A stretch of 64,000 nucleotides of DNA from contig JACQXX010000028.1 in the NCBI GenBank assembly GCA_016208495.1, forward strand, positions 1-64,000, written 5' to 3'. Every line of letters begins with the position of its first letter. Positions within the stretch are counted from its first letter, which is position 1. The translations under genes and the position numbers were made by a program. This stretch comes from Acidobacteriota bacterium. Its GTDB lineage: Bacteria; Acidobacteriota; Blastocatellia; Chloracidobacteriales; Chloracidobacteriaceae. Below, in pieces: positions 1 to 64,000 of the stretch. The notes under the pieces were generated by a model that saw only the letters and a list, made by a program, of their open reading frames with translations, did no database searches and was not told the DNA's origin.

Positions 1-15
1 TTCGGAACCAATCCC

Positions 16-155
16 TTTCGAAGAAGAACCAGGAACCAAAGAGTGGTTAGTGGTTAGAAATCAATACTTTCGAAGAAGAACCAGGAACCAAAGAGTGGTT
101 AGTGGTTAGAAATCAATACTTTCGAAGAAGAACCAGGAACCAAGAACCAAGCCCA
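16..155. repeat. 52-bp direct repeat, about 2.6 copies
   Basis: A 52-bp unit repeats from about position 16, with matching anchors at 16, 68 and 120. Each unit joins a TCGAAGAAGAACCAGGAACCAA segment to a GTGGTTAGTGGTTAG segment and an AATCAATAC segment. The third copy runs into extra GAACCAA heptamers. The same composite block recurs inverted after dxr (about 24.93 kb), near the clpC 3' end (about 41.9 kb), and in degraded form after the kinase ending at 55775, so it is a dispersed family. I see no gene in 1-380; the rest is the leader of the sigma-factor gene. Confidence 0.85.
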
Positions 156-380
156 AATTCCTAATTTCATGGTGTTCCTTACCTGATTCTGGCTGTTCAA
201 CGGAGCATTTGCGATTCTTTTTGGAACCTTCAGGTCCTAAGGGCGTGAGAGTTGGGTATTAAATCCAATTACAATAATTGCCAAAAGTCGCGAATGTACA
301 CCCACCCACACTGCCTGGGTCAACCACTCCAGTTTTCCAGACCTTCGGAAGACGAGTAGAGGGCAAGGAACAGAACTGAT

Positions 381-1019
381 ATGAGCGTTGCTTTGAGCTA
401 TCAAATTGAACTCAACCTGGAACGACCTATTTCAATCGAATCAGCCACTGATCACGAATTAGTCGCCGCAACCAAAGAAGGCAATGAGCTTGCCTTCCAG
501 GAAATTGTGCGTCGGTATCGGAATCCAATCACAAATTTTATCTTTCGGATGCTCAGCGATTATGACCGGGCCATTGAGTTAGCTCAGGAAACATTTCTTC
601 GGATCTACGCCAACTCTCATCGCTATGAAGCAACCTTCAGTTTCTCAACCTACATTTACCGCATTGCCACCAATCTGGCGATTAGTGAACTCAGGCAGCG
701 CAAGCGTCGCCAGATGCTTTCGATCTTTACGCCCTGGCGAAAAAATGCTGAAAGCGATGATGACGAGCAGATGCTTGATCTGCCCGATACGCGACCACTT
801 CAGGATGAAGACCTGATTGATCGCGAGCGCCGTCTGGCCGTGGCCCGAGCCATCAAGACGCTTCCGGAAAAATACCGGGCGGCTTTGGTTCTGCGTGATG
901 TGGAAGGAATCAGCTATGATCGGATTGCTGAAATTCTTGAAATTTCCGAGGGAACTGTGAAGTCGCGGATCAACCGCGCTCGCAATATGCTGCGTGAAAA
1001 GCTCGTGGCCTATATTTAA
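381..1019 (+). CDS. ECF-type RNA polymerase sigma factor
   Basis: A 212-residue sigma-70-family protein of group 4 (ECF) size that should direct RNA polymerase to a dedicated regulon. Region 2 lies at about residues 28-100, with the LAFQEIVRRY and AQETFLRIY helices and the FSTYIYRIATNLA segment for -10 recognition. Region 4 lies at about 150-205 (LPEKYRAALVLRDVEG, then the SEGTVKSRINRAR helix-turn-helix for -35 binding). An acidic linker (ESDDDEQ) joins them. An AAGGA sequence lies about 11 nt before the ATG. The zinc anti-sigma gene starts 70 nt downstream, which fits a sigma/anti-sigma operon. The regulon is not visible from sequence. Confidence 0.93.
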   Translation: MSVALSYQIELNLERPISIESATDHELVAATKEGNELAFQEIVRRYRNPITNFIFRMLSDYDRAIELAQETFLRIYANSHRYEATFSFSTYIYRIATNLAISELRQRKRRQMLSIFTPWRKNAESDDDEQMLDLPDTRPLQDEDLIDRERRLAVARAIKTLPEKYRAALVLRDVEGISYDRIAEILEISEGTVKSRINRARNMLREKLVAYI

Positions 1020-1089
1020 AGGCAAGTCGGGGTGCTACCCATCTTGCCGATAGGCTTTGACTGATCACGAATTTGGTTAGAGGACTCAT

Positions 1090-1773
1090 ATGTTGACCTG
1101 TCAACAAACTCGCACTCATCTGGAGCAGGTAGATTTCATTGAGGAATCACTGCATCCTGAAGTTGTTACCCATCTTTCGCAGTGCCGTGACTGCCAGACG
1201 CTCTTTGAAGAAACCAAAACCCTCCGGTTCTGGTTGCGGAATCAGCGCCGGGTGGCGGCGCCACAAGATTTTGAACATCAGCTCCAAACCCGATTAAGAG
1301 CTGTGAAGCAGGAACGCCAGAAATCCGGCTGGTTTGCCTGGATTCCAACCCCGGCGTTAGCTGCCGTCAGCGCGGCAGTTTTATTGGGATGTGTGTTCGT
1401 ACCCCAATTTTTTCGGCAGACACTGCCTCTTTCAACTCCGTCGCAAGTTGCCGATACTGGTTTTCAATCCGAGGGCATTTCTCCGTCACCGGTTGAGCCG
1501 GCAATGGCAACTCCAAGCCCCACTCATTCTGAGGTACCAGTGGCAAGTCTAGTCTCGACCACTGAAACACGCCGAACCGTTCGACGAACCTCCACTTCCG
1601 CGCGACATCGGGCGTCGGAAGAATCTGGTGGAGATGTCTTTCTGCTGGTGCGGGACGGAAGTAACTCCCAACATGTGGTCACGGTGCCACGCGTGATTTA
1701 TGGGGCGCAACCAATTCTCAATACCAACGCCCCACGTGTTGAAGTCGAAGCTGATACCCAACATGTCTTTTAG
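1090..1773 (+). CDS. Membrane-anchored zinc anti-sigma factor
   Basis: A 227-residue protein with the zinc anti-sigma pattern H28-x3-C32-x2-C35 in its N-terminal cytoplasmic part, a helical linker, and one membrane segment at about residues 86-108. The C-terminal part is Ser/Thr/Pro-rich, of low complexity, and probably periplasmic. In this family the N-terminal domain binds and silences the sigma factor encoded next to it, here the ECF factor 70 nt upstream, and releases it on an envelope signal. The signal and any site-1 protease are not identified. The HtrA-like gene 121 nt downstream suggests an envelope-stress operon, which is an inference. Confidence 0.85.
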   Translation: MLTCQQTRTHLEQVDFIEESLHPEVVTHLSQCRDCQTLFEETKTLRFWLRNQRRVAAPQDFEHQLQTRLRAVKQERQKSGWFAWIPTPALAAVSAAVLLGCVFVPQFFRQTLPLSTPSQVADTGFQSEGISPSPVEPAMATPSPTHSEVPVASLVSTTETRRTVRRTSTSARHRASEESGGDVFLLVRDGSNSQHVVTVPRVIYGAQPILNTNAPRVEVEADTQHVF

Positions 1774-1894
1774 TGAGGGTACATTTGTTGGTTTGAAATG
1801 GAATCAATGCTCAAGTCGGAATCAATGGACTTCCAGCCTTTATGTGAATCAACCAGGGGAGGGTAGTGAACACCACTTGGATGGGAGGTGCGAA

Positions 1895-3706
1895 ATGAAC
1901 CAAAATCTGCTGCCATCTCCCCATCATCTTCAGAACTCATCGTTGACCCAGCCTCACACAAAGTTGCTCTCTTTGGTTAAAACTCCAATGTTCAAATCCA
2001 GGTTGTTGCTTTCGTTCTTACTGCTGAACTGTATTGTTTTGAGCGGTTTACCCGGTGTTGGAGATCTTGCGAAAGGCCAGGTGGTTGCACAGACGGCGCC
2101 TGCTCCACCAGCGACAACACCCCCGCCCGCTCCCCATGTGGTTGGCGCCACGGCCCAAAGACGTCCTCCCCGCCAGCAACAAATCAGTGCTCGCGCCCCA
2201 TGGATCGTCAATGTGGCGCATGTCATCAACCTCAGCGAAGTCGCTGACATTTATCGAAAAAATCAGGGTATCGAGGTCAGTCCAGCCGACGCGATGCCAA
2301 CCTCAGAAGTCCAGTTGTTGAACATTTCCACCGGGATCGTGATTGATTCCAAAGGACATGTCCTGGTTCAGCTTGCTCATCTCAACCCGGAACAAGCGTC
2401 AAGTAACCTGACGATTTGTACCGCCGCCGATGAAACACTCTCGGCTAAATTTGTTGGGCTGGATGGGGTAACCGGCCTGGCTGTTTTAAAAATTGACGGA
2501 CTCGACATTGCTCCTCCGACATTTTTGAGCGACACCCTAGCTCTGAAATCAATTCAGCCAGACCAGCATGTTTTTGTCTGGCTTCCCACATTTGGGAAAA
2601 CGGCACCACGGATGAAAGCGAGGTCACGGGCATTAACACCGCCTCGGGGACGAATTACACCGGCCCGGGTGGTTGAAGTTTCGGCCACACAGATTGAAAT
2701 TCGCCCTGAAAAACCCCTTGCCATGCGTGAAAATGTGGCCGGAGGAATCGTGTTTAATGAGGCAAACCAGGTGGTTGGCCTGGTGCAGGCTGAGGATGGC
2801 AATATCTTCCAGGTCGTTCCAATGACCATGGTCAATCAGGCATTTCGCCGGATCTTAAAATCTGGCCGAAGTGTTCCCCGTGGCTGGCTTGGAATTGGTG
2901 GGAAGGATATTGCCCTGTTACCTGCTGCAGACCGTGCTCAGTTGAAATTATCCACGGAGAAGGGAATTCTGGTTGATACGGTGCTTCCCAACAGCCCTGC
3001 CGACAAAGCCGGAATCAAGTTGTGGGACGTGATTGAAGCCGTGGATGGTCGGCCACTTGGTTCTTTAAAGGACTTCCTGGCATTTGTTGGGCAGCGTCCG
3101 GCTGGGTCTCAATTCCAGCTTTCGCTGGTGCGAGAAAATAAAGCGTTGGAAAAAATGGTTGTGCTTGGGGATCGCGAATATGCCGGGACCATCACAGCCC
3201 AGAAAGATCCACTTCTGGAAGCCATGAAGGTGCAAATTGATGAATTGCAAAAAGTGGCGATTGAAATGAGAGCCCGAACCAACGCCAGTCAATCAACGGA
3301 AGAATCGGCCCAAACCACAATTGAGTTATCAAAGGTTGAAACTTCATTGGAAACCGCGATCAAACGCTATGAGTCGCGAGCCCAGCAAAACAACCTCGTG
3401 ATTCGAAATGAGATGACGGTGCTTGGCATTGTGACGACAAATCTCACTCGACAACTTGCCAATTTCTTTGGGGTTACTCAAACCGGTGTCCTGGTGAATA
3501 GTGTTGAAACAAAAGGATTTCTGAGTCAGATCGGAGTCAAGGCTGGCGACATTATTGTTGAACTCAATGGTCAACCTGTCATCAGTCATCATCAATTGAA
3601 CTGGGTGCTGAATAATCAATCTCTGGTTCTTGAATCAATTTCAATTGTGCGCAAAAAACAAACCCTCAAGTTTGCACTCAACCGGCTCAATCAACCTTCC
3701 AGGTGA
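1895..3706 (+). CDS. HtrA/Do-like protein with two PDZ domains and a degenerate protease triad
   Basis: A protein of about 603 residues with the DegP/DegQ layout: a hydrophobic export segment (about residues 33-55), a trypsin-like domain (about 100-310), and two PDZ domains (about 330-430 and 505-600). The usual Asp of the DIAV/DLAV motif is Gly194 (TGLAVLKI) and the nucleophile position of GNSGG is Ala282 (NVAGGIV). The protein therefore looks proteolytically dead, more likely a chaperone, scaffold or sensor of misfolded envelope proteins. I chose the ATG at 1895 because GGGAGG lies about 6 nt before it; an ATG at 1988, directly before the signal-like segment, is the alternative. It follows the anti-sigma gene on the same strand. 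Confidence 0.8.
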   Translation: MNQNLLPSPHHLQNSSLTQPHTKLLSLVKTPMFKSRLLLSFLLLNCIVLSGLPGVGDLAKGQVVAQTAPAPPATTPPPAPHVVGATAQRRPPRQQQISARAPWIVNVAHVINLSEVADIYRKNQGIEVSPADAMPTSEVQLLNISTGIVIDSKGHVLVQLAHLNPEQASSNLTICTAADETLSAKFVGLDGVTGLAVLKIDGLDIAPPTFLSDTLALKSIQPDQHVFVWLPTFGKTAPRMKARSRALTPPRGRITPARVVEVSATQIEIRPEKPLAMRENVAGGIVFNEANQVVGLVQAEDGNIFQVVPMTMVNQAFRRILKSGRSVPRGWLGIGGKDIALLPAADRAQLKLSTEKGILVDTVLPNSPADKAGIKLWDVIEAVDGRPLGSLKDFLAFVGQRPAGSQFQLSLVRENKALEKMVVLGDREYAGTITAQKDPLLEAMKVQIDELQKVAIEMRARTNASQSTEESAQTTIELSKVETSLETAIKRYESRAQQNNLVIRNEMTVLGIVTTNLTRQLANFFGVTQTGVLVNSVETKGFLSQIGVKAGDIIVELNGQPVISHHQLNWVLNNQSLVLESISIVRKKQTLKFALNRLNQPSR

Positions 3707-3743
3707 TTTCGGTCAGCGCGAATTGGTACTCTGCAGCGGGGTA

Positions 3744-3789
3744 AAAGTCCGGAAAGGAGCTTCACCACACGGAAGTTCCTCCGGACTTT
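3744..3789 (+). terminator. Long hairpin between the HtrA-like gene and trmFO
   Basis: AAAGTCCGGA (3744-3753) pairs perfectly with TCCGGACTTT (3780-3789). Inside it GGAGCTTC pairs with GAAGTTCC with one G-U pair, giving about 18 base pairs around an 8-nt loop with a 2-nt bulge. Only a short T run follows, so it may be a weak or bidirectional terminator, or a leader or processing structure for trmFO. Confidence 0.55.
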
Positions 3790-3863
3790 CTTGCTTGTCA
3801 GAAGACCGCTCACCTACAATTCGGGTTTTCCCAATTCTGGCATCAAGAACGGATTTCTCGTCT

Positions 3864-5216
3864 ATGGTTTCAACTCAGGTTTCCATCATCGGTGGCGGTT
3901 TGGCTGGAAGTGAAGCCGCCTGGCAGGCTGCGCAACGTGGCATCAATGTGACACTCTATGAGATGCGCCCGGTTCAGCCGACCCCGGTGCATACAACTTC
4001 CAATCTGGCTGAGATTGTTTGCAGCAATTCCTTTAAATCAGACGAATCAAATTCGGCACCGCACCTTCTCAAAGAAGAGCTGCGCCGGGCCAGATCACTT
4101 CTTATCGAAATTGCCGAACAGGTACGGGTGCCGGCAGGTGCCGCCCTGGCCATTGATCGCGAAAAGTTTTCAGCCGAAGTCACCCGCCGGTTGTCGGCTC
4201 ACCCACGCATCACCATCAAACGTGAGGAAATAACCCGGATTCCAGCCGATGGTCCCGTGATCATTGCCACGGGGCCGCTGACTTCACCCGCGCTGGTCAG
4301 TGAAATTACCCGGTTGACGGGTGATGAGCAGTTGTATTTTTTCGACGCGATTTCCCCAGTGGTTGATGCCGAAACCATTGATTATTCAGTTGTGTTTCGA
4401 GCGGCCCGGTATGGGAAAGGTGGCGATGATTATCTTAATTGCCCAATGTCCAAAGACCAGTATGAAACATTCGTGGATGCCTTGCTGGTGGCGGAAAAGG
4501 TTCCACACAAAGCCTTTGAAGCCGATTCAGCGAAATACTTTGAAGCATGTTTACCAATTGATGTCGCTGTCACCCGTGGGCGTGAGACGCTACGGTTTGG
4601 GCCACTGAAACCGGTTGGGTTGATTGACCCCCGCACTGGAGAAATGCCCTATGCCGTGGTGCAGTTGCGCCAGGAAAATCTCCTGGCCGACAGCTATAAT
4701 CTGGTTGGGTTTCAGAATTCAATCAAATGGGGACCCCAAAAACAGGTATTGCAACTGATTCCAGGGCTTGAACGAGCGGAATTTCTCAAATTTGGTCAGG
4801 TTCATCGCAATACCTATATCAATGCTCCCAACATTCTGACCAATACCCTGCAGGTGAAACACGAACCCCGCATCTTCTTTGCCGGGCAAATCTCAGGGGT
4901 CGAGGGCTATGTTGAATCCCTGGCCACGGGGCTGATTGCTGGTCTGTATGCGGCTGATCTGGTTCAGCACCGATCACCGGTCCCGGTTCCGCGGGCATCG
5001 GCGATTGGAAGCCTGATCCACTACATCTCTCATTGTGAACCAAAGCATTTTCAACCCGTCAACATTACCTTTGCCTTGTTGCCACCGCTTGAAGAAGCTG
5101 AACGGAAGAAGTTAAAACGCAAGCCCGAACGTCACGCACGACAAATTGCAATTGGGTTGGCTGCATTTGAACAGTGGCTCACTGAACAAACACAAGCGAA
5201 GGCCGTCGCTGAATGA
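3864..5216 (+). CDS. trmFO: TrmFO, folate-dependent tRNA (uracil-54-C5)-methyltransferase
   Basis: A 450-residue flavoprotein that makes 5-methyluridine at position 54 of the tRNA T-loop, using methylenetetrahydrofolate and FAD. The N-terminal dinucleotide motif GGGLAGSEAAWQAAQRG begins at residue 10, followed by the family blocks YEMRP, TSNLAEIVCSNSFKSDE and VPAGAALAIDRE. The C-terminal half carries the typical AGQISGVEGYVES segment. Length matches the family (about 435-450). The ATG at 3864 puts the FAD motif close to the N-terminus as in homologues; the open frame further upstream overlaps the preceding gene and is not needed. The VWFA gene begins 19 nt after the stop. Confidence 0.96.
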   Translation: MVSTQVSIIGGGLAGSEAAWQAAQRGINVTLYEMRPVQPTPVHTTSNLAEIVCSNSFKSDESNSAPHLLKEELRRARSLLIEIAEQVRVPAGAALAIDREKFSAEVTRRLSAHPRITIKREEITRIPADGPVIIATGPLTSPALVSEITRLTGDEQLYFFDAISPVVDAETIDYSVVFRAARYGKGGDDYLNCPMSKDQYETFVDALLVAEKVPHKAFEADSAKYFEACLPIDVAVTRGRETLRFGPLKPVGLIDPRTGEMPYAVVQLRQENLLADSYNLVGFQNSIKWGPQKQVLQLIPGLERAEFLKFGQVHRNTYINAPNILTNTLQVKHEPRIFFAGQISGVEGYVESLATGLIAGLYAADLVQHRSPVPVPRASAIGSLIHYISHCEPKHFQPVNITFALLPPLEEAERKKLKRKPERHARQIAIGLAAFEQWLTEQTQAKAVAE

Positions 5217-5235
5217 GATCAGGAGAGAATCCGGC

Positions 5236-6237
5236 ATGGGTGTACAGTTTGGAAAAACAAAGGTAATTGGATATGGGATGGGTGTCCTGATGATCTGGTT
5301 AATGTGGCTTGCCTTGACCAGCACGGCACAGGCCCAGGTGTTGCCGCTTCCTCCAGACACCACAACTCCCCGAAAACCTAAACCGACTCTCTCAACCCAG
5401 GAGGACCCGAGTGACCTCCTGATTCGATCTGATCTGGTCACATTACTCGTCACGGTTGAGACGACGGAGAAAAAATCCCTGCCATCTCTCCAACGGGATG
5501 AGTTTGAATTGCTGGAAGATGGGGTCCCCCAAAAAATCGAAACTTTGGTCCAGGAGGTACGGACTCCACTTCGAATGGTTGTTTTGCTTGATATCAGTTC
5601 AAGTGTGCGCAATCGCCTGAAGTTTGAACAGGAAGCCACCCTTCGTTTTTTCCGCGAAGTCCTGCGCCCTGGGGATCAGATTGCGTTTTATGCCTTTAAC
5701 CACGATGTTGTGATGCGACAGGATATGACTGGGGACCTGAGACAACTTGAAGCTGCGACTCAAGGGCTCAAAGCCAAAGGCGGGACTGCTGTCTACGACG
5801 CGGTCTATCAGGCTGCCCAGAAATTGAGTCGGGAGAAGGGGCGCCGGATCATCATCCTGGTTTCAGACGGGTCAAACACCATCAGCCGGGTGTCCCAGGC
5901 CAAAGCCATTGATGAAGTTCGGCGATCAGAGGCCGTTTTATATGGTATTTACTCGGCGGCCCAGACCTCATATGACAACTTTATGACGCCACGCGGGCGG
6001 TTTACCTTACAAGCCTTATGCGATGAAACTGGAGGAAGGGTGTTTCCGGGGTCAACGGTGGACGAATTGATTGCCGGTTTTGGACAACTGACCATCGAGC
6101 TGCGGTCACAATATAAACTTTCTTATTACTCCAACAATGATGCTCAGGATGGGAAATTCCGAAAGATTGATTTGCGCGTCAAACGTCCGGATTTGAAAGT
6201 CAGAACCCGCGAAGGCTACTTTGCTCCAAAAAATTAG
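5236..6237 (+). CDS. Exported VWFA-domain protein of the acidobacterial type
   Basis: A 333-residue protein with a signal peptide (hydrophobic stretch at about residues 15-33 ending in TAQAQ), a short Pro-rich segment, a strand-rich N-terminal region with the FELLEDGVPQKIE block, and a von Willebrand A domain. The metal site is visible as DISSS, a later GGTAVYDAV threonine and LVSDGSN. This layout is typical of the VWFA-related proteins expanded in Acidobacteriota, whose role is mostly unknown; adhesion or protein-protein contact in the envelope is an inference. AGGAGA lies 9 nt before the ATG. It is probably co-transcribed with trmFO. Confidence 0.88.
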   Translation: MGVQFGKTKVIGYGMGVLMIWLMWLALTSTAQAQVLPLPPDTTTPRKPKPTLSTQEDPSDLLIRSDLVTLLVTVETTEKKSLPSLQRDEFELLEDGVPQKIETLVQEVRTPLRMVVLLDISSSVRNRLKFEQEATLRFFREVLRPGDQIAFYAFNHDVVMRQDMTGDLRQLEAATQGLKAKGGTAVYDAVYQAAQKLSREKGRRIIILVSDGSNTISRVSQAKAIDEVRRSEAVLYGIYSAAQTSYDNFMTPRGRFTLQALCDETGGRVFPGSTVDELIAGFGQLTIELRSQYKLSYYSNNDAQDGKFRKIDLRVKRPDLKVRTREGYFAPKN

Positions 6238-6280
6238 GTGTTTGGGGGCACACTTTCCATCAATCTTCAATTTCGCGGGG

Positions 6281-6730
6281 TTAAGAAAATCCAATAAAGC
6301 GGCTTCTCATCTCAGCCGATGGAAGCAGGCAAGAATCGTGTTTGCCAAACCACCGATACCGATGTTTGGCAAATACATCATAAGCCAGATCTCGCAAGCG
6401 CCCTGGTACCAGGTTTCCAATCCAAAAAATATTCCACCATCCGCCCAGATAGGCTGCAATTTTCAGTGCTGCTGTTGATCGAACAAAAACCTGTTCTGAC
6501 TGCCCATTGCTTCCTGGGGCGACATAAATCACTGAATCTATATTTTTTATGTGTGGATGTCGGTTCAGAAGTGATTGGGCAAACTCACTCTGCAACGGGG
6601 CAAAGCGTAAGGTGCCCTGCCGGTCAAATCGAAGAATAAACTGAACACTGTGGTTGCAGAACCCACACACTCCATCATAGAGCAAGACTGGAAAGGCCAG
6701 ACTGGATGAAGTGTGTGATGAGGGTTCCAT
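6281..6730 (-). CDS. DCC-family thiol-disulfide oxidoreductase-like protein (DUF393)
   Basis: A 149-residue protein with the defining N-terminal motif LLYDGVCGFCN (DxxCxxC), followed by VQFILRFD and a FAPLQSE segment, then a Trp-rich helical C-terminus ending in KHRYRWFGKHDSC. DUF393 proteins are predicted thioredoxin-like redox proteins; substrates are unknown. It lies downstream of the ubiquitin-like gene on the same strand, separated by an AATTATG inverted repeat that could form a hairpin, so co-transcription is uncertain. No clear ribosome-binding site precedes the ATG. Confidence 0.85.
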   Translation of the reverse strand: MEPSSHTSSSLAFPVLLYDGVCGFCNHSVQFILRFDRQGTLRFAPLQSEFAQSLLNRHPHIKNIDSVIYVAPGSNGQSEQVFVRSTAALKIAAYLGGWWNIFWIGNLVPGRLRDLAYDVFAKHRYRWFGKHDSCLLPSAEMRSRFIGFS

Positions 6731-6757
6731 AGTCCGTGAAGGAAAAGCAGATGGGTG

Positions 6758-6824
6758 AATTATGAATTATGAGGGGAGTATGTCATTGAAGATCAATGGG
6801 TTCGCTGTCTCATAATTCATAATT
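6758..6824. repeat. AATTATG heptamer inverted repeat at the Ubl stop codon
   Basis: Two AATTATG heptamers at 6758-6773 are matched by a perfect 16-nt inverted copy at 6809-6824, with a 35-nt loop. The right arm overlaps the 3' end of the ubiquitin-like gene. Read on the minus strand it encodes the residues NYEL and the TGA stop. A hairpin here could end or attenuate transcription before the DCC gene, though there is no U-run. Confidence 0.85.
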
Positions 6825-7076
6825 TCGATGCCTGCCGCCACGCGTATTGAGGAAAATACTCACGGCTTCACCTGACACCACCCCAGCTTGAGCCAGAGTT
6901 TGTCCTGGGCGAAGCTGCATGTTGCGATAAACCAGCGTTGTACCTGGGACACTGGGAATTAATCCAGCTTCAGCCAGATTGCGCAGAATGGCATCTGAGG
7001 TCATATCATCTGAAACCGTGACTTCGACCTCTTTCCCGTTATTTTCGTTCCGAAATGTGACATCAATATCTGACAT
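6810..7076 (-). CDS. Ubiquitin-like beta-grasp protein with C-terminal RGG plus 7-residue tail
   Basis: An 88-residue protein with a ubiquitin-fold pattern: strands at about 3-8 and 16-22, a helix at about 26-38, a strand at 46-51, then QLRPGQTLAQAGVVSGEAVSIFL, which matches the ubiquitin order of G-x-x-L, T-L, G-I, G and a final hydrophobic strand. It ends in R79-G80-G81 followed by RHRNYEL. The Gly-Gly is where Ubls are adenylated by E1 enzymes; the tail would need trimming before activation. An E1-like gene lies upstream on the same strand. The NYEL part of the tail is encoded by a heptamer repeat. Alternatives are a YukD/EsaB-like protein (no type VII secretion genes here) or a sulfur carrier. 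Confidence 0.72.
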   Translation of the reverse strand: MSDIDVTFRNENNGKEVEVTVSDDMTSDAILRNLAEAGLIPSVPGTTLVYRNMQLRPGQTLAQAGVVSGEAVSIFLNTRGGRHRNYEL

Positions 7077-7142
7077 TGCGCCTTTAGCCGGGAAGTGGCT
7101 TTCCTCCTCTTAAGAAGTTAGCAAAACAAAATTGTGTGTACT

Positions 7143-7460
7143 TTACATCGTGGTGTGATTGCACCGCTGACAATGACCTGATTCGAGATGGTACATATCA
7201 ACCTGATGACACACCTCACATCTGGACGGGCGATCCTCTCGTTTGACCAGGAATGTGCCGGAGGCATCATTTGACGCTTCTGGGGGAGGTAATGAAAATC
7301 CATAGGCGTCATCGTGCAGGTCATAGTAGTTCCGCCGTGGAAGTAATCGGAAGCCTCGCAGCCCGTCACTCCCTTCCTGATACCGGTCCTGGATTTCAAG
7401 CCCGACCGAAAAGGCCACCACAACTAAAAAAAAGAGTGCTCCAAGGGCTAAAAAATCCAT
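7143..7460 (-). CDS. Small single-pass membrane protein with C-terminal zinc ribbon
   Basis: A 105-residue protein I do not recognise as a named family. Residues 3-21 form one membrane segment. A charged, Tyr-rich middle part follows, and then a zinc-ribbon-like C-terminus CEVC-x12-CQRC. GGAGGTC lies about 7 nt before the ATG, which supports it as a real gene. It sits between the E1-like gene (213 nt upstream) and the Ubl gene (66 nt downstream) on the same strand. A role as a membrane partner or target of the Ubl/E1 pair is only a guess from position. Confidence 0.7.
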   Translation of the reverse strand: MDFLALGALFFLVVVAFSVGLEIQDRYQEGSDGLRGFRLLPRRNYYDLHDDAYGFSLPPPEASNDASGTFLVKREDRPSRCEVCHQVDMYHLESGHCQRCNHTTM

Positions 7461-7673
7461 GTATGACCTCCGGTTTGGAAGGTTGAAGCATAGCGGAGAA
7501 GCTTCTCAGTGAGAAGACATTCAACCCGCGTTCGCTGACTTTTTGTAAAGCAAGCCGTGGGTTCGGAGCAACCCTGGATGGTTGTGACTCGGTAGACTTG
7601 ATACGGGTCAATGCAGTCTACCCTGGATCAGCTTTTCAGACGAGTCTTAATTTTCAGGCTACGTGAACAATGG

Positions 7674-8939
7674 TTATTGATCCCAGTCACCCAGAAGCTC
7701 TTGTTTATCTCCGGTTAATTCGACGGAGTGAATCTGGCCGCTGGCATCCGTAACCGAAAGAATGTGCAATTGGGGGATTCCAAGATCCCACAGCGAACGG
7801 TCCAGCATCGGTGATGCCAGCGGGCTATCACCCAGATGGTGGCGTGAAATCCGGGTTGTGGCTTTCACATAGGTACTGGAATCAGTTGCGGCTGAGAAGG
7901 TGACTTTCTCCTGGTTTTCCTCACCAAACCGGCAGCGGGGGCAATACACTTCATCGTCAAAAACCCGGTGCGCCGGGCGGTTGAGTTCGATCCAGGTATG
8001 ACAGGACCGGCACCGAATGCCTTCAATAAATCGCCGTCCTAGATCAATTTGAACTCCCGTTCCAAATTTGTGTTCCAGCCAGTCAAGAAATGCTCCAAGT
8101 GATGTGGTTTTGGCCTCGGCGGGTGATTCCACAATTCTGGAAAGGGTGCCGTGAGCCAGACAGTCTGGGTTTTCAGGAAGTCGAATCCGGTGAAATCCGT
8201 GAGTCAACCCATTGTAGGCCAGCCGAACGCCGCATTCGATGGTTTCCTGGTGAAGCAGTTTGACCGCTTCCTGAACCTGCAAGGCGGAAATCAGGGCTGA
8301 CGTGACCTGAACCGTGGGAAGGCGCTCAGCGTCCAGATAGCGTTTTTTGACCTGTTCGCAGGAATCATACCGTGACTGGGCATCTGCGACCTGGTCGGAG
8401 GTGATGTTGCATTCAAAACAACTATTTTCTGTCCCTGAGAAGACCGTCACACTCCCAGCCAGTTCATAGATACCAGCATTGATCCAGGGCGTCCCGACTG
8501 ACCGGGCCGCCCGGTTGATGGCCAGCCGGGCTTCGTCATTATCAACACAGCCGAGAATGACATCCATCCGACGAAAGAGGCCCAACCCAATATCCCACAC
8601 CAGATCAGCATCAAGAGACTGGATCCGGGCGGTTGGCTCTAACATGAGTTCACGGGCCCGCTGTGCCGCCAGCTCGGCTTTGGGACGGCCTACGTCCTCA
8701 GGTCGAAACAGCAGCGTGCGGCTCAGGTTGGATGCGGAAATGGTATCGAAATCAACCACCAGAAGTCGCCCAGCCCCAAGCAAGGCCAGATTTTTCAAGG
8801 CTTCATTGCCCAATGCGCCAGCTCCAATGATCAGAATGCGTGCCTGGCGCAGGACATCTTGCTTCCACCAGCTTAGACGCTCCTGACGATCAAAGGGCGA
8901 TTCATTGGATTCGGGGCGGATGACAAACGAGGAAGTCAT
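7674..8939 (-). CDS. ThiF/MoeB/E1-family adenylating enzyme with C-terminal zinc ribbon
   Basis: A protein of about 421 residues. Numbered from the GTG at 8945: nucleotide loop G41-A-G43-A-L-G46, acidic pair D65/D67, N73, R76, K89 and D135, the residues that bind ATP and the C-terminal Gly of a Ubl in MoeB/ThiF/E1 enzymes. C176-x2-C179 with C262/H265 could form the structural zinc site, and C196 lies where ThiF has its thiol-active Cys. A C-terminal region of about 140 residues adds CxxC-x19-CxxC. The Ubl with an RGG end encoded about 600 nt downstream is its likely substrate. I chose the ATG at 8939; a GTG at 8945 is also possible. No ribosome site is clear, but an AT-rich TATTATATATA lies just upstream. 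Confidence 0.88.
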   Translation of the reverse strand: MTSSFVIRPESNESPFDRQERLSWWKQDVLRQARILIIGAGALGNEALKNLALLGAGRLLVVDFDTISASNLSRTLLFRPEDVGRPKAELAAQRARELMLEPTARIQSLDADLVWDIGLGLFRRMDVILGCVDNDEARLAINRAARSVGTPWINAGIYELAGSVTVFSGTENSCFECNITSDQVADAQSRYDSCEQVKKRYLDAERLPTVQVTSALISALQVQEAVKLLHQETIECGVRLAYNGLTHGFHRIRLPENPDCLAHGTLSRIVESPAEAKTTSLGAFLDWLEHKFGTGVQIDLGRRFIEGIRCRSCHTWIELNRPAHRVFDDEVYCPRCRFGEENQEKVTFSAATDSSTYVKATTRISRHHLGDSPLASPMLDRSLWDLGIPQLHILSVTDASGQIHSVELTGDKQELLGDWDQ

Positions 8940-8969
8940 AAACACACGCTATATATAATAAGGACATGT

Positions 8970-9056
8970 GGGTTCCGGGTTCCGGGTTCCGGGTTCCGGG
9001 TTCCGGGTTCCGGGTTCCGGGTTCCGGGTTCCGGGTTCCGGGTTCCGGGTTCCGGG
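8970..9056. repeat. GGGTTCC heptamer array, about 12.4 copies
   Basis: A perfect tandem array of GGGTTCC on the plus strand between cinA and the E1-like gene. G3-N4-G3-N4 spacing fits a G-quadruplex on the plus strand. It lies about 25 nt upstream of the E1 start, so it sits in that gene's promoter or leader region. The open frame that crosses it is a repeat artefact. Confidence 0.97.
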
Positions 9057-9113
9057 CAGAATCCATTGGTTTTTGATTTTCCTGGTGCCCGTTCAAAAAC
9101 TCAGAAATGAAGG

Positions 9114-10352
9114 CTAAAGCAGATACCGGCGGCGAACCAGATCCATGGCTGCCTGTGAGGTCAGCCATCGAATTCGCTCCCGGTCACCGGGAAGCAATAA
9201 TTTTTTGTGGCTCACTGAAACATCATCCGCCAGACCTATATACACCAGGCCAACCGGTTTTTCAGGGCTGCCGCCGTCAGGTCCGGCAATACCCGTAATC
9301 CCAACGCCAATGGTTGCGCCTGAGCGCTGCTTAATGCCACGGGCCATTGCTTCGGCGACTTCAGGGCTGACGGCTCCTTGAGTTTCAATCAATTCCGGGG
9401 AAACCCCGAGAAGATCGGTTTTGGACTGGTTTGAGTAGGAAACCACACCCTGGAGAAAGTAATTTGAACTGCCGGGCACCTCGGTTAATCGCATGGCCAG
9501 CAACCCACCCGTGCAGCTTTCGGCTGTGGCGATGGTATAACCTTTGACGGTTAACTTCAAAGCCATTACCTGCTCCATTGTTTCACCCTGGTGGGCAAAG
9601 AGGTTTTCACCCAACTTTTCTTCAATCTGAACGGCCACCTCATCAATCAGGCGGTCAGCTTCGGTATCAGTTTGGGCGGAAGCCGTCAGGTGAATTTCAA
9701 TATCGGTACGGTTAAACAGAATGGTGGTCAATGGGTTGGTATAGCGGCTGTAAACCGGGGCAATCAGGTTGTCAACAGCGGACTCGCCCATACCGGAGAC
9801 CCGCATGACTCGTTGTCGGAGTCGTTTCCCTCCAGCCAGCGGTTCTAAAACAGGCCGGACATAGTTGGTGAACATCGGCTGCATTTCACGCGGTGGACCC
9901 GGAAGCATGGCGATGACCTGGGTTCCCTCACGAATCAGAATTCCTGGGGCTGTTCCATTTGGATTCCGAAGCACCTCGGCCCCGCGTGGCACCAACGCCT
10001 GCCGCTCATTATTGGAGGACATTTTCATGTTGCGGCTTTCAAACAACTTGCGGATGTGATCAAGGATATCCTGGTGCAAAATCAACGGGCGTTTGAGAAC
10101 CCGCGAGAAGACCTTGCGGGTGATATCGTCTTCTGTCGGCCCAAGTCCACCAGTGGAAATAATCATGGATGAGCGTTTCAAGGCATCGCGCAGTGCGTCT
10201 TCCAGGCATTGTTCATCATCTCCGACAATGGTTTTTTGTCGCAAACTTATGCCCAGAGCGTTGAGTTGAGAGGTTAACCAGAGGGAATTGGTATCACTCC
10301 GGTATGGGGTTAACAATTCTGAGCCAATGGCAATGATTTCAGCTTGTAACAT
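9114..10352 (-). CDS. cinA: CinA-like protein (NMN amidohydrolase with MoCF-like domain)
   Basis: A 412-residue two-domain protein. The N-terminal molybdopterin-binding-like domain (about 1-170) has IAIGSELL, DTNSLWLT and the ISTGGLGPTEDD block. The C-terminal CinA domain (about 255-410) has TIATAESCTGGLLA, VSYSNQSK, GAVSPEVAEAMARG and GITGIAGPDGGSPEKPVGLVYI. The family deamidates nicotinamide mononucleotide in pyridine-nucleotide salvage and is often linked to competence or DNA damage. Length is normal. The ATG is at 10352; no strong ribosome site is seen. Confidence 0.96.
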   Translation of the reverse strand: MLQAEIIAIGSELLTPYRSDTNSLWLTSQLNALGISLRQKTIVGDDEQCLEDALRDALKRSSMIISTGGLGPTEDDITRKVFSRVLKRPLILHQDILDHIRKLFESRNMKMSSNNERQALVPRGAEVLRNPNGTAPGILIREGTQVIAMLPGPPREMQPMFTNYVRPVLEPLAGGKRLRQRVMRVSGMGESAVDNLIAPVYSRYTNPLTTILFNRTDIEIHLTASAQTDTEADRLIDEVAVQIEEKLGENLFAHQGETMEQVMALKLTVKGYTIATAESCTGGLLAMRLTEVPGSSNYFLQGVVSYSNQSKTDLLGVSPELIETQGAVSPEVAEAMARGIKQRSGATIGVGITGIAGPDGGSPEKPVGLVYIGLADDVSVSHKKLLLPGDRERIRWLTSQAAMDLVRRRYLL

Positions 10353-10406
10353 AGTGTTTGAAGAGAAAGCCGCTACACATTCTCTAAAATTTGATTGAAT
10401 TCCGGG

Positions 10407-12224
10407 TTATTTTGTTCCTGGTGTTCCAACTGTAGTCGAAGGACCTGTCAAAGCAGAAGTCGTTTGCGCCGATTGTGTATCAGCCAGTGTGGCGCCGACA
10501 AGTTGGAGACTGAGACACAGTACCGAGCGTCGTTCGGTGTAAATTCCGGCTGGTCGCAGAACTGAAGTCGAGCTGGTGATTTCAGTCGGGAAGGGACTTG
10601 ATGCGGATGGTTGCGAAGATATTTCGGCTTGAGACTGCGGACGAACCGTTTTGGCAATTGCCTGGACGGTTTCCTGAAAAATAGCCTGATCTGAAGACAG
10701 TGACGTCCATATCCAGGGTTGGGCAATTCGCCGGGATTGCCACTCCCGATAGGTTGATGAATGCACGACTGTTTTCCCAGTTTGAAATGCATCACAGACC
10801 TGAACAAGGAGTGGATGCGGGCCGAAGACCAGAAAATCTCCCACAAACATGGCTGCCCGCTGGTCAGGATGTGAGGATTTCACAATTTCAACGCCCTGAT
10901 AGCTCTGATTCTGAAGTTGAGAGTTCTCAATTCGCAGATAGCGATCAATGACTGGCAGCAGGCGAACTTTGTTTTTCACCTGGAGAATCCAGATTCGGGA
11001 GTGATCGGCGCCCATCGTCACCCAGCCAAATTCAGGGCCAATGGTGTCTCCGAGTGATTCTTTCGGATCAATCCCATAGCGTTCCCCGAGGGCATTGAGC
11101 ACTTCCCGAAGGGCAAAGCTGACAACGATGGAGCTTTGCGAAGAAACCAGTTGTTGAAAACGATTCACCAGTTCGGTCGGATGGTTGATCTGGCCAAATG
11201 TATATTCACCGGTGCCAGTTTCGGGTATCACTTCCACGATTCGGGGTGATGGCAAGGTCGTCGTCACCCATGCCTGCAGAGCTGTGACCAGTTGTGGTGC
11301 GAGGAGCCAGAGCACCTGATCCACAAACTGATGGTCCTGAATGGTGGTATTGAGTGCCAGACCTTCCGTGAGTCGGGGAAGCGTTTCTTTCAAAAGAGAC
11401 TGGGCTGAATCAGTCACCTTTGGGGGCAAAATTCCGAGTCCCGGCAGAGCCAGTTGGGTGAGTCCATGGCTGGTAATGAACGAAAAGCCAAGGCTCGGAC
11501 TTGCCGTAAGTTCCTGATGTGCCTTCTGATACCCGGCCACCGTATCAATGGCCGGAGCTTGTTCGTCTAAAACCAGAAGACATTGGTGGAGTGCTGGTTC
11601 GTGGTTGCTCAATAGAAGAATGTCTTTATCGGCAACCGTGAGAAGCACACGTGAGCTGCCTGGTGACCGGTACTGGACAACGGTTCGACCCTGAATTGAG
11701 CGTGACTCGACCATTGGGGTTGGGCCAAATGCCTTGCGAGCCAGTTGGGGGGCATATTTTTGAAGCAGCGAAGCGGTTCGACTGGAGGAAGCATAGGTTC
11801 GCACCACCACTGCCCAGCGGGGAATCAGGCTGAGTTCCGCTGTACCCTGACCTGGTTCAGGTGTTGCGCCAATTTCCAGGTCAGTGATGACGACCGCGAG
11901 TTGTGCATTCTGCCAGATCCCAGCTTCGGTGAAGGATAGCCCTGGGATTGATTGCCACCAACTTGAATTCATCTCTCCTGGGATGGGTAACTCGCCAGTC
12001 ACGGAAACAAGTGTTTTCCAGAATGCGGTTTGCTGAAGGCTGGTCACTGCAGCCACAGGTTGGTCAAGTTCGTAGACAAACAAGGCTGAAGCTGGAAGGA
12101 TTGTTCCAAGTGGTTTGTGTTGCGGCGATTGAACCAGATAGAATCCAGCGAGCAAGGCGAGACTGGCCAGCAACAACCACACCCCACCACCATACTTAGA
12201 GCGGAACAGTTTGGCCAATGACAT
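10407..12224 (-). CDS. Large exported or membrane-anchored protein of unknown function (DUF3352-like)
   Basis: A 605-residue protein with one N-terminal membrane segment (about residues 14-30, GVWLLLASLALLAGFYLV) and a large extracytoplasmic part. The blocks LPASALFVYELDQP, WAVVVRTY and VVQYRSPGSSRVLLTVADKDILLLSN resemble the general pattern of DUF3352-type exported proteins, but I cannot name a function. The last 80 residues are Ser/Thr/Pro-rich and of low complexity. GGTGG lies about 9 nt before the ATG. The gene ends 54 nt before cinA and may share a transcript with it. Confidence 0.65.
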   Translation of the reverse strand: MSLAKLFRSKYGGGVWLLLASLALLAGFYLVQSPQHKPLGTILPASALFVYELDQPVAAVTSLQQTAFWKTLVSVTGELPIPGEMNSSWWQSIPGLSFTEAGIWQNAQLAVVITDLEIGATPEPGQGTAELSLIPRWAVVVRTYASSSRTASLLQKYAPQLARKAFGPTPMVESRSIQGRTVVQYRSPGSSRVLLTVADKDILLLSNHEPALHQCLLVLDEQAPAIDTVAGYQKAHQELTASPSLGFSFITSHGLTQLALPGLGILPPKVTDSAQSLLKETLPRLTEGLALNTTIQDHQFVDQVLWLLAPQLVTALQAWVTTTLPSPRIVEVIPETGTGEYTFGQINHPTELVNRFQQLVSSQSSIVVSFALREVLNALGERYGIDPKESLGDTIGPEFGWVTMGADHSRIWILQVKNKVRLLPVIDRYLRIENSQLQNQSYQGVEIVKSSHPDQRAAMFVGDFLVFGPHPLLVQVCDAFQTGKTVVHSSTYREWQSRRIAQPWIWTSLSSDQAIFQETVQAIAKTVRPQSQAEISSQPSASSPFPTEITSSTSVLRPAGIYTERRSVLCLSLQLVGATLADTQSAQTTSALTGPSTTVGTPGTK

Positions 12225-12881
12225 TGATCAGATCCACCATTCACAAGGAAAATCGAGGGAGTGAGCAACAAAACCCCCAATGAACAACTCGGGCTCGTTC
12301 AATGAAATAGCGGCTGAGCCTACCAAAGAAAGTAAACCCTTGAATAGCCCGCTGGCTGGTCTACCAGAAAAAAACCTCATTAATCCATACTTTTCTTTCA
12401 CCGGGTTTGTTGTGACCAAAAAAGAGTTGACGTACGTCTTGGATGAATGGTAATTATGGGCAGCCTATTAGCAGCACAAAATATCATCACTCGCATAAAT
12501 CACACTCATTCAAGCATCATCATACATCCAGGGTAATCAAGCACATCAGTTCCAGGCTGGGTAACCAGGTGCAGATTCATCAAATCTGAGCGAGCCTCAA
12601 CCACGAAGCGCTTCGCCACAGGTGTGAGGTTTTGAACAGTGGTGCTGGTCACTCAGTTCCCTGTGCCTGCTTTAATTTCCTTCTCCTTCAGTTTTTCTTC
12701 AGAACAGCGGTTTTCCAGGGGGTTCACAACTGGTTCTTTCAGGAGTTTCCGGCTTTTTGGCCGGTTGTCGTCATTTTTCCTCATGAAAATGGCACGCCAC
12801 CGACAGGAGCCTTAAACGTGCCGATGCCCCAGGAACCGAGGGACTCACTATAAGTCTTTCCAACAAGAAAAAAGGTACTCT
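12225..12881. other. Divergent intergenic region upstream of the pil cluster
   Basis: About 650 nt between a minus-strand gene and pilM, with no convincing gene; short open frames here have no codon bias or ribosome sites. It should hold divergent promoters. A perfect 10-nt palindrome GACGTACGTC at 12429-12438 overlaps a TTGACG that could be a -35 element, with TAATTA 18 nt later as a poor -10. That assignment is weak. Confidence 0.35.
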
Positions 12882-13943
12882 ATGTTTGGTGCGAAACGTA
12901 GCTTGGTCGGGGTCGATATTGGCTCCAGTGCGGTGAAAGCCGTTGAACTCAAGGCTCACAAAGGTAATTTTGAATTGGTTGCCATCGGGCACGTGCCCTT
13001 GCTTTCCGACACCATCGTGGACGGTCACATCATTGACTTAAACCACGTAAGTGATGTGATTAGCCGGATTTTCACTGATCAAGGGATCAAAACCGATCAG
13101 GTTGGAACCTCGGTTTCAGGTCATTCGGTGATTGTGAAAAAGATCTCGGTTCCGTACATGAGCGATGAAGAGTTGCAGGAGCGGATTAACTGGGAAGCTG
13201 AACAGCACATTCCATTTGATATTGCGGATGTGAATCTGGATTACGATGTCCTTGGACGCGATCCGGCCAGCGGCAGCATGGAAGTTTTACTGGTGGCTTG
13301 TAAGCGCGACAAGATTGCTCAATATACACAGGTGATTGCCGCCGCCGGGAAGAAGCCAGTCTTTATTGACGTTGATGCCTATGCGCTCCAGAACGCCTAT
13401 GAGCTGAATTATCAGCCCATGCCAACCACCACGGTGGCTCTGCTCGATGTTGGCGCCAGTGTGACGAGTATCAATGTGGTTCGAGGCAATTCATCCTTGT
13501 TTACCCGAGATGTTTCAGCCGGGGGCAATCAATATACTGATTTGCTGCAAAAAGAGCTGAATTTAACCTTTGAACAGGCTGAAGCCCTTAAGCGTGGAAT
13601 CCCGACTGATAACGGTGTCCAGCCAGAGGACGCCCAGCCGTTAATTGAATCAGTGACCGATATTCTGGCCATGGAAGTCCAAAAAACGCTTGATTTCTGG
13701 AAAGCCACCAGCCAAATGGGTGATTCGGTTCAAATCGACCGCATTTTGATTTCTGGCGGCAGTTCCAAAATCCGAGGGTTAACCGCCTATTTCTCGGAAC
13801 GGTTTGGGATTCCGGTTGAACGATTTAACGCTTTTAACAGCATCAAGGTCAACAATAAGAAATTTGATGAGGAATACATCAAGGAGTTGGCACCGAATAT
13901 GGCTATTGCCGTTGGGCTGGCTTGTCGGTGTGCTGATCTGTAG
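12882..13943 (+). CDS. pilM: PilM, actin-like type IV pilus inner-membrane component
   Basis: A 353-residue actin-fold ATPase-like protein. GVDIGSSAVKAVEL (about residues 9-22) is the phosphate-1 motif. Other family signatures are SVSGHSVIVKKI, INWEAEQHIPFDIADVNLDYDV, DVDAYALQNAYE, LLDVGASVTSINVV and ISGGSSKIRGL. PilM is cytoplasmic and binds the N-terminus of PilN, linking the PilNO(P) inner-membrane complex to the pilus motor. It heads pilM-N-O-P-P2-Q. AAAGG lies about 8 nt before the ATG. The pilB/T motor genes and the pilin are not in this window. Confidence 0.95.
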   Translation: MFGAKRSLVGVDIGSSAVKAVELKAHKGNFELVAIGHVPLLSDTIVDGHIIDLNHVSDVISRIFTDQGIKTDQVGTSVSGHSVIVKKISVPYMSDEELQERINWEAEQHIPFDIADVNLDYDVLGRDPASGSMEVLLVACKRDKIAQYTQVIAAAGKKPVFIDVDAYALQNAYELNYQPMPTTTVALLDVGASVTSINVVRGNSSLFTRDVSAGGNQYTDLLQKELNLTFEQAEALKRGIPTDNGVQPEDAQPLIESVTDILAMEVQKTLDFWKATSQMGDSVQIDRILISGGSSKIRGLTAYFSERFGIPVERFNAFNSIKVNNKKFDEEYIKELAPNMAIAVGLACRCADL

Positions 13944-14111
13944 TGGGATGTTCAGCCAGACCCTGAACCGGATCAAATCAGGGGCTTTGGCGGTTGGATT
14001 CCATTCTCTTGCAATTGACTAAATCCTGGCATCTGTCAGGGGGCTTTTCATTTGGTCAACTGTTCAACCTTTCACATAGATCACCCAGCCATTCGTCGGA
14101 AGGTGGGTCAG

Positions 14112-14139
14112 AAAGGAGAGACGGCGGGAACGCTCCTTT
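14112..14139 (+). promoter_or_regulatory. Hairpin in the pilM-pilN spacer
   Basis: AAAGGAG (14112-14118) pairs with CTCCTTT (14133-14139) around a 14-nt loop, about 30 nt before the pilN start in an unusually long 226-nt gap. No ribosome site is visible directly before pilN, so the structure might affect its translation, or it may be an mRNA processing stem. The function is a guess. Confidence 0.35.
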
Positions 14140-14169
14140 GGGATAAGGAAGTTAACCCCTGTAAGTCTT

Positions 14170-14817
14170 ATGATTAAAGTCAATTTGTTGGCAAGTGCGG
14201 TAACCGAAGCTCAGGCTGCAGCTCCTGCTCCACGGCAAGCTCAAGCAACTGGCCAAATTCTGATGATTGGGGTGGCGATTCTTGGCCTGGTCATTTTTGT
14301 TGGTGTTGACTATTACTTTGCAAAAGCAGCGGCTGATGAAGCCAAGCAGTATTTAGCCGACCAGGAAAAGCAAAAGCTCCAACTCGATGGCCAAAAGAAA
14401 GAACTGGAGCAGTATGAGCAAAAGAATAAAATTATTCAGCAGCGTCTGGCTGTGATCAAGCAACTGGCCGAAGGTGGAAACCAGGGACCAGTTAAAATCT
14501 TGAATGCTGTCAATACCAAAATGCCACCTGATGGAATCATTTTGGGCCAAATTACTCAAAAAGGCTCAAAGATTTCTATCCAAGGTGTGACAACCAATCG
14601 TGAGCGGGCAACCCAGTTTGCAAAAGATCTTGAAATTGAAGGGGGCGGGCTCTTCACCAATGTTTCTGTGATTATTGACGCACCTGGGAAACAAGATGCG
14701 ACAGAAGAACAAAACATTAAGTTTACGATTGATTGTGTCTACAATCCGACGCCTCCGCCATCGGCAACAGACGGCACTGCTCCAGCAGCCGCCGCTACGC
14801 CACCAGCCAAAAAATAA
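14170..14817 (+). CDS. pilN: PilN, type IV pilus inner-membrane assembly protein
   Basis: A 215-residue bitopic protein. It starts with MIKVNLL, the conserved PilM-binding motif of PilN. One membrane segment (about residues 30-48) is followed by a charged coiled coil (about 52-98) and a ferredoxin-like periplasmic domain containing NAVNTKMPPDGIILGQITQ. A Pro/Ala-rich tail ends the protein. PilN pairs with PilO and docks PilM. The start is set by the conserved N-terminus although no ribosome site is close. Confidence 0.92.
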   Translation: MIKVNLLASAVTEAQAAAPAPRQAQATGQILMIGVAILGLVIFVGVDYYFAKAAADEAKQYLADQEKQKLQLDGQKKELEQYEQKNKIIQQRLAVIKQLAEGGNQGPVKILNAVNTKMPPDGIILGQITQKGSKISIQGVTTNRERATQFAKDLEIEGGGLFTNVSVIIDAPGKQDATEEQNIKFTIDCVYNPTPPPSATDGTAPAAAATPPAKK

Positions 14818-14914
14818 GAATAATTTCTTTGGCTGGTTCCCTGTGGGTCCGGTGTGCAGTGGCACGACTGCAAATCATCAACATCAACACTGAGTTTTTG
14901 AAGGAGTCAATGTC

Positions 14915-15562
14915 ATGGCTGAAGGTGGTGGCGGAATTGGTTTTCTGACAAATATTCCCTGGTGGGGGCAATTGCTGATTCTCCTGGTTTTGGTGCTGGG
15001 CTTAAGCTATCTGGGCGATGTTTTCTTGTGCGCAGATCTTCGACTCACTGCCGAGAAAGACCGGAAAAAAGCTGAAGATTTGAAAAAAGAGAATGAGAAA
15101 ACGAAGCAGTTCATTGCTCAATATGCCCAATACAAAGCTGCCTATGAACAGGCGTTGCAAGATCTCAAGAGTTATCGTGAACGACTTCCTGAGTCGCCCT
15201 TGATCCCCAACACTGTGGAAACCATTTACTTACAAGCTGAAAAAGTCGGTTTGGTGGTGCGTGGAATTAAACCGAAGGCTGAAACGAAAAAGGATTTTTA
15301 CAAGGAAGTCCCCCTGGAAGTGAAACTTGGTGGTACCTATAACAATATCGGGATCTTCTTTGATCGCCTTGAAAACTTTCCTCGAATTATGAAAATCGGG
15401 GATTTAGATATGAAGAAAGCCACACCTCAAACTGATAAATTAAGTATTGAGACCGTGTTTACCATGTCCGTGTTTTATGCTGCTGAAGCAGATGTGATGA
15501 ATGTTCCTGAACCAACGGCAAAAGATACCAAAGCAAAACCAGCCCCAGCAAAAACACCATAA
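14915..15562 (+). CDS. pilO: PilO, type IV pilus inner-membrane assembly protein
   Basis: A 215-residue protein with one membrane segment (about residues 18-38), a Lys/Glu-rich coiled coil (about 45-90), the PilO block ERLPESPLIPNTVETIYLQAEKVGL, and a ferredoxin-like domain with VPLEVKLGGTYNNIGIFFDRLENFPRIMKI. PilO forms a heterodimer with PilN in the periplasm and contacts PilP. A GAAGGAG ribosome site lies about 8 nt before the ATG. The tail is Pro/Lys/Ala-rich. Confidence 0.93.
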   Translation: MAEGGGGIGFLTNIPWWGQLLILLVLVLGLSYLGDVFLCADLRLTAEKDRKKAEDLKKENEKTKQFIAQYAQYKAAYEQALQDLKSYRERLPESPLIPNTVETIYLQAEKVGLVVRGIKPKAETKKDFYKEVPLEVKLGGTYNNIGIFFDRLENFPRIMKIGDLDMKKATPQTDKLSIETVFTMSVFYAAEADVMNVPEPTAKDTKAKPAPAKTP

Positions 15563-15635
15563 CCTGTCATAAACGGATGTCACCTTGGATCACTTTTATA
15601 GATCTGGCCTTGTGCGTTTATGTCGAGGAGGAAAA

Positions 15636-16238
15636 ATGCAGACAGTATTTGTTTCAAAGTATTTACAGTTGAAACCCTTTATGCTTGCGGTCACGATTCT
15701 GGTATGTGGGACAGTTGGAACTTTTGCGCAATCACCCGCATCAACATCGCCACAGGATTCCTCAAAGGGGACGTCGGTTGACAAAAAATCAAACTATCAG
15801 GCCCCGCGAAAAGACCCGTTTGGAGATCCAAACTTGTTGCGGAAAACCAAACCGGTGGAGCGTGTTCCCTACCCCCCACTCGCCGAACGTCAGCAGCAAT
15901 ATCGCAATGGCGCCATCAAGGGGCCGACCCCGCTGGTTCAATACCTGATGACAGAGGTTGAAGTCGTGGGGATTTACCAGACTCAAAAAACAACTGGGGC
16001 ACTCCTGAAGGTGAAAGGTTCATCGAGGGTGATTGGGGCCCGGGTTGGGGACTTGTTTTTTAATGGCCCTATTCAAGCTATCCGCATCTATGATGCCAAA
16101 AAGGCTGGTGATGAGGGAGGGGCGGCACTTCTCCCTGGGCAACCCGCCGGGGAAATTGAGTGTGAAGAGGTAGTTCTGTTCGATGATGGAAACAAAGAAT
16201 ACAAAAAATACTCTATCACCTATACCCCGCGTCGCTAG
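15636..16238 (+). CDS. pilP: PilP-like periplasmic protein, first copy
   Basis: A 200-residue protein with a signal peptide (hydrophobic part about residues 12-31, ending VGTFAQ), a disordered linker, the block GPTPLVQYLMTEVEVVGIYQTQ, then TGALLKVKGSSRVIGARVGDLFFNGPIQAIRI, which fits the PilP beta-sandwich. It should bridge the PilNO complex to the PilQ secretin in the periplasm. The ATG at 15636 has a strong GGAGGAAAA site. The next gene is a clear paralogue. Confidence 0.82.
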   Translation: MQTVFVSKYLQLKPFMLAVTILVCGTVGTFAQSPASTSPQDSSKGTSVDKKSNYQAPRKDPFGDPNLLRKTKPVERVPYPPLAERQQQYRNGAIKGPTPLVQYLMTEVEVVGIYQTQKTTGALLKVKGSSRVIGARVGDLFFNGPIQAIRIYDAKKAGDEGGAALLPGQPAGEIECEEVVLFDDGNKEYKKYSITYTPRR

Positions 16239-16302
16239 GGGAATGGCCAAATTGGGTCAGGTTCTTGAAACATCTTGAGGTAAGCGTCAGCAAGGAGGAA
16301 AC

Positions 16303-16908
16303 ATGCTGAAAGGAAATGGTTCAAATCACTTCCAGTTGAAATCATTTGGGTTTGCGATCATCATTTTATTGTGTGGAGCGGGTGTCATTTTCGCCAAAGC
16401 ACCAAAATCGAGGGTCGTGCAAGATTCCTCAAAACAGACATCGGACATCAACTCAAACTTCAAGTTTCCCCCAAGAGACCTGTTTAAAGATGAGTCGCAA
16501 CTACGCAAACCCAACCCAGTTGAGCCAGTTCCGTACCCGTCACTTCCAGAGCGTCAACAACTCTATCGAACCGGTTTGGTAAAAGGACCGACGCCGCTGG
16601 TTCAATACCTGATGACCGAGGTTGATATTGTGGGCATGTATCGGACCCAAAGATCAGCCGGGGCGATGCTCAAGGTCAAGGGTGGGTCCACTGTGATTGG
16701 GGCGCGGGTCGGAGATTTATTCTTCAACGGACCAATTCAACAAATTCTTGTCTACACCGACAAAAAACAGGGCGATGAAGGCGGGCCAGCTCTTTTGCCT
16801 GGTCAGCCAGCCGGTGAAATAAAGTGCGATCAGGTGACCAGCTACAGTGATGGAACACAACAACATAAAGTGGTCACCCTGACTTATATTCCACGTCGCT
16901 CACTTTAG
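16303..16908 (+). CDS. PilP-like periplasmic protein, second copy
   Basis: A 201-residue paralogue of the upstream PilP-like protein. It shares the GPTPLVQYLMTEVDIVGMYRTQ block, VIGARVGDLFFNGPIQ, the PALLPGQPAGEIKC block and a YIPRR end, and has its own signal peptide. By eye more than half of the residues agree, with most divergence in the linker and last strand. GGAGG stands just before the ATG. The tandem pair could form a mixed ring or serve different secretins; only one secretin is visible here. Confidence 0.82.
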   Translation: MLKGNGSNHFQLKSFGFAIIILLCGAGVIFAKAPKSRVVQDSSKQTSDINSNFKFPPRDLFKDESQLRKPNPVEPVPYPSLPERQQLYRTGLVKGPTPLVQYLMTEVDIVGMYRTQRSAGAMLKVKGGSTVIGARVGDLFFNGPIQQILVYTDKKQGDEGGPALLPGQPAGEIKCDQVTSYSDGTQQHKVVTLTYIPRRSL

Positions 16909-16989
16909 ATAATGACACTGAATCCAGAGCAAAGGGTAATGTAAGTTCTGTGAGAACATTCTTTCCGACACATTTGAGGAGGTATTCCT

Positions 16990-19581
16990 ATGCCTAGCTG
17001 TTACCGCGTGTGCATGGCTGTGGCGCTAGCTTTTATTGCAGGGTGGACCAACATTGCAGCAGCCGTTGTCCCCCAACAGGCGGAAGGCGATCTGGCGATG
17101 GTCACCGCCCTGAAGGTTCAACCGGCAGATGCCCAAAAAGCAAAAGTGGTTCTTGAAGGCACCGCCCATTTTGATTACACCGTGCTGCGTCCTGAATCAC
17201 GACTGATCACGGTTGATCTGTACGGTGTGGATACATCAAAGCTTCAACCAACAAACCCAGGCGGAGGCCGCTTGATTGAAGCAATTCAGGTGAAATCAGT
17301 GGGGTTGCCTGGAAAAGTAGCTGCACGTGTTGAAATTCAATTGCTTCAACCCTGTGAAGTGAAGTCTCAGTTTGAACAAGCCACTCATACCCTGATCCTT
17401 GAATTAAAGCTCCAGGGGACAATGACCAGTGATGCGACCTCTGACTCGCCAGCACTGGATGCCAAGAAAGCGGTTGCGACAGCAACTGGAACAACCATCC
17501 AGGCCATTGAAACCGCTACGACCACCGATCAGTTTGAGGCTCAAATCAAAACTGATGGTCGAGTTCATTTCAAACACTTCTTACTTCACCAACCAGAGCG
17601 CTTAGTCATTGACCTTCAAGACGTTCAAAGTGCCATGCCACAACGAGTGGTAAGCATTAAGGATGATCGGGTTGAGCGTGTCCGGATTGGAAGTCCAAGT
17701 CCTGGCAATACCCGGATTGTGTTTGATTTGAGCCGGGAACATGAATATTCCGTGGTTGAAACGAATGCGGGATTAGTTGTGAAAGTGGGAACGTTGATTG
17801 CCAAAAATGAAACGAAGCCGGTTGTGAAACCAGCGGTGGCCACCGATGTGACCCGATCACGAAAGGCAGTTGATGAACCAAAGGAAACAACCCCGCTCGT
17901 GGCTTCCAACACGAAACTGACGGATGAGAAAGTAAGCCCAACTTCAAATTTAGCTGATTTGAAACCAGCGGCTTTTACTAAAGTCAACTCACCTGAACCT
18001 CCACCTGTAACTCCAGCAAAATCAGCCAGAGACAAGAAAGCTCAAGCTGGTCAATTTGGAGAACCAGGATTTGTCGGGCCACCGGTGAGCATTGACATCA
18101 CCAACGTTGACTTGAGCGATATTCTCCGGTTTTTATCTGACAACTATGATGTCAATTTTGTTTTGGATAAATCAGCCACCGGGGATATCAAGGTGACTTT
18201 GAAAGTCACGGATGTTCCGTGGAATCAAGTCCTGGAAGCTATTTTGCGGTCCAATCGGTTGGGATACCAAACCGAAGGAAAATTGATTCGCATTGCGACA
18301 TTGACTGCGTTTGCGGAAGAAGAAAAACAACGCACTGAACGAGCTGAAGCTGCCCGAAACAACATCCCAATGATTACTGAATACTTTAAGCTCAAATATG
18401 AGCGGGTGCTGGGTGGTCAATTGGGTGGTGGTGCTGCCGCAGGTGGTGGCGGCGGTGGTGGCGGCGCCGGTGGTGGAGTTGGACCAGGGAGCATTGGTGG
18501 AGTTGGTCTGCGACCAATTGTATCCCAGTCGTTATCCCAACGTGGTTCAATCTCAGTCAATCCACGTACCAACATGCTGATTGTCACTGACATTCCTGAA
18601 CGAGTTGAAAAAATCCGTCAAATCATCGCCCGGCTTGATGTGGCTGAGCCTCAGGTTGAAATCGAGGCCCGCATTGTTCAGGCTGATCGAACCTTCCTCC
18701 GGGATCTTGGTGTTCAGTTATTTACCGGGGTCGTTGCTCGACGTGGCGGTGGGGTTGGCTTTTCAACCGCTGGCGGGCAGTCCATCGGTTTTGGCTTTGG
18801 CGGAACTACAGATGGTGGAAACGGTATTATCCAGGGGACGTTTACCCCGCGTTCGTTTTTCGGACAGGGATTATCCGGAGCTGATAGTTTGTTCATTGGC
18901 CCTCTGGCTTCAGGCGCTATTGGGAACCTGAACCCGGCGAGTTCAGTGTTGAGTTTGACGACTGGGTTAATTGGCACTGGCTTCATTTCAGCCGCATTGA
19001 CCGCTGCTGAATCAAAGGGAATTGCCAAACAGATTTCGTCACCGAGAGTCACGGTTCAAAATAACTCAGAGGGCGAAATCATTTCTGGGACGTCAATTCC
19101 TTATACTGCCGCTCAAAATATTGGTGCGACCGCCATTTCAACCACAACGTTCCAGGAAGCAACGCTCGGTCTCAAAATCACTCCTCAAATTACAGTTGAG
19201 GGCAACGTGTTGTTGAGTCTTGAGTCCACAAATGACAGCGTCAATCAATCAATTACGGTCAATGGTCAACCTGCGATCAATCGGCAAAGCACAAAAACAT
19301 TGGTTTTAGTGCCAGATGGGGGAACAACCATCATCGGTGGTGTCAACGTTGATCGTGAAAGTGACTCAGTGAATCGAACCCCAGGGATTTCAAGCATTCC
19401 GTTGTTGGGTAACTTGTTTAAACAACGTTCAGTTCGACGCCAAACCACGGAATTACTTTTCTTCATCACCCCACGCATTTTCCGCGGTGAAAACTTCATT
19501 ACCAATGGAGTGCCACCAACCCCAGTCCCTGCACCTTCACCGGCTGGCGTTGACCAGTCAACAGTCGGAGGCCAGCCGTAA
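16990..19581 (+). CDS. pilQ: PilQ, outer-membrane secretin with AMIN domains
   Basis: An 863-residue secretin: signal peptide (about 1-26), two AMIN peptidoglycan-binding domains (about 35-145 and 170-265), a Pro/Lys-rich linker, a secretin/TonB short N-terminal domain (about 358-440, VDLSDILRFLSDNYDVNFVLDKS), an N1-type domain interrupted by a Gly-rich run (about 477-505), and a secretin barrel (about 560-840) with VEIEARIVQADRTFLRDLGVQ and the closing GGTTIIGGVN and IPLLGNLFK motifs. It forms the pilus exit channel. A GAGGAGG site lies about 7 nt before the ATG. Its stop overlaps the next start (TAATG). Confidence 0.95.
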   Translation: MPSCYRVCMAVALAFIAGWTNIAAAVVPQQAEGDLAMVTALKVQPADAQKAKVVLEGTAHFDYTVLRPESRLITVDLYGVDTSKLQPTNPGGGRLIEAIQVKSVGLPGKVAARVEIQLLQPCEVKSQFEQATHTLILELKLQGTMTSDATSDSPALDAKKAVATATGTTIQAIETATTTDQFEAQIKTDGRVHFKHFLLHQPERLVIDLQDVQSAMPQRVVSIKDDRVERVRIGSPSPGNTRIVFDLSREHEYSVVETNAGLVVKVGTLIAKNETKPVVKPAVATDVTRSRKAVDEPKETTPLVASNTKLTDEKVSPTSNLADLKPAAFTKVNSPEPPPVTPAKSARDKKAQAGQFGEPGFVGPPVSIDITNVDLSDILRFLSDNYDVNFVLDKSATGDIKVTLKVTDVPWNQVLEAILRSNRLGYQTEGKLIRIATLTAFAEEEKQRTERAEAARNNIPMITEYFKLKYERVLGGQLGGGAAAGGGGGGGGAGGGVGPGSIGGVGLRPIVSQSLSQRGSISVNPRTNMLIVTDIPERVEKIRQIIARLDVAEPQVEIEARIVQADRTFLRDLGVQLFTGVVARRGGGVGFSTAGGQSIGFGFGGTTDGGNGIIQGTFTPRSFFGQGLSGADSLFIGPLASGAIGNLNPASSVLSLTTGLIGTGFISAALTAAESKGIAKQISSPRVTVQNNSEGEIISGTSIPYTAAQNIGATAISTTTFQEATLGLKITPQITVEGNVLLSLESTNDSVNQSITVNGQPAINRQSTKTLVLVPDGGTTIIGGVNVDRESDSVNRTPGISSIPLLGNLFKQRSVRRQTTELLFFITPRIFRGENFITNGVPPTPVPAPSPAGVDQSTVGGQP

Positions 19582-19949
19582 TGTTTGCAGATCTTCTCAG
19601 GTCAATTATTGGGAGAGTCGAAGGAAGTCTCGGCGCATTGATCATGGGGTTGGATGGAATTGCGGTTGAGCAAGTCGAAGTTCAAAAATTGGACAAATCC
19701 GAGGCGCTCAACATGGTGGCTGCCGCGCATGCGACGCTCCTGCGAAATTCAATGCGCCTCACCTCAGACGTTGGGGTGGGGGCATTGAATGAGCTGACCG
19801 TCATGTCCACTGAAATGACCCTCGTTATGAAATTGATCAATCGAGAGTATTTTCTCTTAATTGCGATTCGGCCTGATGGAAACCTTGGAAGAGCCCGTTT
19901 TGAGCTCCGCAAAGCTCAGCTTCAAATTGCAGAAGAATTTTCAATTTGA
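19581..19949 (+). CDS. Roadblock/LC7-type protein (MglB-like)
   Basis: A 122-residue protein with a roadblock/LC7 pattern: an N-terminal helix, LGALIMGLDGIAVEQV, a long central helix, then VMSTEMTLVMKLINREYFLLIAIRPDGNLGRARFELRKA. Roadblock proteins of the MglB type act as regulators of MglA-like GTPases, which set cell polarity and control type IV pili in gliding bacteria. No MglA is visible here. The ATG overlaps the pilQ stop, so translation is likely coupled, and the gene ends just before a strong terminator, making it the last gene of the pil operon. Confidence 0.78.
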   Translation: MFADLLRSIIGRVEGSLGALIMGLDGIAVEQVEVQKLDKSEALNMVAAAHATLLRNSMRLTSDVGVGALNELTVMSTEMTLVMKLINREYFLLIAIRPDGNLGRARFELRKAQLQIAEEFSI

Positions 19950-19969
19950 CGCCAGTCCCTTCGAAAAAA

Positions 19970-20007
19970 CCCCCTACTTTAGGTACCTAAAGTAGGGGGT
20001 TTTTTTT
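19970..20007 (+). terminator. Strong intrinsic terminator of the pil operon
   Basis: Positions 19970-19999 are a perfect 30-nt palindrome starting CCCCCTACTTTAGG, followed by eight T residues and preceded by six A residues. This is a textbook Rho-independent terminator that could work in both directions. It lies about 20 nt after the stop of the roadblock gene. Confidence 0.95.
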
Positions 20008-20214
20008 GCCTGTATTCAATTTTTCCAATTGCGAAAAGCGAAATCTACTGGTGTGAGTTGGAGTCCTCAGGGTGGGAGAACGTAAGGTGATTCAAGGAGA
20101 GGGGTTTCGCTGACTATTGACCCAGTTTACAGCCTTTGATTCCTAAAAATAATCACTACTCAGGAGCAAATCTTTCGCCAGCCAAAAAATTGAGCGAAGT
20201 TCTGATTGTTGACT

Positions 20215-20320
20215 AATACCATTTTGGAATGAAGCCATCGTATCAGAGAACAGTTAAATTATTTGATCAAATAGAGTTAGTGGACTACTGACTACGATCT
20301 ACTGACTACAAACTGGTATA
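20215..20320. mobile_element. MITE-like dispersed element, copy A
   Basis: About 105 bp bounded by AATACCATTTTGG and AAACTGGTATA, which are imperfect inverted repeats. Inside is GAACAGTTAA, an AT-rich stretch and TGACTAC repeats. The whole stretch aligns with 56713-56818 at roughly 70% identity by eye. It ends 10 nt from the stop of the DivIC-like gene. No coding capacity is seen, so any transposase would act in trans. Confidence 0.65.
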
Positions 20321-20330
20321 AAAACAAGTA

Positions 20331-20708
20331 TCACGGGTGTGTACAGGGAGCATCGGGTAAAATCACCACAACTTCATTTTGTTTCACCATACCCATTTTT
20401 CGAGCTGCATGCTCAATAGAGACCGGGTTGGAAGAGAGATCCTGTATGTCACGGTTGAGTTTTTGAATTTCAATTTGTTTGATGTTCAGTTGCTGTTGCA
20501 CAGCCAGTTGCGAGTGGTGAGCCTGGAGGAGCTCCTGTTGAGTCCTCACCCCAACCGAAACACACAATCCGCCCAATGCCAGCAAAATCATGGTTGAGAT
20601 CAACGGAAACGAAAAAACCGGTTGCGTTACCTGGCTCAGCGTAAACTGAATTGGCTTCTCGAGCGAAGTAACCGGGGAAACAGTGCGGGTAAGTTCAACG
20701 TGATTCAA
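20331..20708 (-). CDS. DivIC/FtsB-family septum formation protein
   Basis: A 125-residue bitopic protein: a cytoplasmic N-terminus, one membrane segment (about residues 34-53), a coiled coil (about 58-92) rich in Gln/Leu, and the family ending NPVSIEHAARKMGMVKQNEVVVILP. FtsB/DivIC proteins join FtsL and FtsQ/DivIB in the divisome. It uses a TTG start at 20708, supported by a GGAGG about 6 nt upstream. It is isolated from other division genes here. Confidence 0.85.
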   Translation of the reverse strand: MNHVELTRTVSPVTSLEKPIQFTLSQVTQPVFSFPLISTMILLALGGLCVSVGVRTQQELLQAHHSQLAVQQQLNIKQIEIQKLNRDIQDLSSNPVSIEHAARKMGMVKQNEVVVILPDAPCTHP

Positions 20709-21282
20709 AATACACCTCCAACCTGTCGCAAAAATTCGAAGGAAAAGAAAAGAAAAGTACTAGGTAATACAGTGGAGAATTACCATGGAATACAGAAGAA
20801 AGCCAAATTAAAGTTGATTAAAAACCAGAAACCCCTGGGTGATAAGAAGGAGAGGAAGGACCCTTGGTAGAGCAGAAAAGTACCATGACTTTTCTGGAAA
20901 AGGCAATACAAAATTCTAGTAATTTCTTGCAATTGAGATGTATTTACTTCATATATATGGATTTATTAAGGTAAAGGTAAGAAATTCGAGTCAGATTTAA
21001 AAACGTAATTAAAAGAGCCATAGCCGGGAATGAGTTGGAATGTGGCGTGAAAATAATTTAAATTTGTTTTGAAAAAATCAAAGAAAAAAAAGAGAAAAAT
21101 AAAAAAGATTAATAGAGATAAAATTGAGCAATTCTGCACCAGATCGAGGGAATCCCTAAAACCAAAAGGATAAAAGGGAGTCGAACTTGAAAAAAAGAGT
21201 GTCTTCACTTGAAAATTAACTCAATGGCAAAGCCAAAAAACAAAACCAGAATGCAACAGGAAAAGGAAGTGGTGGAACCGAT
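20709..21282. other. AT-rich, purine-biased intergenic region
   Basis: About 570 nt with much higher A content on the plus strand than its surroundings, including long GAAAAG/AAAAAG-type runs at about 20740-20840 and 21060-21110. One short minus-strand frame here encodes an implausible Phe-rich peptide and is not called. It lies between divergent genes and must contain their promoters. I see no tRNA or recognisable riboswitch. Confidence 0.45.
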
Positions 21283-21651
21283 ATGGAGCAATTGAATCAA
21301 CCATCCCTCGAAAGAAGTACCATGTATCAAACTCTGTTAGCCGATTTTATTGAGGTCTTGCCAGATCGGCTGAAAGCCAGTGACCAATTCATTCAAGGGT
21401 TTCACCAGGCACCAGAACCACCCTCGATGATTGAGGTTTATCCTCAACAAAACCAGGGAGCGTGGATACTGGTCAAATGGCCTGAGATTCGACTGGAAGT
21501 GTTTACCTACCCGGCCAAAAACCTGGTTACTCTGGATCTGTACGCACCAAAAGAAATGGATCTTGACGCCCTCTTCAGAAAACTCGTCGGCTATTTCGAA
21601 CCTTCAGTCATTCGGAAAACAATTTTGTCTCGCGGGATTTTGGATGCTTAG
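21283..21651 (+). CDS. AdoMet-decarboxylase (SpeD)-like small protein, probably without the pyruvoyl site
   Basis: A 122-residue protein whose second half resembles bacterial SpeD: WILVKWPEIRLEVFTYPAKN, LDLYAPKEMDLDALFRKLVGYFEPS and a final ILSRGI match the SIHTWPE..VDVFTC..LKEAF.P..V....RG order of the proenzyme. The Ser that self-cleaves to make pyruvoyl (in ESHLSIHTWPE) is not found; GAWILVKWPE stands there. If related, it is an inactive or repurposed homologue. The family match is by eye and could be chance. The start could be the ATG at 21283 or 21322. Confidence 0.5.
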   Translation: MEQLNQPSLERSTMYQTLLADFIEVLPDRLKASDQFIQGFHQAPEPPSMIEVYPQQNQGAWILVKWPEIRLEVFTYPAKNLVTLDLYAPKEMDLDALFRKLVGYFEPSVIRKTILSRGILDA

Positions 21652-21857
21652 CCCATTCGCAGAGTGAAGCGACTTTCAAAAAATTGCTTTTCACGACTGA
21701 GAATACGCTGTTAATATCCTCTACACCTCACCTTCCAGGTACAAAATCAATTCAATCCATTTGCCATACAACCTCACGCCATGTTCTCAGATAGAGTTTG
21801 GACTGTCATTTCGACCAATTAACTGAATCCACAACCTTATCCACGCGGAGAAAACAT

Positions 21858-22340
21858 ATGCCAGGGTTTTGCGATAGCTGTGATGAGCGATCAGATCGAC
21901 TTTTCGACATTACCCGTGTCCCCGAATTTGCCGAAGTCGTCCGGAGCTTAAATTACCGCACGGTATGCCAGGCTTGTTACGATGACTTGCTGGAAGAAAG
22001 CAAACAGCCAGCACCCCCAGTTGATGAAGAAGAGCGCCGGGGAGAAAAGCGACTCCCGGTTAACCTGGAGGTGCAAATTGAAGGGACCAGTCGAGAGGGA
22101 ATTCCGTTCAGAGAAAAAACCATCACCGAAGATGTCAGCTTGAATGGTGCCAAAATTATTACCCACCAGGATATTGAAGCCGGCAGTGTCTTAAAATTTA
22201 CGGTTGTGGACTCAGATTTCGAGACTTCCGCCATCGTTGAGGTGGTTTGGAAGTTAGGGGTTGGTAAAACCGCCGGCCTGAAATTTGTCGAACAAAATAC
22301 ACACTGGAAACACCTCTTACAGCGTCAGGGAATACTCTAG
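21858..22340 (+). CDS. PilZ-domain protein with an N-terminal zinc finger
   Basis: A 160-residue protein. The N-terminal part has C5-x2-C8 and C37-x2-C40, a likely zinc-binding knuckle pair. The C-terminal PilZ domain (about residues 60-155) keeps both c-di-GMP motifs: RGEKR (RxxxR) and DVSLNG (DxSxxG). It should therefore bind cyclic-di-GMP and act as an effector, perhaps on motility or surface functions. The ATG at 21858 places the Cys pair at the N-terminus; an upstream in-frame ATG at 21798 is less likely. The zinc module next to PilZ is uncommon. Confidence 0.87.
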   Translation: MPGFCDSCDERSDRLFDITRVPEFAEVVRSLNYRTVCQACYDDLLEESKQPAPPVDEEERRGEKRLPVNLEVQIEGTSREGIPFREKTITEDVSLNGAKIITHQDIEAGSVLKFTVVDSDFETSAIVEVVWKLGVGKTAGLKFVEQNTHWKHLLQRQGIL

Positions 22341-22419
22341 CGGGATTGCCCGGAAGTTTTTCAAACCAGGCCAGACCGGGTTCGTCCATCAACAAACTAC
22401 CAACCAACAAAGGAACTCT

Positions 22420-23577
22420 ATGATTAAATCGGCAGAGGTTGTTATCATCGGCGGAGGTGTTATTGGCTGTAGTATTGCTTATTACCTGACCCAGTTCGGG
22501 TGCAAGGATGTTGTTATCCTGGAACGCGAGACCTTTCAGGGAAAGCATTCGACTGGTCGGAGTGCTGGTGGAGTTCGGCAACAATTTGCCACCCCGGTCA
22601 ATATCCGCATGTCGGTATTTTCAATTGATGTCTTTTCCCAATTTAAGGAGATGACCGGACAGGATCCTGAGTATCACCCCTTTGGCTATTTATTTATGGC
22701 GACGCAGCCAGAGCATATTGAATATTTGCAGGCCAATATGAAAGTACAGCAGCAGGAAGGGGTACCAGTTCAATTTGTCAGCCGGGATGATATCCGGGAA
22801 ATGGTGCCACAACTCTTTACTGAGGACTTGGTGGGCGGAAGTTTTTGCCCGACAGATGGTTTTGTTGATCCATACAGTGTCATGCAGGGATTCAACCATA
22901 AAGCGCGTGAACAAGGGGCGCGAATCCTGTTGGAAACGGAAGTAACCAATATATTGACGCAATCAGGTCGGGTCACGGGTGTTGAAACCAACCATGGCAC
23001 TGTCTCGACCCGCACCGTGATTAATGCTTCCGGTCCCTGGGCCCGGATCACAGCCGGATGGGTGGGGATTGACCTTCCCGTTCAACCAACTCGTCGGCAA
23101 CTGGTCAATACCGAGAAATTTGACGAGCTTCCGATGGAACTCCCCATGCTGATTGACATGAGCAATGGGTGTTATATGCGCAAAGAATCAGGTGGAGTAA
23201 TGATCGGTTGGGCTGATCCAGATGAGCCTCCAAGCTTTAACACTGTTTTTGATCCGGATTTTGTTGACGTGATTGTTGAAAAAGCACTCCCACGGATGCC
23301 GTGTCTCGAAAATGCCGGGATAAATCTTCGAAGGTGTTGGGGTGGCCTCTATTCTATTTCACCTGATCACCATGCGATTGTTGGCCCGGTACCAAACCTG
23401 GAAGGGTTTTACCTCTGCAACGGTTTTAGTGGGCATGGCATTATGCATTCACCAGCCATGGGCATTTCAATTGCGGAAATGGTCATGTTTGGTGAATCGA
23501 GAACCCTGAATGTGTCTGAGTTGAAGGTGGACCGATTTGAAAAAGGTGAACTGTTGCACGAAACAGCCGTGATTTAA
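22420..23577 (+). CDS. FAD-dependent oxidoreductase of the DAO family (sarcosine/D-amino-acid oxidase-like)
   Basis: A 385-residue flavoenzyme. The N-terminal GGGVIGCSIAYYL dinucleotide motif starts at residue 11, followed by VILERETFQGKHSTGRSAGGVRQQF, where family members bind FAD. NASGPWARITAGWVG and the C-terminal GPVPNLEGFYLCNGFSGHGIMHSPAMG block are typical of sarcosine oxidase beta/glycine oxidase-type enzymes. It probably oxidises a secondary or D-amino acid; the substrate cannot be set. AAGGA precedes the ATG by about 5 nt. A good terminator follows the gene. Confidence 0.9.
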   Translation: MIKSAEVVIIGGGVIGCSIAYYLTQFGCKDVVILERETFQGKHSTGRSAGGVRQQFATPVNIRMSVFSIDVFSQFKEMTGQDPEYHPFGYLFMATQPEHIEYLQANMKVQQQEGVPVQFVSRDDIREMVPQLFTEDLVGGSFCPTDGFVDPYSVMQGFNHKAREQGARILLETEVTNILTQSGRVTGVETNHGTVSTRTVINASGPWARITAGWVGIDLPVQPTRRQLVNTEKFDELPMELPMLIDMSNGCYMRKESGGVMIGWADPDEPPSFNTVFDPDFVDVIVEKALPRMPCLENAGINLRRCWGGLYSISPDHHAIVGPVPNLEGFYLCNGFSGHGIMHSPAMGISIAEMVMFGESRTLNVSELKVDRFEKGELLHETAVI

Positions 23578-23604
23578 TCAGTTCGACCTGTGCGTTGCGC
23601 AACC

Positions 23605-23647
23605 AAAGGGAAGGTGTTTCATTTCGGGTGAAACAATTTCCCTTTTT
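23605..23647 (+). terminator. Intrinsic terminator after the DAO-family gene
   Basis: AAAGGGAA pairs with TTCCCTTT, and inside it GTTTCA pairs with TGAAAC, around a short TTTCGGG loop, ending in a T5 run. The stem starts 28 nt after the stop codon. Confidence 0.88.
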
Positions 23648-23763
23648 GCCATTATAGGGTTGTTTTCACCAGCCGGCACTCCAGGATGGTTGCACCCAAT
23701 GTGGAAAGTCAGTACATTTTCGATCCCAATATCTCAAACTCCCTCACCCTGAACCATCATTTT

Positions 23764-24933
23764 ATGCCTCAAACCATTTCCATTCTGGGTTCAACTGGCT
23801 CCATTGGATGCAGTACCCTTGACGTCATTACCCATCTCTCCCCACGCTTTGAAGTGACTGCTTTGAGCGCTGGCAATAATGTTGCCGTGCTGGCCGAACA
23901 AATCAAAGCCTATCATCCACAGTTTGTTGCGGTTGGTACTGCGCAGGCGGCTGATCAATTGAGGAATCTGGTCAAAAATGATTACTCGGGTGATATTGGA
24001 ATTGGGATGGAGGGCATGGTCGCCGTTGCCAGTTACCCTGGAACTGAATGTGTGATCTCGGCCACAGTTGGTGGGCGTGGGCTTTTACCAACCCTCAAGG
24101 CAATTGAACTTGGCCGGCGGGTGGGGATTGCCAATAAAGAGCCCCTTGTGATGGCTGGTGAACTGATGACCCGCGTTGCCCAGGAATCTGGGGCTGAAAT
24201 CCTGCCGATTGACAGCGAGCACAATGCCTTACACCAGTGCTTGCGGGGTGAGACGAGGAGCGAAGTCAGGCGACTCATTCTCACCGCCAGTGGTGGACCC
24301 TTTCGCAAAACGCCAATTGAGGAATTTGAACGATTAACGGTTGCCCAGGCATTAAAGCACCCGACCTGGCAAATGGGACCCAAGATTACGATTGATTCGG
24401 CTACCTTGATGAATAAAGGGTTGGAAGTCATCGAGGCGCGCTGGTTGTTTGGGATTGAACCTGGTCGGGTTGAGGTGATTGTCCACCCGCAATCAACCGT
24501 GCATTCAATGGTTGAGCTTGTTGATGGATCAGTGCTTGCCCAGCTTGGAGTCACTGATATGCGGCATCCGATTCAGTATGCCCTGACATACCCGGATCGC
24601 CTGCCGGCCAACTTACCGGCTTTGGATTTGGTGGGAATTGGAAAATTAGAGTTTGAGTTGCCGGATATGAAGCGGTTTCCCTGTCTCGGACTGGCATATC
24701 AAGCACTTCAGAGAGGCGGAACCATGCCGGCTGTGCTCAATGCCGCCAATGAAATCGCGGTGGCGGCTTTTTTGGCGGAGCGGATTCCCTTTATCGCCAT
24801 TCCACGGTTAATTGCTGAAGTGATGGACCGCCACCAAATTCAACCAACCTCTGATTTAGAAACAATTCTGACTGCTGACTACTGGGCAAGAACTGAAGCT
24901 GAGGGGTGGGTAACTCGTCAACTTAGTGGTTAG
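23764..24933 (+). CDS. dxr: 1-deoxy-D-xylulose 5-phosphate reductoisomerase
   Basis: A 389-residue enzyme of the non-mevalonate isoprenoid pathway that converts DXP to 2-C-methylerythritol 4-phosphate with NADPH. GSTGSIGCSTLDV (residues 8-20) binds NADPH. The metal and substrate residues lie in IDSEHNALHQCL, ASGGPFRKTP and GPKITIDSATLMNKGLEVIEA. Length is normal. The ATG at 23764 puts the Rossmann motif at the N-terminus. The final codons Leu-Ser-Gly-stop are written by a TTAGTGGTTAG repeat, so the natural C-terminus may have been altered slightly. Confidence 0.96.
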   Translation: MPQTISILGSTGSIGCSTLDVITHLSPRFEVTALSAGNNVAVLAEQIKAYHPQFVAVGTAQAADQLRNLVKNDYSGDIGIGMEGMVAVASYPGTECVISATVGGRGLLPTLKAIELGRRVGIANKEPLVMAGELMTRVAQESGAEILPIDSEHNALHQCLRGETRSEVRRLILTASGGPFRKTPIEEFERLTVAQALKHPTWQMGPKITIDSATLMNKGLEVIEARWLFGIEPGRVEVIVHPQSTVHSMVELVDGSVLAQLGVTDMRHPIQYALTYPDRLPANLPALDLVGIGKLEFELPDMKRFPCLGLAYQALQRGGTMPAVLNAANEIAVAAFLAERIPFIAIPRLIAEVMDRHQIQPTSDLETILTADYWARTEAEGWVTRQLSG

Positions 24934-24985
24934 TGGTTAGCTCCTGGTTCTTGGTTCTTCTTCGAAAGTATTGACTTCTAAGGGA
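24923..24985. repeat. TTAGTGGTTAG-family block, inverted copy at the dxr stop
   Basis: TTAGTGGTTAGTGGTTAG followed by CTCCTGGTTCTTGGTTCTTC, TTCGAAAGTATTGA and CTTCTAA is the reverse complement of the 52-bp unit at the window start. The dxr stop codon lies inside it. Confidence 0.85.
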
Positions 24986-25010
24986 GTCGGATGGAAATAT
25001 CATACCACCA

Positions 25011-25041
25011 GGGTTCAGGGTTCAGGGTTCAGGGTTCAGGG
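25011..25041. repeat. GGGTTCA heptamer array, about 4.4 copies
   Basis: Tandem GGGTTCA on the plus strand. Read on the minus strand, its first unit supplies the TGA stop (25036-25038) of the RsbU-like phosphatase gene. Confidence 0.95.
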
Positions 25042-26811
25042 CCAGATACTCCACGTTGAGTGGTACCCGCCAGTTCCCCAGTCTTCATCTTGAGTGGGAT
25101 CAGTCAACTCATCGCCGAAGAGTTCTGCCATGGGGAGATGGCGATTGGTGATGATGAGTTCAAGTGCCGTTTCTTCACCAAACTCGTCTCCGGCCAGGTT
25201 GTTTGATTCGGTCACTCCATCCGTGTAGAGAAAAATGATATCGCCAGGTCTCAGGAACGTTTGTTCAACCTCATAGGTGGCAAAATCAAACATGCCAAGG
25301 CAAAACCCACCGGTTGAAAGTCGCCGAACTTCACCTGAAGCATCAATCAAAAATGTATCGTTGTGCCCGGCATTAATTGAACAAAACGACCGGGTTTTCA
25401 GATCAATCACACCATAAAAAAAGGTGATGTAGTTGTAAGACGGAGATGCCTTAAAAATGGCTTTGTTCAACCGGGTCACCGTTTCGGTGAGGTCATAGTT
25501 TTGCAGCAAGGCATGGAAACTGGCCTGGAGGGTTGAGACCAGTAATGCGGCGGGTGTCCCTTTTCCCGAGACATCTGCAATCGCAATTCCAAGTTGTTGA
25601 TTGTCAAATTGAATATAATCGTAATAGTCGCCTCCAACCTGCCGGCACGACATATTCACACCAATTAATTCAATTCCATCCAGGGTAGGAGCGGCATCAG
25701 GAAGAAGCCGTTGCTGAATCGTCGCGGCCACTTCCAGTTCCTTTTCAATGCGTTCCTTTTCCAGGGCTTCTTTATGCAACCGGGCGTTGTCAATGGCAAT
25801 GGCCGCCTGGTTGCAAATGGCCGCCAGGAACTGCTCGTCATCATCTGTGAATTCAGCAAACCCTTCTCGTGTTTCTTTGTCTGAAACCATCAGCACGCCA
25901 ATGACTCGTTGCGCGATCAGAATCGGAACGATCAACCGGTTTTGGGCTTCAGGCGAGAGGCTTTGGCTGCGTTCATTGAGAATACAACTGCATTTCCCCG
26001 TGAGCGCTACTTCAACCAGTTGCGCAGGGACATGGCGAAGATCAACCAGAGCGCCTTCCGCATAGCGATCTTCCATCCCAAAGGAGGCTGCCACCCGGAG
26101 CAAATTGGCGCCTTCCGTAAAAAACAACACCCCGCGACTGGCATCCAGCAGCATCACGGCCCGCTGGAGGATTTCACGTGAAAGCTCGGCCAAATCCAGC
26201 AGAGAACTGATGGCCAACCCAACATCATAGAGCGATTCCATTTCAAGTACTTTTCGATTGAGCTTGAAATTGGTTGCGCGGAGTTCATCAATAATCTGGT
26301 AGTTATAAATGGCGATTGACGTGTGGTGTGCAATGGTATTGAGCATCTGGAGGTCATCATCGGTATAGGGGTGTTTCCCAAATTTCTCGCTGAGGTTCAA
26401 AATACCCAATAACCGATTCCCAACAATCAGTGGTGTCCAGACATAGGCATGCAGTTTCGTCAGGGCCTCGTGATTGTGCTCGACAAAGGAACCAAACACA
26501 TGATCAGCCTGTGAGAAAATCACTGGTTGTTGGTTTTCGCAAAAAGCTTTGGCGACCGCTGATGGAAAGGGAATCACTGGACAGGCTGTGTCAACTCCCC
26601 GACCGACGAGCAGTCGCAGCGTTGATGTTTCAGGTGTGTGAAGCAAAATGGCGCCCTTGGAAACAGTCAATGTGCCCAGGATCAAATGCAGCAATTCGCG
26701 GATTGTGGTTTCAAAGCTGCTCCCAGCCGTAATGGCTTCGCCAATGTCAGCCAGTGCCGTCAGGCTATACAGCATTCGCTCAACTTTTTCATCCCCTTGG
26801 TAGCTTGACAT
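25036..26811 (-). CDS. Two-GAF SpoIIE/RsbU-type PP2C phosphatase
   Basis: A 591-residue soluble protein. Two GAF sensor domains (about residues 30-170 and 205-345) precede a coiled linker (EKERIEKELEVAATIQQRLLP) and a PPM/SpoIIE phosphatase domain with VGGDYYDY, ADVSGKGTPAAL, INAGHND and LYTDGVTES, the metal-binding set. It should dephosphorylate the STAS protein encoded next to it. The C-terminus is odd: after NRHLPMAEL it runs ELTDPTQDEDWGTGG and stops in a GGGTTCA array, so the usual last strand with a DD-x-T motif is not present. GGATGAG precedes the ATG. Confidence 0.9.
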   Translation of the reverse strand: MSSYQGDEKVERMLYSLTALADIGEAITAGSSFETTIRELLHLILGTLTVSKGAILLHTPETSTLRLLVGRGVDTACPVIPFPSAVAKAFCENQQPVIFSQADHVFGSFVEHNHEALTKLHAYVWTPLIVGNRLLGILNLSEKFGKHPYTDDDLQMLNTIAHHTSIAIYNYQIIDELRATNFKLNRKVLEMESLYDVGLAISSLLDLAELSREILQRAVMLLDASRGVLFFTEGANLLRVAASFGMEDRYAEGALVDLRHVPAQLVEVALTGKCSCILNERSQSLSPEAQNRLIVPILIAQRVIGVLMVSDKETREGFAEFTDDDEQFLAAICNQAAIAIDNARLHKEALEKERIEKELEVAATIQQRLLPDAAPTLDGIELIGVNMSCRQVGGDYYDYIQFDNQQLGIAIADVSGKGTPAALLVSTLQASFHALLQNYDLTETVTRLNKAIFKASPSYNYITFFYGVIDLKTRSFCSINAGHNDTFLIDASGEVRRLSTGGFCLGMFDFATYEVEQTFLRPGDIIFLYTDGVTESNNLAGDEFGEETALELIITNRHLPMAELFGDELTDPTQDEDWGTGGYHSTWSIWP

Positions 26812-26907
26812 TCAATACTCATCCTTTGGAAAGGTTGCAAATCTGGGAACCCCCTGGTGGGCCAATGAGTTCAGCACTGGAACAGGAAAAGAAGTCACCC
26901 GGCTGAC

Positions 26908-27249
26908 CTATGCTTTCAGGGCGTCTTCTTCGGTCTCATAGACTTTGGCATACTGGGTCAATCCCATAATTTTGAACGTTTTCGCGATGATCGGAGTGAG
27001 GTGGCAAAAGGCCAGTGTCCCGCCAATTTCCTGAACCTTTTCGATGACCTCGATCAGGATCGAAATCCCGATACTGTTGACAAGTTGGGTCTTTTGCAGG
27101 TTGAGGATGAAATGCCGGGTATCTTCTCCAACCAGTCGGTTAAACTCTTCAACAATTTTGTCTCCGGCGAGGTTATTGATATACCCCTCGGTATAAATGA
27201 TTGCGAATTTGTCTTCCTGCCGTGTGGTAACTTTGAATACGTCTGCCAT
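26908..27249 (-). CDS. STAS-domain anti-sigma factor antagonist (RsbV-like)
   Basis: A 113-residue STAS protein. Ser59 in QLVNSIGISILIEV sits at the phosphorylation site of RsbV/SpoIIAA. In the family, the unphosphorylated form binds the RsbW-type kinase and frees its target; phosphorylation by that kinase turns it off. It lies between the RsbW-like gene and the RsbU-like gene, giving a full partner-switching set. The ATG at 27249 has GAGG about 8 nt upstream; the longer upstream frame overlaps non-conserved sequence. Confidence 0.92.
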   Translation of the reverse strand: MADVFKVTTRQEDKFAIIYTEGYINNLAGDKIVEEFNRLVGEDTRHFILNLQKTQLVNSIGISILIEVIEKVQEIGGTLAFCHLTPIIAKTFKIMGLTQYAKVYETEEDALKA

Positions 27250-27341
27250 GTAAATGCCTCGTTTTTCCCAAACAATGTCTCTTATCAATGTTAAAACCTG
27301 AACAATCGGCCAGTGAGTGAACCTCAACGCGGAACTCAGGA

Positions 27342-27764
27342 TCAGGAATGTCGTCGTTTGGACATAACAACTTTGGTGCCGTCCGGACCCGAGGTTACAT
27401 CAACCCGATCCATCAGATTACTGATCAGTGTCAGTCCGTACCCGCGATATTGGAGTGGTTCAATTTTGGTATTGACGTTGGAAATACTGAACCCAATGCC
27501 ATAGTCCTGAATCGTGACTTCAAGCTCATCATCCCGCATCAGAAATTTGATATAGACCATCTTGTCTTTGCTCTGGCTGTGTTCAAAAGCATTGAGAATG
27601 CCTTCGATCAGAGAAATTTTGATCTCATCAATTTTGTTGGGATCAAATTGCATAAATTCCGCAATCCGATGGGCCGTTTCAGTGGCTGCCAGTTCCATGT
27701 TGGGCAGCATCGGGATTTGAAGAAAGACTTCGTTTTCTGGCTTGTCGTGGGGCAGGTTATCCAT
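27342..27764 (-). CDS. RsbW-like anti-sigma/switch serine kinase
   Basis: A 140-residue GHKL-fold ATPase. The N box is ISLIEGILNAFEHSQ, the G1 box DYGIGF and the G2 region YRGYGLTLISNLMD. Such kinases bind a sigma factor or another partner and phosphorylate the STAS antagonist. No SigB/SigF-type factor is nearby, so the controlled partner is unknown. I chose the ATG at 27764, which gives the usual length and has GGAG about 9 nt upstream; the frame is open further upstream without homology. Confidence 0.9.
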   Translation of the reverse strand: MDNLPHDKPENEVFLQIPMLPNMELAATETAHRIAEFMQFDPNKIDEIKISLIEGILNAFEHSQSKDKMVYIKFLMRDDELEVTIQDYGIGFSISNVNTKIEPLQYRGYGLTLISNLMDRVDVTSGPDGTKVVMSKRRHS

Positions 27765-27923
27765 TGAATGACACTCCACTGTAAATTCTACGCAAAGGTG
27801 ATGCCTGGCCAGGTAAACCGCGCTATGGTAGCACAGTTGGGTGATGTGTAAGTTGAAGAATCCAGATTGGTGGGTCTGGGTGTTGCCGGCTGGTAACAGG
27901 GGTGTTATCACCCAAATCGAAGG

Positions 27924-28835
27924 TTATTTCACCGGTTCAAATGCTTTGAACTCATAGGTAATGCCAAGGGAAACGCCGCTTTGCGGGCTAAAGTCAGTCA
28001 GCCCTTTGATCGCAGCCACATCCCACTGGAACCCGCCGGCTTTGAGTTGCATCCCAAACCTGGCTTGAGATTGGCTTTCAAGCCCCGGCTTGGCTCGGCG
28101 CGGGTTGTACCGACCATTGACCTCGCCCAGCAGATTTAATCGCTCATTGACCTTGAGGATGCCGGCAACCCCATAGAGAAGAACATCTTGTTGTGCCCGG
28201 GCATCAAGGGTGTCGGCCAGGATACCCATTCCGATGTTACCAAAAGTCCGGAGCCGCCCGTTGAGAAAATTTTTGCCGACCAGCGTGGTTGCAAACAGGT
28301 TGAGAGTATTGGTGCCGATGCCGCGAGCCTGATCAGAATTTGGAAGGGTCACACCAAGTTTGAATCCGAGGCTCGGCATACGCTTCCCTTCATTTCGAAG
28401 TTTAACCTTTGTTGACAGGGTAAGGTCGCCAAAATCACTGGTTGAGGTGGCGCCAGGAGCTATGGAGAGTGGTATCGGTGATGGGCCAGCTTCACCAATA
28501 TTGAGAAAGTTGCGCATCACCCCTTCAACGGAAAACGAGACGTTGGATGACAGACCTAAGTGCAACCCAGCCCACCCGGCACGAGTGAGATCCCCACGCA
28601 AGCCGGAAAGCCCAAACCGTTGATCCTGCAGGAATTCAACCCCAAGCTGAGCCCGAACATTGCCAGGGGGAATGATGTCCACGTCTTCGGTGAGCAAGGG
28701 TCGTTGCTGTGCCTGAACTCCCAGAGACATCACCAGCCAGAAACAGGCAAGCCCAAGGAGTTGAATCAGTCGGGAAACGCCCCACCGAGTCAGGTTGATC
28801 GGTTTGAGGGAGAAGAGAAGTGGGTGATGTCTCAT
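27924..28835 (-). CDS. Outer-membrane beta-barrel-like protein of unknown function
   Basis: A 303-residue protein with a signal peptide (hydrophobic about residues 22-41, ending GVQAQ), then alternating amphipathic strands such as VRAQLGVEFLQDQRF, LHLGLSSNVSFSVEGVM, GDLTLSTKVKLRNEG and a closing SGVSLGITYEFKAF, consistent with an outer-membrane beta barrel. The TEDVDIIPPGNVRAQLGVEF start resembles transporter-like barrel proteins found in many Gram-negatives. The substrate is unknown. The start codon lies close to a GCGAGTA array. Confidence 0.62.
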   Translation of the reverse strand: MRHHPLLFSLKPINLTRWGVSRLIQLLGLACFWLVMSLGVQAQQRPLLTEDVDIIPPGNVRAQLGVEFLQDQRFGLSGLRGDLTRAGWAGLHLGLSSNVSFSVEGVMRNFLNIGEAGPSPIPLSIAPGATSTSDFGDLTLSTKVKLRNEGKRMPSLGFKLGVTLPNSDQARGIGTNTLNLFATTLVGKNFLNGRLRTFGNIGMGILADTLDARAQQDVLLYGVAGILKVNERLNLLGEVNGRYNPRRAKPGLESQSQARFGMQLKAGGFQWDVAAIKGLTDFSPQSGVSLGITYEFKAFEPVK

Positions 28836-28842
28836 AAAAGTT

Positions 28843-28995
28843 TAGCAAGTAGCGAGTAGCGAGTAGCGAGTAGCAAGATAGGGTTTAAATACTTATGGCC
28901 GACTTCGCCTGGTACTCAATCAAACGTGAGTGAAATAGTTGAACTTAAAGAAAAAACTGGTTTGACTACTCACCACTCGCCACTCGCCACTCGCT
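28843..28995. repeat. Paired inverted GCGAGTA/CACTCGC heptamer arrays
   Basis: About four GCGAGTA-type units at 28843-28878 face inverted CACTCGC units at 28966-28995, with about 90 nt between. The right array supplies the TAG stop of the SPOR gene on the minus strand. The left array begins about 8 nt from the start of the outer-membrane protein gene. Confidence 0.85.
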
Positions 28996-29467
28996 AGTTA
29001 TTGGTAATCACTCGGGCGTTCTTAAAACCAAGGTCGCGTTGCAGTTCCTCAGCCACCTGATTGGCCGTCGGGAGATTGTAAAAACCAACCTTCACTGTAT
29101 AAACCGGGTTTGAGGCGCCTTCGGTGGGAAGCGTGATATACGCGCTGGTAAATCCCTTTCGCCGCAAGTCGGCCACCACCTGATTTGCCTCAGTGGCATT
29201 GCTCAACACGGTTACCAGCACGGTGCATTGAGCTGTTGCCGCCGCCGTTTGGGCCAGTCGTTCTTCAGTGGTTTGTCCGGGCGTTGGTTTATCCGAGCGC
29301 GTTGATTGCACCTGAACCGCCGATTCAAATCGTGACGTTGAAAGCTTGCCGATAGCCAGACCCAGAATAAAAAACACAATACAGGTTACAATCCAGCCAA
29401 AATAAACCGAGACCGTCAGCCGCTGAAGATGGATTGGTACATCCGAAAAATGGGTAAGTTGCTTCAT
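28994..29467 (-). CDS. Membrane-anchored SPOR-domain protein
   Basis: A 157-residue bitopic protein with a membrane segment at about residues 22-42, a Thr/Ser/Gln-rich linker and a C-terminal SPOR domain (about 80-155) with VLVTVLSNATEANQVVADLRRKGFTSAYI and VYTVKVGFYNLPTANQVAEELQ. SPOR domains bind glycan strands lacking stem peptides, so a role at the septum or in cell-wall turnover is likely. The ATG at 29467 is preferred; a GTG at 29497 is in frame. Its stop codon lies in a heptamer repeat. Confidence 0.85.
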   Translation of the reverse strand: MKQLTHFSDVPIHLQRLTVSVYFGWIVTCIVFFILGLAIGKLSTSRFESAVQVQSTRSDKPTPGQTTEERLAQTAAATAQCTVLVTVLSNATEANQVVADLRRKGFTSAYITLPTEGASNPVYTVKVGFYNLPTANQVAEELQRDLGFKNARVITNN

Positions 29468-29870
29468 TGGAAAAACTTGAACAAAATGAGAGGTCACATC
29501 GCCGGGTCAACACTGAAAAGAAAGGCTACTATACGGCGGAATGGGCGTGAGTTTCAACACGAGAAACAAGTCCTGGCCAGAAGGTCAAGTTGTGAATCAA
29601 TTCTGAGTTTGCAAACAAGACGGCTTTGGAGTTGCAAGAAGGAATTTTTATATGGTAGGGTGTGTGCCGAGCTTTGTCCGTCCATCATCGCCTTGAAGCT
29701 TCCCAAATTTTAGTATCAAACTGTCATTTTTTCTTCTCATTTTCTAGAGTTCAAGAACTCGTTCAGGCCGCCGTGTCATATACCCGCAACGCTGTTTCTT
29801 GAAATGCTCTCTTTTGATTTCCCCGCCAATTCATTGAGTTGGCAATGCTCCGTGAAAGAGGATAAATAAC
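29468..29870. other. Divergent intergenic region upstream of hfq
   Basis: About 400 nt between the SPOR gene and hfq. No convincing gene is seen; the short plus-strand frame across 29429-29713 mostly overlaps the SPOR gene and lacks codon bias. AGAGGA before the hfq start (about 29858) is the only clear site. Confidence 0.4.
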
Positions 29871-30209
29871 ATGGATAAAGCACCTCCTCCACAGAACCTG
29901 CAAGATAGTTTTCTTAACCAGGCCCGTCGTGACCGTGTGACCGTTGCCATTTACCTGATGAGTGGTGTCAAATTAACCGGGCGGATTCGAGGATTTGATA
30001 AGTACTCCGTCATTCTTGAATCTGGCAATCAAGAACAAATGATTTTTAAACACGCTATTTCAACTGTGTCAATGCTCCGTTCATCTGGAGGGCGCCCATA
30101 TGAAGGAGGGGGAAGCGAGCGTGGTGAATACCGTGAAAATGCTGGTCGTGGGCACGCTGGAGCTGCCGGGCATTCCAGTCCAGGTGACAGTGATAAAGAC
30201 GAAGGATGA
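29871..30209 (+). CDS. hfq: Hfq, RNA chaperone
   Basis: A 112-residue Sm-like protein. The Sm1 region ([40 protein letters not shown]) and Sm2 ([10 protein letters not shown]) are complete, including the Q-D-x-F-L-N proximal-face residues and the Y-K-H-type KHA signature. Hfq hexamers pair small RNAs with mRNAs. A Gly/Arg/Ser-rich tail of about 45 residues follows, possibly a disordered RNA-contacting tail. The stop overlaps the tmk start by 4 nt (ATGA). Confidence 0.95.
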
Positions 30210-30910
30210 CAAACGGCTTCTTTATCACGTTTGAAGGCATAGACGGCTGTGGGAAAACAACCCAATGGCAGTTGCTGGCTCGCTACCTTGAATCAAAAGG
30301 AATCAAGCCACTTGCAACCCGTGAACCTGGCGGGACGGCGTTAGGCGTCCGGATCCGAAAGCTCGTTTTGGAAAAAACCATACCAGATTCCACACCGGTG
30401 GTATCTGGTGAGATTTCCCCTTCTCCCAAATCCCCTTTTCCTCCAACCCCGATGGCTGAGGCCCTCCTGTATGCCGCTGACCGGGCACAGCATGTCGAGG
30501 AGATTTTGCGCCCTGCCCTCCTGGCAGGTCGCATTGTCTTGTGTGATCGCTACATTGACTCAACTGTGGCCTACCAGGGAATTGGACGCCAGCGGGACCT
30601 GGCGGTGATCCGACAACTGGTCGCGATTGCAACCCAGGGACTGAAGCCCACTTTAACGCTCTTGTTCGATTTACCGGTTGAAGAAAGCCAGCGCCGACTC
30701 CACCGATCAGCTCTCCAGGGGCCAGCCGGTCGTCTGGATCGCCTTGATTCGGAGCCATGGGATTTTCACGAACGCGTCCGGACCGGATATCTCTCGCTGG
30801 CAGCGGCGGAACCTGATCGGTTTCGAGTGCTTGACGCCTGTTGCGATATTGAAACACTTCATCAAAAAGTCATTGGTTGTTTGCCTTCTGAGGTGTTGAA
30901 CCTGGGCTGA
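30206..30910 (+). CDS. tmk: Thymidylate kinase
   Basis: A 234-residue P-loop kinase that phosphorylates dTMP to d[15 protein letters not shown] (residues about 8-19) is the Walker A loop, REPGGTALG the dTMP-binding block, [16 protein letters not shown] the DRY motif region, and [14 protein letters not shown] follows. A Ser/Pro-rich insertion of about 25 residues ([19 protein letters not shown]) lies between the LVL helix and the [12 protein letters not shown] helix and lengthens the protein. Translation is probably coupled to hfq through the ATGA overlap. The stop codon lies in a GGGCTGA repeat. Confidence 0.95.
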
Positions 30911-31045
30911 AGACTCGCAAGCTCGGGGCAATCGAAGGGACGAGGGATGAAAGAAAACCATGTCTTCAGCCCAAAGTCTTCAGCCCGATGTCTTCAGCCC
31001 GGCTTCTTCAGCCCGAAATTCTTCAGCCCGAAATTCTTCAGCCCC
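30904..31045. repeat. GGGCTGAAG / CTTCAGCCC inverted repeat cluster
   Basis: A 26-nt sequence starting GGGCTGAAGACTCGCAAG (30904-30929) is followed by at least six CTTCAGCCC units up to 31045, inverted relative to it. An identical 26-nt stretch and the same unit occur at 56513-56630. The cluster covers the tmk stop codon and runs to the start of the next gene. Confidence 0.88.
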
Positions 31046-31981
31046 ATGCCTGATCTTTCCTCCCCACTTGTTTTGATTGTTCCGACCGGTACTCAAATTG
31101 TGACTCGAATTGCCTGTCGGGCACTCAATTCCAGGCACGATTATCCACCAGGTGCCGTTGGGGTTATTGTTGGTGCTCCGACTGACCACACGCATTCGTA
31201 CCGGGTTCGATTCCCCGATGGTCAGGAAGGCACACTGCTCCGTCATCAGTTTTCCCTGCGGAAACAATTCCAAAATCAAGGGTTAGCCTCAACTGAAACC
31301 AGTCTGGGCGAAGTTGACTGGTCTGAGTATGTCATTTTTCGATGTATTGTGGGTTCGCGGGCGTATGGCCTTGATCATGCCGATTCCGACACGGATCGCC
31401 GGGGAATTTATGTTCCTCCAGCCGATGCCCAATGGTCACTCTTTGGTGTGCCGGAACAACTGGAAAATAAAGATACGGAAGAGTGTTACTGGGAAATCAA
31501 GAAGTTTTTAATCCTGGCGCTCAAAGCCAATCCCAATGTCCTGGAATGCCTGTATTCACCCTTGATTGAGACCGCCACACCTCTGGCTGAAGAACTCCTG
31601 GCGATGCGCTCGATTTTTCTTTCCCGACTGGTTTATCAAACCTATAACGGATATGTCATGTCCCAATTTAAGAAATTGGAACAGGACCTGCGTTCACGGG
31701 GAAGCATCAAGTGGAAACACGCCATGCACCTGATTCGATTGCTGCTGTCAGGTATCACGATCTTGCGTGAAGGGTTTGTTCCAGTGCAGGTTGCTGAATT
31801 TCGGGATCAGTTGCTGGCCATTCGCAACGGTGAACTCGACTGGGCCGAAATCAATGCCTGGCGGTTAACCCTTCATCAAGAGTTTGACCGGGCTTTTGAA
31901 ACGTCCGTGCTGCCCGAACGCCCTGAGTATGACCGGGCAAATGCGTTCTTGATTTTTGTCCGACGAAGTCAGGTCGTCTGA
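31046..31981 (+). CDS. RlaP-type DNA-polymerase-beta-superfamily nucleotidyltransferase, first copy
   Basis: A 311-residue protein. Residues about 1-75 form a small beta-rich domain (PPGAVGVIVGAPTDHTHSYRVRFPDG). The nucleotidyltransferase core begins with G103-SRAYG and DSDTDRRG, with D115 and D117 as metal ligands. A helical part (about 165-300) with NPNVLECLYSPL and KWKHAMHLIRLLLSG follows, as in the RlaP family first noted beside RNA ligases. The substrate is unknown. The ATG at 31046 lies in repeat sequence with no ribosome site. A second homologue starts 9 nt downstream. Confidence 0.82.
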   Translation: MPDLSSPLVLIVPTGTQIVTRIACRALNSRHDYPPGAVGVIVGAPTDHTHSYRVRFPDGQEGTLLRHQFSLRKQFQNQGLASTETSLGEVDWSEYVIFRCIVGSRAYGLDHADSDTDRRGIYVPPADAQWSLFGVPEQLENKDTEECYWEIKKFLILALKANPNVLECLYSPLIETATPLAEELLAMRSIFLSRLVYQTYNGYVMSQFKKLEQDLRSRGSIKWKHAMHLIRLLLSGITILREGFVPVQVAEFRDQLLAIRNGELDWAEINAWRLTLHQEFDRAFETSVLPERPEYDRANAFLIFVRRSQVV

Positions 31982-31990
31982 AACTGAAAA

Positions 31991-32785
31991 ATGATGAACT
32001 CACTTAACCACATCCAACCTGAATCACTGGCTCAACTCCAATCCATCCTCACGGCTCAGCCTTTTCCTTTTTTGTTTGTGACCGTGAGTGGAGCGCATCT
32101 CTATGGATTTGCCTCCCCTGACTCGGATTTTGATATTCGGGGCACGCACATACTGCCGCTCACCGAAGCTCTGAGGCTGGAGCCAAAAAACGAAACCCTC
32201 GAACTTTCAACTGTCTATCCAAATGGGCTGGAACTGGATCTGGTCACCCATGACATTCGGAAGTTCTTTGGCATGATGCTAAAGCGGAACGGGTATGTTC
32301 TGGAGCAACTTTTTTCTCCCCTGATCTTACGGACAACACCTGAGCATGACGAACTGAAACTCATTGCCCGTCAGTGTCTTACCCGCCACCACAGCCACCA
32401 TTATCTAGGGTTTGCAGCGACCCAATGGAAGTTGTTTGAAAAGGAAACCCCGTTACGGGTAAAACCGCTCCTGTATGTGTATCGGGTTTTATTAACTGGG
32501 ATTCACCTGATGGAAAGCGGAGAGATCGAAGCCAATCTGATGCAACTGAATGATATCTATGGGTTGCCGTATCTGGCTGAGTTGATTGCCCGCAAACAAG
32601 CCGGCCCGGAAAAAGGAACCCTGGCCGATGCTGACGTGGAGTTCCATCGGCGTGAGTTCAATCGGCTGGTTCAAACCCTGGAAGCCGCCCAGCAATCGTC
32701 CCATCTGCCTGAACGCCCAGGTCCTTCAGCCCAGGCAGCGTTGGATGACTTACTGGTCCGGGTCCGGCTTCAATCTCAGGTTTAG
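31991..32785 (+). CDS. RlaP-type nucleotidyltransferase, second copy
   Basis: A 264-residue homologue of the upstream gene without the N-terminal beta-rich domain. The active-site block is G34-AHLYG with DSDFDIRG, D46 and D48 being the metal ligands; VLEQLFSPLIL and the YVYRVLLTGIHLM helix match the same family. The two proteins differ enough to be old paralogues rather than a recent duplication. They probably work together; no RNA ligase, toxin or antitoxin is seen next to them. ATG-ATG at 31991/31994 leaves the exact start open. Confidence 0.82.
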   Translation: MMNSLNHIQPESLAQLQSILTAQPFPFLFVTVSGAHLYGFASPDSDFDIRGTHILPLTEALRLEPKNETLELSTVYPNGLELDLVTHDIRKFFGMMLKRNGYVLEQLFSPLILRTTPEHDELKLIARQCLTRHHSHHYLGFAATQWKLFEKETPLRVKPLLYVYRVLLTGIHLMESGEIEANLMQLNDIYGLPYLAELIARKQAGPEKGTLADADVEFHRREFNRLVQTLEAAQQSSHLPERPGPSAQAALDDLLVRVRLQSQV

Positions 32786-33078
32786 TCCAAAACAGATCGC
32801 CAGGCTTCTTCAGTTGAAGGATTCGAAAGAGGTTAAAGTAGTGATGCGAGTGAAGAGTTGAAAAAATGAGCGGTTTTGAGTCCAGGAACTGGCCAGATGG
32901 GAAAAAGGTGGGGAAGGACCAGATTCCCAGGGCTTGAAGATTCACCCTGGGCTCCGAGCCGGCACCTGCTTCGCAGGGTGAGAACCAGGTGGTTGGTTTT
33001 CCTTATTCTGGTGTTGATTGTTTTGCCGCCTCCCGTGATCAGGGGAGCACACGTGTCTTTCTCTGCGAGAAATCAGCC

Positions 33079-36000
33079 ATGCGATGTCCACACTGCCAAG
33101 CTGACTTTCCATCGGGTCTTACGGTTTGCCCCAAGGATGGGCACATGCTGATGGAACCCAGCAACGAGTCGTTTACCGGGTTTGTGTTTGACGGCAAGTA
33201 TGAACTGTTGCACCAGCTTGGCAGTGGTGGCATGGGGGTGGTGTATCTGGCACAGCAATGTTCCACGGGGAAACAGGTCGCGGTCAAAATCCGCCATCAG
33301 GAGTCAAAAGCCGAACTTGACCGGTTTCAACGCGAAGCACAGGCGGCATCCCTGATGAATCACCCCCATTCGGTGACCATTCTGGATTATGGCATCACGG
33401 CAGATGGGATTTACTACATCGCGATGGAATTGCTCCAAGGGCCAAGTTTGAGTGAGGAACTGGCCGCCAAAGGTTTTTTTTCATTTGACCGAACGCTTGA
33501 GTTCATGCGGCCTGTCGCCCAGGCTCTGAGCGCGGCGCATGCCCTGGGATTGATTCACCGGGACTTAAAACCCTCGAATGTTCTCTTGCACCGGCCATCC
33601 CCTGGGATTGAAATCGTCAAAGTGGTTGATTTTGGGATGGCCAAAATGGATCAGCTTGATCAATCCAGCGCACAACTGACTGGAACCGGGTGGGTTTTGG
33701 GAACCCCCGAGTATATGTCTCCGGAACAATGCCTGGGCCACACGGTTGATGCTCGAACCGACATCTACAGTTTTGGCGTGATGTTGTTTGAGTTGCTCAC
33801 TGGACAATTGCCGTTTCGCGACACGACCATTTCAAATATTCTGCTCAAACAGATCTCAGAGCACCCGCCGTATCTGCGAAAATTCCGTCCTGAACTACCT
33901 GCGTCGCTTGAATCCTTTATCCTCCGCCTGCTCAGTAAATTACCCTCCAGCCGACCTGGAACGCTGTCTGATGTGCTTGCCGAACTTGAGGGGATTTGGA
34001 AAAGATGGCATCAGGAAGCCCAATCCCACACCCAAAGCGACGCCGGCTCTGAAGGTATGGCCGCAGGAGCAGGGCCAACTCCACCGGGTCCATCGGTTGC
34101 TTCTCTTTCATCAACCAATGCCCCAACCCTGGTGGCGACCCTGCTGGATGTGCCAACCGCCTGGGAACTCGATGAACGTGAGACGCTCAGTGGGTGTTAC
34201 CTGCGCACCGCCTTTATTCGCCGCTTTGAAGACTGGCTACTGAAGACTTCGCCGGTGCCTCCGGAAACACCGCTCGGGTGTTTGCTGGTATTGGAGCTGG
34301 TGGGATGGGAAGCCTGGCGAACAACCGCCCAGATTGAAGAGGTTGAGCAGGCACTGCGGGATACCGGACAGATTCTGACCCGAGTTTTTGGCGGCGCCGC
34401 ATTGCTTGGGCGCTATAGTGAATCCCGATGGCTGGTGGCCTTGCCCTGGCCTGAATCTCCCAATCTCAATGCCAAATCACGGATCGAAAACTTTACCCAT
34501 CGATCAGTGCTTGAGTTTCACCGAACGGTGCAGCGCAATCCTTTGCTGGGAATGGCGGCCCGGCTGGTTGTCTCCGCCGGCGGCGTTTTGTTTCGACGCG
34601 GTGAACAGGCACAACCCCTGATCACAATTGCTCTGGAGCGCCTGCAACGGGCTCGAAAAAAAGAGCGGGGCACCGTGATTTTGGAAAATGAACCAACGGT
34701 GTTGCCGGCTGGAAAAGCACTGGAGGCCACATTTCTTAAGTCGCTCCGCACCGGCCCGCTCCCTCAATTAGAGCTTTCCACCGAGACAGAATTCGTCGGT
34801 CTGTTAAAAGAGCATCGTTTTGTTGGCCGAAGTACGGTGATTGAACGGTTGCGGAGTGCTTTTTACCAAAACCTCCGGGATACGGCATATCCAGCCTGGA
34901 TACTTGGAGATCCAGGCAGCGGGAAATCCTATTTATTGGAGCAGTTGGGCGATCAACTTGCGCTCAAGGATGTGTTTATCCGACAGGTGAGGTTTACCCA
35001 GGCTGAGCCAGATGATGGATTGTCAATTTTTTACGAAGCCCTGCGTGATCTGCTCAAACGGCTGGTTGAGGAAGATCCTGACAGCCTGCCCGCCACATTT
35101 GGTACTTTAACCGACCGGGTCCGGGAAGATTTTCTGGATCAAGAGGCTGTTTCACAGGTGATCCTCAACGCTTCAGGTCGCGACCTTCCATTACTGGCTG
35201 AAACACAGAAAATCGAGCAATTTGAGTATTTTACCAGGGTGTTTGGGTTGATTGCGCGGTGTCGTCCGGTGATTTTGTGCGTGGATGATGTGCACTGTGC
35301 TCAACCGACCGGACTGGAGTTTGTGTCCTACCTGTTGCGCCGAACTGGTTCGGAACGGTTTTTTCTGATCCTCACCCTCTGCCGCCCTGAGATTGAACGG
35401 GACGGGAGTCTGGTCAAAGCCTGGTTTCGTCAGATTCAACGCGCCTTTCCTGGCGAATCAATCAGTCTGGCTGATTTTACACTCCATGATGTGCGCCGAT
35501 TGGTTGAGTCAATGGTCTGGCCGTCACAAGTTTGTGAAGAAGCTATTTGCCGGTTAATGCTTGAAACCAAAGGCAATCCCCGATATGTGAAAGAGCTGGT
35601 AACCTTGCTCCACGAAGAGAACCGGCTTGTGTATCAAGCCGACTGCTGGAGACTTTCCTCAGGTACTGATGTTTTGCCAGTGCCGGCCTGTGTGCTTCGG
35701 GATGCAGAGGCTCTGGTTGCCCAGATGGATCCAGAGGCCCAGGATGTGTTGTCCATGGCTGCTTTTATTCACGAACGATTTGCCTTTGATGTGCTTCGTG
35801 AACTGACCCAACTTCCTGAAGGAACACTACTGGAAATTCTGGAAAAAGCCATGGATCGGCAGATACTGGTGGAAGATGAAGAAGTTCAAGATGGCTATCG
35901 TTTTTCCAATCCAGTGGTGGGTCGGATTCTGGCTGGACGACTTGATCAGGAGGACCGCAAAGACCTTCATCGGCGGGTCTGTAAACTGATTGAACCTTAT

Positions 36001-37455
36001 GCCTCAGGCCAGGCAGCCTGGGCGTTTCCGCTGGCCGAACATTCCCTGAAAGCCGGCCAATGGGACGCGGCATTTGAAACCGCACTGCGTGCTGGAAGGG
36101 CGATTTTGCGGAAACCGCATGCCCTGGCGGTTTTATGGTCCAACCAAAGCTATCGAACGGGCCAAATTGCCTTGCATCATCTTGAGCCAGCCTCAACCAG
36201 GACGTTGTCTCCGGGCACTTCATCCCAGGAAACCATCCAGACTTATATCCGCTTTCATCTTGAATATGCTGGTGTTCTGCAAACGCTGGGCATTTTTGAG
36301 GCGGCCACCAACCAGATTGCCGAGGCCGAGGCTCTGGCTGACACCGTGGGCAGTTCGTACGTCCTGGCACTGGTGGCTTTGGGGCGGGGGAGGTTGTATG
36401 AAGATCAGGGGAATCTGCGTCTGGCACTGGATTCAGGCTACCAGGGACTGGCCCGATTTATTCAACAGGAGGATTTAGCAGGAATCCTGATGAGTTTGCT
36501 GCTGGTGGCAGGTATTCACACGCGACTGGCTCACTACGCCCGAGCTTTGGAGCAATGTCAACAGGCGTTGCGGCGAGCCCAGGAGCAATCAAACACAAAC
36601 GCCGAAGCAATGGCGCTCTGCGGAATGGGAATGACCCTTCACCATCAGGGTTGTTATGGCGAGGCGCTCAAACGAGGACACCAGGCGCTTGAACTCAGTC
36701 AGCGTGAACGCGGTCAGCGCGAATGGGTTGCCGCGCGGCAGGCACGCACCTTACTGGGTCACCTGTATCTGGACATGGGGATTTGGACCACGGCGAGAGA
36801 ATTTCTCCAAACCGCGCTGACCAGTGCCCAATGCGGCGGATATCGGTTGAGTGAAATGCACCTGCTGGCTTTGATGGGGCGACTCCACTTTGAACTGGCG
36901 GTGCAGCAGGCACATGGGAAAACCCAGGTGAATCCGATCACAATGAGCCCTGAGGTCGCCGCGGAATTAGCGACCGCGACCGAATACCTTGATCAAGCCT
37001 ATCGCCTGGCGGTTCATCTGAATCACCCTGAAACCCAGGCCCGCACGATGCTGACTCGTGGATATATTTTGGCCTTTAAAGGCAAGCTGGGTCTGGCATT
37101 GGATATTGCCCAGCAGGTGATTTCCTTGATTCGTGAAATGGAACGTCCGGCTCTGGAAGTCCAGGCTTATATTGCACTTGGAAATATTCGATTTCGATTG
37201 GGACAATTTGCGGTTGGAATGTATGACCGGGCACTCACGCTGGCTCGTGAGATTGGTCATCAACGGTTGATGTGGCAGGCACTGAGAGGTTTGGCTGATA
37301 TTGCCCGGTCAGGCGGAGATTTACAGCAGGAAAAAGCCTATTTGCTTCAAGCCAGTGAAATCCTGGTTCAGCTTCAGGCTGGACTTCCAGAAGAATTACA
37401 TCAGTCGGCTTTTGCACGGGAGCGCAATATTTTACAGCAGGTCGTGCCAATGTAG
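33079..37455 (+). CDS. Multidomain Ser/Thr kinase with degenerate GGDEF, STAND-type ATPase and TPR repeats
   Basis: A 1458-residue regulator. Order: zinc knuckle (C3-x2-C6, C17), PknB-type kinase (about 40-310: GSGGMGVVYLA, HRDLKPSN, DFGMAK, GTPEYMSPEQ), low-complexity linker, a region (about 370-570) with the GGDEF-domain layout but RYSESRWLVALP where RYGGDEF-x-VLLP is expected, an AAA/STAND ATPase (Walker A GDPGSGKS near 610, Walker B VILCVDDVH near 730), and about ten TPR-like repeats from about 1040. It probably integrates signals through phosphorylation and assembly. The ATG at 33079 starts at the zinc knuckle; longer starts exist. The stop TAG is formed at the edge of a GGGTTCA array. 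Confidence 0.88.
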   Translation: MRCPHCQADFPSGLTVCPKDGHMLMEPSNESFTGFVFDGKYELLHQLGSGGMGVVYLAQQCSTGKQVAVKIRHQESKAELDRFQREAQAASLMNHPHSVTILDYGITADGIYYIAMELLQGPSLSEELAAKGFFSFDRTLEFMRPVAQALSAAHALGLIHRDLKPSNVLLHRPSPGIEIVKVVDFGMAKMDQLDQSSAQLTGTGWVLGTPEYMSPEQCLGHTVDARTDIYSFGVMLFELLTGQLPFRDTTISNILLKQISEHPPYLRKFRPELPASLESFILRLLSKLPSSRPGTLSDVLAELEGIWKRWHQEAQSHTQSDAGSEGMAAGAGPTPPGPSVASLSSTNAPTLVATLLDVPTAWELDERETLSGCYLRTAFIRRFEDWLLKTSPVPPETPLGCLLVLELVGWEAWRTTAQIEEVEQALRDTGQILTRVFGGAALLGRYSESRWLVALPWPESPNLNAKSRIENFTHRSVLEFHRTVQRNPLLGMAARLVVSAGGVLFRRGEQAQPLITIALERLQRARKKERGTVILENEPTVLPAGKALEATFLKSLRTGPLPQLELSTETEFVGLLKEHRFVGRSTVIERLRSAFYQNLRDTAYPAWILGDPGSGKSYLLEQLGDQLALKDVFIRQVRFTQAEPDDGLSIFYEALRDLLKRLVEEDPDSLPATFGTLTDRVREDFLDQEAVSQVILNASGRDLPLLAETQKIEQFEYFTRVFGLIARCRPVILCVDDVHCAQPTGLEFVSYLLRRTGSERFFLILTLCRPEIERDGSLVKAWFRQIQRAFPGESISLADFTLHDVRRLVESMVWPSQVCEEAICRLMLETKGNPRYVKELVTLLHEENRLVYQADCWRLSSGTDVLPVPACVLRDAEALVAQMDPEAQDVLSMAAFIHERFAFDVLRELTQLPEGTLLEILEKAMDRQILVEDEEVQDGYRFSNPVVGRILAGRLDQEDRKDLHRRVCKLIEPYASGQAAWAFPLAEHSLKAGQWDAAFETALRAGRAILRKPHALAVLWSNQSYRTGQIALHHLEPASTRTLSPGTSSQETIQTYIRFHLEYAGVLQTLGIFEAATNQIAEAEALADTVGSSYVLALVALGRGRLYEDQGNLRLALDSGYQGLARFIQQEDLAGILMSLLLVAGIHTRLAHYARALEQCQQALRRAQEQSNTNAEAMALCGMGMTLHHQGCYGEALKRGHQALELSQRERGQREWVAARQARTLLGHLYLDMGIWTTAREFLQTALTSAQCGGYRLSEMHLLALMGRLHFELAVQQAHGKTQVNPITMSPEVAAELATATEYLDQAYRLAVHLNHPETQARTMLTRGYILAFKGKLGLALDIAQQVISLIREMERPALEVQAYIALGNIRFRLGQFAVGMYDRALTLAREIGHQRLMWQALRGLADIARSGGDLQQEKAYLLQASEILVQLQAGLPEELHQSAFARERNILQQVVPM

Positions 37456-37549
37456 GGTTCAGGGTTCAGGGTTCAGGGTTCAGGGTTCAGGGTTCAGGGT
37501 TCAGGGTTCAGGGTTCAGGGTTCAGGGTTCAGGGTTCAGGGTTCAGGGT
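37455..37549. repeat. GGGTTCA heptamer array, about 13.6 copies
   Basis: Perfect GGGTTCA tandem array on the plus strand starting at the last base of the kinase stop codon. The G3-N4 spacing fits G-quadruplex formation in the sense RNA. It faces a GGGTTCC array of the convergent ompH gene. Frames through it are artefacts. Confidence 0.97.
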
Positions 37550-37703
37550 TTTCGAACCCGAACCGGAAATCATCATCAATTTTGCAATCCGTAAACGACC
37601 TGTCTTAATTCAACCACCACTTCGCGGCGAAACCCCTGACAGGTAACAAGGTTACAAAATGGCAAAGCAAAGTAAAAGAATGACAAAGTGACAAGAGATT
37701 TTT

Positions 37704-38261
37704 TCATCCCTCAGGCTGCATCCCTTCGAAGAACCCGGAACCCGGAACCCGGAACCCGGAACCCGGAACCCGGAACCCGGAACCCGGAACCCGGAACCCG
37801 GAACCCGGAACCCGGAACCCGGAACCCGGCACCCCGTTACTTCTTGCCTGGGAATGTCCGGGACGTAGCGGATCAAGCGCGACGATTGAGCGTTTCCCGA
37901 TGGTTTCTTTGAGATCTTCAACTCTCCGATTATAGTCTTTTTTAGCTTTCTCAAGTTCTTCAACCCGGCGCTGACGGGCCCCTGGCTGAAGATCCTGCAA
38001 CGTGCGGCGAAGGGCTTCTTCATCCAGTTGAAGCTGTTCAGCCAGTTTCTCGAGCTGATCGTTGGCTGGTTTAAATTCACGCTCAAGAATTTCGGTTTGT
38101 TGCCGGAACTCAATGATATTTTCACCAAACTCCAGTGAATTCACAAAAGCGATTTTGGCTTCGGCTTGAGCGGCAGGTTGTTGAGCCTGTGCCTGCGGAG
38201 CACCAAACCCAAGGCTGATAGCCAGGGCAAAAACACACAAAGAAAAACGGAATTTCGACAT
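37704..38261 (-). CDS. ompH: OmpH/Skp-like periplasmic chaperone with repeat-encoded C-terminus
   Basis: A 185-residue reading frame. A signal peptide (about 1-26, ending AQAQ) precedes the OmpH start IAFVNSLEFGENI and a long charged coiled coil (about 55-125). Around residue 140 (VALDPLR) the family sequence stops, and from about 147 the frame reads GFRVPGS units encoded by a GGGTTCC array. Normal OmpH/Skp has a further segment (I..KI...I..VAK..GY..V) that is missing. It may therefore be truncated with a low-complexity tail, or non-functional. It follows bamA at 106 nt, the usual bamA-ompH order. Confidence 0.75.
   Translation of the reverse strand: MSKFRFSLCVFALAISLGFGAPQAQAQQPAAQAEAKIAFVNSLEFGENIIEFRQQTEILEREFKPANDQLEKLAEQLQLDEEALRRTLQDLQPGARQRRVEELEKAKKDYNRRVEDLKETIGKRSIVALDPLRPGHSQARSNGVPGSGFRVPGSGFRVPGSGFRVPGSGFRVPGSGFFEGMQPEG
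37731..37829. repeat. GGGTTCC heptamer array (C-rich on plus strand), about 14 copies
   Basis: Tandem GAACCCG on the plus strand, that is GGGTTCC on the minus strand, lying inside the 3' part of the ompH frame. It is the same unit as at 8970-9056 but in the opposite orientation. Confidence 0.97.
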
Positions 38262-38367
38262 ACTACTTCTTCCAGGGTTAGGGGTTAGCGGATGGGGAAG
38301 GGGGGAAGTGAACCTGTGTCGGCGTGGTCACTGAATCCAACCCCAAACCTCTCAATCCGTTGAATTT

Positions 38368-41340
38368 TTAGAAGGTCCGTCCGACGGTAAACCGGACAGT
38401 GAATTTTTGCTCGATGGCCAGCAAGCGTGGATCTGGCGCACTTGGGTTGAAGACCCGAGCGTTGGGGTTGTATGCAAAGATAAGCCGGAATGGCACCTGG
38501 AGCACCGGCACCTGAACCCGAACTTCAGCTCCCAGTGAAGATCGGAAGTTTCGTCTCAGGCCACCCAGTTCATTGCTCAGCAGGACTTCGCTTCGTGTCA
38601 CCTGATCACCTGAAATTAAGATCGTTCGGAACCCTTCTGGCAGAGCGCCCGGCGGCGTTTCAGGTGTCCGGGAGTCATTGATTTCCTTCTGAGTTGCGAG
38701 TAAACCTCGAGGATTCAAGACTTCGCCAAACGGCGTCAAGGTGGTGGGCAGGGCATTGGAAACCAGATTCTGGTTGTTGAGTTGGCGCAAGTTAAACACT
38801 GTTCCGGCATCGGCAAACATTGCCACCGCGACTGGACCCGCAATTGGAATGCGGTATTCAAGGTTGAGCAGCAGGTTGGTGTCGCCCCCAACCTGAGTAA
38901 ACCGTGGAAAGTTACCTGGATCCTCAAGCAAGTCATCTGTAAAAGTAAATTGTTTGATGACAGATGAGTCAACCCCGCGGATGGTCTGGCCTTCCTTCAG
39001 GATCTTCAGCGTTCGGCCAGTCAGCACGTCAATCACTTTCACATTGGTGGTGGTTCGGTAATTCCGGACCTGAGCCACCGGTGAAATTGACCGGATGTTA
39101 TAGCCACGGATCGTGTTTTCACCTCCCAGGAAGAAGCGGCTGAAAATTGGAATCCCTCCGACAAATGAGAGTGAGTTACTGTCAAATACTTTTCCAAATC
39201 CACTCACGTGTTGAGCCAGAATACGCATTCCAAACACGGCTGGCTGGTCTTTGCCCTGAGCCAGGAAGTTCGTGGATTTAAAGTACTTGTATTCAATCAG
39301 TGGGGAGATTGTCTTCACGTCGCCGCCCAGACCGCTAAAGCTCAAAGCCAGCGAGAGGCTGGTGCCACGGGTTGGATCAAGCGAGCTATTGAGCGTGTTA
39401 TAGACAAATGACGGACTGATTGTGCTCGACGTAATCCCTGGCTGTTCGTAGGTAACCAGCAGGTTGTTGTCCGGGTTGTCGTCGCGGTTGACTGGAGGAT
39501 CAATGACTTTGGTGGAGCTGAACGAGTAGGAAACACCAACCCGTGAGAAACGGGCAAACCGCGAAAAGCGCCGGGTCAGGACCGAAAGCGGAGCGCTCAG
39601 TGAAAGTGAAGCCCCAGTGGTTGACTGGGTAAAGAGCGTTTCACCACTAAGTCCAAACAGGTTGTTTCCGGCATTGACAAGCTGACCTGACGACGCGATG
39701 CCATTCACAAAATTCAACCGGCTGCTAAAGAAGGAAACTCCCAACCCAATTGGTTTTCCAAAGAGATAGGGTTCGCTATATGACAGCACGACGTTGCGCT
39801 GCCGGTTCCCGGCCTGGATGTCAACCGTCACCGACTGGCCATACCCAAACAGGTTGTTGGTTGAATAGGTGATCCCGATAAACGAACCGCCAATCCCCGA
39901 GACACCGCCGGTAAACTGGATTTGCTGGCGGCCTTTTTCTTTGACGCGGAGGTTGATGTCCACTTCTTTATTGCGTTCGTCCGTCTGAATCTGGGCATCT
40001 TCCTTTTTGATTTCTTCAAAGAATCCGAGCTGGTTCAGGCGCAAAAGACTGTATTCCCACAATTCCTGGTTATAGGGTGTGCCTTCGTCAACCAGGAGTT
40101 CACGCCGCAGTACCGTGTCACGGGTGACCGAGTTGCCCAGGAACTCGATGCGTCGAATCGTAAACACTGAGCCTTCAGTCACGTTGAGGGTGAAGTCCAC
40201 CACGCCTTCCGTGGCATCTGGCGCCACCGGTTTAAAGTCCTGACTCAGAGAGGTTTCCGCCTGGATATACCCCTGGCTGCCATAGGCTTTTTTCAGGCGT
40301 TCATACACCCCTTCGCGGATCGTTTTGCCACTGGCAATATCACCTTTTTTCATGCCTGAAACGGCCAGTACCTGCTCTGGGGTAAAGATGGTCGAACCTT
40401 CAACCGACAGGTCACCAAACCGATAGAGAATGCCTTCATCAATCGGGATCGTGATTTTCAACGCGCGGCTGGGTTTGCCAAAGAAAATCCAGCGACTGCG
40501 GACCATTCCGGCTTCTTCGACCTTGGCTTCTCCGATCACTGGTCGCAAATAGCCCCGATCCAGCAAAAACTGACGCACCAGGAGCATATCATTTTCAAAT
40601 TTGCCCGGATCATAGACGTCTTTGCTGGTGAAAATCGTGATCAAACTGGACTGCTTGGTCAGTTTCATCGCGCCTTTCAACTGGCGGTCTGAAAACACCT
40701 TGTTGCCTTCAAAATCAATTTTGGTCACCCGGACACGGGGACCTTCGTCCACGTTGAAGACAATGACCACGGTTGTGGCTGAAATATCTTCGACATCGGC
40801 CTTCACGCTGGCTTCAGGTCGGCCTTTTTCGCTCAGCATGCGTTGCAGTTCTTCTTCGGCACGTCGAACCTTGACCGGATCAAACTGGGAATCTTTGGTC
40901 AGGGAAATGCCTTTTTCGCGATATCGGGTGAGCACATCGCTCAACTGAACCGATTTGAGTCCTTCATATTGAATATCACGAATGATAGGCCGCTCGCGCA
41001 GAACAAACACGATGATGACGCCACCGCGAAAGCCTTCTTCGACCGTCACGCGACTTTCAAATTCATCAAAGAAACCCTCAGACACAATGGCCTGATAGTC
41101 GCGTTCAACCTGATCGCGATTGTAGATATCGCCAGGCTTGGTTGAGACCCGCAACCGGATTGTATCCGTTGGAATTCGACGATTCCCACGAAATTCCACG
41201 TCTTCAACGATACGTTGTTGAGCGGATTCATCTTGTGGGGTAGAAAGGGTTGAGGAAAAGTGGGAGACTGCGGCTTGAACCTGGAGTGGAGTGACGACTC
41301 CCAGTGAAAGAAGTGCCAAGAAAAACCAGCGTATGCGCAT
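38368..41340 (-). CDS. bamA: BamA, outer-membrane protein assembly factor
   Basis: A 990-residue Omp85 protein. Signal peptide (about 1-24, ending VQAA), five POTRA-type modules (about 45-400; IVEDVEFRGNRRIPTDTIRLRV, IIRDIQYEGLKSV, VTKIDFEGNKVFSDRQL, FTIRRIEFLGNSVTRDTVLRREL), then a 16-strand barrel domain with the conserved FFLGGENTIRGYN motif (the RGY/VRGF loop) and the aromatic last strand RFTVGRTF. It inserts beta barrels into the outer membrane. The ATG at 41340 is directly before the signal peptide; earlier in-frame starts exist. ompH lies just downstream. Confidence 0.96.
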   Translation of the reverse strand: MRIRWFFLALLSLGVVTPLQVQAAVSHFSSTLSTPQDESAQQRIVEDVEFRGNRRIPTDTIRLRVSTKPGDIYNRDQVERDYQAIVSEGFFDEFESRVTVEEGFRGGVIIVFVLRERPIIRDIQYEGLKSVQLSDVLTRYREKGISLTKDSQFDPVKVRRAEEELQRMLSEKGRPEASVKADVEDISATTVVIVFNVDEGPRVRVTKIDFEGNKVFSDRQLKGAMKLTKQSSLITIFTSKDVYDPGKFENDMLLVRQFLLDRGYLRPVIGEAKVEEAGMVRSRWIFFGKPSRALKITIPIDEGILYRFGDLSVEGSTIFTPEQVLAVSGMKKGDIASGKTIREGVYERLKKAYGSQGYIQAETSLSQDFKPVAPDATEGVVDFTLNVTEGSVFTIRRIEFLGNSVTRDTVLRRELLVDEGTPYNQELWEYSLLRLNQLGFFEEIKKEDAQIQTDERNKEVDINLRVKEKGRQQIQFTGGVSGIGGSFIGITYSTNNLFGYGQSVTVDIQAGNRQRNVVLSYSEPYLFGKPIGLGVSFFSSRLNFVNGIASSGQLVNAGNNLFGLSGETLFTQSTTGASLSLSAPLSVLTRRFSRFARFSRVGVSYSFSSTKVIDPPVNRDDNPDNNLLVTYEQPGITSSTISPSFVYNTLNSSLDPTRGTSLSLALSFSGLGGDVKTISPLIEYKYFKSTNFLAQGKDQPAVFGMRILAQHVSGFGKVFDSNSLSFVGGIPIFSRFFLGGENTIRGYNIRSISPVAQVRNYRTTTNVKVIDVLTGRTLKILKEGQTIRGVDSSVIKQFTFTDDLLEDPGNFPRFTQVGGDTNLLLNLEYRIPIAGPVAVAMFADAGTVFNLRQLNNQNLVSNALPTTLTPFGEVLNPRGLLATQKEINDSRTPETPPGALPEGFRTILISGDQVTRSEVLLSNELGGLRRNFRSSLGAEVRVQVPVLQVPFRLIFAYNPNARVFNPSAPDPRLLAIEQKFTVRFTVGRTF

Positions 41341-41594
41341 AAAAATAGAGCTGTGTGCCATTTGATCTTGTGCTGCCGTTGCAGTAAACGTTCCTGAGCT
41401 GATTGCCACCGTGAGAGGTGCGGCCAGCAAAAAATGATCAGGATGAAAGTGCTGTTTGATGATGATGGTGGATCTTTGGAATCAAGCCCACCTTTATGAT
41501 TTCGGGTTGTTGAGCGAACAAAGACGCCAGAGTTTACCCAAATGCTGCTGACAATCAAGGGCAAGATGGTTTCAAGCGAACTCCCCGCTCGAAA

Positions 41595-41888
41595 AGAAAA
41601 AAGAAAAAGGAAAAAGGAAAAAGGAAAAACACCGAAAAAACCGTAATCGGGAATCCGCTGCGGAGCTTCAAGTTACTGAAAATGAATTCTTTTAACAAGA
41701 CTGACCGTTGGACAACGACCCGAGCCGCGCCAAATTGATCAGAGAAAATACTGCATTTTCAGAAAATTTGCTTGATGTTGTCCCCTTGCGATTGAGAATT
41801 TCCGATTGTGCACTTCTGTTCAGGTTCACCTAGCTGACGAGTGCTGTTTTTTCCTGTTTTTTCTTTTTCCTTTTTCCTTTTTCCTTAT
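41595..41888. repeat. Inverted AAAAAGG heptamer arrays in the bamA-clpC intergenic region
   Basis: GAAAAAGGAAAAAGGAAAAA-type sequence at about 41595-41629 is matched by inverted CCTTTTTCCTTTTTCC at 41845-41888. About 215 nt of unassigned sequence lies between. The whole 41341-41950 region holds no gene I can support; it must contain the bamA promoter. Confidence 0.8.
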
Positions 41889-41902
41889 TGAGCAAATGCT
41901 TG

Positions 41903-41950
41903 AGTGGTTAGTGGTTAGGAATCAATACCTTCCAAGAACCAGGTACGTTC
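41903..41950. repeat. TTAGTGGTTAG-family block at the clpC 3' end
   Basis: GTGGTTAGTGGTTAGGAATC, AATACCTTCCAAGAACCAGG and a short tail reproduce the unit at the window start, and the block ends directly at the clpC stop codon. Confidence 0.8.
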
Positions 41951-44305
41951 TTAATGTGTCACCAGCGCGCCGCCGGGTTCTTCGACCGGGACTGGCCGGA
42001 ATTGGATTTCGCCGCCTTCGAGCAAAACCGAAATGTGAGTGCCGGTTTCAAATCTGCCTTGAATCACCGATTCAGACAGGGGGTCTTCAATGTAGCGCTG
42101 AATTGCCCGACGTAAGGGGCGGGCACCGTAAGATCGTTCCGCCGCCGTGCGAGTGACAATCCATTTGGCGGCTTCGGATGCCAGTGACAGGCTCAGGTGT
42201 CGCCGCACCAGGGTGTGGTTCAGTTGATTGACCAGCAGATGCACAATCTGTTCCAGATCGTCTTCCGACAACGGTTCAAAGATGATGATTTCATCCAAAC
42301 GATTGATGAATTCGGGGTTAAAGGTGTGCCGGACTTCGCTCATCACGGCATCTTCGATTCGGGTTTGCTCGGCACCAGCGGATGGCTGGAAGCCTAAACT
42401 GCCGCGTTTTTGGATAAAACGGGCGCCGATGTTGGAGGTCATGATGATAATGACGTTTTTAAAGTCAATCGTGTTGCCCAGGCTGTCAGATAATTGTCCG
42501 TCTTCGAACACCTGGAGCAGGATATTGAAAATGTCGGGATGCGCTTTCTCGATTTCATCAAAGAGCAACACTGAATAAGGATTGCGTTTGACGCGTTCGG
42601 TTAATTGACCGCCTTCCTCGTGGCCAACGTAGCCTGGAGGTGAGCCAATCAGCTTTGACACCGAATGTTTTTCCATAAATTCCGACATATCAAAGCGGAT
42701 CATGGCGCGTTCGCTGCCAAACAAAAATTCAGCCAGCGAGCGGGCCACTTCAGTTTTCCCCACACCGGTTGGCCCGAGGAACAAAAAGCTTCCAACGGGG
42801 CGATTCGGATTTTTTAATCCAGCGCGCGAACGCCGAATGGCGCGCGCGAGGGCGGAGATGGCCTGATCCTGACTGACAATGCGTTTGTGCAATTCGCCTT
42901 CGAGCCGCATCAGCTTTTCCATTTCCTCTTCTTTAATGGAATTCATCGGGATGCCGGTCCAGCGCGAAATCACGCTTTCAATATCTTCCTTATCAACCAG
43001 CGCCACGCTTTGATCCCACATTTTTAGTTCGGCATCCAGGTTGGCGGTGGCGCTGGGCCCGGAACCTGGCCGGCGGAACGCACGTGAACTGACCAGGTGT
43101 GAAACCCGAAGCTTCACCTGTGATCCGGCTTCATCAATGATATCAATGGCTTTATCGGGGAGGAACCGGTCGGGGATATACCGATTTGATTGAAAGACCG
43201 CCGTTTCGATGGCGTCCTGGGTGTAGGTGACGTGGTGGAACTCTTCGTACTTTTCCTTGATGCCTTCCAGAATCCGAATTGCCTCATCTTCAGATGGTGC
43301 CGGAACTTTCACGGCCTGAAAGCGGCGTTCCAGCGAGCGGTCTTTTTCGATGGATTTGCGAAATTCGGCGGGTGTTGTGGCGCCAATGCACTGAATTTCA
43401 CCGCGGGAAAGAGCTGGTTTTAAGATATTGGCGGCATCGAGCGAACCTTCCGCCGAACCGGCACCCACCAGCGTGTGCAACTCATCAATAAAAATGATGT
43501 ACTGGGGGTTTTCGACCAGTTCCCGCATAATCGTTTTCAGTCGTTCTTCAAACTGTCCGCGATATTTGGTGCCAGCGACCACCAGACTCAAATCCAGCGC
43601 CAGAATTTGTTTATCAGCCAGAAAATGCGGTACTTCGCCGCTGACGATACGCTGAGCCAATCCTTCGACAATGGCGGTTTTGCCAACCCCCGGTTCACCA
43701 ATCAGGACTGGATTGTTTTTGGTGCGACGGCACAAAATCTGAATCACTCGTTCGACTTCGTTGGTGCGCCCAATCAGCGGATCCAGATTTCCCTGGCGGG
43801 CGGACTCGGTCAAATCCCGGCTGAATTCAGCCAGATGGGGTGTTTCTTTCTTTTGGGTGGCATGCCGGTCAGATCCTGAAGTCCGGGAGAGTTCGTCGCG
43901 GATGGCATTGAGGCGTAGTCCCCGCTCATACAAAATTCGGGCGGCAACGCTGTTTTCTTCTCGCAGCAGCCCCAAAAGCAGGTGCTCAGTGCCAATATGA
44001 CGATGGGAAAGCCGTTCCGATTCTTCAGCCGCAAAGGTCAAAACCCGTTTCGCTTCAGGGGAAAGCGGTAAATCAACGGTCGGAGAGGTACGTTCGCGGG
44101 GAATGGTCCGCGATTCAATATCGCGGCGGATGGATTCAATCGAAATTTGTGCGCGCACCAGGAAGCGGTTGGTTAAGCCTTTATCTTCGCGCATGAGACC
44201 GAGCAGGATATGTTCGGCATCAATGGCAGGCGCCCCGAACTGACTCGCCTCGTAACGAGCGAAAAAAATAACGCGACGGGCTTTTTCAGTGTATCTCTCA
44301 AACAT
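41951..44305 (-). CDS. clpC: ClpC-type AAA+ unfoldase lacking the middle domain
   Basis: A 784-residue Hsp100 protein. N-terminal Clp repeats (about 1-145, FERYTEKARRVIFFARYEA, GTEHLLLGLLREE), AAA1 (GEPGVGKTAIVEGLA, FIDELHTLVGAG), AAA2 (GPTGVGKTEVARSLA, LLFDEIEKAHPDIFN) and a D2-small C-terminus. Between AIDIIDEAGSQVKLR and the SRWTGIP motif there are only about 45 residues, where ClpC normally has the coiled-coil M domain that binds McsB/MecA-type adaptors. It should feed ClpP, which is not in this window. AAGGA lies 8 nt before the ATG. Confidence 0.93.
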   Translation of the reverse strand: MFERYTEKARRVIFFARYEASQFGAPAIDAEHILLGLMREDKGLTNRFLVRAQISIESIRRDIESRTIPRERTSPTVDLPLSPEAKRVLTFAAEESERLSHRHIGTEHLLLGLLREENSVAARILYERGLRLNAIRDELSRTSGSDRHATQKKETPHLAEFSRDLTESARQGNLDPLIGRTNEVERVIQILCRRTKNNPVLIGEPGVGKTAIVEGLAQRIVSGEVPHFLADKQILALDLSLVVAGTKYRGQFEERLKTIMRELVENPQYIIFIDELHTLVGAGSAEGSLDAANILKPALSRGEIQCIGATTPAEFRKSIEKDRSLERRFQAVKVPAPSEDEAIRILEGIKEKYEEFHHVTYTQDAIETAVFQSNRYIPDRFLPDKAIDIIDEAGSQVKLRVSHLVSSRAFRRPGSGPSATANLDAELKMWDQSVALVDKEDIESVISRWTGIPMNSIKEEEMEKLMRLEGELHKRIVSQDQAISALARAIRRSRAGLKNPNRPVGSFLFLGPTGVGKTEVARSLAEFLFGSERAMIRFDMSEFMEKHSVSKLIGSPPGYVGHEEGGQLTERVKRNPYSVLLFDEIEKAHPDIFNILLQVFEDGQLSDSLGNTIDFKNVIIIMTSNIGARFIQKRGSLGFQPSAGAEQTRIEDAVMSEVRHTFNPEFINRLDEIIIFEPLSEDDLEQIVHLLVNQLNHTLVRRHLSLSLASEAAKWIVTRTAAERSYGARPLRRAIQRYIEDPLSESVIQGRFETGTHISVLLEGGEIQFRPVPVEEPGGALVTH

Positions 44306-44625
44306 TCTTTATTCCTTATTGTCTGCTAGGGTACCAAGTTGCCTCTGGCGGCTCTGTAGTGTTGGCTGGTAGGGGTCTTTGAAGAGCGGGAATTCATCAG
44401 CAACTTCAGCAAGATGAAAAATTATAACGACAGGCTGGCAAAAGGCAAAAGGGAATTATCCAAAATCTGGCAGGTTGCGTACGGTGGCCAGGAGAGTTCA
44501 GGGTTGCGGGTTGCGGAGTTGCGGGGTTGAATAAAGTTAAAAATCTTTATAAGTCAAAGAGTTATATGGATTTGAACCTGGTGACGGGATAACTGGATCG
44601 AAAATGCCTCAATGATGAAGCGGTA
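44306..44625. other. Intergenic region with GGGTTGC repeats
   Basis: About 320 nt between lolD and clpC. GGGTTGC-type heptamers (about four, imperfect) lie at 44496-44529. The clpC promoter should be here; no gene is seen. The AATCTTTATAAG-type AT-rich stretch near 44545 is the most promoter-like part, at low confidence. Confidence 0.5.
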
Positions 44626-45345
44626 TCAGGCCAGCCGGCCATGTTCAAAATGCAACTGCCGGGTACACCCCTGGGCAAGCGTTGGATTGTGGGTGACGAT
44701 CACGGACGTCAGATTTCGTTCCTGGTGGAGTTGTCGCAGCAGATCCTGAATGCTTTCGCCGGTGCGTTCGTCCAGGTTCCCAGTTGGTTCATCAGCCAGC
44801 AATACCTTTGGATTATTTGCCAGGGCCCGCACGAGTGCCACGCGCTGGCTTTCACCCCCTGAAAGTTCTGATGGACGATGATGGGCACGTGCCTTGAGCC
44901 CAACCCGGTCGAGTAATTCGGCTGCCCGGCGGGCACTTTCTTTGAGTGAAAGCCCGGCAATTAACATCGGCATTTGAATATTTTCCTGAGCCGAAAATTC
45001 CGGGAGCAAATGATGAAACTGGAAGACAAACCCAATGTTTTGATTGCGAAACCGATGCAGCGCTCCGGCTGATAATTCCCAGATCGAGGTGCCGTCAATT
45101 TCCACCCGGCCCCCAGTTGGACGGTCAAGCCCTCCCAAAATATGGAGCAAGGTTGATTTTCCCACCCCAGACGGCCCGGTAATTGCCAGCGATTCTCCAG
45201 GGGCGACTCCCAGCGACAGATCCTCAAAAATGTGAAGTGATTCTGTTCGCGTGGCATACACGCGTTTGATCCCCGTCGCTTTCAAAACGAAGGGGGCGGT
45301 TTGTGTCTGGATCGGTGGTTGAGCAGGGAAGTGGACTTCATTCAT
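44626..45345 (-). CDS. lolD: LolD-like ABC transporter ATPase
   Basis: A 239-residue ABC ATPase. Walker A GPSGVGKSTLLHILGGLDRPTGG, Q-loop VFQFHHLLPEFSA, signature LSGGESQRVALVRAL, Walker B VLLADEPTGNLD, H-loop VIVTHN. The GGLDRPTSG and FQFHHLL blocks are those of LolD/MacB-type ATPases that extract lipoproteins from the inner membrane. The LolC/E-type permease gene lies upstream on the same strand, 3 kb away, separated by a plus-strand NHL gene. The ATG at 45345 has GAGG about 8 nt upstream. Confidence 0.9.
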   Translation of the reverse strand: MNEVHFPAQPPIQTQTAPFVLKATGIKRVYATRTESLHIFEDLSLGVAPGESLAITGPSGVGKSTLLHILGGLDRPTGGRVEIDGTSIWELSAGALHRFRNQNIGFVFQFHHLLPEFSAQENIQMPMLIAGLSLKESARRAAELLDRVGLKARAHHRPSELSGGESQRVALVRALANNPKVLLADEPTGNLDERTGESIQDLLRQLHQERNLTSVIVTHNPTLAQGCTRQLHFEHGRLA

Positions 45346-45740
45346 CAGGGTTGCCTCTTTTAGGTTGAAGAATAAATTTTTGTTAAATTTTGAATGGAAA
45401 TAAGGAATAATTTTTCTATTATTTCCTAAATTATGTAGAACGTATTGATTCAATCTTGATTACTGAACCGGAAAAACCCTGGTTGTTGACTGGATGAAAT
45501 AATTTAAAATGTTGATAAAATAGGGATTAAGAAAAAATCAAAATTCTGGATTTAATGGATCGGGTAATATCTTGTGTTTTTATTATTTCAATTTCTTGGA
45601 TTTTATCAGAAATTAATTCTTGTTATTACACTATTTTCTTTTTCAATAATCGTGGTAAACATGAAGGGCCAGCCGACGAATGAACCAAACGACCAATTCA
45701 TTCAAACTTCATGACGAAACTGAAAAGGAACAATCTGTGT
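45346..45740. other. AT-rich divergent promoter region
   Basis: About 395 nt between lolD (-) and the NHL-repeat gene (+), clearly more AT-rich than the genes. No coding sequence is evident except short frames overlapping the start of the NHL gene. It probably contains promoters for both, but I cannot pick single -35/-10 pairs with confidence. Confidence 0.4.
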
Positions 45741-48035
45741 ATGAACTGGAAACAATCTCGATCCCATACGAGGCAGATTCTTTCGGTGGCGTGCCTTCTG
45801 CTGGCCGGTATTCTGGTGGTTTCACACCTGGTAGGCCAAACAAATGCAGCCGGCAGTTCCCGAAAATATGCCTGGGCAGCTCCTGCTTCACACATTCCAA
45901 CCCTCACCCCGTTTGTTCAGGAAGCTGAACTACCCCCCTGTGCGCAAACACAACAATTTGCGAATCCAACCGGTGTACCGGCCACCATTCCGGATGGAGA
46001 TACTGGATGTATTTCGCAGGTCATTACCTCAACCATCACGATCAGTGGGGCTGGAACGTACCTGCACGATCTTAATCTGCAAACCTTTATTCGGCATCCA
46101 TTTTGTAGCGACCTGCACATAACGTTGACCTCCCCGCAGGGAACAACCGCCACGGTCACAAGTGAAAATGCGGGTGGCGGTCCACGCGCCAATGTGTTTA
46201 ACGGAACAATTTGGGATGATCAGACCGATCCGGGTGGGCAGGTTCCATACACAAATAACAATAATTTAGTAACCGACCGGCTGTATGTAACCAATGTTGT
46301 GGCGCCGCAATTGGTACCAGAGGAAGGATTTTCGGTGTTTCGAGGTGAAAATCCAAATGGTGTCTGGACTCTGACCATTGGCGATGAATTTACCGGGCCG
46401 CCGTTGGATGGATTGGGCACCCTGGATAACTGGTCGCTGGATCTCACAAGCCTGGCCGCCGCCCCGATGGAAACCACAAGCGGCGTTTTTGCCAACACCA
46501 CTCCGGTGGTAATCCCAGTTCCCCCGGTGACGGGACCAAATGTGGTTACTTCAACGATCAATGCCACCGGGGTGGCTGGGTTCCTCAGTGATGTGGTTTT
46601 GACTACGGATCTCTCGCACACCCGCTGCCAGGACCTGGACATTACCCTGACATCGCCAACGGGAACTGTGGTGACCATTACCACTGACAATGCCGGAAGC
46701 GCCCAAAACGTGTGGGGCAGTGTTCCTCTTTCAGGATCAGCCAGGCAAACCGTTTGGAGTTCGACCGCTGATAATCGAGCTGCCAACGAACCGGATGGAA
46801 GTGGCAACTGCGCCGGGTTTCAGGAAGGTGAGCTGGTGTGTACGCTGGCGGGCACCCGCTGTGACGAACTTCCCTTCCGCTCATTTCGAACGGGCAGCGG
46901 TTTTTTCACCTTTGTCTACTATAACAATGGAACCGTGGTTGATCACCGGTATGTGACCAACCAGCTCGCCGCGACGCTGACACCTGAAGAATCATTTGGG
47001 GTGTTTGATGGTGAAGATCCGAACGGTACCTGGACACTCACCATCAGTGACGACAATCGCACCAGTGGTGGTACGCTCAACAACTGGTCGCTCCAATTTA
47101 TCACGCGTGACACGGCTACCTTCAATGGGTGTATTGAGTTGCCTGTTTTATATGTGGCGGATACCGTCAACCATCGGATTCAGACCTTTGACGGAGCTGT
47201 CTGGGCACGCATTGGGCAAGCCGGCCCAGGTTCGCTGAGCGGTCAGTTCCGTAGCCCCGAAGCCATTACCGCCAGTGTGGATGGTCAGACCATCTATGTC
47301 GCCGATACCGGAAACAACCGGATTCAGGTCTCGACCGATGCCGGAGTCACCTGGGCGGTCATTGCCACGCTGGGGTCAGCTCCTAACCAGGTACGGTCTC
47401 CATCAGGTGTTGCTTTGGACACTCAAGGTAATCTCTTTATTGGGGATACCGGAAACAACCGGGTGGTTCGGTATACCGGCGGTGATCCCTTGCAGGCTAC
47501 GATTTTGGCCTCCTCTGGATCAGGTCCAGGGCAGGTCCGAACGCCGCATGGGCTCGTGGTTGATCCAAATTTCCGGCTTTTTGTGGCTGATCTTGGCAAC
47601 AAACGGATCTTGAGACTCGACGAAGCCAACCTTGAAACTTTAGTCAATCAGGCGGTCACAGTGGCTACGTCTGGTGCCGCATCAACTCAGGTAAACGCTC
47701 CTCAGGGAGTCGGCACCGATAATCTGGGCAATCTCTATGTGGCAGATACCGGAAATAGCCGATTGCTCGTGTTTCCAGGTGGAATACCAGGTCCAGCCAC
47801 GGTTTTGGCAACCCAGGGCGGTGCCCTGGGGCAGGTGCGATCACTTGAAGGCGTGACCGTGACGGCCTTCTTAATGGGCGATTTGGCTGGTGGATCATCA
47901 CTCATCGTCGGCGACACGCTCAATCATCGGGTTCAAGGACGACTTCTGGCTGGCGGCGCCTGGCAACTGGTCGGAGTGCCCAACAACGCGGGTTCGTTGA
48001 TCGGCCAGTTCCGCAATCTGAGCAAGATTCGATGA
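45741..48035 (+). CDS. Exported protein with two P-domain-like modules and an NHL beta propeller
   Basis: A 764-residue exported protein. Signal peptide (about 1-36). Two proprotein-convertase P-domain-like modules follow (about 85-235 and 270-450); both carry a SDLHITLTSPQGT / QDLDITLTSPTGT strand and an EEGFSVFRGENPNGVWTLTIGDE / EESFGVFDGEDPNGTWTLTISDD segment. About five or six NHL-type blades (about 460-764) with LYVADTVNHRIQTF, IYVADTGNNRIQV, LFIGDTGNNRVVRY form a propeller. A binding or adhesion role is likely. It interrupts the lol gene pair. The ATG at 45741 has AAGGA about 11 nt upstream; an in-frame ATG lies at 45711. Confidence 0.85.
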   Translation: MNWKQSRSHTRQILSVACLLLAGILVVSHLVGQTNAAGSSRKYAWAAPASHIPTLTPFVQEAELPPCAQTQQFANPTGVPATIPDGDTGCISQVITSTITISGAGTYLHDLNLQTFIRHPFCSDLHITLTSPQGTTATVTSENAGGGPRANVFNGTIWDDQTDPGGQVPYTNNNNLVTDRLYVTNVVAPQLVPEEGFSVFRGENPNGVWTLTIGDEFTGPPLDGLGTLDNWSLDLTSLAAAPMETTSGVFANTTPVVIPVPPVTGPNVVTSTINATGVAGFLSDVVLTTDLSHTRCQDLDITLTSPTGTVVTITTDNAGSAQNVWGSVPLSGSARQTVWSSTADNRAANEPDGSGNCAGFQEGELVCTLAGTRCDELPFRSFRTGSGFFTFVYYNNGTVVDHRYVTNQLAATLTPEESFGVFDGEDPNGTWTLTISDDNRTSGGTLNNWSLQFITRDTATFNGCIELPVLYVADTVNHRIQTFDGAVWARIGQAGPGSLSGQFRSPEAITASVDGQTIYVADTGNNRIQVSTDAGVTWAVIATLGSAPNQVRSPSGVALDTQGNLFIGDTGNNRVVRYTGGDPLQATILASSGSGPGQVRTPHGLVVDPNFRLFVADLGNKRILRLDEANLETLVNQAVTVATSGAASTQVNAPQGVGTDNLGNLYVADTGNSRLLVFPGGIPGPATVLATQGGALGQVRSLEGVTVTAFLMGDLAGGSSLIVGDTLNHRVQGRLLAGGAWQLVGVPNNAGSLIGQFRNLSKIR

Positions 48036-48041
48036 CGGCAG

Positions 48042-48344
48042 GTGACAAGGTGACAAGGTGACAAGGTGACAGAATGACAAGGTGACAAGGTGACAGAATG
48101 ACAAGGTGACAAGGTGACAGGATGACTAAGGTGACAAAGTGACAATGTGACAGGATATTTGGGCACGCTGTCACCTTGTCACCAGGTCATTCTGTCACCA
48201 GGTCATTCTGGTCACCCTGTCACCTTGTCATTCTGTCACCTTGTCACATTGTCACCCTGTCACATTGTCACATTGTCACCCTGTCACCCTATCACATTGT
48301 CATCCTGTCACATTGTCACCAAGTCATTCTGTCACTTTGTCAGT
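48042..48344. repeat. AAGGTGAC octamer arrays forming a giant imperfect palindrome
   Basis: About 14 AAGGTGAC-type octamers (with AGAATGAC variants) at 48042-48152 face about 20 inverted GTCACCTT units at 48168-48344. The arms could pair over roughly 110 bp. It fills the space between two convergent genes. Peptide frames such as repeated SPCHLVTL are artefacts. Confidence 0.95.
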
Positions 48345-48346
48345 TT

Positions 48347-49597
48347 TCACCCCTGTCGAATCCCTTCAACCGGATCCAGCCTGGACGCCTGCCAGGCTGG
48401 ATACAACGTGGCAAAAAAGCTAATCCCCATGGCAATCAGAAGGACCAGCAGGGTATCACTGATTGAAAACCGAAATGGCACGTAGGAAATCGAGTAGGTT
48501 CGCGGGTCAAGCTGAATCAACCGATAGGTATCACCCACAATGGCCGTCACTGCGCCAATGACTCCTCCCACGAGAGTGCCCACCGCCCCAATTACCACTC
48601 CTTGAATCATAAAAATAGCCAGAATATCGCCCGATGTAGCCCCCATGGCGGTCAAAATCGCGATATCCCGTTTTTTTTCAACCACCAGCATAATCAAGGT
48701 GGTGACAATGTTGAGTGCCGCCACCAGGATGATCAGGCTGATACCGACAGCAAAGCCAAGCCGCTGCAAGTTGAGCGCCGCAAAGGCTGGCTGGTTGAGT
48801 TCCTGCCAGTCGTTGGTGACAAATTCAGGTCCGGCAAGGGTTTGGACGGCGGCGGCGACTTCTTTGACCTGATAAATGTCATCCAGCATGATCTGGATGA
48901 CCCGGGCGCTTTGGGCTTCTCCGGTGAGTTCCTGCGCGGTTTCGAGCGCAATATATCCCCAGGCTGAGTCATATTCATACAGTCCAGACTCAAACAGACC
49001 GACCACTTTGAGGGTGAACGAACGGGGCAAAATTCCGACCGGCGTCAGGTCGCCTTTATCTCCCGGCGTGACAATTTGGAGGACTTCACCAATCCGCACA
49101 TTCAGGTCTTCCGCCAGTTGTTTTCCAAGGATCACGCCTGGAAATTCACTGCCGTCCGGATATTGAGTCCGACGCAGGTGTTGAATGTTTCCACCTGGGA
49201 GGAGTGTCTGATACAACTCAATCCCCTGGACGGATCCAGTCAGGTCAACCGATTTCAAAATTCCCATGGCTGGATGTTGGGGGCCTGAAAGCAGCACGGT
49301 GTGATAGCTTGTGGCGGCGGCTGATTTGATGTGTCGAACCTGACCGATTTTCTCAATCAATGCGGCAGGGTTTTCAATCGGGAGGTCGGCTTTTCGCAGG
49401 AGGTTCAAATGGGACGTGCCACCCAGGATTTTGGTGCGTAGTTCGTGCTCCATCCCGCTTTGGAATGCCAGCACGCTCACCAACGCCCATACTCCAACCG
49501 TGATACCCAGGGCGGCAATGGCACTGATGATTGAGAGAACTTTTTGACTTCGTCGGGCGCGCAAATACCGCCAGGCAATAAAGAGTTGATATGGCAT
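48347..49597 (-). CDS. lolC: LolC/LolE-type lipoprotein-release permease (FtsX family)
   Basis: A 416-residue permease with four membrane segments (one at about 22-46; three at about 275-300, 325-350 and 380-400) and a large periplasmic MacB-like domain. The MPYQLFIAWRYLRARRSQKVLSIISAIAALGI start, KKRDIAILTAMGAT and the closing ATLYPAWQASRLDPVEGIRQG are LolC/E signatures. With LolD it should release lipoproteins to LolA. One permease only is seen, so a homodimer is likely. The ATG at 49597 matches family N-termini. Its stop lies at the edge of the octamer array. Confidence 0.9.
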   Translation of the reverse strand: MPYQLFIAWRYLRARRSQKVLSIISAIAALGITVGVWALVSVLAFQSGMEHELRTKILGGTSHLNLLRKADLPIENPAALIEKIGQVRHIKSAAATSYHTVLLSGPQHPAMGILKSVDLTGSVQGIELYQTLLPGGNIQHLRRTQYPDGSEFPGVILGKQLAEDLNVRIGEVLQIVTPGDKGDLTPVGILPRSFTLKVVGLFESGLYEYDSAWGYIALETAQELTGEAQSARVIQIMLDDIYQVKEVAAAVQTLAGPEFVTNDWQELNQPAFAALNLQRLGFAVGISLIILVAALNIVTTLIMLVVEKKRDIAILTAMGATSGDILAIFMIQGVVIGAVGTLVGGVIGAVTAIVGDTYRLIQLDPRTYSISYVPFRFSISDTLLVLLIAMGISFFATLYPAWQASRLDPVEGIRQG

Positions 49598-49871
49598 TGA
49601 ATAGGACGGGTTTGTTCGTTGGGTTGAGTACTTGTGGAAGATTCCAGGGCGATTTGAACCCTGAAACCCACGAAGAGAATCAAACAGGTACAAAAATCGA
49701 GCTTGCGGAAAACCTGTAACCGGGTCTCTAAAATCAGAATTTCCAACAAATTAACAGTTTGTTCCTTAGAATCCGGGCACAGCATAGCCCAGGACATCCG
49801 TCAGAGCCAAGCGCTCTTGAAGTCACATCGTCCCAAAATCAGGTGGTTTCGGTCAAAGAGGAGGAGATGGC

Positions 49872-51353
49872 GTGTCAGTTTACCTTGGTCTTCGGTTTCG
49901 ACTCATTGTGTTAATGACCACGTTGCTGGTGGTAACCGTTGGGGTTTTATATGAGCTGAATCGGCGGTCGGAAGAGCAAATCCGCCGCCAGGTCGCTGAG
50001 CAAATCAAAGAACTGACGGCGGCGGTGGATGTCGGCTTAAAAAGTATCAGTGACGTCAATTACCTGGAAGTTATTCGCCAGCGCGATCTTCCGGCTGAGC
50101 AATATAAACGCATTAAACACATCATGATCACTGATTCAACTGGCACCGTCACTGATGCTGCCAACCGCAACGAACGTGGGTTAAAAATTCTGCTTCCGGC
50201 CCCAGGGAGTTCGCTGGTGGTGTCTGGAGATCCACTTGAGTCCGACCCGGAACAGGCCACAATCCATCAAAAAGAAGAGGCCAAACAAACCATTTTTATT
50301 CCGTTTCGGGCGGCTGGCGTTGATGGGCAACCCGAGATCAATTATGTGGTTGTGGTGATGTCTTCATTGCGTCTGGATGAAACCCTGGCTGAAACATCAC
50401 GCAGTCGCTTGCTCGCCACCATTGTCGTTTTGTTGCTTGGATTGCTGACCTCGGTTGGGCTGGTCTGGCGCTTTACCAGTCCGCTTGGGCAATTGATCAA
50501 AGCGGTTCAGCGGGTCGCCGATGGCGATCTGCAATTTCACATTGGGTTGCGACGCAAAGACGAAGTGGGACAACTGGCCGCCAGTTTTGACCAGATGATT
50601 GACCAGTTGCGCGGGAAACAGGAACTGGAAGAACGGTTAAACCAGGCTGAACGGGCCGCCGTGATTGGCCGGCTGGCTTCAGGTATTGCGCATGAGATTC
50701 GCAACCCATTGAATTTTATCAATCTGACAATTGATCACGTCCGCACCAAATTTCCGCCGCCTGAGGCAACAGGCCGGGCCCTGTTTGATCGGCTGTTGAT
50801 TTCGGTCAAGGAAGAAATTGCCCGGTTGAATTCGCTGGTCAACAATGTTTTGCGCTTTGGCCGCCCGGCCCGGCTGACCAGAAAATCAATTTTTCTTCGC
50901 TCAATTGTTGAGAGTGTGTTTCAGGTGGTTCAGACTCAGGCTCAGGAACAGGGGGTTGAGCTGAAAATTGATGACCAAACAGATGGGCAACCGATTGAAG
51001 TTGATGCTGAATTGATCAACTCCTGTCTTTCCAATCTGGCGATCAATGGGATTCAGGCGATGCCGGAGGGCGGCCTGCTCACCGTCAAACTGCACTGTGA
51101 GCCGGATGGGCAGGTGATTACGGTGACGGATAGCGGCGTTGGGATTCCCCCCGACAAGCTTGACCAGATATTTGAGCCTTACTACTCTACAAAGGAGACC
51201 GGCATTGGGCTTGGTCTGGCGGTCACCCGGAAATTGATCGAAGAGCACAATGGTTCAATTTCGGTTGGGAGCACCATTGGGGTCGGGACCACCTTTGTGA
51301 TTCGTCTTCCCTTCAACGTCCTGGAACATTCCACCTCTTCAACTGGGGCTTAA
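49872..51353 (+). CDS. Membrane sensor histidine kinase (NtrB/ZraS-like)
   Basis: A 493-residue kinase: membrane segments at about 9-27 and 181-200 bracket a periplasmic sensor domain, then a HAMP domain (about 200-255), HisKA with AHEIRNPLN (His274), and HATPase with N box LINSCLSNLAINGIQAM, G1 DSGVGIP, F box FEPYYSTKETGIGLGLAV. It should phosphorylate the response regulator encoded 41 nt downstream. It uses a GTG start with GAGGAG upstream. Confidence 0.94.
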   Translation: MSVYLGLRFRLIVLMTTLLVVTVGVLYELNRRSEEQIRRQVAEQIKELTAAVDVGLKSISDVNYLEVIRQRDLPAEQYKRIKHIMITDSTGTVTDAANRNERGLKILLPAPGSSLVVSGDPLESDPEQATIHQKEEAKQTIFIPFRAAGVDGQPEINYVVVVMSSLRLDETLAETSRSRLLATIVVLLLGLLTSVGLVWRFTSPLGQLIKAVQRVADGDLQFHIGLRRKDEVGQLAASFDQMIDQLRGKQELEERLNQAERAAVIGRLASGIAHEIRNPLNFINLTIDHVRTKFPPPEATGRALFDRLLISVKEEIARLNSLVNNVLRFGRPARLTRKSIFLRSIVESVFQVVQTQAQEQGVELKIDDQTDGQPIEVDAELINSCLSNLAINGIQAMPEGGLLTVKLHCEPDGQVITVTDSGVGIPPDKLDQIFEPYYSTKETGIGLGLAVTRKLIEEHNGSISVGSTIGVGTTFVIRLPFNVLEHSTSSTGA

Positions 51354-51394
51354 CACTGGCTGGTGTGGTGTCGTGAACGAACAAAGGAGCACTT

Positions 51395-52738
51395 GTGACA
51401 CATAACAAAATCCTGATTGTTGATGATGAAAAACGTCAGCGCGAAATCCTGGAATTGATTCTGACTTCAGAAGGATACCGTGCCAGCACTGCCGCCAGCG
51501 GTGAGGCTGCGGTTCGAATGGTCAAAAATGAGCATTATGATCTGGTGCTGACCGATCTGAAGATGGGCGGCATGAGTGGGCTTGAGCTACTGAAAAACCT
51601 GTCGCAGCTTGATTCTTCGATTATTGTCATTTTGATGACGGCCCATGGCTCGATTGATTCAGCCAAGGAAGCCATTCGTCATGGTGCCTTTGACTACCTT
51701 GAAAAACCGCTTGATCAGGTTCGCTTGCTGGGAGTGATTTCACAGGCCCTGGGGCGACTCAACACGCTGGATGGCGAAATTATTGGTCAAAGCGAGCAGA
51801 TGGAGCGCTTGAAAAAGTTGATTCTCAAGGTGGCGGCATCTGATGAGACTGTATTGATCCGTGGGGAATCAGGCACGGGGAAAGAGCTGATTGCCAAGGC
51901 GTTGCACAAAAACAGTCCTCGTACGGGGCAAACCTTCCAGGCGGTCAACTGCGCGGCAATCAACGAAAATCTGCTCGAATCCGAACTGTTTGGCCATGAA
52001 AAAGGGTCGTTTACCGGGGCGTATGCGGAAAAGAAGGGCTTGTTTGAAATGGCCGACAAGGGCACGCTCTTTCTGGACGAAATCGGCGAACTCAACGTGA
52101 ACTTACAGGCTAAACTTCTGCGGGCGTTGCAGGAAGGCGAGATCCAACGCGTGGGTGCCACCAAAACTATCAAGATTGACGTGCGTGTGGTCACGGCCAC
52201 CAATCGTGATTTGGAAGCCATGGTCAAGGACGGGAAGTTTCGCGAGGATTTGTATTACCGGTTAAACGTGATTCCGATTGAGGTGCCGCCGTTGCGGTCG
52301 CGCCGGGGGGATATTCTGGTGCTGGCTGAATATTTCCTGAAAAAGCAGATTCGTGGAAGCCAGCCGGCCTTTAAATTTTCACCCGAAGCCCTGCGATTGC
52401 TCCAAAATTACACCTGGCCGGGCAATGTGCGACAGCTTGAATCAGCCATCAAACGTGCGGTGTTGTTGTGCGAAAGCGACCGGATTGAAGTTGAAGATTT
52501 GCCGCTCGAAATCCGACAGGCAACCGACCGCTCAGTTGAATTTCACTTTAAATTGCCGCCGGAAGGCATTTCGTTTGAAGAAGTTGAACGCTCATTGATT
52601 ATTCAGGCCATGGATCAAACGGACTGGAATATCACTCGCGCCGCCAGGTTGCTCGGACTGACCTTCCGGACGCTCCAGTATCGGTTGGAAAAATTCAACC
52701 TCAAGCGCCCTGGTCGCGGCGATGAGGAAGAAGAATGA
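51395..52738 (+). CDS. Sigma-54-dependent response regulator (NtrC family)
   Basis: A 447-residue regulator. Receiver domain with D10/D11, phospho-acceptor D54 (LVLTDLKMGG) and a Lys at about 104 in EKPLD. The AAA+ domain has Walker A GESGTGKE, the sigma-54 contact loop GSFTGA (a GAFTGA variant with Ser) and Walker B TLFLDEIGELN, and the R-finger region follows. A Fis-type helix-turn-helix ends the protein (NITRAARLLGLTFRTLQYRLEK). It should drive sigma-54 promoters on phosphorylation by the upstream kinase. GTG start with AAAGGAG upstream. Confidence 0.95.
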   Translation: MTHNKILIVDDEKRQREILELILTSEGYRASTAASGEAAVRMVKNEHYDLVLTDLKMGGMSGLELLKNLSQLDSSIIVILMTAHGSIDSAKEAIRHGAFDYLEKPLDQVRLLGVISQALGRLNTLDGEIIGQSEQMERLKKLILKVAASDETVLIRGESGTGKELIAKALHKNSPRTGQTFQAVNCAAINENLLESELFGHEKGSFTGAYAEKKGLFEMADKGTLFLDEIGELNVNLQAKLLRALQEGEIQRVGATKTIKIDVRVVTATNRDLEAMVKDGKFREDLYYRLNVIPIEVPPLRSRRGDILVLAEYFLKKQIRGSQPAFKFSPEALRLLQNYTWPGNVRQLESAIKRAVLLCESDRIEVEDLPLEIRQATDRSVEFHFKLPPEGISFEEVERSLIIQAMDQTDWNITRAARLLGLTFRTLQYRLEKFNLKRPGRGDEEEE

Positions 52739-53186
52739 AACTGTCAAAGAGCGTGCGTCAGCCGTATCCTTCCTTTTTCCCAAATGTTCCCCGACGGGAT
52801 TGTATCTTGACTGAGGATGAATGGCTGGTTGGAATGGAATTGAGTTTGAAACGGGGACTTTTTTCCGGCTGTATTTTCTTTTTGAGAGCGTGATAACTCG
52901 CTGTGCAGGTTAGGTATAGTCGAGTCAGAATGGGTTTGCTCCCGATCCTTTCGGCCAGGACTGGACAAAAACAACCCAAGCTCTTGTTGTCTTTGCCCTT
53001 CCCACACACAAGAAAATGGTCTAGTATCGAATTTGTCAATCCGCTGGCTGACCATTCCAGTCAGATCCCCGACGATTGAGCCCACCCTCAGACCGTTGGG
53101 AGTTTTCCAAGGCAGCGCTGCCCATTGGTTCTTGGCCCGCACGATTCCCAGGTCTTATTTCAGCGGAAATCCGCCCACCGACTTGT
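52739..53186. other. Intergenic region upstream of a kinase gene
   Basis: About 450 nt with no gene I can support. Several open frames cross it but none shows homology or a ribosome site. The downstream kinase could start earlier than called within this stretch (in-frame ATG at 53076), though the extra sequence shows no domain. Confidence 0.4.
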
Positions 53187-55775
53187 ATGATTGGCACCTA
53201 TCTTCTCCATTATAAAATACTCAAAAAACTTGGCGAGGGTGGCCAGGGTGAAGTTTACCAGGCCGAAGACACCCGCCTCCGCCGGACTGTCGCGATCAAG
53301 ATTCTCCCACCTGAGCTCGTCGCCGACGAAAAATCGCGCAAACGGTTTTTACGAGAAGCCCAGCTTGCCTCCGCACTTGATCACCCCAACATCTGCACCG
53401 TCTACGAAATCAATGAAGACAAAAACCTGCACTTTATTGTGATGCAATACCTGGAAGGGAAGCGTCTCAAGCAAATGGTCCGCGGACGACCGTTAGAACT
53501 TGAGAGTGTTCTTTCGATTGCCATTCAACTGGCCGATGCCCTGGCGGCAGCCCACGAACGAGGGGTGATTCACCGGGATGTCAAAGCCACCAACGTGATT
53601 GTCAATGATCGCGGGCAGGCAAAAATTCTCGATTTCGGATTGGCGAAGGCAACCACCACCGATATCGGTGACCAGTCAGTGATGGAATTGACCCAGGCCG
53701 GGGTGCCATTTGGCACCGCCGGGTATATGTCGCCTGAACAGGCTCGTGGCGGTACGATTGATCAGCGCTCAGATGTGTTTTCGCTTGGGGTATTGATTTA
53801 TGAAATGGTGACCGGAAAATTGCCATTTCAAGGGAAGAGCAGCGTTGAAATTATGCATGCCGTGATGCACGAAGCGGCACCGCCCCTGGCTCAAACCAAC
53901 CCCAATCTGCCAGATCGGTTGCAGGTGATTCTGGATAAATCCATGGCCAAGACCGCATCGGGCCGCTATCAGCATATGCGGGATTTCCAGGCGGATTTGA
54001 AACAATTGATGCGTAGCGTCCAGTCGCAATCGGGTGGAATGGTTGATGAATCAATTATGCCCCCCATTGCCCCACGCCATGAAAAGCCCGGCTGGCTCAA
54101 AAATGGGATGGTTGGTCGGTTACTCAATCGCTTGATGTCGCCTGGAGAGCAACCACCGCCGCGCCCGTCTTCTTCGCGCGAACGTGATTCTCTTGGCACC
54201 GGAACCCAACCTGGATCACCCCGTCCCGATCCTTCCGCCACCGTTGCGCCTGGACCGACGCCACGGGAAAAAGACTCGCTTGAGCCGTCACAGGAACAAC
54301 GCCAGGCACGTAGCCTGCGTGATTCGATGCCCAGTACCTGGAAGAACAATGAAAAGCGGGCCATCGCGATTCTGCCGTTCAAAAACCTGAGTGGTGATCC
54401 AGAATCGGATTTTTATAGTTTCTCACTGGCTGACAGTTTAATTACCGAACTGGCTGCGCTGAAATCACTGGTGGTGAGACCTTCCAGCTTCATTGCCAAG
54501 TTTCAAGGACGCGAAATTGATGCACAGCAGGTTGGGGCTGAACTCAAAGTTGATGCCGTGTTGATCAGCGGCTACCTCAAAGCCGGAAACCGGTTTCGGG
54601 TAACACCACAATTGATTGATATCAACACCGGCGAAATCTTGTGGAGCGATAAGATTGACCTGGATGCGGCTGACATTATGACCTTGCAGGACACCATTTC
54701 CCGCAAGATCGTGGATGAACTCCGGGTTCGCATCACCGAGACCGAACAGGTTCGGATTGCCACTCCTGCAACCAATAATTCCGAGGCGTATGAATATTAC
54801 CTCCGTGGCCGAAATCAACTGAACCGGTTTATGCAAACCATGATGAAAGATGATTTCTCATCCGCGATTGGAATGTTTGAAAATGCGCTGCGGTTGGACC
54901 CGAATTTTGCCCTCGCTCATTCCGGCATTGGATTGTGCTATGTCCAGTATGTGTTGAAAGGAATTGGCGGTTCCGTCCATTTTGAACGCGCCGAAGCGCG
55001 ATTCCGGGAAGCCATGAAACTGGATGACTCGTTAATCGAGCCTCAATCCAACATGGTGTATATCCACCTGCTGAAAAATGAAAAGAACGAGGCGCGGGCC
55101 CAGGTCAAGCGCGTGCTTTCAGTGGCTCCAAACGATGCCAATGTCCATAGCATTGCAGGGTATCTGTATCGGTGGGATGGACTTTATAAGCAAGCACTCC
55201 AGCAGTATGATACCTGTATCAAACTGAATCCAACGGACTTAGTCCCAGCGGCATACAACCGTGCCCGAATCTTGATGTATCAGGGACGGTACGAAGATGC
55301 CATGAATGAGCTGGAAAGCGCTCTGTTTTATGAACCAGATCATCCCTTCACCTTGATGGTGCTTGGCCAGGTGCAGTATTACCAGGGCCAATGGGAAGAA
55401 GCCTCCACCACCTTAAAAAATGTGCTCGACCGAAACCCGGACTTGCATGCCTTTCGTCCAATTTATGGTCTGTGCCACGTGGCAACCGGTCATCCTGAAA
55501 AGGCGCTGGCTATCATCAATGATGCCGTTCGGGACACGGCCAGTGCCGACGGAGATGCTGCGTACTGGTTAGCCACTGTCTATGCGGCCCTGAAACGGGA
55601 AAGCGAAGCCTTACAGTGGCTGCGCAAAGCAATTACTCTGGGAAATGAGAATTATCCCTGGTTTTGCAACAATCCGGATTGGAAGGACTTTCAGGATAAT
55701 CAGAAGTTCAAGGACATTTTAGAACCTCTGCGAGTTCAATGGCTTGACCTGTGCCGCCATTACGGCAACCCCTGA
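53187..55775 (+). CDS. Ser/Thr kinase with TolB-like and TPR domains
   Basis: An 862-residue protein. PknB-type kinase (about 6-275: GEGGQGEVYQAED, VAIKIL, HRDVKATN, DFGLAK, GTAGYMSPEQ), a Pro/Ser-rich linker (about 300-385), a TolB-N-like domain (about 390-520: AIAILPFKNLSGDPESDFYSFSLADSLITELAAL) and TPR repeats (about 540-850). No membrane segment is seen, so it may be cytoplasmic. It shares this architecture with the kinase at 60797-63583, which has a membrane segment. Substrates are unknown. The ATG at 53187 starts at the kinase core. Confidence 0.88.
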   Translation: MIGTYLLHYKILKKLGEGGQGEVYQAEDTRLRRTVAIKILPPELVADEKSRKRFLREAQLASALDHPNICTVYEINEDKNLHFIVMQYLEGKRLKQMVRGRPLELESVLSIAIQLADALAAAHERGVIHRDVKATNVIVNDRGQAKILDFGLAKATTTDIGDQSVMELTQAGVPFGTAGYMSPEQARGGTIDQRSDVFSLGVLIYEMVTGKLPFQGKSSVEIMHAVMHEAAPPLAQTNPNLPDRLQVILDKSMAKTASGRYQHMRDFQADLKQLMRSVQSQSGGMVDESIMPPIAPRHEKPGWLKNGMVGRLLNRLMSPGEQPPPRPSSSRERDSLGTGTQPGSPRPDPSATVAPGPTPREKDSLEPSQEQRQARSLRDSMPSTWKNNEKRAIAILPFKNLSGDPESDFYSFSLADSLITELAALKSLVVRPSSFIAKFQGREIDAQQVGAELKVDAVLISGYLKAGNRFRVTPQLIDINTGEILWSDKIDLDAADIMTLQDTISRKIVDELRVRITETEQVRIATPATNNSEAYEYYLRGRNQLNRFMQTMMKDDFSSAIGMFENALRLDPNFALAHSGIGLCYVQYVLKGIGGSVHFERAEARFREAMKLDDSLIEPQSNMVYIHLLKNEKNEARAQVKRVLSVAPNDANVHSIAGYLYRWDGLYKQALQQYDTCIKLNPTDLVPAAYNRARILMYQGRYEDAMNELESALFYEPDHPFTLMVLGQVQYYQGQWEEASTTLKNVLDRNPDLHAFRPIYGLCHVATGHPEKALAIINDAVRDTASADGDAAYWLATVYAALKRESEALQWLRKAITLGNENYPWFCNNPDWKDFQDNQKFKDILEPLRVQWLDLCRHYGNP

Positions 55776-55784
55776 TTGAATGAA

Positions 55785-55987
55785 GAAGTGGTTAGTGATT
55801 AGTGGTTAGCGGCTAGTTTTTGGTACTTGGTTGAAAGCATTAGATTTCTAACCACTAACCACTAACCACTAACCACTAACCACCAACCACCAACCACCAA
55901 CCACCAACCACTAACCACTAACCACTAACCACTAACCACTGGATGGTTTCTTCATTCTTCATTCTTCATTCTTCATTCTTCATTCTT
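55785..55987. repeat. GTGGTTA / ACCACTA heptamer arrays and CATTCTT array
   Basis: GTGGTTAGTGATTAGTGGTTAG (55785 on) is followed by about 12 ACCACTA/ACCACCA units (55853-55940) in inverted orientation and then about five CATTCTT units (55951-55987) that end at the start codon of the DinB-like gene. A degraded copy of the TTAGTGGTTAG-family block is included. Confidence 0.92.
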
Positions 55988-56503
55988 ATGTCTGTTGCAG
56001 ATCTCTTTATTGAATCAACGATCAATCGGTTTCAAAATGAATATCTTCCGCGGTTAAAACGGGCCGTGGAAGTCCTTCCCGCCGAAGATTTGTGGTGGCG
56101 ACCACATTCCAACACGACGAGCGTTGGGAATTTACTCTGCCATTTGGAAGGGAATGTCCGGCAATGGATTTTGTCGGGAATTGGCGGGCAGGCAGATTTT
56201 CGCAATCGAGCGCTTGAGTTTTCACGCCTTGAAGGGGGAACGGCTGAAGATCTGTTGTCAGCACTCGAAACAACCGTGAACGCCGCCTGCGATGTCATTA
56301 AAAACCTGGATGACGCGGGGTTGTCGGCGACCTATGCCATTCAAGGGCGTTCTCCCTCGGGTGTCGAAGCCGTTTACCACGTCCTGGAGCACTTTGGCTG
56401 GCACGTTGGGCAGATTGTCTGGGTTGCCAAGTTCCGAGCCGGTGAACAACACCAACTGGCGTTTTATAAAAATGCGGAGCTCAATACCAGCCGGAATGGG
56501 TGA
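55988..56503 (+). CDS. DinB-like / DUF1572 putative metal-dependent protein
   Basis: A 171-residue four-helix protein. RLKRAVEVLPAEDLWWRPHSNTTSVGNLLCHLEGNVRQWI and YHVLEHFGWHVGQIVW carry the three spaced histidines of the DinB/YfiT-like metal site. Related proteins include thiol transferases and unknown hydrolases; the reaction here is unknown. The ATG directly follows a CATTCTT array and has no ribosome site, so translation initiation may be unusual or the original leader replaced. Confidence 0.82.
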   Translation: MSVADLFIESTINRFQNEYLPRLKRAVEVLPAEDLWWRPHSNTTSVGNLLCHLEGNVRQWILSGIGGQADFRNRALEFSRLEGGTAEDLLSALETTVNAACDVIKNLDDAGLSATYAIQGRSPSGVEAVYHVLEHFGWHVGQIVWVAKFRAGEQHQLAFYKNAELNTSRNG

Positions 56504-56512
56504 AAATCCATT

Positions 56513-56630
56513 GGGCTGAAGACTCGCAAGCTCGGGGCTGAAGAAAGCGGGTTCAAAGCAGAATTCCCAATGTCTTCAGCCCGACTTCTTCAGCCCCAAG
56601 CCGCAAGCCGCAAGCCCAATGTCTTCAGCC
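56513..56630. repeat. GGGCTGAAG / CTTCAGCCC inverted repeat cluster, second locus
   Basis: Positions 56513-56538 are identical over 26 nt to 30904-30929, followed by CTTCAGCCC units and AAGCCGC heptamers. It lies 10 nt after the stop of the DinB-like gene. Confidence 0.88.
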
Positions 56631-56638
56631 CCAAAATC

Positions 56639-56677
56639 AAAGCCCCACCTGAAACTTCTCATCAGGTGGGGCTTTTT
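56639..56677 (+). terminator. Intrinsic terminator after the DinB-like gene
   Basis: AAAGCCCCACCTGA pairs with TCAGGTGGGGCTTT around a 9-nt loop, with a T5 tail. It is strong and nearly symmetric, so it could also stop pspA transcripts from the other side. Confidence 0.93.
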
Positions 56678-56712
56678 CATTTTCTGACATCAAACGAATG
56701 GGCGCAACGTGC

Positions 56713-56818
56713 GATACCAATTTGCAATAGGGTTCTCGTATTAGCAAACAGTTAAGTGATTCAATCAAATAAACTGAGTGAACTACTGACTACTGACTAC
56801 TAACTCCAAACTGGTATT
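56713..56818. mobile_element. MITE-like dispersed element, copy B
   Basis: About 105 bp aligned with 20215-20320: GATACCAATTTG at the left, AACAGTTAA, an AT-rich middle, TGACTAC heptamers and CCAAACTGGTATT at the right. The right end supplies the TAA stop of pspA on the minus strand. Confidence 0.65.
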
Positions 56819-57566
56819 ATTCGAGTGCTTTGCTTCGGGTAGGACCAAGCGACTTTTCTGAGGATGGCATTTCCGGTGAGCCATAGGTTGCAGGGCCTTC
56901 GGATTGAAGTCCCATCTGCCGTTTATAGGCTGACAGGGTTTCCTGGGCCTGAATGTTATAGGCTTCACGTTCAATTTCAGCCATTTGGGCGTCAACTCCG
57001 GTGCCAGAGAGTTCCATTTTGGCGTCTGCCGCTGCCGAGCGACGCTGAATCTTATCGCGCATTTCATCAAAGGTGCCGGCGTTGTCACCGACGGAAAAAC
57101 TGGCCATGGTGGCGGCAAGTTGTTCCTGCATGCGGGCGCGCTTGCTCTCGCTGATGAGTTGCATGGCTTCGGCTTGCTTTTTCTTCATTTCAAGCAGGTA
57201 ATTATCGCGGAACTTGACGGCCTGCTGTGAAGCTTTGCGAGCGGTGGCGAGTTGCTCTTTCACCCGAACCAGAGAATTTTGTTTGTCCTGCATTGACGCG
57301 ATATAGGTGGTGGCGATGTCATCACGCCCCATTTTGATCGCAGCCTTGATTTTGGCATCCAGTTCAGTGACTTCGCGCTCAAGATTGCTGTTTTCGCGCT
57401 CCAGCATTTTTTCAGTTGCCATGACCTGCGCGACGCTTTCATTCATCTGGGGAATCTTGTCACGCATGTCGCGAATGACTTGATTGAGAATCAATTCCGG
57501 ATCTTCAGCGCTATCAATAATGCCACCGAAAACAGAGCGAAACAGCCGTTTGAGCCTTTCCCACAT
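56817..57566 (-). CDS. pspA: PspA/IM30-family membrane-stress protein
   Basis: A 249-residue ESCRT-III-like protein. MWERLKRLFRSVFGGIIDSAEDPELILNQVIRDM is the family N-terminus with amphipathic helix, followed by long coiled coils up to about residue 215 with PSPA-typical ARMQEQLAATMASF. It binds and repairs the inner membrane under stress. GGAGG lies about 9 nt before the ATG at 57566. The tail (SEGPATYGSPEMPSSEK) is disordered; its stop is provided by a repeat end. The mreB gene lies upstream on the same strand. Confidence 0.92.
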   Translation of the reverse strand: MWERLKRLFRSVFGGIIDSAEDPELILNQVIRDMRDKIPQMNESVAQVMATEKMLERENSNLEREVTELDAKIKAAIKMGRDDIATTYIASMQDKQNSLVRVKEQLATARKASQQAVKFRDNYLLEMKKKQAEAMQLISESKRARMQEQLAATMASFSVGDNAGTFDEMRDKIQRRSAAADAKMELSGTGVDAQMAEIEREAYNIQAQETLSAYKRQMGLQSEGPATYGSPEMPSSEKSLGPTRSKALE

Positions 57567-57743
57567 AATTGAGTTCCTCCCACTCGCAAGTCTGTCAGAT
57601 TGAAGTTGTTGTGACGATCTGAACGATCTGTGGCGCAGTGTACCACACTTCAATCCTGGATTGAAAAACGGAAATTGCACCAGATGAAATTGTCTTGGGC
57701 GATGAAGCAGAAAGAAACTGCTCAACCAGGTTCTCACCAAGAT

Positions 57744-57773
57744 GATGTGAGCGCGGTCCACTACGCTCACATC
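57744..57773. promoter_or_regulatory. Perfect 10-bp inverted repeat between mreB and pspA
   Basis: GATGTGAGCG (57744-57753) and CGCTCACATC (57764-57773) form a perfect inverted repeat with a 10-nt spacer, extended outward by a weaker CACCA/TGGTG match. No T-run follows, so an operator-like site controlling pspA, or an mRNA stem, is more likely than a terminator. Confidence 0.5.
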
Positions 57774-57823
57774 TGGTGGAAAGGTTCAAAAAACTGGATG
57801 AGCGAGGCTGGTTGGAGTGTGGA

Positions 57824-58876
57824 TTAGCTTTCACTTGGTCGGAGTGTCCAGGGGAGTGACGGGCCTCCATTGACCTGAGCCGCAACTTCAAGCATTTGAC
57901 TGACACCATATACCACCGAGAGCATGGGGTCTGGGGCCAGTTGAACCGGCAACCTGGTTTCACGTGCAATCAGGTCAGAAAGCCCACTTAACTTGGCACC
58001 TCCGCCGGTGAGCACAATGCCTTGTTCGGTCAAATCGGCTGCAACCTCGGGCGGCACCTTATCAAGTGCTTTGCGAACGGCACTGACAATCTGGTTGACC
58101 ACCGGGGTAATCGCGCCACGAATTTCACTATCGGTCAATTTCACTGTTCGGGGCAGGCCGTCAGTGATGCTTCGCCCACAGACTTCGATTGTGCGTGGTG
58201 CTGACAACGGCATGGCCGAACCAATTTTGATTTTGACCTGTTCAGCAGTCGGCTCACCAATCAACAACAGATGCTGGTGACGAACGTGCTGCATAATGGC
58301 CGTGTCAATCTGAGCCCCGCCCATCCGCAAGGTCTGTGCCAGGACAATATCCGAGAGGCTGATTACGGCAATGTCAGTGACCCCGCCGCCAGTGTCAACC
58401 ACCATTCGGCCCATTGGCTCCGCCACGGCCAGTCCAGCTCCGATGGCCGCCGCCAGTGGTTCTGAGACCAGTTGCACGCTGGAACATCCAGCTCGCATCG
58501 CGGCGTGAACAATGGCTCGGCTTTCAACCGGAGTGGCGTCACTGGTGACCCCAATCAGGGCGCGAACACCGCTGATGCCAGTATTGTTTTTTCGGACTTT
58601 GCGCAGGAAATCAGTCAGCATCAACTCGGTTGCCGTTAAATTAGCCACCACACCGTCTTTGAGCGGTTGAATTGTGCGCAGCAAATGCGGTGTCCGAGCC
58701 AACATGGCCCGGGCCGATTTGCCGGTGGCTTCAACTTTGCCGGTGACTTCGTGAAGGGTGATAACGGAAGGCTCGTTGAGTACTAATCCCTGACCACGTG
58801 CAAAAATCAGAGTATTGGTGGTTCCCAAATCAATGGCGAGATCCAGACCAAACCACGGGAGAAACTTTTGAAACAT
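57824..58876 (-). CDS. mreB: MreB-family actin-like cell-shape protein
   Basis: A 350-residue actin homologue. Phosphate-1 motif DLAIDLGTTNTLIFARGQG (about 12-30), VLNEPSVI, connect/phosphate-2 VVDTGGGVTDIAVISL, adenosine motif LTGGGAKLSGL. The N-terminal amphipathic MFQKFLPWFG may bind the membrane. MreB guides lateral wall synthesis. mreC/mreD are not next to it; pspA is downstream, separated by about 260 nt. The last residues are slightly unusual but the length is normal. Confidence 0.94.
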   Translation of the reverse strand: MFQKFLPWFGLDLAIDLGTTNTLIFARGQGLVLNEPSVITLHEVTGKVEATGKSARAMLARTPHLLRTIQPLKDGVVANLTATELMLTDFLRKVRKNNTGISGVRALIGVTSDATPVESRAIVHAAMRAGCSSVQLVSEPLAAAIGAGLAVAEPMGRMVVDTGGGVTDIAVISLSDIVLAQTLRMGGAQIDTAIMQHVRHQHLLLIGEPTAEQVKIKIGSAMPLSAPRTIEVCGRSITDGLPRTVKLTDSEIRGAITPVVNQIVSAVRKALDKVPPEVAADLTEQGIVLTGGGAKLSGLSDLIARETRLPVQLAPDPMLSVVYGVSQMLEVAAQVNGGPSLPWTLRPSES

Positions 58877-59357
58877 AGCAGAATATAAGGACGAAGAAAT
58901 CGAGAAATGCGCCCCACGCTGCTTCAGTCAAATCCAACAGGTACTCAAGACGTCAAGCGGTTGCGTTACCTTGTATCTGAAGCACTAAGCGTGTGAGCTT
59001 GGTATAAGATGAAGGGCGAATGTAGCAGAAAAATTTCATTGCTGGAAGTCTCTTTCCGGGTCCAAGAAGTTGGAGCGGGCGGCTGAAGCGTATTCGTTGA
59101 CCCAGGATCTCTTTATTTTTCAATTGCATGGGCTCAGGGATTAAAAGTAAAAAATAGATGGGCAAAGCTGCCGAAGCAGGTCAAAAAAGCCATACTTTTG
59201 ACGCATAGTGTTACAAAACTGTGATTTTGCGAGGCAAAGATGCCGGTTGGCCTTCTCTTTTTTCGGGTCCTTGGAGTAGGATGTGCCCGCTTTTCCAGTG
59301 TAATTTTCTAATACACATCATCCTCAAAATCTTTGCACTTGTTTTCAAGGAGTCCTT
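58877..59357. other. Divergent intergenic region between mreB and a crotonase gene
   Basis: About 480 nt. Short frames on both strands lack homology and ribosome sites, so no gene is called. Promoters for both flanking genes should be here. AAGGAG just before 59358 is the only clear site. Confidence 0.4.
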
Positions 59358-60146
59358 ATGTCTGGAGAACTTGTTTCATACCGCACTCAGAACGGCGTCG
59401 CAATTCTGGAAATGAATGATCCGCCGGCCAATACCTACACTTATGAAATGAACCGCGAACTTGACGAAGCCATTCTCAGGGCCCGGTTTGATGATGACGT
59501 TCACGTCATTGTGCTGCGCGGAGCTGGCGAGAAATTTTTCTCAGCCGGTGCCAACATCAAAATGCTGTCTGAAGTGACACCACAGTTTAAATACTACTTT
59601 TGTCTGCATGCCAACGAAACACTCAACCGGCTGGAGCAGACTCCCAAGCTGGTGATTGCGGCACTCAACGGTCACACCGTTGGTGGTGGGTTGGAAATTG
59701 CCATGGCGGCTGATTTGCGCATTGCCAAACGTGGCGGCGGCAAAGTTGGTCTTCCCGAAGTCACGCTTGGGGTATTGCCCGGAACTGGCGGCACCCAGCG
59801 GCTGGCACGTTTGATTGGCAAGTCACGGTCAATTGAGTTGATGATTACCGGTCGTCTGCTCGACTTTGAAGAAGCGAAGGAAATCGGTCTGGTCAATGAG
59901 ATTTTCGATGCTGAAAACTTCTTTGAGAAGGTCCTCGAATATGCCGGTCAGTTTGTGCCACCCAACAAAGCCAGCAAAGCCGTCGGACGCATTAAACGTT
60001 CAGTTCAATCCGGAGCCGAAGTTCCATTTGAGTCCGGGCTGACCCTGGAACGCGAACTGCAGCAGCAGCTTTTCCAAAGCGAAGACGCCAAAGAAGGGCT
60101 CAACGCTTATGTGAACAAGCGCACCCCGAAATTCAGTGGCAAATAA
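59358..60146 (+). CDS. Enoyl-CoA hydratase/isomerase (crotonase family)
   Basis: A 262-residue crotonase. Oxyanion-hole segments are FFSAGANIKML and GHTVGGGLEIAMAADLRIA. Both catalytic glutamates of the hydratase pattern are present (VGGGLE and LPEVTLGVLPGTGG), so hydration of trans-2-enoyl-CoA in fatty-acid oxidation is likely, though the exact acyl substrate is not known. AAGGAG precedes the ATG by about 6 nt. A repeat element starts directly at the stop codon. Confidence 0.93.
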   Translation: MSGELVSYRTQNGVAILEMNDPPANTYTYEMNRELDEAILRARFDDDVHVIVLRGAGEKFFSAGANIKMLSEVTPQFKYYFCLHANETLNRLEQTPKLVIAALNGHTVGGGLEIAMAADLRIAKRGGGKVGLPEVTLGVLPGTGGTQRLARLIGKSRSIELMITGRLLDFEEAKEIGLVNEIFDAENFFEKVLEYAGQFVPPNKASKAVGRIKRSVQSGAEVPFESGLTLERELQQQLFQSEDAKEGLNAYVNKRTPKFSGK

Positions 60147-60246
60147 GATCAGTCAGTAGTCAGTAGTCAGTAGTCAATAGTTTGCTAAGTCCAGATTTTT
60201 AAATGGTTTACTGTTGGCAGACAGAATATGATTTCAAACTGATGGG
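60147..60246. mobile_element. MITE-like dispersed element, divergent copy C (inverted)
   Basis: Begins with AGTAGTC heptamers, continues through TTTAAATGGTTTACTGTTGG and ends ATTTCAAACTGATG. In reverse complement it follows the order of copies A and B (CAGTTT end, AACAGT, AT-rich part, TGACTAC heptamers), but is more diverged and its ends are unclear. It starts at the stop of the crotonase gene. Confidence 0.45.
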
Positions 60247-60278
60247 CTGTGGCTTTGTTGCTGGTCGTGTTTAAACTG

Positions 60279-60316
60279 AAAAACCCCGTTGAGATATTTT
60301 CTCAGCGGGGTTTTTT
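60279..60316. terminator. Bidirectional intrinsic terminator
   Basis: AAAAACCCCGTTGAGA pairs with TCTCAGCGGGGTTTTTT around a short loop (one mismatch). A and T runs on both sides let it serve the crotonase gene and the minus-strand gene that ends at 60315, whose stop lies in the T run. Confidence 0.9.
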
Positions 60317-60749
60317 ATTGGGGATTCTCAGTTTTGGGTGTGAGGACCTGAGGTTTTCTCTCTTCAGTTGCCGAACGCTCCAACGCGCTAGCCAGCATGG
60401 TCAACATTCGTGTGATTGCATTCCATTCTTGAGTGGTCAACTCTGGGAACTTTTCTTGAACTTCCGGGGGAATATCCAAACCCTCAATCATATTTGCGAT
60501 GTCACTAATCAGAATGTTTTTTTGCTTCAGTTTTAATCCATATAACTGGCTTGGGCCATAGGGTTGATCTGTAACCAGGCCATATTCAATTTGGGCAGCA
60601 CAGTTCAGGTTACATTCTGTTTCAGATCCAAATTCGAGGAATGCACGCATGAGTTTTTCATTGCGTTGATTGGCGGATGTCTTCAAATCTTGTGCTGTCG
60701 CAACTTCAAAAAGCTCTTTGAGAAATCCGTTTTCAAATATTTTTTCCAC
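60315..60749 (-). CDS. Hypothetical protein
   Basis: A 144-residue, mostly helical, soluble protein that I do not recognise. It has a single CNLNC pair at about residues 47-51 and no signal peptide or membrane segment. It starts at a GTG with GGAGG about 12 nt upstream and lies 47 nt after the kinase gene on the same strand, so it may be co-transcribed and could act with that kinase. Confidence 0.65.
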   Translation of the reverse strand: MEKIFENGFLKELFEVATAQDLKTSANQRNEKLMRAFLEFGSETECNLNCAAQIEYGLVTDQPYGPSQLYGLKLKQKNILISDIANMIEGLDIPPEVQEKFPELTTQEWNAITRMLTMLASALERSATEERKPQVLTPKTENPQ

Positions 60750-60796
60750 CCTGTTGTTTTCCTCCAGGTTCCCCCAAACTCATTCGGGCAACGTTT

Positions 60797-63583
60797 TTAA
60801 TCAGTTGATGTGGGTTTTTGAAGAGCTGACCCTGCCACCAGGAATCGGTTTTTAAACGCGGTATGTCGTTCTTGTGCTATGGCCATAATTTCTTGAAATT
60901 CAGGTTCCCGGCGGATGTTTTCAAGCAACGGATCATTGGTGAAGTAGGGGTAACAGAAAAAACCTCCCTCAACTGTTCGGCGCAACAGACGCAGGGCAGT
61001 GGGGTTATCACCGAGGACCGCAAACGCCTGGGCGACTTTGTACACGGCCTCAGCGTCACTGACATCGCGTTCCTGCACTTTGCGGGCTGTCTTGCGAATT
61101 AACTCCAACCCTGGTTGTGGTTGATTGGCAATCGCGTAACTCAAGGCTTTCCCAACCTGGGTTTGCAGCATATTCGGGTCTTTTTCATATGCCTGATCAA
61201 AGTATCGAGCCGCCTCGCCCCATCGTTGTTGATAGTAATTTCCTAACCCAAAGTAAAATAGAATAAAGGCTGAATCTTCTCGCTGAGGCAGACTGTTTAT
61301 AAACGCATCATATTGACCAGCATACAGATAGCTATTGAATGCCGAGTTGGTCAACTTTACATTTGGGTCAAGTTTGCGTGCTTTCTGGCATTCGGTGATG
61401 GATTCTGGCAAGACACCTGCAAACCGGTACGCATAGCCAAGTTCCCAGTGCGCTTCGGCCAGATTTGAGTTGGTGGCCATCACTTCCTGTAAGAGCGGCA
61501 CCGCTTTTTCAACTTGATTGGTGTCGGTAAATGAATTCGCCATAAAGATCCGGGCTTCGATTTGGTGTGGGTTGATGGACAGCGCCTTTTCATAAGCTCT
61601 GATGGCTTTGGCGTAATCTTCGCGGCCACCAAACAGCTTCGAGGCACTCCCGTTTAACGCGCGCCCAAGATGTGCCCAGGCGAGCGCGTAGTTCGGATCA
61701 ATTTCAATGGATTTCTCAAACATCCTGGCAGCCGTTGAATAATCATTGGTGACGTACAGGTTGACGCCTTTGAGAAAGTATTCATACGCCTTTGGATCCC
61801 GTGGAATTTCACTGGCCAGTCGTTCTGATTCGCCAGGTGTCAATTGGAGTCTCAGTTCTGAAATAAGCTGCTGGGCCACCAGGTCCTGGACCGTGAGCAA
61901 TCGCTCATATTTGACGTCAATCGTGTCCTGCCACAGGTTGGTATTGCTTGTCACATCAACCAGTTGCACCGTAATCCGCAAATCCTTTCCATCACACAGA
62001 AAGCTGCCGGTTAAGAGCGTATCTACGTTGAGTTCACGGGCAATTTGGTGTGGGTCAATGACCTGGTTGCGGTACTTTTCGACGTAGGAAGATGGCCGAA
62101 CAACCAGGTTTTGCACATAGCCCAGTTTGGTAATGACCGCATCGGCCAGCGAGAATCCAAGAAAATCGGTTGCCGGGTCTGGTTTGAGATTCCGGAACGG
62201 CAAAATGGCCAGACTCCGGGTTGGAGCCGCAACTTTCGGTGGCTGATTGGTCGAAACCGGATTGACTTGGGTTGGTAGAAAGCTCCAAATGAGAGTTGCC
62301 AGAAGCAGCATCGAAAGTATTCCGACAATCATTCGCTGGCGCTGATTTTGATCCTCCAATTGCCCGGTTCGGGTCAGGTGACCGCCGCCTGGATCCGTAA
62401 TCTCTGGCAATACCTGTTTTTGCGTCGGCGGTGCTGCCTCGGGAACCAGGGTCGTGTCGTGTTCGCCAAATAGCACAATGGTATCGAGCGGATCTTTCAC
62501 CTCGACGGTTTTGAGTTCGAGGGCCTGAACAAGGTCATCGCTGAAATCACGAGCCCGCTGATATCGTCGTTTGGGGTCATAGGCCAGGGCCTTTAGAATC
62601 ACCAGATCAATCGCATTTGGAAGATCAGAAACAATTTGTGACGGTTGGGTGAGAATGCTATCCCGTTGTAATTTATAGAGTTGAACCGCTGATTGAGCCG
62701 CAAACGGGCGCTTCCCCGTCAGGAGTTCATAGGTAATCACGCCAAGGGTGTAATTATCACTCACCGCTGAAACCGGTTCACCCTTGAGTTGCTCAGGCGA
62801 CATATAGGCAATGGTCCCAACCAGCATCGAACTGGCCGAGGTATCAACCGAAAGCTCTGAGTTCTCAACCCGCGCGATTCCAAAGTCAATGATTTTGATT
62901 TGCTCCTCGCCGTCATCCATCGTCTGGAGCATAATGTTTTCGGGTTTCAGATCCCGATGATAGATTCCTTTTTCGTGAACCGCTGTCAGGGCTCTGGCCA
63001 TTTGTTGAACCAGGTTTTTGACTCGCTCGGGTCCAATCCCACCTTCTTTAATAATTGATCGAAGTGATTTCCCTTCAACAAATTGCATTGCCAAATATGG
63101 TTTCCCATCCGGCATTTCACCGGCATCGAGCACACCCACAATGCCTGGATGGTCAACGCGGGCCAACGCCTCAATTTCCTGACTGAACTTGGTGAGGGCC
63201 CATTCATTTTTGACAGACTCTTCGAGCAGGACTTTCAATACCACTGGTTTTGACAGCAAATGTTTATCCCGTGCCAGGTACACCACACCTAACCCGCCAC
63301 GCCCAAGCTCCTTTTCAACCAGATACCGGTCATTGACTAATTCACCAAGGTATTGATCTGGTAAGGGAGCTGGTTGCCTGGTACTGGCAGGGACAAGGGT
63401 ATTGGATCGAGGTGTACTTTCCTGACGGTTTTCTTCTGTGGACATATCACCCAAATGCCGAATGGTTAAAAGGGAGTTAACCCCAGGATCCATTTTCCGT
63501 GATTCCAGTTCGGTTTGGCAATCTATTCCATTGAAAAGTGGCACGTCCTCAATTGTAGACAACGATGGATCAGTTGTATTCAT
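60797..63583 (-). CDS. Membrane Ser/Thr kinase with TolB-like and TPR domains
   Basis: A 928-residue protein. PknB-type kinase (about 85-350: GRGGLGVVYLARD, VVLKVL, HRDLKPEN, DFGIAR, GTIAYMSPEQ), a juxtamembrane linker, one membrane segment (about 413-433, MIVGILSMLLLATLIWSFL), a TolB-N-like domain (SLAILPFRNLKPDPATDFLGFSLADAVITKL) and TPR repeats that would be periplasmic. It is a membrane counterpart of the kinase at 53187-55775. The ATG at 63583 is chosen; GTG at 63679 and ATG at 63445 are also in frame. Confidence 0.87.
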   Translation of the reverse strand: MNTTDPSLSTIEDVPLFNGIDCQTELESRKMDPGVNSLLTIRHLGDMSTEENRQESTPRSNTLVPASTRQPAPLPDQYLGELVNDRYLVEKELGRGGLGVVYLARDKHLLSKPVVLKVLLEESVKNEWALTKFSQEIEALARVDHPGIVGVLDAGEMPDGKPYLAMQFVEGKSLRSIIKEGGIGPERVKNLVQQMARALTAVHEKGIYHRDLKPENIMLQTMDDGEEQIKIIDFGIARVENSELSVDTSASSMLVGTIAYMSPEQLKGEPVSAVSDNYTLGVITYELLTGKRPFAAQSAVQLYKLQRDSILTQPSQIVSDLPNAIDLVILKALAYDPKRRYQRARDFSDDLVQALELKTVEVKDPLDTIVLFGEHDTTLVPEAAPPTQKQVLPEITDPGGGHLTRTGQLEDQNQRQRMIVGILSMLLLATLIWSFLPTQVNPVSTNQPPKVAAPTRSLAILPFRNLKPDPATDFLGFSLADAVITKLGYVQNLVVRPSSYVEKYRNQVIDPHQIARELNVDTLLTGSFLCDGKDLRITVQLVDVTSNTNLWQDTIDVKYERLLTVQDLVAQQLISELRLQLTPGESERLASEIPRDPKAYEYFLKGVNLYVTNDYSTAARMFEKSIEIDPNYALAWAHLGRALNGSASKLFGGREDYAKAIRAYEKALSINPHQIEARIFMANSFTDTNQVEKAVPLLQEVMATNSNLAEAHWELGYAYRFAGVLPESITECQKARKLDPNVKLTNSAFNSYLYAGQYDAFINSLPQREDSAFILFYFGLGNYYQQRWGEAARYFDQAYEKDPNMLQTQVGKALSYAIANQPQPGLELIRKTARKVQERDVSDAEAVYKVAQAFAVLGDNPTALRLLRRTVEGGFFCYPYFTNDPLLENIRREPEFQEIMAIAQERHTAFKNRFLVAGSALQKPTSTD

Positions 63584-63935
63584 AGGGCAGTCTTCTAAAG
63601 TTACCTGCACGTCAAGCGATTTGGGATTGAGTTGACTCTTCCGAATCAAAACAAAATTTGGATGTTTGAACCCAATCACCGAAACTCAATCGTTCTCACT
63701 TTCCTTCCGAGAGGAACACCACTGCATTTGGTGTGCCGAAGGGTTTTGAAGGTAAGATGAATTACTTGTAATGTGTTGATTTAAAAGTTACTTACCTCTG
63801 GTCGAAAAATCCAGTGACTGCTTTTTCGATTCGTATTGACTCAAATTGTGCCGGATAAGCGAGAACCTGCCACCTTTTTGTGACAACCCGACCTGTCACA
63901 CCGAAAACGAATCAATTTTTCCAATCACAAAACCT
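63584..63935. other. Divergent intergenic region at the window end
   Basis: About 350 nt between the membrane kinase and a plus-strand crotonase. No gene is seen, apart from a possible longer N-terminus of the kinase. A TTGACT at about 63837 could be a -35 element for the plus-strand gene, but no matching -10 at proper spacing is convincing. Confidence 0.35.
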
Positions 63936-64000
63936 ATGACTGAAATTCTTCTCACCATCGAATCCACAATCGCGACGATCACTTTGAACCGCCCGGAGAA
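63936..64000 (+). CDS. Enoyl-CoA hydratase/isomerase family protein (partial, cut by window end)
   Basis: The first 21 codons of a gene that runs off the window: MTEILLTIESTIATITLNRP, followed by Glu. The strand-rich start with TITLNRPE is the standard N-terminus of crotonase-family proteins. It is a second crotonase besides that at 59358-60146. Nothing can be said of the catalytic residues. Confidence 0.75.
   Translation, partial: MTEILLTIESTIATITLNRPE

Follow-up and report, generated by a model that had tools for sequence, protein, structure and literature searches.

A probable ubiquitin-like conjugation system in Chloracidobacteriales with its genes divided between separate loci

The window (i.e. 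the whole stretch of 64,000 nucleotides that was analyzed, on the contig here called C28) carries three genes on one strand that encode a ubiquitin-like protein (Ubl), a membrane zinc protein, and an E1-like activating enzyme. Their features are as follows:

6810..7076, minus strand: Ubl of 88 amino acids with a predicted β-grasp fold; RGG codons at 6834-6842 and codons of a seven-residue tail at 6813-6833
6813..6842, minus strand: RGG C terminus of the Ubl and its variable tail; RGG is kept in 14/14 genomes of the order
7143..7460, minus strand: membrane zinc protein of 105 amino acids with an N-terminal transmembrane segment and a C-terminal zinc module
7146..7259, minus strand: zinc module, residues 68-105 (FLVKREDRPSRCEVCHQVDMYHLESGHCQRC); founder match of a lineage-specific family
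7674..8945, minus strand: E1-like activating enzyme of 423 amino acids
8157..8864, minus strand: ThiF/MoeB-type adenylation domain of the E1 with the zinc site C176/C179/C262/H265
8358..8360, minus strand: codon of E1 C196, the predicted thioester cysteine, invariant in 33 diverse E1s of several phyla
7707..8135, minus strand: C-terminal part of the E1, residues ~271-413, with a CxxC..CxxC zinc ribbon at 7932-8012

Rechecking of the open reading frame coordinates placed all three genes where the earlier note had them, and their order E1–zinc protein–Ubl on one strand recurs in 12 relatives. Identities to the window proteins herein amount to about 80-88% for the Ubl core, 52-64% for the E1, and about 30-58% for the zinc protein. 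Since sequence and order are both conserved, the three reading frames are genes and not chance open reading frames. Wherever the locus is assembled, which is the case in 13 genomes, the zinc protein stands between E1 and Ubl. The window genome (G000) has a size of 8.4 Mb, is 99% complete, and belongs to the same family as the matching relatives.

The Ubl is adjoined on the same strand by a gene for a DCC1-like thiol-disulfide oxidoreductase (window 6281-6730); no such gene was seen next to the Ubl of relatives. On the other side, a perfect heptamer array (GGGTTCC, 12.4 copies, window 8970-9056) separates the E1 from cinA, and further arrays occur at 37454-37550, 37731-37834, and elsewhere in the window. 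A 24-base stretch of the array has 555 copies on both strands of the genome compared with 0 for its reversed control; hence, the arrays are a genome-wide feature.

The Ubl ends in RGG at residues 79-81, followed by the tail RHRNYEL. Its AF2 model (pLDDT 86.8, 30 sequences) and a fold search agree with the β-grasp fold read from the sequence; from residue 80 onward, the modeled chain is a disordered tail. Among solved structures, the Ubl is closest to ubiquitin, ISG15, and NEDD8-type proteins (Z 12-14), and Caldiarchaeum ubiquitin is among the top folds. Across 30 diverse Ubls, only the column of the second glycine, G81, is invariant. The RGG end is particular to the order: most relatives end in TAG, VAG, or DAG, and RGG occurs elsewhere in one KSB1 locus. 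The model of YukD (YukD/EsaB of type VII secretion) scores 18 bits against the Ubl, which is under its 27-bit cut-off, and neither the Ubl nor the zinc protein could be assigned to a family with NCBIfam and PADLOC models. The tail after RGG is absent in three genomes of the order, consists of one residue in three, and is longer in the rest. This pattern fits trimming by the JAMM protein, by analogy with the Caldiarchaeum pro-ubiquitin, whose tail has been shown experimentally to be trimmed by its Rpn11 (PMC5654768).

The E1 contains a single ThiF domain in its 423 residues (match 4.2e-50). Its model (pLDDT 88.8) superimposes on MoeB over 230 residues (Z 31.9, 2.0 Å). Alignments to UBA3, SAE2, and UBA1 reach residue 413, i.e. 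beyond the adenylation domain; one of them is that to 9dqb_B over 316 residues (Z 28.9, 4.4 Å). As these full-length alignments to eukaryotic E1s cover the ubiquitin-fold domain, we infer from the model that the C-terminal part of the enzyme may be such a domain that recruits E2. It includes the added zinc ribbon, formed by C312/C315/C335/C338, of which C338 is at least 90% conserved. The enzyme resembles E1s of the UBA5/MoeB type in its single adenylation domain, the CxxC..CxxH zinc site, and the cysteine that follows this site in the crossover loop—the possible thiol cysteine already pointed out as C196. What sets it apart from them is the C-terminal part with its zinc ribbon, which can be aligned to the ubiquitin-fold domain region of UBA3/SAE2/UBA1. 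When public bacterial genomes were scanned with this E1, 80 loci came up, mainly from Chloroflexi, Planctomycetes, and Cyanobacteria; since most of them hold Ubl, E2, and JAB genes beside the E1, the window E1 belongs to the widespread Ubl-E1-E2-JAB kind.

The earlier note had described the locus as lacking E2 and JAB, which is correct for the locus itself and incorrect for the genome. Searched with sister-family proteins as queries, the window genome contains a single E2 homologue (43511-44068) and, adjoining it, a single JAB homologue (42629-43438), both on contig C72. In the E2, H85-P86 and the catalytic cysteine C95 are invariant among 18 sequences; the motif reads HPH where eukaryotic E2s have HPN, and the score against Pfam UQ_con (20.7) stays under the gathering score of 27. 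The JAB protein matches the Prok-JAB and JAB Pfam families above the gathering score, its JAMM residues E74, H151, H153, S161, and D164 are invariant among 13 sequences, and its best solved relative is the Rpn11 of Caldiarchaeum. As the genome encodes both enzymes at another place, by intact genes that are co-inherited, a minimal system of Ubl and E1 without E2 and JAB, as initially proposed, is rejected.

Both enzymes follow the Ubl through the whole order. Ubl, E2, and JAB are each present in 14/14 searched genomes, including Chloracidobacterium, with one E2 and one JAB apiece, and the E1 in 13/14. For the remaining genome (G002), loss of the E1 was considered and rejected: the assembly breaks here, and a contig of 3,122 bp begins inside the zinc gene. 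The Ubl co-occurs with its cognate conjugation-type E1 across the relatives. The E2 and JAB queries returned distant matches at most from 44 other genomes of the class. Gene adjacency varies within the order. In the sister family, G011-G013 show the order E1–zinc protein–Ubl–E2–JAB, one of the three with a gap before JAB, and G010 shows E1–zinc protein–zinc protein–Ubl–E2 with a duplicated zinc gene; in all four the gene after the Ubl is an E2 by its UQ_con match and its HPHVWPDGKxC motif. In the window genome, E1–zinc protein–Ubl and E2–JAB form two separate places; the genomes of Chloracidobacterium have E2 and JAB apart from each other too. Because E2 and JAB are present at another locus, the system is complete but split. 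The link between the genes on C28 and those on C72 is drawn from the sister-family synteny and from co-occurrence in one clade, which counts as a single evolutionary origin. Immediately upstream of the sister-family E1 lie genes for a PP2C phosphatase and a double-zinc-ribbon FHA protein, in divergent orientation (L045 6018-8156; L047 1750-3994).

Taken as a set, these genes probably constitute a complete ubiquitin-like conjugation system, with modifier, E1, and membrane partner at the window locus and E2 and JAMM deconjugase elsewhere in the genome. This judgment, made from sequences and models, concerns the conjugation system and leaves the role of the zinc-module family aside.

A reading of the Ubl as a sulfur carrier like ThiS, MoaD, or SAMP, with an E1 that only adenylates it for thiocarboxylate formation, draws on the closest single-domain E1 structures, which are MoeB and ThiF, and on the matches of MoeB/ThiF models to the enzyme. 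GG ends, moreover, occur in sulfur carriers too. Against it, the E1 lacks a rhodanese domain, the locus is free of thi and moa genes, as had been noted, and other MoeB/ThiF-like E1s of the ThiF family are encoded on contigs C127, C79, and C110. The top structural matches of the Ubl are ubiquitin-type proteins, and an E2 with intact cysteine is co-inherited with a JAMM protease in 14/14 genomes. Sulfur transfer, offered earlier as one possible function, is left unsupported by the missing rhodanese domain, the separate MoeB/ThiF-like E1s, and the E2 in the set, and we regard it as very improbable.

Ubl-E1-E2-JAB systems have been predicted computationally in bacteria since 2006 (Iyer, Burroughs and Aravind 2006, PMC1779556), and for operons of this composition a passage of PMC7159879 cites Burroughs 2011. 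The components of the conjugation system described here are of this kind. It shares with these operons the four enzymatic components, and the related E1 subfamily stands together with Ubl, E2, and JAB in operons of many phyla. It differs in that the order's set is dispersed, present as an order-wide single copy, provided with an RGG end, and accompanied by an extra membrane zinc-module protein. In Caldiarchaeum subterraneum, too, the system has one Ubl whose GG is followed by a short tail, together with an E1, an E2, and a JAMM protease (PMC5654768; Rpn11, PMC6043591), whereas the window system is bacterial, its homologues are distant, and no RING protein was found. Bil (BilABCD) is also a bacterial set of Ubl, E1, E2, and JAB, but its Ubl is built of two domains and its E1 of two modules (PMC11354881). 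The Bil Ubl is ISG15-like and the Bil E1 combines an inactive and an active adenylation domain, compared with one Ubl domain (88 aa) and one ThiF domain in the window system. Bub can be likened to it by its components, again a bacterial set of Ubl, E1, E2, and JAB. The open-licence papers that were searched contain no report of this system in Chloracidobacterium. Elsewhere in the class, G017 and G041 (L049, L050) contain Ubl-E1-E2-JAB operons with a vWA protein, which in L050 carries a C-terminal Prok-RING_1 domain; the Ubls of these operons are longer and apparently double-domain.

Phage defense or stress is where known bacterial Ubl-E1-E2-JAB operons work or are presumed to work (PMC12687455, PMC13373217), and PADLOC E1-E2 models match the window E1. 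An anti-phage role of the Bil/Bub/CBASS type would concern the role only and be compatible with conjugation chemistry. Such a role is unlikely here: the PADLOC matches are partial, with BilD reaching only 28 bits; the genes are spread over two or three loci and do not form a mobile cassette; and each genome of the order has the system in single copy, its Ubl being strongly conserved and its neighbors being housekeeping genes such as rpsA, cinA, and ubiE. Between G001 and G004 or near relatives, identity is 86% for the Ubl, 76% for the E2, 69% for ribosomal protein S1, 62% for UbiE, 57% for the E1, 56% for the JAB, and 45% for the zinc protein. The order-wide single copy, the conserved Ubl, and the housekeeping neighbors together suggest, at the level of sequence, a core, housekeeping function, and the system is apparently a dispersed, housekeeping variant of the known bacterial Ubl-E1-E2-JAB systems.

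A short strand motif recurs in several components. The E2s of the order carry F-x-(I/V/L)-(K/R) at the C terminus (10/10, compared with 0/305 background open reading frames), and the JABs carry the same motif at the N terminus (10/10, compared with 4/305), with F3, I5, and K6 invariant. Examples are the E2 tail HTFVIKRV, the JAB head MTFVIKKVRDV, and the zinc module FVIKQETLPARCEVCHQ. Upstream of the zinc module, the form hydrophobic-x-(I/V/L)-(K/R) is found in 27/32 modules and in 11/305 random 12-mers. Other phyla have their own versions: Chloroflexi E2s end RIKLK-like (25/26; background 14/316) and Planctomycete E2s end DI-x-FI(D/E)-like (11/12; background 0/139), with matching N-terminal JAB motifs in 8/23 and 9/16, respectively. 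All strand motif patterns were defined after inspection of the sequences. Over 70 loci, the charge of the E2 tail is opposite to that of the Ubl (rho -0.73). Independent contrasts on a tree of 67 E1s retain this relation (r = -0.33, p = 0.003) and give r = 0.05 for E2-tail against E1 charge. The Ubl charge tracks the charge of the E2 core too, and that of the E1 weakly. The sequences herein suggest that the E2-tail strand binds the Ubl; because the patterns are post hoc and the E2 core correlates as well, charge and motif support such binding without proving it.

The zinc module follows the pattern F-x-I-K-x-E-x-L-P-x-R-C-E-I-C-H-Q-x-D-x-F ... C-x-R-C and is not confined to the window locus. 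The window genome has 35 matching places, G001 has 38, and G011 has 27; Chloracidobacterium and G010 have one or two, and 44 other genomes of the class have none. A profile of the module run against 297 genomes of the phylum detected it in 6/6 genomes of the order, plus one marginal match elsewhere; as 25 candidates per genome were scored, the profile counts are lower bounds. At least 33 other open reading frames of the window genome contain the module, nearly always N-terminal and followed by predicted transmembrane segments, with varied C-terminal parts that include ankyrin repeats. They lie on contigs C47, C18, C80, C95, C76, C103, and others (L193-L212), some in tandem, and two of those with ankyrin repeats adjoin each other (L204). 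A search of the PDB with a profile of the module gave nothing significant. A RING E3 was considered and rejected for the module of the membrane zinc protein, which the earlier note had put forward as a possible target or ligase: only C14, C17, H18, C30, and C33 are conserved as possible ligands in 28 modules, i.e. four cysteines and one histidine compared with the eight ligands for two zinc ions, which is too few for a RING. No RING protein was seen among the conserved neighbors either.

By their sequences, the strand motif and the order-restricted zinc-module family look new. One proposal, tentative and rather doubtful, is that dozens of zinc-module membrane proteins are readers, adaptors, or substrates of the Ubl of a single E1-E2-JAMM set through a SIM-like strand, with E2 tail, deconjugase, and clients sharing a Ubl-binding strand whose charge has co-evolved across phyla. 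There is, on the other hand, an even chance that the family is unrelated to the Ubl system and represents an order-specific form of the N-terminal zinc ribbon common in bacterial membrane proteins, of which one copy came to lie between E1 and Ubl by chance. The module is weakly similar to the double zinc ribbon DZR_2, co-occurrence in a single clade has little statistical weight, and one or two module copies are enough for Chloracidobacterium. Set against this are the position of a zinc-module member between E1 and Ubl in 13/13 assembled loci, its doubling in G010, the confinement of the module to the order with one marginal exception, and its sharing of the strand motif with E2 tail and JAB head (27/32 compared with 11/305). 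The hypothetical role as reader, adaptor, or substrate of the Ubl and an unrelated zinc ribbon specific to the lineage thus have about equal likelihood.

For the preferred reading, a complete conjugation system, we infer the chemistry as follows, as we do the partner of the motif, the role of the zinc family, and the housekeeping role. The JAMM protease would trim the Ubl tail and thereby expose RGG, a step superfluous for those relatives in which RGG is already the end of the gene product. The E1 would adenylate RGG and then load the Ubl onto C196. The E2 would dock on the C-terminal domain of the E1, receive the Ubl on Cys95, and hand it to lysines of target proteins, from which the same JAMM protease would remove it. 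Bringing the machinery to the membrane, or reading it there, may fall to the membrane zinc protein and perhaps to its zinc-module paralogs, which would use the strand F-x-I/V-K/R that is common to E2 tail and JAB head and probably binds the Ubl. A 20S proteasome finds no support as the fate of conjugates: the two PF00227 matches of the genome are taken as HslV-like (C55, by score and length only) and Anbu-type (C59, by eye). The latter lies in what appears by eye as an Anbu-type proteasome-like operon with ATP-grasp, alpha-E, and Anbu genes (L213).

Most descriptions of bacterial ubiquitin-like systems concern operons of sporadic occurrence, many of them connected with phage defense. Here, a full set occurs in single copy throughout a whole order that includes the cultivated Chloracidobacterium, and conservation of its modifier exceeds that of ribosomal protein S1; this speaks for an everyday role in the cell. 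The order hence offers a tractable case for the function of ubiquitin-like tagging in an uninfected bacterium. If the strand motif binds the Ubl, partners could be sought in many phyla by a simple sequence feature, with the zinc-module family as a first list of candidates.
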